From: a bacterium
Lineage (GTDB): Bacteria; Patescibacteriota; Patescibacteriia; JAHIZJ01
DNA: 34,210 nt
Assembly: GCA_030699685.1 (NCBI GenBank)
Contig: JAUYLJ010000011.1
Coordinates: 1-34,210, forward strand
Direction: 5' to 3'
Positions 1-34,210 of this stretch are shown one piece after another; the first letter of the stretch is position 1; every line of letters starts with the position of its first letter. A program made the translations under genes and the position numbers. Below the pieces are notes generated by a model that was not told where the DNA came from, made no database searches, and saw only the letters and a program-made list of their open reading frames with translations.

Positions 1-123
1 CAGCTCAACCTTGGCCTTGATAATCGGATCGAAATATTTTTCCAATCGACTGATCTTCTCCTCAGCATAACGCTTCAAAGATGGAGTAAGGTCGAAATTC
101 TTCCCTGTGATGATAAATTTCAT
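1..123 (-). CDS. hpf: Ribosome hibernation promoting factor / RaiA family, N-terminal part (gene runs off the window edge)
   Basis: Reverse-strand translation from ATG at 123: MKFIITGKNFDLTPSLKRYAEEKISRLEKYFDPIIKAKVEL, typical HPF/RaiA N-terminus; -10-like TATACT at 160-155 on the minus strand. Confidence 0.85.
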   Translation of the reverse strand, partial: MKFIITGKNFDLTPSLKRYAEEKISRLEKYFDPIIKAKVEL

Positions 124-333
124 TTTTGCGAATGGCTAATATTTTTACACTTTGAGTATACTACGTATCCGCCTCGAATCACAGCGCATTTAAATTTTTT
201 TTACCAAATAATTCAGAACGATGGTTCTGGGAACCATGACTATGTTATTACACCTAATTATCCCTCTACTTTCTCAAACTTCCCATCCTTGGACATCGAA
301 CCCCAGTTTCATCGTGATGAGAATATTTCAGAT

Positions 334-768
334 TCATTTTACCGCCTTCTTGGGAACTGGATGAGTAATGTTTGGCGGACGAGAATAGACTGGACGTAAC
401 GCCGTATAACTTTGTTTTGAATTTTCGGTCGCGTCTCGAAAAATTTTCTTAAGACTTTTCTTCTGTCCCACCGTCACACCGTATAACGGGATTTGCAATG
501 CCCGACTAAGCATATTCCCGATAGTCACCCCGATACGCACCGCTGTAAAGGGCCCGGGACCGACAACTACTATCAAGCTTGAAAGAATTGAGACTCTGGT
601 GTTCTTTGAAAGTAAAAATTTTTTTAGCTCCCGCAATACCACGTCTCTTTTTCCGGGTGGAGTGATGAAAGAGTATTCAAAGATATGCCCCTTCTTTGCT
701 AAAACAAATTGGGCTTGCTCCGGCTGAGAGGTATCTATGAGCAGTATTTTGTCAGCGTTTCTTTTCAT
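334..768 (-). CDS. tsaB: TsaB-like tRNA threonylcarbamoyladenosine biosynthesis protein (short form)
   Basis: ILLIDTS N-terminus and VVGPGPFTAVRIGVTIGNMLSRALQIPLYGV match the TsaB GPGSFTGLRIG motif; only 144 aa. Confidence 0.75.
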   Translation of the reverse strand: MKRNADKILLIDTSQPEQAQFVLAKKGHIFEYSFITPPGKRDVVLRELKKFLLSKNTRVSILSSLIVVVGPGPFTAVRIGVTIGNMLSRALQIPLYGVTVGQKKSLKKIFRDATENSKQSYTALRPVYSRPPNITHPVPKKAVK

Positions 769-1354
769 TCTCCGTTTTTTTCTGTTTTTTGGGCTTTGTC
801 AGTTTGTCGATCACAACTACTTTTTTGTCGTTTTCCATGATGTCAAAAATAAACCGGTCAGTCAGTTGATTGCGGAACTCAAACTCTCTCACGCTCATAA
901 CAGTATAATTGATGTCGTATTCGAAAAACTCCTGGAATTTTTTGAGAAGACGATGAAGCTTGCTTCGGTTCACATTTCCAATGATGAGCATATCAGTCGG
1001 TAGATCCTTCACGCCTAAAAACTGTCCGGTCAATACGAGATACTTGATCTGCCCGATACTGGCGATGGTTTTGGCCAAGTCCCGCTCATAGAGAAGCTGC
1101 GCTTTCAGCATCAATGTCCTCAGTTCGCTAAAAAGCGGGAAGTCAAGGCGCAGGCGGTAATATTTTTTTCTTTCGCGCTGAAGTTGCGCGACGATACCCG
1201 CTTCTTCCAGATTTTTTAATTCTTGCCGAACGCTGTTGATACGCTGGTCAATCCTGCGAGTGAGCTCTCTCACGAAATATTCCCTCTCCGGATTGGCAAA
1301 AAACAAGCGTAGAAGCTTCACTCGAGTGGTTGAACCAAATAATTGTTCAAGCAT
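752..1354 (-). CDS. Winged-helix transcriptional regulator with C-terminal nucleotidyltransferase-like domain
   Basis: N-terminal MLEQLFGSTTRVKLLRLFFANPEREYFVRELTRRI...SVRQELKNLEEAGIV wHTH pattern; overlaps the tsaB start by 17 nt. Confidence 0.65.
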   Translation of the reverse strand: MLEQLFGSTTRVKLLRLFFANPEREYFVRELTRRIDQRINSVRQELKNLEEAGIVAQLQRERKKYYRLRLDFPLFSELRTLMLKAQLLYERDLAKTIASIGQIKYLVLTGQFLGVKDLPTDMLIIGNVNRSKLHRLLKKFQEFFEYDINYTVMSVREFEFRNQLTDRFIFDIMENDKKVVVIDKLTKPKKQKKTENEKKR

Positions 1355-1506
1355 TGATTATGAAAGTGAAAAATCAGCCAGCATGTCCAGTATACGCAGG
1401 TGAATTGAGGGTGTAAAGGTGAGCATTGTTTCGGGCTTGATTTCATGGGCAAAATAGTGTATATATGTAAGGTGTTAACAGACCTTGAGAAATCGTATAT
1501 TCTCCA

Positions 1507-3795
1507 ATGCCAGCCACGAAAATAGAGCTATCACCTCTTCTGCTCCACAACCCCCAAACGGGGAGAGAAGACCTCTCCGTTATGATCGCCAAACCCACTG
1601 CCGCTGAGGAAGCCGCGCTGGGAAGGCTCTTTATGCTTTTCCGGGTTTCGCCCGGGGCCGAGCCCACCCAACGGCTGGTCGCGGCGGCGATTGAAGAAAC
1701 AAAAACCTTCTACTACAGCCAGCTTGAATCCAACGCCGAGTTGGCATTTGAGACGACGTTGAAACATCTGAATGAATTTTTGAGCCGCCAATTCGAAAAC
1801 CAATCAGCTGAATGGCTTAATGATTTCCATGCCATTATCGGCGTGATACGGAACTCGGACTTGTTTTTCAGTCAGGTCGGCGATCTTCAGGCTTTTTACA
1901 TCAATAGGAGGCGGGTGGTTGGTATTTTGGAAAAAACCCAAGCCGAGGGCGCGGAGATCAACCCACTAAAAATATTTTCACAAACGATCAGCGGACAACT
2001 CAGCGCCGATGACGCGCTGGTCTTCGGTACCTCCAGCCTGCTCGACTATCTTTCACTCGACCGGATCAAATCCGTGGTGCTGGAAGCGGGAGTATACCAG
2101 GCCGTTCAAAGTCTTGAACGCCTGCTCTTGCCAAACAGCGCGCAGTCCAGTTTTGCCGCCATTATCATCAAGCTTTCAGCCGTTACCATGCCAGAGTCCG
2201 ATAACCAGGCGGCATATCCGTATCGGCCGACTCCCGCCAATACCCAAGATTCGATGAATCAGCTGGTGGGACGTGAACAGTCCACGAACCAGCTCCTCTC
2301 ACCTTCCACCTGGTCCTACTTCAAGCAACTGGCGGGAAATTTCGGCGCGCGGGGAAAAAAGCTGATAGAGAAGACCGGGGTCAGGCCGAAAACGCAGCAC
2401 CAGCGCCCGAACCAAAACATGTATTATACTCCCGTTCGGGAAACCCAGAGGCCTGCCCGTCAATCACGATACCCCTCACGCTGGACATACATCCTGAGCC
2501 GTCTATTTCGCGGGATTGAGTGGTTTTTTCGACTCGTAAAAAACGCATTTACGGCCATCATTGATTCGATCAGCGGTCGCAAACGAATTAAGCAAAAGCT
2601 CCAGCACTTACCCACCAACGCCACCCAGACAGTGTCAAAGAGGGTGCTTTCTTTTCAGAAACTTACCCGTCAGCGAAAGATCATACTAATCGTGGCCGTG
2701 CTGGTTATTTTCATTTTCGCCCAAAGCATCATCCTAAACAGCCGCAGAAAGGAAGCGGCTGACCGCGCCTCCTCATACGAGAGCGCCATTACTCAGGCCC
2801 AAGCGAAAAGCGAGGAAGCGGAAGCAGCGTTACTGTATGGCGATGAAGATGGCGCTCGTAATTTGCTGAGTGAGGCGACCGCGCTACTCACTACCATCCC
2901 GGAAAAAGAACAAGAGAAGAAATATTCTGCGTCTATCGCCGGCATTGAAAACAGCATCAACGCGCTTTTCACCCGGACAAAACACATTAACGAAATCCAG
3001 GATCCCACAGTACTTGTAAATTTCTCTGACGCGCTTGAGGGATTTACACCGGCCGGTTTCGTGGGTCTTCTCAATAATGAGCTGATCGCGTATTCGGCAG
3101 ACAAGGTGTCAGTAGCCGAACTTGGTTTGGAAGAAAATAATACCGCTGAAATTATCAGGGAGGAATCAGAGGGTACGCCTTCTCTGGCCGCGCCTCTTTC
3201 TGCCAATGACGCGCTAATCGGATTGAGTGACCGTACGCTGGTAGAATACGACGCGGTTTCAAACACCTTCACGCCCCTAACCATCACCTATCAAAACCAA
3301 GACACGGAATTCGCGGCGATCGCAACATACCTCAATAGAGCCTATTTCCTCGACACGAAGAATAATCAAATATTCCGCCACCAAAGGGCGGCTAACGCCT
3401 ATGCTTCCGGCGTCGGTTGGGTAAACGATGAAAACCCCGAACTCACCGATGCCGTGTCCATGGCCATAGACGGCTCAGTTTACGTCCTTCACCGTAATGG
3501 AAACCTCAGTAAATTTTCGAGTGGTGCCCTTGATCAGGAATTTTCCTTGAGTACCATAGACCCGGCGCTCGACTCGGGCACGAAAGTCTTTACCACAACC
3601 GATACCGAGTACATCTACATCCTGGACACGGACGGCCGCCGGCTGCTCGTCTTCTCAAAACAAGGCCGATTGCTTAATCAGTACACTTCGGGCGCCTTTG
3701 ACAACCTGAAAGACTTTGCCATTGACGAGGCAAATAAGAAGGCCTACATCCTCAACAGCTCGACCGTCTATCAGGTCGATCTCCTGGAAAGTTGA
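1507..3795 (+). CDS. Large membrane protein: PP2C-like N-terminal region, TM segment, coiled coil, C-terminal beta-propeller-like domain
   Basis: 762-aa ORF; N-terminal region resembles degenerate PP2C (GDLQAFYINRR, DDALVFGTSSLLDYL); TM at KIILIVAVLVIFIFAQSIIL; repeated blade-like C-terminus (AYFLDTKNNQIFRH, VYVLHRNGNLSKF, IYILDTDGRRLLVFSKQG, AYILNSSTVYQV). Upstream TTGATT-N17-TATATA. Confidence 0.6.
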   Translation: MPATKIELSPLLLHNPQTGREDLSVMIAKPTAAEEAALGRLFMLFRVSPGAEPTQRLVAAAIEETKTFYYSQLESNAELAFETTLKHLNEFLSRQFENQSAEWLNDFHAIIGVIRNSDLFFSQVGDLQAFYINRRRVVGILEKTQAEGAEINPLKIFSQTISGQLSADDALVFGTSSLLDYLSLDRIKSVVLEAGVYQAVQSLERLLLPNSAQSSFAAIIIKLSAVTMPESDNQAAYPYRPTPANTQDSMNQLVGREQSTNQLLSPSTWSYFKQLAGNFGARGKKLIEKTGVRPKTQHQRPNQNMYYTPVRETQRPARQSRYPSRWTYILSRLFRGIEWFFRLVKNAFTAIIDSISGRKRIKQKLQHLPTNATQTVSKRVLSFQKLTRQRKIILIVAVLVIFIFAQSIILNSRRKEAADRASSYESAITQAQAKSEEAEAALLYGDEDGARNLLSEATALLTTIPEKEQEKKYSASIAGIENSINALFTRTKHINEIQDPTVLVNFSDALEGFTPAGFVGLLNNELIAYSADKVSVAELGLEENNTAEIIREESEGTPSLAAPLSANDALIGLSDRTLVEYDAVSNTFTPLTITYQNQDTEFAAIATYLNRAYFLDTKNNQIFRHQRAANAYASGVGWVNDENPELTDAVSMAIDGSVYVLHRNGNLSKFSSGALDQEFSLSTIDPALDSGTKVFTTTDTEYIYILDTDGRRLLVFSKQGRLLNQYTSGAFDNLKDFAIDEANKKAYILNSSTVYQVDLLES

Positions 3796-3808
3796 TAGAG
3801 GCTCCTGC

Positions 3809-4276
3809 ATGCGTTGGAAACTCCCGCCCAAAATCAAAATCTATGAAGCCCTTGGCTGCCTCGCCGATGGGCGGTTGATTATGGTAAAAGGCGAACAAAG
3901 AGTGTACTCGTCAAGCAGAAATAAATATTACACGGTGGTTTTTAACAAAGAAAAAAACGCCATCGCGTCAAACGACAACACTTCCTTCTGGCAAGGATAT
4001 CTTGGCTATCCGGCTATCGCCTATCTCATGTCTATTGGCGAATTACCATATGACGTCACGTTATCAAATACCCTCAGGAAAATACCATGGAAGGACATGA
4101 ACACGCGAAATTCCAATGATTTTTCGAAAACTCAACAGGAAGTCGACATGCTAGTTGCTCAACGGGGAGTAGATCCTAAAGAACTTCACCGCTTCGTTGA
4201 TACGGTGTTCGAGGCCCTCGAAGAAAAACGGCTAACTCGGCTCGGGAAAAAGCAAAGTCCACCCCAGGGGTATTAG
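3809..4276 (+). CDS. Conserved hypothetical protein
   Basis: Internal ATG at 3809 (MRWKLPPKIKIYEALGCLADGRL...) is a better start than the track start at 3716, which lies inside the upstream ORF. Confidence 0.55.
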   Translation: MRWKLPPKIKIYEALGCLADGRLIMVKGEQRVYSSSRNKYYTVVFNKEKNAIASNDNTSFWQGYLGYPAIAYLMSIGELPYDVTLSNTLRKIPWKDMNTRNSNDFSKTQQEVDMLVAQRGVDPKELHRFVDTVFEALEEKRLTRLGKKQSPPQGY

Positions 4277-4391
4277 TGCTTGTACTCCAAGAGGCTGCCC
4301 ATTATCGCTGCAAACATCAACCTCCGCTTGACAACACTGGGCTTTTTTGAAAACATTAATGCGGTGGTCATCCGGAGAAAGGAGTTAGGCC

Positions 4392-4571
4392 ATGGAGTGT
4401 CCACAGTGCGGAATGGAAGAATGTATCTGTGAGGGACCGGTCTTCGTCGAAGAGCCGAATCGACTGTACCCGGCCCATTTCCGTCCTCCAGGAAACGGCG
4501 GTCCCGACCCTGTCGATGAAACTCCGGCGGCGAAAAAGGACAATGATGAGGAGTCCGATAAGCCTGCATGA
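4392..4571 (+). CDS. Small Cys-rich acidic protein, 59 aa (not in the ORF track)
   Basis: Translation MECPQCGMEECICEGPVFVEEPNRLYPAHFRPPGNGGPDPVDETPAAKKDNDEESDKPA*; AAAGGAG RBS just upstream; TTGACA at 4328-4333. Confidence 0.55.
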   Translation: MECPQCGMEECICEGPVFVEEPNRLYPAHFRPPGNGGPDPVDETPAAKKDNDEESDKPA

Positions 4572-4662
4572 TGGGATCGACCGGCGTGCCGAAGGCTGCC
4601 ACTTTGACCGTCTAGCTGTTCACAGCAAGACGGTTTTTCTTCTTGTGGGGTCGAGGATATCA

Positions 4663-4687
4663 AAAACGGACATTGGCTGTCCGTTTT
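4663..4687. terminator. Probably bidirectional rho-independent terminator between the 4392 ORF and rplL
   Basis: AAAACGGACA-TTGGC-TGTCCGTTTT, perfect 10-bp stem with T tracts on both sides. Confidence 0.8.
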
Positions 4688-4708
4688 GATGTCAGATATA
4701 GACGATTT

Positions 4709-5170
4709 TTACTTCAGGGTAACAGTCGCGCCGCCTTCTTCAAGTTTCTTCTTCATCTCCTCAGCTTCGGCCTTCGGTACACTCTCCTTGACCGCAATTG
4801 GAGCGGACTCCACCAGCTTTTTCGCGTCTTGGAGACCGACGCCCGTGATTTCTTTCACCGCCTTGATCGCGCCGATCTTATTTGATCCGGCATTTGTCAG
4901 CTCGACGGTAAATTCCGATTTCTCTTCTTCGGCCGCACCTTCGGCAGCGGGAGCAGCCCCGGCCATCATCATGGGAGCTGCGGCTGAAACTCCGAATTTG
5001 TCTTCGAGTACTTTGACAAGTTCGGAAAGCTCAAGCACGCTGAGTTTCTCAATCTCTCCCACGAGACCTTTGAATTTCTCAGGCACTTCAACTTCTTTTT
5101 TTTCTTCCGTTACAGCCTCAACCGGTTTTTCTTCGGCGGCCGCTTCGTTTTTCTGTGCTTCGTCTGCCAT
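4709..5170 (-). CDS. rplL: 50S ribosomal protein L7/L12 with extended N-terminus
   Basis: [22 protein letters not shown]...hinge...[44 protein letters not shown]. Confidence 0.97.
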
Positions 5171-5224
5171 TGTTATTACGTTACTAATTACAAATTTCTA
5201 ATCAACTAATCGGCGAATAAACTG

Positions 5225-5752
5225 TTAACCACCCTGTCCTTTCTCACCCACTGCTTTCAGAACTGTTATCAAGCCTCGCAAATTGCCTGAGAGCACGTTG
5301 ACAAAGCCGGTCAGAGGGGCCTTTATCGTGTACACGGTTGTGGCAATCAATTGCTCTTTACTGGGTAAGTCGGCCAGCGCCTTAACTCGTTCGACTTCAA
5401 GATACTGACCCTCCAGCCAACCGCCGATCAAAGCAACGCCCTCTTTACCTTTGGAAAATTCCTGCACCGATTTCGCAGCGCCAACTTCATCATGGCTTGA
5501 TACCACTCCAACGATCCCCCGCACCGGATCCAGATCGAGTCCGGAAAATTTGACGTTTTCAAGCGCCCGGCGCAACAGTGTTTTCTTGGCCACCAGCATG
5601 GAAGAACCCTTTTCGAAGAGATTATTGCGCAGTGTATCAGAGTCAGCCACGCTCACACCCTCAAACGTCGCTACTACCGTTAGCTTGTTGTTTTTCAATC
5701 CACCTTCAAGATTGGCGACAGTGTCTTTTTTCTGATCTTTTGATTTGGCCAT
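5225..5752 (-). CDS. rplJ: 50S ribosomal protein L10
   Basis: Position directly upstream of rplL; translation typical of L10 (KNNKLTVVATFEGVSVADSDTLRNNLFEKGSSMLVAKKTLLRRAL). Confidence 0.95.
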   Translation of the reverse strand: MAKSKDQKKDTVANLEGGLKNNKLTVVATFEGVSVADSDTLRNNLFEKGSSMLVAKKTLLRRALENVKFSGLDLDPVRGIVGVVSSHDEVGAAKSVQEFSKGKEGVALIGGWLEGQYLEVERVKALADLPSKEQLIATTVYTIKAPLTGFVNVLSGNLRGLITVLKAVGEKGQGG

Positions 5753-5768
5753 TTTTCGCTAATGTTAC

Positions 5769-5907
5769 AAAAAAATCTGTCGCGCAGACAGACTGAGGCG
5801 GCTTCGATAAGCCCGTTCAAATAACCTCGGAAGGCAGTTAAGTAATTAACCAGTTTCCCAGTTAACCAATCAACTATTATCCCCTTTGGGACCCTCTGTC
5901 TGCGGCT
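5769..5907 (-). promoter_or_regulatory. rplJ leader: predicted transcription attenuator (terminator plus competing antiterminator)
   Basis: Minus strand: TCTGTC-TGCGC-GACAGA followed by T7 (5792-5769). The upstream arm CGCAGACAGA (5904-5895) is a perfect 10-nt complement of TCTGTCTGCG (5792-5783), which contains the terminator 5' arm. Confidence 0.65.
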
Positions 5908-5913
5908 GTAGGC

Positions 5914-5941
5914 AGTATAGCAAGAGGAAAATGCCTGTCAA
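5914..5941 (-). promoter_or_regulatory. rplJ-rplL promoter
   Basis: Minus strand TTGACA (5941-5936), 16-nt spacer, TATACT (5919-5914). Confidence 0.75.
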
Positions 5942-5945
5942 ATAC

Positions 5946-6650
5946 TTACTTTTTCAAAGATGGATGGATAAAGGATCCTTGGAAAGGCTTTCTGGCCAAA
6001 AATCGTTCAAATTCAATCATCTTCCTCCCATTGATAATTGCCACTCGCAAATTCAGCCGTGACGCCATGCGAGACGCGACCGGGTCAAAAGGAGTATTCA
6101 ACCTCGGTGTCCATTTCTGCGGTATCATCGTCAAGTACTCCCGCCAGGTCACCTCATCGACTGGCACGGCTTTGGGATCGAGCTTCGGATCAGCGGTATA
6201 TACTTTATCAATATTAGTCAGGTTGATGACTTCTGTCGCCCCATAGGTCCGCGCCAATACCACCGCGTCAAAGTCCGTTGACCGCCCCGGCTCCCAACCG
6301 GCACCCACCAGGATCTTTTTTGAAGTTTTGACGAACACGTGCGGGTCGCCAAGAATGCGCGGGTGGGCTTTGTTTCCGAAAAGTATTCGGACTAGTTCAG
6401 CATTTACCTTGGTCGTAGCAATTCCCAGCCAGTCCAGATCCATCGGACGAGGTCGAGCCAGAGTACTGGCGACAGCGTTATAGGTTCGGTTTAACCCGCC
6501 GCCGCCGGTCACGATAATCACGCGGCGGCCAGGCGCGCTTATAAAGCGCTCGATCGACTGCCGGAATCTGGCGAGAAAGCGCCGGTCAATCTTATCCGGC
6601 ACGATGAGCGATCCTCCCAGTGAAACGATAACTGTTCTTGTTTTTGGCAT
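5946..6650 (-). CDS. pyrH: Amino-acid-kinase family protein, archaeal-type UMP kinase-like
   Basis: VIVSLGGSLIVPDKID, IIVTGGGGLNRTY, STDFDAVVLARTYGATEVINLTNIDKVYTADPK. Confidence 0.8.
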   Translation of the reverse strand: MPKTRTVIVSLGGSLIVPDKIDRRFLARFRQSIERFISAPGRRVIIVTGGGGLNRTYNAVASTLARPRPMDLDWLGIATTKVNAELVRILFGNKAHPRILGDPHVFVKTSKKILVGAGWEPGRSTDFDAVVLARTYGATEVINLTNIDKVYTADPKLDPKAVPVDEVTWREYLTMIPQKWTPRLNTPFDPVASRMASRLNLRVAIINGRKMIEFERFLARKPFQGSFIHPSLKK

Positions 6651-7714
6651 TAGTCTAGGTATTGAGCCTTATTACGCTTATGCTCCTCGAATGTTTTACC
6701 GAAGATGGTCTCGCCGCTTGGAGCGCTCAAGTAATAGAAAAATTCATTCGGTTCAGGGTTTACCACCGCTAATATACTCGATAATGATGGATTGCTGATA
6801 GGCCCGGGAGGCAGACCCTGGTGCAGATACGTATTGTACGGGGATTCGGTCTTGGTATCATCGATAGTCGGCTGCAACGAGTCCTTGCCTGTAACATAAT
6901 TGACTGTCGCATCCGACTGCAGGGGGATGCCGGCTTCCATCCGCCGGAGAAAGAGATCGGCCACCATGCGACGGTCGCGATCAGTCTGTACTTCTCTTTC
7001 CACGATCGACGCGAGAGTGATGGTCTCGTACACGCTGAGCCCGCTGTCCGCTATTTGAGCTCGCGCCTCTTCAGTCAGCTTCTGATCAAAATTACTCAGC
7101 ATTTTTTGGATGATCTGGGCGGGAGTAGCGTCTTTGAACACTCGATACGTGTCAGGAAAAAGATATCCCTCAAGACCCTGGTCAGCCGGCTTATCGATCA
7201 AGAATTCATACGTATCGCCTGGAATAATTTCCCGGGAATCCGTTACTTCAGTCTGCTCGATAAAAGCGCTTCGCAATTCATCCGCTTCGGCATCCAGACT
7301 CTCTGTAAACGTCTCTCCGTACAGCTCGGCAATTTGAGCGACAGTCCAGCCCTCCAGCACCCGGAAGGTGACCTCATTGGCGCCGACATCAACGACTCCT
7401 TCGGTGATGATATCAAGCGTCGTCCCCATGGACTGGCCCGTGTTGAGAAGATAATTACCAGCGAGAATTTTAGAGGCCAACCCCTCGATCCAGACATAAT
7501 ATTCAAACGCCGTGGCGCTCTTGATTATTCCCTCACCCTCCAGTCTAGCGGCTATCTCTTTCACTCCCATTCCCTCGCTAATTTCGATGTCCACCTCTCT
7601 GGCGTTGCCGGCGGAATCAGGAGCCTGAAGTAAGGTAGTAAAATACCAAAAGACAATGCCGCCCAGTGCGAGCAACCCGACAATTCCCGCGATGATAGCG
7701 TTGAGAATCTTCAT
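6650..7714 (-). CDS. mltG: Endolytic murein transglycosylase, MltG/YceG family
   Basis: N-terminal TM; EGYLFPDTYRVFKDATPAQIIQKML; ASIVEREVQTDRDRRMVADLFLRRMEAGIPLQSDATVNYVTG; YNTYLHQGLPPGPISNPSL. Confidence 0.95.
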   Translation of the reverse strand: MKILNAIIAGIVGLLALGGIVFWYFTTLLQAPDSAGNAREVDIEISEGMGVKEIAARLEGEGIIKSATAFEYYVWIEGLASKILAGNYLLNTGQSMGTTLDIITEGVVDVGANEVTFRVLEGWTVAQIAELYGETFTESLDAEADELRSAFIEQTEVTDSREIIPGDTYEFLIDKPADQGLEGYLFPDTYRVFKDATPAQIIQKMLSNFDQKLTEEARAQIADSGLSVYETITLASIVEREVQTDRDRRMVADLFLRRMEAGIPLQSDATVNYVTGKDSLQPTIDDTKTESPYNTYLHQGLPPGPISNPSLSSILAVVNPEPNEFFYYLSAPSGETIFGKTFEEHKRNKAQYLD

Positions 7715-7717
7715 ATT

Positions 7718-8794
7718 CTACAAATACTTCGCTTGCCGTCTCTTTTCCAGAAGCTCGACTATTTTTTTCACGTCCTGCGCCTGGTTCCTGTCACAAACCA
7801 GCAGCGCGTCCTTGGTGTCTATCACCACGATATTTTTCACTCCGACAGTAGCAATTAACTTGCCGGCAAGGCTATAAACCAGATTGCCAGATGAACCGAT
7901 GCTGATATGAGGACCTTTGACGACGTTATCGGATTCATCCTGCGATAAGACATCCTTGACCGTTCTCCAATTACCTATGTCCTGCCAGGTGAAACCTGCC
8001 GGCACCACCAGCATATTTTTCAATTTTTCCATGATGCCATAGTCAATTGAGATCTTTTCCATTCGGCTGAACTCCGCGCGGATCACAGCTTCTTCCCTGC
8101 GGCTTCCCATGGCTGACTGGATTTTCATAAGCGAACGATAGGTTTTGGGAAGATGTTTCTGGTACAGCGTCACGAGATGATCAACCTGCCAAAAAAACAT
8201 GGCCGGGTTCCAAAGGTAGTCCCATTGTCGAAGAAATTTCTCTGCCGTCTTCAAATCCGGCTTCTCGACAAAACGCTCGGCACGAAATACCTCATCCTTT
8301 CCATATGCCTTTTCCTGCCTTCCCATCTTGATGTACCCGTAACCAGTCTCGGGATAGGTCGGATTGACTCCGATCAACACAGTTTGCTTGGGGTGTTCCT
8401 GGGTCACGCGAGCGGCTAGTTTGACGAACTTCACGTACCGGCTAGCCGGCGAAATATAGTGATCCGTATTGGCGGTAAATACCACCTCCTTAGGATGACG
8501 CTTATGAATACGGACAGCGGCCAGACCAATGGCGGCAGCGGTATCTCTCCGCATCGGCTCCAGCGAGAAGTCCTTCACCTTGAATTTCGCGACTTGCCTT
8601 TGAATCAATCGATACTGCTCAATGCTTGTGGCTATCGTGATATCCCCCGGGCGGAGAAACTTCAACAAGCGCTTAAGCGTCATTTCAAGCAGGGTTTCCC
8701 GGCCCACGAGTGGCTGGGTTTGTTTAGGGTGTTGTTTGCGGGAAACGGGCCAAAGTCTGGTACCGCTTCCTCCTGAGAGGACGATTGCTTTCAT
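7718..8794 (-). CDS. manC: Mannose-1-phosphate guanylyltransferase (sugar nucleotidyltransferase)
   Basis: MKAIVLSGGSGTRLWPVSRKQHPKQ signature; VEKPDLKTAEKFL; TFTWQDIGNWRTV-like motif. Track start at 8812, likely start at ATG 8794. Confidence 0.9.
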   Translation of the reverse strand: MKAIVLSGGSGTRLWPVSRKQHPKQTQPLVGRETLLEMTLKRLLKFLRPGDITIATSIEQYRLIQRQVAKFKVKDFSLEPMRRDTAAAIGLAAVRIHKRHPKEVVFTANTDHYISPASRYVKFVKLAARVTQEHPKQTVLIGVNPTYPETGYGYIKMGRQEKAYGKDEVFRAERFVEKPDLKTAEKFLRQWDYLWNPAMFFWQVDHLVTLYQKHLPKTYRSLMKIQSAMGSRREEAVIRAEFSRMEKISIDYGIMEKLKNMLVVPAGFTWQDIGNWRTVKDVLSQDESDNVVKGPHISIGSSGNLVYSLAGKLIATVGVKNIVVIDTKDALLVCDRNQAQDVKKIVELLEKRRQAKYL

Positions 8795-8930
8795 ATTGTA
8801 TGAGTGTACCAAAAAATCATCAGCTTGTCTTGTGTGGGACTAGTCGCAAAAAAACTCTTTCGATCCGCGAAGCCACCTGCCTGTCCGGTACGCAAAGAAT
8901 GGAGTTTCGTAACTTGTGTATTCGCTTTTT

Positions 8931-9563
8931 TCAGGAAGCGTCCGATTCAAGAGGCACAAAGGCGAATCCTGGATGGCGTTCTTCGTCAATCGAGCCGTCT
9001 TTTGACTTTTTCACCAACACGATATCGTTTCCCACCGGGATGACCATCCGACCCCGCGGCGCGAGCTGTTCAAGGAGGGCTGGCGGAATAGTATCAGTCG
9101 ACGCGGCCACGTGGATTCTGTCGTACGGCGACGCCTTTGGCCAGCCGCGGCTGCCATCGCCCAGAACAATGCTAAGATTTTTGTAACCATACGCCTCCGC
9201 GTTTTTTTGACCAAATTCTTTTAGCGACGCGAGAAGCTCAATGGCCGTCACTTTTCCTTTCTTTCCCGCCAGCTCCGCCAGTAAACAAGTGGTCCAGCCT
9301 GAACCAGCGCCCACGTCGAGAATATTCTGCCCGGGTTCCACCTGCAGCAACTCGAGCATAAACGCGACTGTATACGGCTGTGAATTGGTCTGCGCCTCCC
9401 CGATCGGAACCGGGGCGTCCATTTCCGACTCTGATTCAACCTCATCGGCAGTTTTATTAAAGCGTCTAAGGAAATCAGAACGGTTTACTTTTTCAAACGC
9501 CGCGATAAGCTCCGGGCTATGGAGAACCCTCTGATCGATAAGCTGCCGTATTCTCTGTTTCAT
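8931..9563 (-). CDS. pcm: Protein-L-isoaspartate O-methyltransferase
   Basis: SQPYTVAFMLELLQVEPGQNILDVGAGSGWTTCLLAELAGKKGKVTAIE; APRGRMVIPVG. Start set at MKQRIRQL rather than the track start at 9629. Confidence 0.9.
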   Translation of the reverse strand: MKQRIRQLIDQRVLHSPELIAAFEKVNRSDFLRRFNKTADEVESESEMDAPVPIGEAQTNSQPYTVAFMLELLQVEPGQNILDVGAGSGWTTCLLAELAGKKGKVTAIELLASLKEFGQKNAEAYGYKNLSIVLGDGSRGWPKASPYDRIHVAASTDTIPPALLEQLAPRGRMVIPVGNDIVLVKKSKDGSIDEERHPGFAFVPLESDAS

Positions 9564-9623
9564 ATTGATTTTTAGCTCTATATATGATATACTGAGTATA
9601 GTAAAACAAAAACACAAATACAA

Positions 9624-10472
9624 ATGCATTGGCAGCTCCGCAAGGGGCGTAGGCTCCGATTATCTTTCGGGATTTTTACGGCATTCCTGATAGGCATGCC
9701 GCTTTGGTCATGCCAGGAAGCGCGAGCGGATGTCGTCCATCCGGTGCACGATATCGTTGTACTGACAAACCAGGAGAGGTTGAAACATTCACTCACTCCT
9801 CTGTCAGTCAATTCCCAATTGACGCAGGCCGCACACAATAAGGCTGCCGACATGCTGGCCAATAATTACTTTGACCACATCAGCCCCGACGGCCGGCAAG
9901 CTTGGAACTTCATTGATTCCGCCGGCTATCCTTACGTCTACGCTGGAGAAAATCTGGCGATAAATTTTCATGACCCCTTCACCACCATCCAAGGTTGGAT
10001 GGATAGTCCGGGGCATCGTGAAAATCTTCTATACCCTCATTTCCAAGAAATCGGCATTGCCACCCACAGCGGACAGCTCAATGGCCAGCCCGTCACTTTG
10101 ACAGTCCAAATGTTTGGCAGTCGCGATGACTATCAGGCAACACGGCAGATCTTACGCGACGCTCAAGAAACGCCTCAGCAGACTGAAGCGCTGGTGGACG
10201 CGCGAGACAGGGATTGGAACGGATCCAGCGGGTATGTCGCCTCAGCCGTTTCTCTGACGCGCATCAGTGAAAATTACTACTCAGGAGAATCAGCTATTCA
10301 AGCTTGGCTGATGGTCTCATCCTACGGCTCTCTGCTTGTGCTGGTGCTGTTTTGGACGACCAGCGCTGGCCTGCGATTAAAAGTAAGGCATCGGCTGGTC
10401 AAAGCCGTGCTTTATTCAATTACTCCGATCACGAGAAGCAGGATGAGAAGAGCACTCAACCCAAACCGATAG
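9624..10472 (+). CDS. CAP-domain (SCP/PR-1-like) membrane-associated protein with signal peptide
   Basis: TNQERLKHSLTPLSVNSQLTQAAHNKAADMLANNYFDHISPDG...YAGENLAINF...GWMDSPGHRENLLYPHFQEIGIA; C-terminal TM segment. Confidence 0.9.
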   Translation: MHWQLRKGRRLRLSFGIFTAFLIGMPLWSCQEARADVVHPVHDIVVLTNQERLKHSLTPLSVNSQLTQAAHNKAADMLANNYFDHISPDGRQAWNFIDSAGYPYVYAGENLAINFHDPFTTIQGWMDSPGHRENLLYPHFQEIGIATHSGQLNGQPVTLTVQMFGSRDDYQATRQILRDAQETPQQTEALVDARDRDWNGSSGYVASAVSLTRISENYYSGESAIQAWLMVSSYGSLLVLVLFWTTSAGLRLKVRHRLVKAVLYSITPITRSRMRRALNPNR

Positions 10473-11251
10473 TACGCAAATACCGTGAGAGGCTTCGTTC
10501 GCAAGAACGCGAGCAAATACGCCACCGCCAAGTATCCGCTGATGGCGCTGGCCAAAAAGCCGATCGCGTAGATGCCCCAGTTCTCGGCCACAGCGCCCGA
10601 CTGAAGCATTTCAGCCGTTTTTTTTATTCCCGCGCCTAAAATTATGGGCATGGATAGGAGAAAAGCGAAACGAGCTGCCGCTTCCCGCTTCAATCCGGCG
10701 GTCAAACCTGCTATAATTGTTATCCCCGACCGGGAAACTCCGGGGATCAATGCGATGGCTTGAGCAAAACCAATCCAGATCGCGGAACCCGCGCCCGCTT
10801 CGCTAAGGTCACGACGATGACTGGCCCATTTTTCCACTATTAGAAACAGCACGCCGCCAATCGCGAGTGTCGCTACCACCACCCAGACAGAGCGGAAAGC
10901 GGACTCAATGACACCTTCAACGGCAAATCCGATTGCCGCCGCCGGGATTGTTCCGATCGCTATCCACCAGGCTATTCTCTGATCGGCATTACCGCGTATA
11001 TTCCATCGGACAAAGCTCTGGAAAAACGCCCTGATATACCGTATAATTTCAGAACGGAAGTACACGATCAGTGAAAATAGGGTGCCAAAGTGCAAAACCA
11101 CGTCAAATCCGAGATCCGATACGATGTCCAAGGGCAAGATTGAATGGAGTATGACCAAATGCCCGCTGCTCGATATCGGCAAAAACTCAGCCAAACCCTG
11201 AACGATTCCGTAGACTATTGAAGAAATAATTTCCACGAATGGATTTCCCAA
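10412..11251 (-). CDS. uppP: Undecaprenyl-diphosphatase, UppP/BacA family
   Basis: IVQGLAEFLPISSSGHLVI and IALIPGVSRSGITI signatures. Confidence 0.95.
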   Translation of the reverse strand: MGNPFVEIISSIVYGIVQGLAEFLPISSSGHLVILHSILPLDIVSDLGFDVVLHFGTLFSLIVYFRSEIIRYIRAFFQSFVRWNIRGNADQRIAWWIAIGTIPAAAIGFAVEGVIESAFRSVWVVVATLAIGGVLFLIVEKWASHRRDLSEAGAGSAIWIGFAQAIALIPGVSRSGITIIAGLTAGLKREAAARFAFLLSMPIILGAGIKKTAEMLQSGAVAENWGIYAIGFLASAISGYLAVAYLLAFLRTKPLTVFAYYRFGLSALLILLLVIGVIE

Positions 11252-11676
11252 ATATACTTATAGCGTCCCTCACTGCGGGTATTCTCACTCAATTATTCAA
11301 ATTCGTCAATGAAGCACGGCACGGGAAGATCAAGTGGAATATCCTCAACAGCTACGGCGGCATGCCGTCCGCCCACACCGCCTTTGTCGCCGGCCTATCC
11401 ACGGCGGTGGGCATCAGCGAGGGCCTTGCTTCCGCTGAATTTGCCATTGCCTTCATCCTCTCGTTGCTGATTGCCCGTGACGCGATAGGTTTTCGGCGAT
11501 ATCTCGGTACTCATGGACGCGTGATTAACATGCTCACGCGGGAATTACCGGATGGCGAAGAATTAAAATATCCATTGCAGCTGCGCGAACGGATCGGTCA
11601 CACTCCGCTGGAAGCGGCTGTTGGCGCCTTGGTCGGCATCGGAGTCAGCGCAGCCTATTATGTGTTCATATTCTAG
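11239..11676 (+). CDS. Divergent PAP2 family protein (DUF212)
   Basis: YGGMPSAHTAFVAGLSTAVG...RDAIGFRRYLGTHGRVIN...LRERIGHTPLEAAVGALVG. Confidence 0.9.
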   Translation: MDFPNILIASLTAGILTQLFKFVNEARHGKIKWNILNSYGGMPSAHTAFVAGLSTAVGISEGLASAEFAIAFILSLLIARDAIGFRRYLGTHGRVINMLTRELPDGEELKYPLQLRERIGHTPLEAAVGALVGIGVSAAYYVFIF

Positions 11677-12542
11677 CGCTGACAGACCGGGCAAAAATGG
11701 CTTGAACGCCCCCCTTGCTTGACCCGACGTATGACCGTGCCACAACGACGGCAGGGTTGATTTTCGCGTCCGTAGACTTTCAGGTGCTTATTCATACCAC
11801 CGCTGACGCTGGCGCCCGAATCATCGTACCGACGGGTGGTGCCGCGAGCCGCTATCGCCTGCTGGATTACCTTTGGTATCGACTGGAATATCAAGAGCTT
11901 CTCTTTTTGCGTCAACCCTCCGGCCAAGCGAGTTGGCTTCACTTTCGCGCAAAACAGCACTTCATCAACGTAAATATTGCCTAAGCCCGCCACAACTGAT
12001 TGGTCGAGCAAAATGGATTTGATGCTGGACCGCGATCGTCGTTTGAGTGAGGAAAAAAAGCTGTCTGGTGAAAATGCCGCGTCAGAGGGCTCGGGTCCAA
12101 TTTTTTTCTTTAGAATAAACTCGGCCATCTCTTGATCAGGAATAAGCCTGACATAGCCAAACTGCCTCAAATCGTTGAAATACAGCACGCTGCCGTTGTC
12201 AAAATGAAAAATAATATGGGAGAAGCGATTTGGCAATTTTTCAGTCCCGCCTGGTATCATATGTCCCCCGCTTCGCAGACTCCCATCGGGGAATTGAAGC
12301 ACGAGTTGTCCGGTCATTTTCAAATGCATAACCAGGGTCCATCCGCGCGACAGCCTAAACAAAAGTATTTTAGCCCGTCTGCTCAAACCAAGGATGTTTT
12401 TGCTCTTCACGGCGGCAATAAACCGCTTCGAGCTGCCCTGAACCATCTTAGGCAAAAGAACAATAGCCTTTGTAATCCTGCGTCCTACAAGGTAAGGGCG
12501 CAAATCATTGACCACTGTTTCGACTTCAGGTAATTCTGGCAC
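11673..12542 (-). CDS. mutM: Formamidopyrimidine-DNA glycosylase
   Basis: MPELPEVETVVNDLRPYLVGRRI N-terminus; C-terminal zinc finger CRRCGTVIRRVKQGGRSSHFCPVCQR. Confidence 0.97.
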   Translation of the reverse strand: MPELPEVETVVNDLRPYLVGRRITKAIVLLPKMVQGSSKRFIAAVKSKNILGLSRRAKILLFRLSRGWTLVMHLKMTGQLVLQFPDGSLRSGGHMIPGGTEKLPNRFSHIIFHFDNGSVLYFNDLRQFGYVRLIPDQEMAEFILKKKIGPEPSDAAFSPDSFFSSLKRRSRSSIKSILLDQSVVAGLGNIYVDEVLFCAKVKPTRLAGGLTQKEKLLIFQSIPKVIQQAIAARGTTRRYDDSGASVSGGMNKHLKVYGRENQPCRRCGTVIRRVKQGGRSSHFCPVCQR

Positions 12543-12548
12543 TTTTGA

Positions 12549-13013
12549 TTATTTCAGAACTGAGAGGATACCCTGCGTGTGACGCGCTTTTATCACCACA
12601 AAGGAAGAAGCGTCGCTCAAAGCGTCCTGGGTCAATCTCTCGGCTCGACGGCAATATCCACTGTTTCTTCGGCAAAAATCTTCCAAAGCGGCCAAGGCCT
12701 CGTGCCGCACTCCGGAGTCATAGTCTCGCATCGCCTCCACGATGGATTCAAACAAAAGATTGCGCAAAAACGCGCTTGGCGGCTGACTACGGCCCATGGT
12801 AATGACGGCAGTTTTTCTTACGCTGACGCTTTCGCTCTTCAACAACTCGCTCAATTGTCCCAGCAATCGCCGCTGTTCCGCTCGGCGAATGTGCGGGGCA
12901 ATTTTGCGCACGGATGAAGTTGCGCACCATACCGCCTGAAATGTCTTGTCGCAAAGCCCTTGTAATGCCTCCCGGCTAAAATCTTGCAAAGGTTTTGAAC
13001 TGATTTTTGCCAC
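12549..13013 (-). CDS. HEAT-repeat-like helical protein
   Basis: Repeated helical units (VRKTAVITMGRSQPPSAFLRNLLFESIVEAMRDYDSGVRHEALAALEDFC). Confidence 0.5.
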   Translation of the reverse strand: MAKISSKPLQDFSREALQGLCDKTFQAVWCATSSVRKIAPHIRRAEQRRLLGQLSELLKSESVSVRKTAVITMGRSQPPSAFLRNLLFESIVEAMRDYDSGVRHEALAALEDFCRRNSGYCRRAERLTQDALSDASSFVVIKARHTQGILSVLK

Positions 13014-13028
13014 AAGAAAATATCTCCT

Positions 13029-13370
13029 CTACGCGGCGTCCACTATCATCCAAATGAAGAGCACGATGAAGAAAAGGCCCAGCAGAGTACCAAGCGATGT
13101 AAGTGAAGCGAGGACTGCTTCATGAAATTTATTCTTCAGGACAAGAAACATAGGATAGCCAAACACCACTAGCGCCGATATACCAGCGCTAAAGACAAAC
13201 AAAAACAGAAAGGCTAGGCTGGATAAAGCAGCCGAAGAATCCGCCGACTTGAACCACTGCTCGATATATCTCATGAATACGGCCACCACCGAGATAAATA
13301 CGCCCTCAAGCAGCCCGGCTGCCACTCCGATTTTTACGGTCGATATTTCGTGCTTCATGCTATCCTCCAA
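13029..13370 (-). CDS. Small multi-TM membrane protein
   Basis: 113 aa with three hydrophobic segments; start overlaps the upstream gene end (13360) by 11 nt. Confidence 0.5.
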   Translation of the reverse strand: MEDSMKHEISTVKIGVAAGLLEGVFISVVAVFMRYIEQWFKSADSSAALSSLAFLFLFVFSAGISALVVFGYPMFLVLKNKFHEAVLASLTSLGTLLGLFFIVLFIWMIVDAA

Positions 13371-13689
13371 ATGATTCGCCGGGTTCCACTTCCACCCAGG
13401 AATCGTAACCTGAATTAAATGTAAACGCTTTTAATGTCCTAACAAACTCGCTGTCCGAATATTGCCGCTGAATACTCTTATCCGAACCAATCCGTTTTGA
13501 CCCAAAGCCTTTTTCACTGAGTACCACCGGCCTGACAATATATTCAAGCTTCATTCGTCCTATGGGGCCGTCAAACTCAATTGTCTCTATGGTTCCCGGC
13601 TCATCAGAAAACTCCTCTTTTCTTTCATCGAGAATCGTAAACCCGTCCTTGATTCTGCCTTTGATCTCCTCCCAACGTTCTTCAGTCAT
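13360..13689 (-). CDS. Hypothetical protein
   Basis: 109-aa ORF in operon-like arrangement with 13029-13370. Confidence 0.5.
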   Translation of the reverse strand: MTEERWEEIKGRIKDGFTILDERKEEFSDEPGTIETIEFDGPIGRMKLEYIVRPVVLSEKGFGSKRIGSDKSIQRQYSDSEFVRTLKAFTFNSGYDSWVEVEPGESFGG

Positions 13690-13732
13690 GAGCCTAGTAT
13701 ACTAAATTTCGATGCGGGCGGGCAACTGGTCG

Positions 13733-14089
13733 TCAACGATTTTTTATCTCTTCGATATCCCTGTGGATTTTTTCCAGCTTTTGCTTCACATCGGTTAATT
13801 GTTGGTCAGCGTGAAGGTCGGCTTGATAATCCGCTTCATCACGGATATCGTCGCGGGATGCCATGCGATTAGAATACATAAGCAGCACCATGCCAAGATA
13901 AATCGCCTCCAAAGAGACAATCAGTGTTAATAAATCCACTTCAAGATCAAACCAAAACCAGACGAAAAACCAGATGCTATGGAGAATAATCGCCCACCAG
14001 GATCCAAAAAACGACGCAATGGCGTTGGCCATCTTGTCCAGAAAGCTCTGAGGGTGTCCAATCCTTTTGCGCAGGTCTTTGAATTCCAT
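13733..14089 (-). CDS. DUF1003-like small membrane protein
   Basis: DKMANAIASFFGSWWAIILHSIWFFVWFWFD...SLEAIYLGMVLLMYSNRMASRDDIRDEADYQADLHA, typical DUF1003 pattern. Confidence 0.75.
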   Translation of the reverse strand: MEFKDLRKRIGHPQSFLDKMANAIASFFGSWWAIILHSIWFFVWFWFDLEVDLLTLIVSLEAIYLGMVLLMYSNRMASRDDIRDEADYQADLHADQQLTDVKQKLEKIHRDIEEIKNR

Positions 14090-14179
14090 GGCAATGATGT
14101 TATGAATCTACAACAGTAGTATACGTTTTTTTGCCTGAAATGGGAATACGCGGCCTTTGAAGCGTATTGATTTGAACCG

Positions 14180-14205
14180 AAAAAACGATTGACCTTTTGG
14201 TTAAT
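14180..14205 (-). terminator. Rho-independent terminator downstream of the EamA transporter gene
   Basis: Minus strand ATTAACC-AAAA-GGTCAAT-CG-TTTTTT (one G.U pair). Confidence 0.65.
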
Positions 14206-14221
14206 AGTTCAATCTTAAACA

Positions 14222-15109
14222 TTACGAGACAACCAGGAGCCCGGCGATGATCAAGGCAATAGCGAATATCTTTTGCAAAGCGATTTTGGGAGAAATTTCC
14301 TCACGAAATAAATTCGGCCGATACCGTGAAATGATCAAGGAAAAAACAAACACAAAAACATATTGCACGGTAGATACCGCCGACACTATTGTAACAAACC
14401 ATAATGACGAAGCGAGCGTGGAAATTAGTCCGGCCGAGCTGGAAAGCGTTTCCGACAACACAGCCAGCCAAGGCCCTTTAGCACCTTTAGTCTTCACCTG
14501 AATTAGTAATATATTCCAGTGTCTTGAAAAGAGCAGCGTACCAATCAGTCCGGAAAAAACAGACAACCAGCCAAATACGGACCAAAATGAATAGTACTCC
14601 AATAAATATTTCATAATCACTATGTAAAATGAAACAACAACGGCGGAGAGCAGCATCAATCCCAGGGCACGGCTTTGAAAGATCATTCTCACGCTTCCGC
14701 GAAACATTATCAGCATCGCGCCACATACTATCAATCCAATCCCCGCGTATGTTATTGGCGAAAAGATTTCTCTCAAAAAAATCGCGCTCAGAATTGCCGT
14801 CGAGACCGGCACAATGGCAAAAAGCGGCGCTACTCTTGAGATATCCTCTATCTTAGCGGCGTGGAAATACGTGTATCCCATCACCACGAAAGCTCCTCCT
14901 CCAACGATAGCCAAAACAAAGTGGCCCGGTTCAAATATTGCCCAGCTGATTGATAAGCTCGCCACGCCAAAGACAAATTCAGTCAGACTGATGGGAATAT
15001 ATAAGCTACGAACGTCATCGAAATACCGTGAGACAAGCGTCTTATCGAGTATATTCGTGATCGCCCACAAGAAAGCGGCCAGCACGGAAAGTCCAATAGC
15101 CAAGGTCAT
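14222..15109 (-). CDS. EamA/DMT-family transporter
   Basis: Ten hydrophobic segments in 295 aa; YTYFHAAKIEDISRVAPLFAIVPVSTAILSAIFLREIFSPITYAGIGLIVCGAML. Confidence 0.8.
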   Translation of the reverse strand: MTLAIGLSVLAAFLWAITNILDKTLVSRYFDDVRSLYIPISLTEFVFGVASLSISWAIFEPGHFVLAIVGGGAFVVMGYTYFHAAKIEDISRVAPLFAIVPVSTAILSAIFLREIFSPITYAGIGLIVCGAMLIMFRGSVRMIFQSRALGLMLLSAVVVSFYIVIMKYLLEYYSFWSVFGWLSVFSGLIGTLLFSRHWNILLIQVKTKGAKGPWLAVLSETLSSSAGLISTLASSLWFVTIVSAVSTVQYVFVFVFSLIISRYRPNLFREEISPKIALQKIFAIALIIAGLLVVS

Positions 15110-15654
15110 ACGGGTTGCGTTATTTCATAATTCCACCCCGGCTGCCAGGACTTGGTTTTGCGCCAGTCCTGATCAATCGCCTGCTCCCAGGACTTGCCAT
15201 TCAATACGACTTCCAAAGCCAGCTGTGGAGCCTTGTGCGCCATGATCGCAATGTGTTTTTCGGTGTAATTGCTTTCTAGCATACGCAAAAAATCCCGAAT
15301 TCTTTTTTCAACATCTTGAAGACTTTCCCCGTTCGGAAAAGGAGTTCTGATGTATCGCGTATAATCGATCATCCGCTCGGGCTTTCGCGTCAAAAAGCCA
15401 TAATCACATTCTCGAAGCCGCTTGTCTTCGATAATATCCAACTTGCCGTCAAAACCCAACCGAGCGGAATCCACCGCCCGTTTCAAATCCGAACAAAACA
15501 TTATACCGAAGCGCGACGCGTCAACTCGATTGCCCAGCTCATTCGCTTGTTGAATACCCAACTCGGAAAGTTCCCCAGGATCCCAGCCGGTACATAATCC
15601 TTGCTCGTTGTCCGTGGTTGTCCCGTGCACGAAATAAGTGATGTGGGTGGTCAT
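15106..15654 (-). CDS. Histidine phosphatase superfamily protein with variant N-terminal motif
   Basis: YFVHGTTTDNEQGLCTGWDPGELSELGIQQANELG...FCSDLKRAVDSA...RLRECDYG...AIMAHKAPQLALE. Confidence 0.7.
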   Translation of the reverse strand: MTTHITYFVHGTTTDNEQGLCTGWDPGELSELGIQQANELGNRVDASRFGIMFCSDLKRAVDSARLGFDGKLDIIEDKRLRECDYGFLTRKPERMIDYTRYIRTPFPNGESLQDVEKRIRDFLRMLESNYTEKHIAIMAHKAPQLALEVVLNGKSWEQAIDQDWRKTKSWQPGWNYEITQPV

Positions 15655-15683
15655 AGTGTGACGTGTGAGGCCGCGGTCTTTTG

Positions 15684-16958
15684 TTATTTCCTCTTCGGTT
15701 GATAATATTTCTTCCCCTTCAATTCCTCCGGCAAATACTCCTGCTTTCCTTCTTCGGGAGTGTAATCGTGAGAATACTTGTAGTCCTTGCCATAGTCTAA
15801 ATCCTTCATCAAATCGGTTACCGCATTGCGAAGATGCAGCGGCACCGGAACGTTCAGCTGTTCTTTAGCGTCTTTGCGGGCTTCCAGAATACCCACGTAA
15901 GAAGCGTTAGACTTCGACGCTTCCGCCAGATAGACCGCCGCGTGCGCGAGATTGAGCTGAGCTTCAGGAAAACCGATAAATTCTACCGCCTGAGCTGCCG
16001 CGTTGGCAATCAAGAGCGCGCGGGAATCGGCCATGCCTATATCTTCGGAAGCGAGTATGACCATCCGACGGGCAATGAAACGAGGATTTTCTCCCGCTTC
16101 GATCATCCTGGCCAGCCAATAGAGAGCGCCGTCAGGACTGGAGCCGCGCAATGACTTGATAAAAGCCGAAATAACGTTGTAGTGCTCTTCGCCTTTCTTG
16201 TCGTACATCAGCCACTTATGCTGGAGGGCGTCTTCGACCGTCTTTTTTTGAATATGGCGAAAGCCTTGCTTGTCCGGCGAGGTGCTTTTGACAGCGATTT
16301 CAATCGCGTTGAGAGCTGTGCGCGCGTCGCCGTTTGAAGCCCCGATGATTAAATCAAGCGCCGTTTTGCCAATCTTCACTTTGTACTGTCCCAGGCCGCG
16401 TTTCTTGTCCTGAAGCGCTTGTTTCAAAATTTTCCCTATGTGTTCGGGCTCCAAGCGCTTCAATACGTAGACTCGCGAACGCGACAGGAGAGCCGAAATA
16501 ACCTCAAAGGAAGGATTCTCAGTCGTCGCGCCAATCAACGTGATCGTGCCGTTTTCAACATAGGGTAAAAACGCGTCCTGCTGGGCTTTGTTCCAACGAT
16601 GGATTTCATCGACAAACAAGACTGTGCGCTGGCTTTGAAATTTTAAACGATCCTCCGCTTTTTTCACGGCGGCTCGCAGCTCACCTATCCCCGCCGCCAC
16701 GGCTGAAATCTGCTCAAACACCGACCTGGTCATCCGGGCGATGATACGGGCGAGCGTTGTCTTGCCCGAACCGGGCGGCCCCCAAAAGATCATGGAGAAC
16801 AGTTCATCATTTTCAATCGCCAGGCGAAGCACTGATTTCGGTCCGACCATTTCTTCCTGACCGTAAAAATCATCCAAAGACTCCGGCCGCATCCGGTCGG
16901 CCAATGGAGCTTCTCGCCGCAGGATTTCTTCTCGTTTTTTATCGAATAAATCAGCCAT
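15684..16958 (-). CDS. rarA: Replication-associated recombination protein A (RarA/MgsA AAA ATPase)
   Basis: LADRMRPESLDDFYGQEEMVGP, FWGPPGSGKTTLARIIA, LFVDEIHRWNKAQQDAFLPYVENGTITLIGATTENPSFEV. Confidence 0.97.
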   Translation of the reverse strand: MADLFDKKREEILRREAPLADRMRPESLDDFYGQEEMVGPKSVLRLAIENDELFSMIFWGPPGSGKTTLARIIARMTRSVFEQISAVAAGIGELRAAVKKAEDRLKFQSQRTVLFVDEIHRWNKAQQDAFLPYVENGTITLIGATTENPSFEVISALLSRSRVYVLKRLEPEHIGKILKQALQDKKRGLGQYKVKIGKTALDLIIGASNGDARTALNAIEIAVKSTSPDKQGFRHIQKKTVEDALQHKWLMYDKKGEEHYNVISAFIKSLRGSSPDGALYWLARMIEAGENPRFIARRMVILASEDIGMADSRALLIANAAAQAVEFIGFPEAQLNLAHAAVYLAEASKSNASYVGILEARKDAKEQLNVPVPLHLRNAVTDLMKDLDYGKDYKYSHDYTPEEGKQEYLPEELKGKKYYQPKRK

Positions 16959-17008
16959 GACCCAATCCTAGCACAAAATCAGAAACCGAACAAGAACCGA
17001 ACATTAAA

Positions 17009-17665
17009 TTACCCTAACGGAATTGTGGCTATGGTTTCCGTATTTTGGTCTGAAAAAATTTTATCCGTTTCAACTAATTCAATCGAAGTAACGCTTTGCC
17101 TGCCAAAATCAAGCTTTTCGTACCGCTCAATGTCCCGCACGATTTCCCGTGGCGTTTCTTCGGTAAAACGGGCTAGTACCGTCCACCAAAGCCCCACATG
17201 CGGTCCAACATCCTGAGCGGCAGGTATTTTTTCTTTTTGAAAGTTTTCTAAACATTTTTTGACTAATGACCGCATCGACCCGGTCTGATCAAACACTTGG
17301 ACAACAAGCGAGGAACCGATATTGACAGTAGCATAATGCAAATCGATTTTTCCAAGCTTCTGCGACGCTTTCTTCAATGATGAAATAATATCCTCACGGT
17401 AATGGCGAATCTCTGGCACCTGACCGATATTCGTCACGGTAACATGATAAGACTCGGCAGGATAATACAACAAACCCGGCCAGCGATTTCGAAGTGCGGA
17501 CGATACAGTCAGCATCGTATCGGAAATTATTTCATCAGGCCTAATCACTAGCGTCCACCAGAGTTTTCCCTGATAATCTTCCGAACGAAAAACCGGCGGA
17601 GGCCATTGCTCCGCTGCCTGCTTCCAAAACGCCTTTCCAGCCTTCTCTTGCTCAGCGATTGTCAT
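17009..17665 (-). CDS. Putative 2H phosphoesterase / 2'-5' RNA ligase-like protein
   Basis: First HxT motif YHVTVTNIG; second candidate PHVGLWWTVLARF is degenerate. Confidence 0.4.
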   Translation of the reverse strand: MTIAEQEKAGKAFWKQAAEQWPPPVFRSEDYQGKLWWTLVIRPDEIISDTMLTVSSALRNRWPGLLYYPAESYHVTVTNIGQVPEIRHYREDIISSLKKASQKLGKIDLHYATVNIGSSLVVQVFDQTGSMRSLVKKCLENFQKEKIPAAQDVGPHVGLWWTVLARFTEETPREIVRDIERYEKLDFGRQSVTSIELVETDKIFSDQNTETIATIPLG

Positions 17666-17673
17666 TATTTTGC

Positions 17674-18366
17674 TTACTTTCCAAATCTCCGCTCTCGCCT
17701 TTGATACTCTTTAATCGCTTGCTCAATCTCTTTTTCCGAGAAGTCTGGCCAGTGTTTATCAACAAACATCAACTCTGAATACTCCGACTGCCAAGGCAAG
17801 TAGCCCGACAAACGCTGCTCACCCGAGGTACGAATAATCAGATCCGGTTCCGGCAGGCCAGGATTATAGAGGTGGGTGCTAATAGTTTCTGGCGAGAGCC
17901 GGGCCGGATTAATCTTTTCAGAAATAATTTTTTTGACCGCGTCAACGATTTCCGCTCTCCCGCCGTAGTTTAAACACAGATGAACGATTCCGCGAGTATT
18001 GTTTTTCGTTTTTGTTACGGCGTTCGTAATCAGATTTTGGAGCTTCTTGGGGAATTCCTCCGTGCGGCCGGACACCATCAGCTTAATATTTTCTTTGTGA
18101 AATTTCTCAAGCCGGTTTTTGAACACGTCCTCAAACAAGGCCAGGAGATAATTCACTTCTCGTTTTGATCGCTTCCAATTTTCGGTCGAGAATGCCCAAA
18201 ATGTCATCACCTTCACGCCCCGGTCCAAAGCGGCGTAACAGACACTCTCCATCACCTCAACTCCTTTTTTATGACCAAAAAGCGAAGGCCGACGATTGGC
18301 TTTCGCCCAGCGCCTGTTGCCATCGGGAATAATGGCGATATGCTGCGGTATAGAAGATGAGGACAT
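17674..18366 (-). CDS. uppS: Isoprenyl transferase (undecaprenyl diphosphate synthase family)
   Basis: PQHIAIIPDGNRRWAKANRRPSLFGHKKGVE; FSTENWKRSKREV; PDLIIRTSGEQRLSGYLPWQSEYSELMF. Confidence 0.97.
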   Translation of the reverse strand: MSSSSIPQHIAIIPDGNRRWAKANRRPSLFGHKKGVEVMESVCYAALDRGVKVMTFWAFSTENWKRSKREVNYLLALFEDVFKNRLEKFHKENIKLMVSGRTEEFPKKLQNLITNAVTKTKNNTRGIVHLCLNYGGRAEIVDAVKKIISEKINPARLSPETISTHLYNPGLPEPDLIIRTSGEQRLSGYLPWQSEYSELMFVDKHWPDFSEKEIEQAIKEYQRRERRFGK

Positions 18367-18372
18367 ATGAAA

Positions 18373-19452
18373 TCAGCTCGTACGTGATACGATAAAATCA
18401 GCCAATTGCCGTAGCAGTATAGCACTTTTATTCTTTTTCTGTCCAGGTTGCGGAAGGGCTTTTTTTGCCCTATCGGCGTGTATCCTGGCCAGACGCGTAT
18501 TCGCTTCGAGTGCTCCGCAATCCCGGATAAGTCCGCGTAAAAAACCGGCATCGCGGTAGCTAAGCGTTGCCGATCCATAAAGGCTATCAAAGCGCTTTAG
18601 TTGGGGGCCGCTGAGGCGTTTGCGCGTTTCCGTGTACAGCAAAGTGCGTTTGCCTTCGCGGAGATCAGAATGAGCGGGTTTACCAGTCTGTTCCGGGCTG
18701 CCAAACACGCCCAAAATATCGTCCTGGATTTGGAAGGCCAGCCCGGCCGGGATGGCGTAGCGTGACAAAGCCAGTAAATCTTTCTGGCTGGCACCGGCGA
18801 GAATAGCCCCCAATTGGAGTGGCAATTCGAACGTGTACTTTGCCGTCTTGTATGTGTGGATCTGATAAATATCTTTGGCGCTGGAACGGCCACGATATCC
18901 TTGAAAGACGTCAAGCGCTTCGCCAAAATTTGTTTCAGTCAGAGCGAGGTTGATATGCCTGATTGCCTCCAGTTTCTTCGTTTCGGGAAATGAAGACTGG
19001 ATAATAAGCTCGTAAGCCAGATATCCGCCGATATTTCCTGCCAGGATTCCCATCGACAGACCAAAATGATCAGCATCGCTGCCTTTCAAACGACGTTTGT
19101 GCCAGTCGGAAAAATACCGGTGGACGGTGGGGCCACCGCGACGCGTATCATCACGGTCAATGATGTCATCGTGTATCAAAAGATACGAGTGGATAATTTC
19201 TACCGCTGCCGCCACATCAGTCAGCGAAGAGCCTGGACTGGAGGACACCGACAGGTATCCCAGTCTCACCAACAGGGCTCGTACTCTCTTGCTTGATCCC
19301 CTGAGCGTAAACTCTTCCAGGCGACGAATAATCTCGGAGGCTATGGGATGAATCTTACTCGACCGCGATAACGCTTTCGAAAAATACACGCGAAGACGTT
19401 TTTCAACGTCGCGCTTTACGTCTTTGATTTCCGAGTGTAGGTCTTCAGGCAT
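18373..19452 (-). CDS. Polyprenyl diphosphate synthase
   Basis: First Asp-rich motif LLIHDDIIDRDDTRRGGPTVH; second FQIQDDILGVFG. Confidence 0.93.
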   Translation of the reverse strand: MPEDLHSEIKDVKRDVEKRLRVYFSKALSRSSKIHPIASEIIRRLEEFTLRGSSKRVRALLVRLGYLSVSSSPGSSLTDVAAAVEIIHSYLLIHDDIIDRDDTRRGGPTVHRYFSDWHKRRLKGSDADHFGLSMGILAGNIGGYLAYELIIQSSFPETKKLEAIRHINLALTETNFGEALDVFQGYRGRSSAKDIYQIHTYKTAKYTFELPLQLGAILAGASQKDLLALSRYAIPAGLAFQIQDDILGVFGSPEQTGKPAHSDLREGKRTLLYTETRKRLSGPQLKRFDSLYGSATLSYRDAGFLRGLIRDCGALEANTRLARIHADRAKKALPQPGQKKNKSAILLRQLADFIVSRTS

Positions 19453-20290
19453 TTGGAAGCAATAGTCTGGCTTGATCTTTCAGTTTGGCAATGACTCGCT
19501 GCTCAGCCCGGCTGCAGCTGTTCCAGGCGGTGAAACTCAGCAGATCCTCAAGAGTAACCGTGTTGAGACGCAGGAGCTTAGATTTCATGCTTTTGTCAAG
19601 GTGGAACAGCACAGTGATAGGATATTGGTCCGTTTTTTCAATCCATTCGAGCAAACTGTTGCCCGCGGGATAGGACCAGCTCACTAGTTTGACTCCCGAA
19701 CACTCGGCGTACTTGACTGCTTCAGTGGTGTGCTTTGTGTTCGTCACCAGCCATGACTGATGGATTTTCTTTTTTGGCGCCTGTCGATCTGGATTATCGT
19801 CCGTATGATAGCCTTTCTCAATATCGTCAAACCGCGCTTTGACATAGAGTGCCGTCTTAACGCCGGTTTTGTAACCCTTGCGGTTGTGGAACTTGCACTC
19901 AAACACGTTCACTTCACCTTTCCTCGTGGCTAAAACATCCACCTCATGCGAAACGCAAAACCCTCTCACGTATACGCCGACCTGACAGTCATATCCTTGG
20001 CGTTCGAGCAGTCTGGCCACATAGCGCTCAAAAGGATAACCGGTCGGGCCCAGCTCAATCAGCGCCCGCCTCAGGCTGTAGCGCATGGCCGACGGTTGAT
20101 CGCTTTTGGCCAACTCACGCCGGGCAAAATCGTAAATCGTATCGGTGGATTTGAGCACGCCTTCCATCTGAGAGGCCTGCTTGCTCATGCGCAACGTGGT
20201 GGTTTCAGAGACGCCGGAATTTCTGAGAGAAGTTTCAAATTTCTCCCGATCAAAAGGCTGATATTCACCCGATGCTTTTCGTACTTTCAT
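19445..20290 (-). CDS. ATP-cone domain fused to Mrr-like PD-(D/E)xK endonuclease domain
   Basis: MKVRKASGEYQPFDREKFETSLRNSGV (ATP-cone); SHEVDVLATRKGEVNVFECKFHNRKG (PD-ExK-like). Start set to ATG 20290. Confidence 0.75.
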   Translation of the reverse strand: MKVRKASGEYQPFDREKFETSLRNSGVSETTTLRMSKQASQMEGVLKSTDTIYDFARRELAKSDQPSAMRYSLRRALIELGPTGYPFERYVARLLERQGYDCQVGVYVRGFCVSHEVDVLATRKGEVNVFECKFHNRKGYKTGVKTALYVKARFDDIEKGYHTDDNPDRQAPKKKIHQSWLVTNTKHTTEAVKYAECSGVKLVSWSYPAGNSLLEWIEKTDQYPITVLFHLDKSMKSKLLRLNTVTLEDLLSFTAWNSCSRAEQRVIAKLKDQARLLLPNA

Positions 20291-20360
20291 AGAGTCCATC
20301 ATACCGCATTCCGAACCGCAAGACAAACGAAAATGACGGCCGAAACTGTTTTAGCGATCG

Positions 20361-21158
20361 TCAATAATAAAGTTGCTCACAAGCGTTTCCATCCTCATCA
20401 CCGTCTATCAAATGAATGTCCTCGCCGCTTTCTTTAGCACAACACTCGTAGAGGCTTTGAGCGTCGTCAGCTGTTTGAAAATCTCGGCAGTCGTAGAAAT
20501 TATATTCGCAAAAACAGGCGGGCGCGTCTTCCAGTGGAGTTTCTGAATTTTCAGCCTGGTACTCGGCTGTCTCCGCTCGTTCAGGAGTGTTTTGCTCCCA
20601 AACGCTTAGAAGTCTTGGATCACAATTCCCCCATAATCCACGACTGGATTCTCTGGCCTGGGTTTCCAATCTTATATACTCTTCTCTTCGCGCGTCATCC
20701 GGCGGGACGATAAAAGCCCTCGCGTATCCTTCCTCAACCAGTACGCGATTGACCTGTGTTTCACCAACATACACGTACCGCAACAAGCGTCCGTATCGGT
20801 CTGTATCACGAACGTCTTTTTCCAATCTCACGGCTTTGCCTTCGACTAATTCCCGGTTGCGTTCTATTGCTTCGGCCGCGTAACAATCAGGCGGCCGATG
20901 GGTAAGCTCAGGCGTGTCAATGGCCAAGTAACGCACGGTTTCACCGCCTTCCACGATAATCGTGTCACCATCAACAATCTGGATAACAACAATGCGCTCT
21001 TCCTCCAGTGAGCTTTCAGTTTCAATCCTATCCTCTTGGCCGCGTGTTTCTGCCTGTTGGCTGTCGGTGGTATTGGGACTGATAACCCACCACGCGGCAA
21101 ACATCCCGAAGACGATAACAACGACCAAATCCCTAATTGACGGTTTATTTCTTTTCAT
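20361..21158 (-). CDS. Secreted/membrane-anchored thermonuclease (SNase-like) with C-terminal Excalibur-like domain
   Basis: N-terminal TM; VDGDTIIVEGGETVRYLAIDTPEL...DRYGRLLRYVYVGETQVNRVLVEEGYARA...SRGLWG; C-terminal CEYNFYDCRDF...LIDGDEDGNACEQLY. Confidence 0.88.
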   Translation of the reverse strand: MKRNKPSIRDLVVVIVFGMFAAWWVISPNTTDSQQAETRGQEDRIETESSLEEERIVVIQIVDGDTIIVEGGETVRYLAIDTPELTHRPPDCYAAEAIERNRELVEGKAVRLEKDVRDTDRYGRLLRYVYVGETQVNRVLVEEGYARAFIVPPDDARREEYIRLETQARESSRGLWGNCDPRLLSVWEQNTPERAETAEYQAENSETPLEDAPACFCEYNFYDCRDFQTADDAQSLYECCAKESGEDIHLIDGDEDGNACEQLYY

Positions 21159-21213
21159 TTTTTTACAAAAAAGGTTGTCGCAACGAATTTCTGGTTACGA
21201 AGAGTTGACCGCG

Positions 21214-22629
21214 CTATTGGTGAACAATCACCGGCGTGCCAACATCGGCCCAGTTATAAATCCATTCGGCGTTCGTCCGGTCAATGTTCACGCAGCCGTG
21301 ACTCATCTTATTGCCGAAGTTGTTGTGCCAGTAGGCGTAATGCAGATAATAGGTCGGCGCAAACCGCAGGTTAAAGTCAACGTCCTCCAAGTCGTAGTTA
21401 TCGGGGTGGTCCGGCCCATAGGTCCATTCGTAATCTTTGGTGGGAATCTTGGCGGTCACGCTGAAGTCGCCTTCAGGCGTGGGGTATTTGTCCAAACCCG
21501 AGGAAATAAGAAAGGTGTTTTCAATAATTCCGTTTTCGTAGGCGTACAAGCGCTGTTCGCTCAGCTTCACCTCAATGTATTTTCTCAAATCCGTGTGCCC
21601 TTGGATAGTATTGCGGCCCGGAGCGGTGATGATTTCGGTTTGCCCGTCACCGTCCACGTCACCCACCGCCGTGTAGACCCCGCCTCTGAATTCGCTTTCA
21701 TACGCAAAGAAGTTTTGCGAAAGCGGCTTGCCATAGGCTTCAAATACCCGTACTTGCGGTCCCCCTCCGGCGGCGATCGACACCACTATTTCGTCATATC
21801 CGTCATGGTCGACGTCCCCGGCCGCCACGTGAAAACCACTCTGGACCGTCTCAGGCCAGCCTTCAAACTGCCCAACAATAGATCGCGATGAATCAGTCCG
21901 GTACACTTTCACCAGTGAACGGCCAAAACGATATATTGAAGTAACAATTTCAGCCGCGCCACCATCAACTTCAGCTACCGCCACATGGACACCGCCCTGA
22001 TCACGCTTGGCGTATGGGAAGATCTCCACATTTTCCGTATTGCCATACCGTGAAAAAACGCGAACATGGGGTTCAGCGCCGACTCCCACGCCTGTCACGA
22101 TCTCCGCCACGCCGTCCGCGTCAACATCGCCGCAGGCAATGTTTACCCCGCCGCGGAAATCGGTGTGGTAGGCAAAAAAGCCGGGCGTGAACAACGGCTG
22201 ACCAAACTGGTTGAGGACGCGCACATGCGGCCCGCCGCCCTGGCCCGAACCGGTCAGAATTTCAAAACGTCCGTCATTGTTGAAATCACAGCTGGCGACC
22301 TTCACGCCGCCGCGAAAGCTCTCCGGATAAACAAAAAACTGCCTGACTAGACTCCCATCTTGCCTCAAAATACGCACTTGTGGACCTCCGCCCGGCCCCG
22401 CGCCGATGATGATTTCCTTGATGCCGTCGCCATCCACGTCCCCTGTCGCCACCGTCGCGCCCCCGTGGAAGCCTTTATCAAACGCCAACCATGAAAATTC
22501 TTTTTCCATCGCCACCCCTCCAAACACCTTGATTTCAGGCGCTCTGCCTTCTGTCGCGTAAGCACCTGGCGTGGCGAATATAAACCCGGCTCCGACTAAA
22601 ACGATGGTGCTGAGGAGGTTTTTGCTCAT
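21214..22629 (-). CDS. FG-GAP/VCBS repeat protein fused to C-terminal L,D-transpeptidase (YkuD) domain
   Basis: Signal peptide; six repeats of the G-D-V-D-x-D-G-x-x-EI type; C-terminal YIEVKLSEQRLYAYENG...TPEGDFSV...MSHGCVNI catalytic motif. Confidence 0.9.
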   Translation of the reverse strand: MSKNLLSTIVLVGAGFIFATPGAYATEGRAPEIKVFGGVAMEKEFSWLAFDKGFHGGATVATGDVDGDGIKEIIIGAGPGGGPQVRILRQDGSLVRQFFVYPESFRGGVKVASCDFNNDGRFEILTGSGQGGGPHVRVLNQFGQPLFTPGFFAYHTDFRGGVNIACGDVDADGVAEIVTGVGVGAEPHVRVFSRYGNTENVEIFPYAKRDQGGVHVAVAEVDGGAAEIVTSIYRFGRSLVKVYRTDSSRSIVGQFEGWPETVQSGFHVAAGDVDHDGYDEIVVSIAAGGGPQVRVFEAYGKPLSQNFFAYESEFRGGVYTAVGDVDGDGQTEIITAPGRNTIQGHTDLRKYIEVKLSEQRLYAYENGIIENTFLISSGLDKYPTPEGDFSVTAKIPTKDYEWTYGPDHPDNYDLEDVDFNLRFAPTYYLHYAYWHNNFGNKMSHGCVNIDRTNAEWIYNWADVGTPVIVHQ

Positions 22630-22668
22630 GCCCCAATTCTAAGGAAGAAAATCTTTTTTGGCAACTGT

Positions 22669-22697
22669 TTGACAAAGATATTTGTGGCGAGTAGTTT
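22669..22697 (+). promoter_or_regulatory. Candidate promoter for the Cys-rich protein genes at 22732/22996
   Basis: TTGACA-N17-TAGTTT, weak -10. Confidence 0.4.
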
Positions 22698-22731
22698 GGA
22701 AATGGTGGTGTAGATCTTCAAGGAGGACCCG

Positions 22732-22962
22732 ATGGCTCGTTCCAAAAGGAATCAACCGGATATCACTTTCGTAGAGATAGAGTGGACCAAGGACGCCCCT
22801 TTCTGTTGCAAGAGGAGAGGCTGCGGGGCACAAGTTCCAAGAGGAAAGAAAATCTATAGAGTGCAGCGCAGAAGCGGCGAACTACTATTGGACGTCTGCA
22901 GTCAGGAGTGCGCTGACGGATACCGAGATGAGCTGGCCGCGCTGATGGAAGAGCCGATATAA
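22732..22962 (+). CDS. Small Cys-rich putative zinc-binding protein, one module
   Basis: RBS AAGGAGG; FCCKRRGCGAQVPRGKKIYRVQRRSGELLLDVCSQECADGY. Confidence 0.75.
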   Translation: MARSKRNQPDITFVEIEWTKDAPFCCKRRGCGAQVPRGKKIYRVQRRSGELLLDVCSQECADGYRDELAALMEEPI

Positions 22963-22995
22963 CCGGCAACAGCCGTTGACGTGAGGGATATATTG

Positions 22996-23418
22996 ATGAA
23001 CGCTCAAACTGGAAACGAACCCTTGCTTCCCTTGCCCATGGGACAGCCAAGTCACGCCCGCCTCGTAGCCAATGGCCTTTTGCATGCTCAGCGAAGCACT
23101 ATCGCGCTGAACAACCCTGCCAAGTGTGCAGGCTGCAACATGGATCTGGCCGCGGGAATGCAGGTGATCGTCCGAACCAGCCCCAATGGTCAAGACGAAA
23201 GTGTCTTCTGTTCGGACAGCTGTGAAGTCGCGGAAGAAGTGCGGGAGCTTGACGAGGCCGGCTTCCTGGATCGGGCCGAAGCGCACTTCCTTATGGAACC
23301 CGCCAAGTGCCGTCAATGCCAGGATGATCTGGCGACGGGACAGCAGGTGCTCGTCCGCCGCGGACCGGATGGCGAGCTACACGACATTTTCTGTTCTTCA
23401 ATCTGCGAACAAGCATGA
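22996..23418 (+). CDS. Cys-rich putative zinc-binding protein with two tandem modules
   Basis: RBS GAGGG then ATG at 22996; PAKCAGCNMDLAAGMQVIVRTSPNGQDESVFCSDSC and PAKCRQCQDDLATGQQVLVRRGPDGELHDIFCSSIC. Confidence 0.75.
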   Translation: MNAQTGNEPLLPLPMGQPSHARLVANGLLHAQRSTIALNNPAKCAGCNMDLAAGMQVIVRTSPNGQDESVFCSDSCEVAEEVRELDEAGFLDRAEAHFLMEPAKCRQCQDDLATGQQVLVRRGPDGELHDIFCSSICEQA

Positions 23419-23421
23419 GCC

Positions 23422-23450
23422 CCCATCGCGAACAACGATGGGTTTTTATT
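23422..23450 (+). terminator. Rho-independent terminator after the Cys-rich gene pair
   Basis: CCCATCG-CGAACAA-CGATGGG followed by TTTTTATT. Confidence 0.85.
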
Positions 23451-23485
23451 AGTACGTCTTTTTCCCGGCAGTGAATACCTCTTCG

Positions 23486-23516
23486 TGCAGCGCAAACCAA
23501 GTTGTTTTGCGCTGCA
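23486..23516. repeat. Perfect 11-bp hairpin without strong T tract
   Basis: TGCAGCGCAAA-CCAAGTTGT-TTTGCGCTGCA, downstream of the DUF378 gene. Confidence 0.6.
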
Positions 23517-23533
23517 GTAAGAAATATCAGTTT

Positions 23534-23785
23534 CTATTGCTGCGGAGGCGTGGAAGCCATTGGCGCGGAACCGCCGGACTTTGACTTCATTGGTGCTGTT
23601 ATCAGCACATAGAGCGCGGACAAGCCAACGATAACATAAACAATACGGGAGAGAGCTGTGAATTCACCAAAAATCGCGTCAACTAAATTAAATTCAAAGG
23701 CGCCCCAGAGGCCCCAGTTGAGTCCGCCGATGATCACCAAAATCATGGCGATCCAATCGAGTGCGTTCATTTTCATTCTTTTCAC
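23534..23785 (-). CDS. DUF378 small membrane protein
   Basis: LDWIAMILVIIGGLNWGLWGAFEFNLVDAIFG...RIVYVIVGLSALY. Confidence 0.85.
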   Translation of the reverse strand: MKRMKMNALDWIAMILVIIGGLNWGLWGAFEFNLVDAIFGEFTALSRIVYVIVGLSALYVLITAPMKSKSGGSAPMASTPPQQ

Positions 23786-23883
23786 CCCCTTTCAGGCTGG
23801 TTTTTATGTGTTTTATGATATCAACAGTATAGCACAAATATACAAAAATCTCGAACGATTCTTCCTTTTTTTGGCTTTTTTTC

Positions 23884-23912
23884 TTGACAAATTAGCCCAC
23901 TAAATATAGATT
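23884..23912 (+). promoter_or_regulatory. Candidate promoter for the 23965 ORF
   Basis: TTGACA then TAGATT at 17-nt spacing (or TATAGA at 15 nt). Confidence 0.45.
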
Positions 23913-23964
23913 GATTTGACGCTCTTTTGACAGACTGCTTTAGGCAGAGATTGGAGGTGAAATT

Positions 23965-25356
23965 TTGAGAAGAAAAAAGAGCCTCTTCAGACGACTGATC
24001 GCGGTACTTCTCGGCCTAGTGGGAGTAGTCACTGGCATGCTGTTTAGCCCGCGCCTGTCGTCCATCGTTGCTGAATACCAGGAAGCGCAGACTTTGCGAA
24101 AGGACATCCGCGATCTGAATCCTCAATCCCTCGATGAGTTCTGGCCTGATCTCTATCTCTCAATGGACTGGGACACTGAGCGATGGTCTCGGTTCAATCC
24201 AGAAGTTCAAGAGATGATAGAGCTGCTCAGCCGGGATTCATCAGGGCATAAGACCTGGGCAACTGAGGAGCTGCGGAACAGATCCTATTGGCAAGCCATG
24301 CACGACATTCGCTGGGGGTACATACGATATCGGGTGGACCCGGACGAAAGATCGTGGCTGGCCTACACAGCGAAGAAAAGCGAACTGCTCTTCGAAGCTG
24401 TGGTCTGCTTCCTGCTCGGAGGAGGAGCCGGAGTGGCGGGGTTGTTGTTTCTGCCATATATAACCGTGCTTCTTCTGACTGGCTTGTTTCTCCTGGGGAA
24501 AGGCGGATCCGCCTGGATTTCAAACGTCCCACAGGAAACTCCCCCAATCGTCCAAGCAATCAGTGACGCAGAACACGATGCAAATGACTGCGGACCCGCG
24601 ATACTGCCGACGGTCATCGGCCTCGTCGCGCTCGTAGTCCTCTGGCTGATCCGGTCAAGAGAAACGACAAAACAGCAGATGCTGCTTGTCACTCGCGGCC
24701 GGGCTCGTGCTCCGCCGCTGAGTGAAAGGAGATTCCTCGTGAAGTTCATGCTGTCTTTCTTGTTTCTCGTGATGGCGCTACCGGTTCAAGCCGCCGACTC
24801 CATTTACCTCCAATTCGGCGAGTGGCAGAATACCGGCGCGCCGTACTCCGGCGTGACTTGGAGCCACCAGCATGGCTGGTGGACGTCCAAAGCGTTCACC
24901 TTCCTGGACGGCAGCGTGCAGGAGCTGCTCTGGCTGCCTCACTTCAAGTTGGGCCGTTTCGACAGCTCGCCCGGACTGGCGCTTGGCGTTCTGCCCGATG
25001 AAGTTGGCCTGCACAGCTACTATGGCTACGATTGGCGAAGCTCATACACCTGGGGGGACACGGTCAAGCCGAACCTTTCGTCATCCGCTCTCTGGCTACG
25101 AATAACGTCACGCCAGACGTCCGACGATCTTTTGAACCATTTGGGAATCGTCGGAATCCAACGCCACTGGCGGCACTTCTCTCTCAAAGCCTCCTACCAG
25201 CCCATCTACCGGAACGGCGCCTGGGAACACCGTCCCGCTCTGTCAGTTTCACTCCCGCAGCGACATTTCACGATCCATCTCGAGGTTCGCCGGACGGTCG
25301 ATCCGTTCTGGAAGACGTCGGGGAACGTGGATGTGGAGATTCCACTGAGTCGATGA
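23965..25356 (+). CDS. Composite ORF: N-terminal multi-TM region plus C-terminal secreted beta-rich domain (possible second gene from GTG 24739)
   Basis: RBS GGAGGTG and TTG start at 23965; internal AAAGGAG-N7-GTG at 24739 followed by signal-peptide-like VKFMLSFLFLVMALPVQA-ADSIYLQFGEW. Confidence 0.55.
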   Translation: MRRKKSLFRRLIAVLLGLVGVVTGMLFSPRLSSIVAEYQEAQTLRKDIRDLNPQSLDEFWPDLYLSMDWDTERWSRFNPEVQEMIELLSRDSSGHKTWATEELRNRSYWQAMHDIRWGYIRYRVDPDERSWLAYTAKKSELLFEAVVCFLLGGGAGVAGLLFLPYITVLLLTGLFLLGKGGSAWISNVPQETPPIVQAISDAEHDANDCGPAILPTVIGLVALVVLWLIRSRETTKQQMLLVTRGRARAPPLSERRFLVKFMLSFLFLVMALPVQAADSIYLQFGEWQNTGAPYSGVTWSHQHGWWTSKAFTFLDGSVQELLWLPHFKLGRFDSSPGLALGVLPDEVGLHSYYGYDWRSSYTWGDTVKPNLSSSALWLRITSRQTSDDLLNHLGIVGIQRHWRHFSLKASYQPIYRNGAWEHRPALSVSLPQRHFTIHLEVRRTVDPFWKTSGNVDVEIPLSR

Positions 25357-25362
25357 ACCCAA

Positions 25363-25406
25363 AAACCCGGACACGGCATTCGCCGTCCCCGGGTTCTTTT
25401 TTTTAC
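25363..25406 (+). terminator. Rho-independent terminator after the 23965 ORF
   Basis: AACCCGG-A-CACGGC-ATTC-GCCGT-CCCCGGGTT followed by CTTTTTTTT. Confidence 0.85.
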
Positions 25407-25425
25407 CTGAATACTTCCGGAGACC

Positions 25426-25896
25426 CTACTCTACTATCAGCGTCCCCACCATCCCGTTTGCCCGGTGATCTTCGACGCTGCAATAGAATTCAAAAGTTCC
25501 GGCTTGATCAGCGACAAAGGTGACTGAGTCGCTTTCTCCTTCTGAAACTTCGTCAGTGGCGGCATTGAATTCATCAAGCACCCAATCATGGTTTCCCTCG
25601 GTACTGCTAAAATTGATGGTTACCGTGTCACCAACATTGACTCTTATCTCATCCTGGGAAAATGTATATGGCTCACCAGTCAGAGTGAAGGTTTTAGTCT
25701 CGCCAGTTTCTTCTTCCATCACCTCATTTGTGTTCTTGTCTTCCATCATCGCGTCATCATCCTCTGTTGCTCCATTTGCGTTCGACGTATTGGCGTTGTT
25801 TGTGTTCGTGTCATCACCGCCATTGGTGAAGATGACCACGCCAACAACCACCAAAGCGACTATGATCACTAAGGTAAGTATTCCTTTCATGGGCAT
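25426..25896 (-). CDS. Membrane-anchored cupredoxin (type-1 copper, plastocyanin-like)
   Basis: N-terminal TM, acidic Asn/Thr-rich linker, then IRVNVGDTVTINFSSTEGNHDW...GTFEFYCSVEDHRANGMVGTLIV with H, C, H, M ligand pattern. Confidence 0.88.
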   Translation of the reverse strand: MPMKGILTLVIIVALVVVGVVIFTNGGDDTNTNNANTSNANGATEDDDAMMEDKNTNEVMEEETGETKTFTLTGEPYTFSQDEIRVNVGDTVTINFSSTEGNHDWVLDEFNAATDEVSEGESDSVTFVADQAGTFEFYCSVEDHRANGMVGTLIVE

Positions 25897-25918
25897 ATGT
25901 GTGAATAGTAATGCCCTT

Positions 25919-25946
25919 AGTATATAGCACTCTGAATGGCTGTCAA
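25919..25946 (-). promoter_or_regulatory. Promoter of the cupredoxin gene
   Basis: Minus strand TTGACA (25946-25941), 16-nt spacer, TATACT (25924-25919); same geometry as the rplJ promoter. Confidence 0.7.
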
Positions 25947-25958
25947 ATACCCTTTACA

Positions 25959-25993
25959 CACAAACACCGCTTCCATGAAGAGCGGCGTTTGTG
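25959..25993 (-). terminator. Terminator-like hairpin downstream of the DUF1761 gene
   Basis: CACAAACACCGCT...AGCGGCGTTTGTG, imperfect stem of about 13 bp, weak T tract. Confidence 0.45.
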
Positions 25994-26004
25994 ATTGAAC
26001 AAAA

Positions 26005-26415
26005 TTACGCCCACACGGCCAGTATTCCGCCAGCTAATGAGATACCGATCAGAAAGTAAACGGCTTCAATGAGAAATAGCTTGAACGGCCGCCGTTCATA
26101 GAGGAAGTTCATTCCAGCGGTAGTGAAGAAAAATCCCACCCAGAGCCAGACGCCGGTGACGATTCCATCCCAGAATGTTTCAGCCTCGGTGTAGTCTACA
26201 AAATGAGCCAAGACGTACACCATAAGGATGCTCAAGAGAAGTCCGAGTGTCATGGTTTTTACGGGACTGGATTTCTTGAGATCTTCTTCGGTCTTGCCGA
26301 TGAGATTCATCCAAGCCCCGCCAAAAACCGGCTTTGAATACCAAACAAAGCCCAGAATCTGCAATCCGACAACGGCCGCGAGCATCGCGAGATAGTTTAA
26401 CGAAACTTCAGGCAT
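26005..26415 (-). CDS. DUF1761 membrane protein
   Basis: MPEVSLNYLAMLAAVVGLQILGFVWYSKPVFGGAWMNLIGKTEEDLKKSSPVKTM; four TM segments; RBS AAAGGAGG. Confidence 0.85.
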   Translation of the reverse strand: MPEVSLNYLAMLAAVVGLQILGFVWYSKPVFGGAWMNLIGKTEEDLKKSSPVKTMTLGLLLSILMVYVLAHFVDYTEAETFWDGIVTGVWLWVGFFFTTAGMNFLYERRPFKLFLIEAVYFLIGISLAGGILAVWA

Positions 26416-26512
26416 AATTTTCACCTCCTTTCATATTCTTTTCCATACTATAGTAGGAATAGCGAGAAGAAAAAAGTTATCAGTTCCGAGTCATCAGTGC
26501 TATTTTGAAAAA

Positions 26513-26896
26513 TTATCCCGCCTGTAATTTTTTTTTCACTTTGTCCACCACATCGCTTAGCTTCCAGTCCGACTTAATCATAAAATCAATGACTTTACCC
26601 TCAGCGGCTTCGGCTACCTTGGTCGTCTCGTTCAGATTAGTTAGCACAATCACCGGAACACCCCTGCCCCATTCATCGAGGCGTAGCTTAGAGAGCATTT
26701 CCAACCCATGCATTTTCGGCATCAAAATATCAAGCAAAATCAACTGAGGATGCTTTTCCTTTGCCAGCCGCAGCCCTTCCACGCCATTATCCGCCTCGAG
26801 CGTATGGAAACCCTCGGCCTTCAACTTCGTTACTATCGCGCTACGTAAAGGCACCTCATCTTCAACTATTAAAACAACTTGCCCTTCCTTTGGCAT
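26513..26896 (-). CDS. REC-only response regulator (RR1)
   Basis: VVLIVEDEVPLRSA...LILLDILMPKMHGLEML...VIVLTNL...FMIKSDWKLSDVVDKV. Confidence 0.93.
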   Translation of the reverse strand: MPKEGQVVLIVEDEVPLRSAIVTKLKAEGFHTLEADNGVEGLRLAKEKHPQLILLDILMPKMHGLEMLSKLRLDEWGRGVPVIVLTNLNETTKVAEAAEGKVIDFMIKSDWKLSDVVDKVKKKLQAG

Positions 26897-26904
26897 TTTA
26901 CTTT

Positions 26905-26971
26905 TCTTTAATATTATTTTTGGCTTTTTCTAGCATAATGAAGTATACAATGTTTTTGAGATAGGTTCTAG
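26905..26971 (+). mobile_element. Candidate insertion-sequence right-end remnant (A)
   Basis: Ends in TTTTGAGATAGGTTCTAG (26954-26971), an exact inverted copy of 31762-31779; translates as FLAFSSIMKYTMFLR*, similar in character to IS transposase C-termini. Confidence 0.4.
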
Positions 26972-27326
26972 TGACTTTGTTACTAAACAAGGCGGGCTAT
27001 GCTTCTCTCGATCAATTCAAAAAAGGTTTTGACATTTGTACTTCTGGTGGCGAGGCACTTATCCAAACAATGATGACTAGCGGTTGACCCTTTTTTGTAA
27101 ACGCATGTGGAACAGGATTTGATGGTGGCTCGGGCCAGGCTCATGGATATGGCGAAGTGAAAAAAAGTTTCAGCCCAACTTTGAAGTTGAATTAAAATAC
27201 AGCCCAGCATTCGGTGACACAGAATATGCGACTACGCTCCTTTGCAAACAAAAAAATTGAATACTCCGAAAATACAACCATGTTATTGTCGGCAGACAGC
27301 CCCCTCCCAATGAATGAAGTCCGGCC

Positions 27327-27710
27327 CTATTTGAGATCCAACTTATCTTTGACTTTTTTAACTATGTCACCAAGTTGCCAGTCGGACTTTATCAGATAAT
27401 CAAACACTTTCTTTTGGTGAGCCGCAGCAATATTTTCCGCGTCATAGAGATTGGTCAAAAGGATAATTGGCACTTTCTTACCCCAGGCATCCAGACGAAT
27501 CTCCCGCAGAAAACTCATCCCGTCCATTTCTGGCATAATGATGTCAAGCAAGATTATGTCGGGGTGCTGCACTAATGCAATTTCCAGCCCCTTTTTTCCG
27601 TCATTCGCTTCCAGCGTCCTAAACCCTTCGGAGGTAAATTTTTTCACTAGCGCTTTGCGAAGCGATTCTTCATCCTCCACGATCATAACTTGTTTCGACG
27701 ATGCGGTCAT
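27327..27710 (-). CDS. REC-only response regulator (RR2)
   Basis: VMIVEDEESLRKALVKKFTSEGFRTLEANDGKKGLEIALVQHPDIILLDIIMPEMDG...DYLIKSDWQLGDIVKKV. Confidence 0.93.
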   Translation of the reverse strand: MTASSKQVMIVEDEESLRKALVKKFTSEGFRTLEANDGKKGLEIALVQHPDIILLDIIMPEMDGMSFLREIRLDAWGKKVPIILLTNLYDAENIAAAHQKKVFDYLIKSDWQLGDIVKKVKDKLDLK

Positions 27711-27723
27711 AATATATAATTAA

Positions 27724-28827
27724 TTATTGAATGTCTGGGCGGTCATTCTGGCTGTTTTTTTTTGTTGGTTTACCTAAACTGTTCATTTTCAGCTGGATCT
27801 TGGTCACCAGATCGTTTATGGCGGCGGCCAGCGTGCCGATTTCATCTTTGGAATGCACGGTTGACCGCTCATGGAAATCTTCGTCGTAGGTGATGCGACG
27901 CACGGTTTTCGTCAATGAGACAATCGGCCTAGCGACGTGGATATGCATCCAACTGCCGATAAAGTACAACACAATGATGAGCGAAACCAAAAGTATAATT
28001 CCAACAAAGAAGATCGTCCGCTGGACGGAAAAATAGGCTGAATATGTCGAGGACTCAAGTACCAGGGACCATGTCGGTCCGACAAAGTATTCTCGTTCCC
28101 CCATAGTAGCCCTGGCCAGAAGCACGTCGGACAAATAATTGGTTCCACTGGGCAGTACCGTCGTATCGGAACTGCCACGCAGCGCAAAGTCAACAATTTT
28201 TGGCTCATAAAACCCTGAGAAAAGCGCCATCTCCGCCGCGGGATCCGTCTCCGCGATAATATTTCCCGAAGAATCAAAGAGATAGAGCAAGTCCGTATAT
28301 GTTGCTTGGATAAAATCTGCAACAAAGTTCCAGTCCATCAAGCCGACCAGCTGATATTTTTCCTGGTCGCCGAAAGGCAAAGGGACAACCATGAGAACGA
28401 TTGGCTGATTGGCCGGTCCGCCGCGAAATACTTCTGAAGCGTATCCCAAACCGGATTGTGACGAGCTTCGTTCCAGGCGCAGCTGCTCCTGTACTGCGTC
28501 AGACGCGAAACTACCGGATGGGCTGGAGTCGCTTATATTTCCCTCGGAATCCATGACAGCAAAAGCAGTCCACTGTGGCGTCTTGGTCAGCTGGGCAGTC
28601 AGACTCCCCCCTTCAACGAACGCGGTCATGACGCGCAACTCGGAGAGCCGTTCGCGCATGAAGACGTCAATGCCATTGGCAATAAGCGTAACTCGTTCAA
28701 ATCTCTGCTGATTGATCACCTGCTTGAACTCTCTCTGTGAGAATCGAAAAACCAAAACCGATGTGACTCCTAGGAGGATCACTAAAGCTGTCGTAGTCAC
28801 AATAGTCAGTTTTATCGAAAGTCTCAT
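27724..28827 (-). CDS. Two-TM sensor protein with Cache-like extracellular domain and HAMP, no kinase domain
   Basis: N-terminal TM, about 240-aa extracytoplasmic region, second TM, HAMP-like RPIVSLTKTVRRITYDEDFHERSTVHSKDEIGTLAAAINDLVTKIQ, then stop. Confidence 0.75.
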   Translation of the reverse strand: MRLSIKLTIVTTTALVILLGVTSVLVFRFSQREFKQVINQQRFERVTLIANGIDVFMRERLSELRVMTAFVEGGSLTAQLTKTPQWTAFAVMDSEGNISDSSPSGSFASDAVQEQLRLERSSSQSGLGYASEVFRGGPANQPIVLMVVPLPFGDQEKYQLVGLMDWNFVADFIQATYTDLLYLFDSSGNIIAETDPAAEMALFSGFYEPKIVDFALRGSSDTTVLPSGTNYLSDVLLARATMGEREYFVGPTWSLVLESSTYSAYFSVQRTIFFVGIILLVSLIIVLYFIGSWMHIHVARPIVSLTKTVRRITYDEDFHERSTVHSKDEIGTLAAAINDLVTKIQLKMNSLGKPTKKNSQNDRPDIQ

Positions 28828-28850
28828 TTGCTATATTCAGAATTACGATG

Positions 28851-29267
28851 TTATACGGCCTCTTTTAGACGGTCTCGCACTTTATCCACGACATCGCTAA
28901 TCCTCCAGTCGGACTTTATTATATAATCAAAAACTCCGCCTTCGGCCGCTTCAGCAACTTTCGAGGCTTCATTGAGATTAGACAACACGATAACCGGGAT
29001 ATTCGCACCCCAGTCGTTATGCCGAAGCTGACTCAACATTTCTAATCCGTGCATTTTTGGCATCAGTATATCTAGCAGAATCAGGTCTGGCTTCTGATCC
29101 AATGCCACTCGTAGACCCTCCTCGCCATTTGCCGATTCCAGTGTCCGGAATCCTTCCGCTGACAATTTTGTGACCAGCGCCTTACGCAAAGATTCTTCGT
29201 CTTCCACAATGAGAATGCGATCACTTATGGCATTCATGGCTGTATCCTCCTCCTTCATTACGGCCAA
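28851..29267 (-). CDS. REC-only response regulator (RR3)
   Basis: ILIVEDEESLRKALVTKLSAEGFRTLESANGEEGLRVAL...LILLDILMPKMHGLEMLSQLR...DYIIKSDWRISDVVDKV. Confidence 0.93.
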   Translation of the reverse strand: MAVMKEEDTAMNAISDRILIVEDEESLRKALVTKLSAEGFRTLESANGEEGLRVALDQKPDLILLDILMPKMHGLEMLSQLRHNDWGANIPVIVLSNLNEASKVAEAAEGGVFDYIIKSDWRISDVVDKVRDRLKEAV

Positions 29268-29300
29268 TAATATTTTGTTTAAACCCTATCCCGCGAGATG

Positions 29301-31028
29301 CTATTTCATAAAGGCGAGTTCACGCGTTCCGAGCCGTTTCTTCATTCCTTGAAGCGGCAATGTCACAGTAAATGTCGTCCCTTTGTTCAGCTCGGATTCG
29401 AAGCTGATGCTCCCGCCAATCGCATCCAGGATTGACTTGACGATGTAGAGCCCGAGACCGGTGCCTTTTGTATCCTTCGCTTTCACATTATCAGCCCGGA
29501 AGAGTTTTGTAAATACCTGGTTTTGCTGGTTTTTGGGAATGCCGTATCCGTTGTCGGCTACCGTTATGATGATATTTTGCTGCTTTTGTCTCACCATGAT
29601 GCGTATGCGACCGCTGGTCGGGGTGTATTTTACCGCATTGGTGATGAGATTCTGGACAATAATCCTCGTCAGATTTGGATCAGCGTTGATACTCGGAATC
29701 CGATTGTCGAAATCAGTGGTGATTTTCAGCTTCTTTCCCTGGATATCCTTATAACTTTCTCTCAACATTTCCTCAAAAACGAGAATGAGGTTGATTTTTT
29801 CGGGGTTGACGATAAAAGTTCCTATGTCCAGCCGGGAAACATTGAGCAGAGAGTTGACCAGACTTGTCATGCGGAGACTGCCAATATGGATTTCGTTCAA
29901 GAAATCTCTCTGATTTTTGGTCAGTTTGCCCGTGTCGCCGTCCAGAAGCATCTCCGTGTACCAGTTGATGGAGGTCAGCGGAGTGCGCAGCTGATGAGAA
30001 GCCAGCGCTATGAAAGAGTTTTTTGCGTGGTCGATTTCTTGCTCCCGCGTGATGTCGTGAAAGACCGCAACCACTCCAACAATTTTATTTTTTACGACTA
30101 CCGGCGAAATAGTCATGGAAACTGGGAATCTGCTTCCGTCTTTTCGAATGTAAAAATACGATTTATCAGCAATAATAGTCTTGCCCCTGAAAGCGGCGGC
30201 AATCGGGAGATTTTTTTTCGGTATCAGTTTTCCATTTTTATCCGCTACTTTCCACACCTCGAAAGACGATTTGCCAACCATCTCTCTGGCGCTCCAGCCA
30301 AGTATTTCCTCGGCCTTTTTATTCATAAGCATAATTTTTCTATCTTGATCAATCGCCACTACTCCATCGGCGATGCTTTTCAGGAGCGCTTCATCTTTTG
30401 CTTTGGCGCGCGTCAGTTCTTCTTTCTCAACCTGCAAATCCTCAAGAACGTTGCGGGCGGCGTCTCTGGCATTTTTCATTTCCTTCTCTTGTATTACAAG
30501 CTTGGCTTCCAATTTCCGCCTGCTATTCAAAGCCAAGCTCATATTTCTCGAATTTATCTCAAGTTCAGCCCATGCTGATAGACTGATAAGAAGCTCTTGC
30601 TTGCTTTTTGAAAATTTTCTCGGTTTTGTGTCCTTAATGCACAAAACGCCAATTCGCTGGCCATCTGAATTCAGAATCGGGACACCGGCGAAAAAACGTA
30701 TAAATGGCTTGCCAATCACCATTGGGTTATCGAAAAATCTCGCATCTTTTTTTGTGTCCGGTATGACCAGCACTTCATCAGCGGTCAGCGCGTGTCCGCA
30801 AAAAGAAATTGCTCGTTTGCCCTCTTTTTCGTCAATTCCGCAAGCAGATTTAAACCACTCTCGTTTTTTATCAATAAGGGTGAGAGTTGAAATGGGGACA
30901 TCAAACAACTTCGTCGCCGTGCGCGTAATGCGATCAAATCGTTCTTCCGGCTCCGTATCGAGGAGGGCTGATTGATAGAGAGAACCCAGGCGTTCTTTTT
31001 CGTTCTTGGGGATTGGCGCCGCTTTCAT
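29301..31028 (-). CDS. Soluble histidine kinase: GAF-PAS-HisKA-HATPase_c
   Basis: GAF-like N-terminus (FDVPISTLTLIDKKREWFKSACG); PAS (SIADGVVAIDQDRKIMLMNKKAEEILGW); ALASHQLRTPLTSINWYTEMLL; NLITNAVKYTP; DNGYGIP; GTGLGLYIVKSI. Confidence 0.95.
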   Translation of the reverse strand: MKAAPIPKNEKERLGSLYQSALLDTEPEERFDRITRTATKLFDVPISTLTLIDKKREWFKSACGIDEKEGKRAISFCGHALTADEVLVIPDTKKDARFFDNPMVIGKPFIRFFAGVPILNSDGQRIGVLCIKDTKPRKFSKSKQELLISLSAWAELEINSRNMSLALNSRRKLEAKLVIQEKEMKNARDAARNVLEDLQVEKEELTRAKAKDEALLKSIADGVVAIDQDRKIMLMNKKAEEILGWSAREMVGKSSFEVWKVADKNGKLIPKKNLPIAAAFRGKTIIADKSYFYIRKDGSRFPVSMTISPVVVKNKIVGVVAVFHDITREQEIDHAKNSFIALASHQLRTPLTSINWYTEMLLDGDTGKLTKNQRDFLNEIHIGSLRMTSLVNSLLNVSRLDIGTFIVNPEKINLILVFEEMLRESYKDIQGKKLKITTDFDNRIPSINADPNLTRIIVQNLITNAVKYTPTSGRIRIMVRQKQQNIIITVADNGYGIPKNQQNQVFTKLFRADNVKAKDTKGTGLGLYIVKSILDAIGGSISFESELNKGTTFTVTLPLQGMKKRLGTRELAFMK

Positions 31029-31059
31029 CTAATCAGCAAGCAGGAATGAGTCAGGTTGC

Positions 31060-31673
31060 TCATATCTTTTTTCCGTTACCCTTTTTGGTTTTCCGTTCCA
31101 GGGCGCTAATTTCATTCTTAAGCTCTATCATTTTTAATTCTCTCCCCACCATGCTCTTGTTTAACAATTCTAATTCTTTAATTCGATTGGTCAGATCTTT
31201 TGTTCGCTGGGAAACCTTCACCTCCAGCTCTTTGGTATATTTGGCCCGTATTCTCTCAAGATCCTTGCTGGGAGTAATATCTTCCATGGCCAAAAGATTA
31301 ATTGAACGTTATCTATTTGTCTGGCGTTCAGCATTATAATTTTTTTTCCGATTGTTTCAAAAACATGGTCAACCTCATAATCTCTCACAACCTTTTTTTC
31401 AGGCAGTATTTCATTCATCAATTTCTTCAGCCCGGGAATATCCCATTGGCCATTTCCTAATTCATACAGTAATGTGCCCTCTGTTTGTTTCTGAGAAACC
31501 AGGAAAGTTTCATAAAAAATCTTGTTTCCCGAAATTACCCGAAGATTAGAGTTAAGAATTAAGAATGGCTCCCTCGCAACATCCGCTACGGTATTCAAAT
31601 AATGCAGAGCGAGCTTTTTGGCTTCTGTGGCCTCGCTTTCTTTGTCGTGGCTATTTTTCATTTTCCCCTCCAT
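31060..31673 (-). pseudogene. PAS plus coiled-coil protein split by a frameshift (ORFs 31218-31673 and 31060-31293)
   Basis: N-part ends ...KKIIMLNARQIDNVQLI|FWPWKILLP; C-part resumes LAMEDITPSKDLERIRAKYTKELEVKVSQRTKDL. One added T at the T4 run (plus-strand A4 at 31292-31295) restores one frame. Confidence 0.65.
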
Positions 31674-31761
31674 TTTTTAGCTAAATTATGAATAATATTC
31701 TATATAATAGCATTTTTCACAATACCGCGTAAAGCTGGCATTAAGCCGTGACATTGGCACT

Positions 31762-31844
31762 CTAGAACCTATCTCAAAAGTTATTTCTCAACAAAATAAT
31801 CATGCAACCCAGTAAAACAAAGCATAAAAAATTCGTGGTGCCAT
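31762..31844 (-). mobile_element. Candidate insertion-sequence right-end remnant (B)
   Basis: Minus strand translates as GTTNFLCFVLLGCMIILLRNNF* with the TGA inside the 18-bp repeat TTTTGAGATAGGTTCTAG, as commonly seen at IS transposase gene ends. Confidence 0.5.
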
Positions 31845-31889
31845 CTGAAGAGGTCCTTCGTCTTCGACTACCAATATATTTTTATTCAT
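31845..31889 (-). pseudogene. Truncated response regulator (RR4), about 15 codons left
   Basis: MNKNILVVEDEGPLQ, start overlapping the HK stop (ATGAATAA), then runs into IS-like sequence. Confidence 0.65.
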
Positions 31890-33423
31890 AATAGTCGGAG
31901 ATATTGAGGTTTGCAGTCAGTTCCCTGATTCCGCTTTTCATTTTTATGCCGTCCACTGGCAGCGTGAGGGTAAAAGTTGTACCCTTGCCCTCTTGAGAAA
32001 CAAAACGGATTTTCCCGCCAACGGCGTCCAGTATCGATTTTACCATATACAGGCCCAGGCCGGTGCCCTGCTTGTTTCGCTTTATCACATTGTCGCCTCG
32101 AAACAGCTTGGAAAACACTTTGTCCTGCTGATAGGATGGAATTCCGATACCGGTATCCGACACGATCCCGATAATACTTGCCCCGCGCCGGCTCAGGGCG
32201 ATGCTGACACGCCCTCTAGCAGGAGTGTATTTCACCGCGTTCGTGAGAAGATTCTGAAAAATAATCCGGATTAGGTTCGAATCAGCCATAATGCTCGGCA
32301 ATTCGGACTCAAATTCAGTTTTTAATGACAATTTTCGGCTTTGAATCTCGGGATAGCACTCTTTCAGAATGTCCTCAATGATATGGACGAGATTCACCGG
32401 TTCATGATTAACGACGAAAGTCCCAAGATCAAGCCTTGATACGTTCAATAAGGCATTCACAAGATTGGTCATGCGCCGGCTGCCTGCCAATATTTCACTC
32501 AGAAAATCTTTTTGTTTGGAAGATATTGGGCCGGCGTCTCCATCAAGCAGCATTTCCAAATACCAGTTGATGGTCGATAAGGGGCTGCTGAGCTGATGCG
32601 AAGCGAGAGAAACAAATTCGGTCTTCGCTTTGTCGATTTCCGCTTCTTTGGTAATATCCCGCTCGATGCCTACAAAAAAGACTACTACCCCGGCGTTGTC
32701 CAAGACAGGCGCGATGTGGACTTCGGCAACGTAGGTCTGTCCGTTTTTTCTTTGATTAGTGATTTTGCCAATGAAGGTCCTTTTTTTCACTTTGATCGTG
32801 TTCCAAAGATCTCGATAGAACTCCGCGGGCATCTGACCGCCCCAGAGTTTTTCGGAATCCATTTTCTGGCCGATGGCTTCAGTCCGTGAATAGCCCGTGA
32901 CCCGCTCAACCGCTTTGTTGGCAAAGAGAATCGTACCGTCAGGATCGGTGATAATAACGTGATCCGAGGCGTGTTCAACAGCCAGTTGAAACTTTTTAAG
33001 GTCCTCCATCAGGTTTTTCAGCCGCGTTTCGCTTAATTTCCTTTGGGTGATGTCAGCGGAGAGAATCAGAATTCCGCCCGGAACAGGCTCCATTCTCAAT
33101 TCATACCAACCCTTTGTACCGTTGGGAAATGTAAACTCGTTTTCCATGCTGTCCGAGTTGCCGTCAGTGAAACAGGTTTTGAGCCGGGAAAACATCTCGG
33201 TTTTCTCTATTCCGGGATACATTTCCATCATCGTTCGTCCAATCAGCTTTTCTTTGGAGTACTGGCTTTGCTGAGCGGCGGCATCATTGACATACACATA
33301 GCGCCAATCAGGAGTGATAATCTGACAGCCTTCGATCATGTGATCAAGCGACTTGCGAAAAAAATCAGGCTTGAGGTTCTGGAAAAAACTCAGGTGAAAG
33401 CTGGAGTGTTTTTTGTCCTTCAT
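31882..33423 (-). CDS. Soluble histidine kinase: PAS-PAS-HisKA-HATPase_c
   Basis: SLASHQLSSPLSTINWYLEMLLDGDAG; NLLTNAVKYTPARGRV; DTGIGIP; GTGLGLYMVKSILDAVGG; two PAS regions. Confidence 0.95.
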   Translation of the reverse strand: MKDKKHSSFHLSFFQNLKPDFFRKSLDHMIEGCQIITPDWRYVYVNDAAAQQSQYSKEKLIGRTMMEMYPGIEKTEMFSRLKTCFTDGNSDSMENEFTFPNGTKGWYELRMEPVPGGILILSADITQRKLSETRLKNLMEDLKKFQLAVEHASDHVIITDPDGTILFANKAVERVTGYSRTEAIGQKMDSEKLWGGQMPAEFYRDLWNTIKVKKRTFIGKITNQRKNGQTYVAEVHIAPVLDNAGVVVFFVGIERDITKEAEIDKAKTEFVSLASHQLSSPLSTINWYLEMLLDGDAGPISSKQKDFLSEILAGSRRMTNLVNALLNVSRLDLGTFVVNHEPVNLVHIIEDILKECYPEIQSRKLSLKTEFESELPSIMADSNLIRIIFQNLLTNAVKYTPARGRVSIALSRRGASIIGIVSDTGIGIPSYQQDKVFSKLFRGDNVIKRNKQGTGLGLYMVKSILDAVGGKIRFVSQEGKGTTFTLTLPVDGIKMKSGIRELTANLNISDYYE

Positions 33424-33559
33424 TGAATCAGCGAAATTTTATTACAAAAAACCAGCCATGAAGATAATATCTTTCCTTCATTAGCCATTTACAAGTTAAA
33501 ACTATTTTTCCGCTTCCCTCCACCTTCATTGCCGCTTAGTAGCAACGTATTATCTACGC

Positions 33560-33588
33560 ACTATACCACTTATCCATCTGATATGCAA
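33560..33588 (-). promoter_or_regulatory. Candidate promoter upstream of the PAS-PAS histidine kinase gene
   Basis: Minus strand TTGCAT (33588-33583), 17-nt spacer, TATAGT (33565-33560). Confidence 0.5.
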
Positions 33589-33600
33589 ACAGTGCACAAT

Positions 33601-33774
33601 TCACCAAGTTTGTCGCCTCGCCGGGCTGGCTTTTTTCAGGTCTTCTTCAGTCTTGCCGATCAGGTTCATCCAGGCACCGCTGAATACCGGCTTGGCGTAC
33701 CAGATAAAACCTAGGATCTGCATTCCGACAATTGCCACGAGCATGGCCCAATAGTTTAACGAAACTTCAGGCAT
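33601..33774 (-). pseudogene. Truncated duplicate of the DUF1761 gene
   Basis: MPEVSLNYWAMLVAIVGMQILGFIWYAKPVFSGAWMNLIGKTEEDLKKASPARRQTW*, aligns with the first ~50 residues of the 26005-26415 protein; RBS region also conserved. Confidence 0.8.
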
Positions 33775-33936
33775 TATGTTCACCTCCTTTCGTATTCTTT
33801 CTATTACGATTCCACAAAACATCCTGCAAGCAAAAATCTATCAGCATAATCATAATACTGCGCCTACCAGAACGGCCCCGTTATATTCTAGGGTGCACGG
33901 AACAATCCCAATTGGTTAGGAAAGAGAGTTGTTAGT

Positions 33937-34209
33937 CTAAGAGTATGCATTTGTACCAGCTACTTGTTTTGGTATCAGGTGTTTCTTAGAAAAAGCAAAA
34001 CCTGAACCTGATTTAATATACTTTTCGAATCGTAGAGCATCTTTCTTTTCCATAAACGCGCAATACCAAACCAGTCGAAATGGCGCTTTGGAAGAAGTGT
34101 ATTTCTGTAATTTCCCATTATGCCTCGAAAGCTGCTTCTTAATATCTTCCGTGAAACCCTTGTAGTAACTGGAATCTCTACGACTTTGGATTATATATAC
34201 ATAATACAT
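33937..34209 (-). CDS. GIY-YIG nuclease superfamily protein (UvrC-N-like, short)
   Basis: MYYVYIIQSRRDSSYYKGFTEDIKKQLSRHNGKLQKYTSSKAPFRLVWYCAFMEKKDALRFEKYIKSG. Confidence 0.9.
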   Translation of the reverse strand: MYYVYIIQSRRDSSYYKGFTEDIKKQLSRHNGKLQKYTSSKAPFRLVWYCAFMEKKDALRFEKYIKSGSGFAFSKKHLIPKQVAGTNAYS

Positions 34210-34210
34210 A

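Follow-up and report, generated by a model that had tools for sequence, protein, structure and literature searches.

A predicted L10-controlled transcription attenuator in a Patescibacteriia rplJ-rplL leader, with an antiterminator drawn from the 5' strand of the L10-binding site

The window analysed here, the whole 34,210-nucleotide stretch of contig JAUYLJ010000011.1, carries on its minus strand the gene pair rplJ-rplL, preceded by a structured leader with the following features.

5914..5941, minus strand: promoter TTGACA-N16-TATACT (TTGACA 5941-5936, TATACT 5919-5914) with TG preceding the -10 element (pattern scan, sequence)
5898..5906, minus strand: kink-turn 5' strand GCCGCAGAC, made up of the NCC outer-stem strand and AGAC (RF00557 alignment, independent model, CCRYAGAC of the relatives)
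5895..5904, minus strand: CGCAGACAGA, 5' strand of the 10-bp antiterminator helix (folding, covariation)
5892..5896, minus strand: GAGGG, 5' strand of the kink-turn inner stem, pairing with CCTTC at 5830-5834 (folding, covariation)
5877..5891, minus strand: TCCC-AAA-GGGG hairpin, then the conserved UAA (5879-5877) of the L10 site (RF00557 alignment)
5835..5876, minus strand: 42-nt inserted hairpin between the UAA and the kink-turn 3' strand (folding, RF00557 alignment)
5824..5834, minus strand: kink-turn 3' strand CCTTCCGAGGT, comprising the inner-stem partner CCTTC, CGA and the outer-stem partner GGT (RF00557 alignment, model)
5795..5828, minus strand: competing hairpin GAGGT (5828-5824)/GCCTC (5799-5795) with inner GGCTT-ATCG-AAGCC (folding, swapped-partner energies)
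5783..5792, minus strand: TCTGTCTGCG, antiterminator 3' strand, overlapping the terminator 5' arm (folding, covariation, shuffles)
5769..5792, minus strand: intrinsic terminator TCTGTC (5792-5787)-TGCGC-GACAGA (5781-5776)-T7 (5775-5769) (pattern scan, conservation)
5225..5752, minus strand: rplJ, ribosomal protein L10, 175 aa, ATG at 5752 (PF00466, E 9e-17)
4709..5170, minus strand: rplL, ribosomal protein L7/L12, 153 aa (PF00542 and PF16320)

The promoter matches the consensus at 11 of 12 positions and is the top of 3 pattern-scan matches in 2.2 kb, with 1.3 expected; its position places the expected +1 at about A5907. Pattern scanning alone finds terminators no better than chance (3 found, 2.6 expected). 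Promoter and terminator are each weak evidence taken singly, and the terminator hairpin (about -8.5 kcal/mol) becomes convincing because it is conserved in relatives. Directly upstream of the promoter, on the same strand, lies a gene of the amino-acid-kinase family that resembles uridylate kinase (PF00696, 5946-6650), from whose stop codon the promoter begins at most 5 nt away. At the other end of the leader, the T-run is separated from the rplJ ATG by 16 nt (5753-5768) that contain no Shine-Dalgarno-like sequence; short A/T-rich spacers at this place are also seen in many relatives.

An earlier note on this DNA had pointed out the promoter, the CGCAGACAGA segment close to the transcription start and its perfect complement over the terminator 5' arm, and all of these are present. 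The segment at 5904-5895 is a perfect Watson-Crick complement of TCTGTCTGCG at 5792-5783, a match that none of 2000 dinucleotide shuffles of the upstream leader reached, which rejects chance complementarity. Folding of the leader gave -50.6 kcal/mol as compared with -35.5 +/- 3.9 kcal/mol in shuffles (z -3.9, 0/200), and the minimum-energy fold includes the long-range helix, which excludes the terminator. The two competing structures that the note had proposed looking for by folding, antiterminator and terminator, were found and are mutually exclusive.

The link to L10 leaders that had been suggested for this locus could be traced through Rfam, relatives and a model of our own. At the gathering threshold an Rfam search gave no match in the window; in a relaxed search RF00557 (L10_leader) aligned over its full length at 5761-5923 with 26.4 bits (E 0.013), short of the cut-off of 44. 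The alignment identifies CCGCAGACAG as the kink-turn 5' strand and CCGAGG (5830-5825) as the 3' strand, with GGGATAA carrying the UAA; which of the conserved blocks are kink-turn and which UAA was decided from the L10 site as published (PMC4538822). The inserted 42-nt hairpin is the likely cause of the low score. Both same-family relatives exceed the cut-off (44.4 and 44.6 bits), and among class genomes 174/240 match at E<=1 and 85/240 lie over the cut-off. A covariance model of the kink-turn domain only, built from 29 leaders of other families with the family of the window left out, matches 5822-5908 with 26.6 bits (E 1.3e-6) as the sole significant match in the genome. The eight pairs of this model are 98.3% formed, with 48 two-sided changes compared with 13 in shuffles. 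The outer-stem pair is formed in 113/129 leaders (65 expected) and covaries, and the TAA of the L10 site is found in 124/129. Kink-turn strands and UAA motif thus lie upstream of a Pfam-identified rplJ according to the RF00557 alignment, the leaders and the model alike, and on sequence comparison the predicted L10 site is the kink-turn of the 5' segment CCGCAGACAGAGGG with CCTTCCGAGG, together with the UAA motif and the inserted 42-nt hairpin. In the 23S rRNA of the same genome the L10 region reads GACAACUAGG...CUAGUUAAGU, similar to the kink-turn strands of relatives; it is too unlike the window leader to serve as proof of mimicry.

Conservation was assessed at class and phylum level, since family and order searches gave only three genomes; a public genome scan with the L10 protein returned only two distant matches, the nearest named being Kaiserbacteria and Dojkabacteria. 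The resulting set of 153 leaders comprises the window, 150 leaders from the class search and two named genomes, and is nearly all of one class. In 144/153 the kink-turn 5' motif is followed by a hairpin and a T-run, a typical relative reading CCRYAGAC...(G)UCUGYGG-loop-CCRCAG(A)-U6; the terminator of the window is 4 nt off the consensus register. The 5' motif and the terminator were picked in relatives independently of their mutual pairing, and counts are approximate because the terminators come from a simple scorer of which some picks are probably wrong.

Among family representatives, the duplex of 5' strand and terminator arm (RNAduplex) is stronger for matched partners, at -14.2 kcal/mol, than for between-family swaps, at -10.5 kcal/mol (0/2000). 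Permuting partners only within families gave 0/5000, which rejects shared ancestry alone as the source of the match. The covarying columns are -1, +2 and +3. Pairing with the terminator arm is seen for the base ahead of CC in 95/130 leaders (63 expected), for the third position in 122/130 (96 expected; A-U 57, G-C 55, G-U 10) and for the fourth in 120/130 (112 expected); of the two relatives in the window's own family, one has C-G and the other U-A as its first pair. As the outer-stem pair covaries too, the base ahead of CC has to fit both of its alternative partners. Of 129 callable leaders in the class, 116 are wired through the 5' strand, 3 through the 3' strand, 5 are ambiguous and 5 neither; 5' wiring occurs in one or more leaders of 51 of the 54 families. 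The earlier note had proposed a terminator/antiterminator switch based on pairing of the transcript 5' end with the terminator 5' arm, and had named a lack of conservation or covariation of the 10-bp pairing in relatives as grounds against it; the pairing is conserved and covaries, and the proposal is supported.

The same note had taken the GAGG...CCTC hairpin for the ligand-sensing part. The hairpin exists, but the L10 kink-turn uses its GAGG as 3' strand, and because of this the hairpin competes with the L10 site for that strand; a role as sensor is rejected. We read GAGGT/GCCTC as a second antiterminator helix that would capture the kink-turn 3' strand, with weaker support than the 10-bp helix. 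Pairing of the kink-turn 3' strand with the sequence just upstream of the terminator averages -5.7 kcal/mol in the leaders as compared with -4.6 kcal/mol for swapped partners (0/2000), and reaches -11.1 kcal/mol in the window. The bases of the kink-turn 5' strand (5898..5906) are likewise those of the antiterminator 5' strand. With both kink-turn strands paired elsewhere, the antiterminator state would take the L10 site apart from both sides.

The energetics of the growing chain are in keeping with a switch. At 85-112 nt an anti-antiterminator (AAT)-like fold is the minimum-energy structure at most lengths or close to the minimum, and from 124 nt onwards, when the terminator 5' arm has emerged, the antiterminator dominates with a probability of 0.89-0.95. 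At full length, in an energy model without kink-turn contacts, the antiterminator has -50.3, the terminator -45.3 and the terminator with AAT -42.9 to -44.5 kcal/mol. Anatomy, energies and covariation agree that AAT, antiterminator and terminator exclude one another. We put at roughly 85% the probability that the leader is an autogenous transcription attenuator of rplJ-rplL, combining an L10(L12)4-binding RNA domain with an antiterminator wired through the 5' strand, as predicted from comparison and thermodynamics. In the mechanism we propose, the first ~85 nt would fold as the L10 site, in which the kink-turn of 5'-GCCGCAGACAGAGGG and CCUUCCGAGGU-3' together with the UAA would act as the AAT. 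With free L10(L12)4 in excess over rRNA, the AAT fold would be held, the terminator would form and rplJL would be switched off. With L10(L12)4 scarce, the growing transcript would refold, its kink-turn 5' strand pairing with the terminator 5' arm over 10 bp and its 3' strand being captured by GCCUC; the terminator would then be blocked and rplJL transcribed. The energy that L10(L12)4 would have to supply, about 6-7 kcal/mol by our estimate, appears plausible in view of the 33 nM affinity in B. subtilis. We infer L10 binding, the direction of control, and termination and its efficiency; by way of the switch, L10 probably turns off its own genes.

According to Yakhnin et al. (2015, PMC4538822), L10(L12)4 in B. 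subtilis binds the rplJL AAT with a Kd of 33 nM and promotes termination; the antiterminator there directly follows the AAT, has 8 nt in common with it and overlaps the terminator by 5 nt. The window resembles this attenuator in the gene pair, the kink-turn and UAA site and the three-state logic of anti-antiterminator, antiterminator and terminator. The earlier suggestion that the leader works like L10 leaders elsewhere therefore stands for the logic, but not for the wiring, in which the L10 site contributes its other strand to the antiterminator: as the description reads, the B. subtilis antiterminator is formed from the AAT 3' strand, whereas that of the window runs from the AAT 5' strand over 10 nt to the terminator arm, and the AAT 3' strand goes into a separate hairpin. 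A leader peptide is present in B. subtilis; the window lacks this feature, with only 16 nt from the T-run (5769) to the ATG (5752). Compared with RF00557, the window shares the full-length alignment and the conserved CCGNAGACAG, UAA and CCGAGG, and differs in the 42-nt inserted hairpin and the sub-gathering score; the family's consensus terminator, CCCCUU/AAGGGG, lacks complementarity to the 5' strand, and the Rfam annotation includes no antiterminator pairing. The E. coli rplJL leader is alike in autogenous control by L10(L12)4, which is predicted here, and differs in acting through translational repression (PMC4538822, PMC10931766) where we predict transcriptional attenuation. A 2015 paper (PMC4647458) notes that E. 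coli and B. subtilis couple the L10 site to differing mechanisms. Judged from its sequence, we class the window as a homologue of L10 leaders whose expression platform differs, and not as a B. subtilis-type member, because of its score below the RF00557 threshold, the strand used and the absence of leader-peptide features.

Outside the class, both wirings occur. Of the leaders in other classes of the phylum, 61 were callable; 25 of these are 5'-wired, 18 are 3'-wired like B. subtilis, 10 are ambiguous and 8 neither. Examples of the 5' type are CCAAAGAC/GUCUUUGG and CCGAAGAC/GUCUUCGG, where the pairing covaries with sequences differing from those of the class; CCGAG/CUCGG is an example of the 3' type. 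Both pairings beat all 2000 permutations, which were unstratified by family and control relatedness less well. It seems likely to us that one aptamer has two alternative attenuator wirings, through the kink-turn 5' or 3' strand, which have been switched within one phylum, with the 5' wiring nearly fixed in the class. If so, 5' wiring requires one RNA strand to suit three partners at once, namely the kink-turn, L10 and the terminator arm.

An arrangement as in Bacillus, with the GAGG...CCTC hairpin from the kink-turn 3' strand as antiterminator and the pairing of 5' strand and terminator incidental, would fit the position of the B. subtilis antiterminator immediately downstream of the AAT with its 8 shared nucleotides, the existence of the GAGGT/GCCTC hairpin and the 18/61 other-class leaders wired in this way. 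We nevertheless consider it improbable for the window, where GCCTC ends short of the terminator arm, so that the hairpin alone would leave the terminator unblocked, and where the 3' strand pairs with that arm at only -5.8 kcal/mol as opposed to -18.1 kcal/mol for the 5' strand; moreover, the 5' pairing covaries both across and within families.

That the long-range helix encloses the whole leader in its most stable fold could also mean that the helix belongs to the L10-stabilised structure and that L10 activates rather than represses. Helix and kink-turn, however, need the same AGAC bases and are mutually exclusive, and the fold that L10(L12)4 stabilises in B. subtilis is the AAT, with termination promoted as the outcome (PMC4538822), which makes activation highly improbable. 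Regulation of E. coli rplJL at translation (PMC4538822, PMC10931766) raises the alternative of a kink-turn that binds L10 and represses translation, beside a hairpin and T-run that are no regulated terminator. This we regard as very unlikely, as the hairpin and T-run stand between kink-turn and ATG in 144 of the 153 leaders, the terminator 5' arm covaries with the 5' strand and no site overlapping the start codon was seen.

We found no description of a 5'-strand-wired L10 attenuator in a literature search that left out most subscription papers, and priority is unproven. A 2024 review describes the L10(L12)4 mRNA element as widespread and notes that mechanisms outside Bacillus may diverge and merit experimental study (PMC10931766); the leaders described here supply an answer that can be tested in a large group with few cultured members, probably Patescibacteria/CPR as judged from the nearest named matches and genomes of ~1 Mb, in which more than 100 related genomes have the 5'-strand wiring in common. 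They would show in clear form how a single RNA site for a protein can be linked to a terminator via either strand, and the two wirings predict opposite outcomes of one simple oligonucleotide test. In B. subtilis an oligonucleotide against the AAT 5' strand cut termination from 41% to 6% (PMC4538822, Table 1); under 5' wiring the same kind of oligonucleotide would be expected to increase it, since the antiterminator would be lost as well.

Beyond the switch itself, the relatives show a recurrent AAAGGUCGA motif, which is not in the window leader and is present in 34/144 leaders, spread over 14 families, where shuffles predict 2.3. Its place is, for example, after the terminator in L049, L066, L107 and L146 and between kink-turn and terminator in L011, L024, L063 and L103, and at 12-198 nt before the ATG it is no plain Shine-Dalgarno sequence. 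Some relatives (e.g., L026, L053, L112 and L141) carry a second type of kink-turn, AGACC-NNNNGG, whose 3' strand ends in GCAGG, GTAGG, TTAGG or CTAGG and not in CGAGG; such endings occur in 28/129 leaders, and 3 more have CGAGA.
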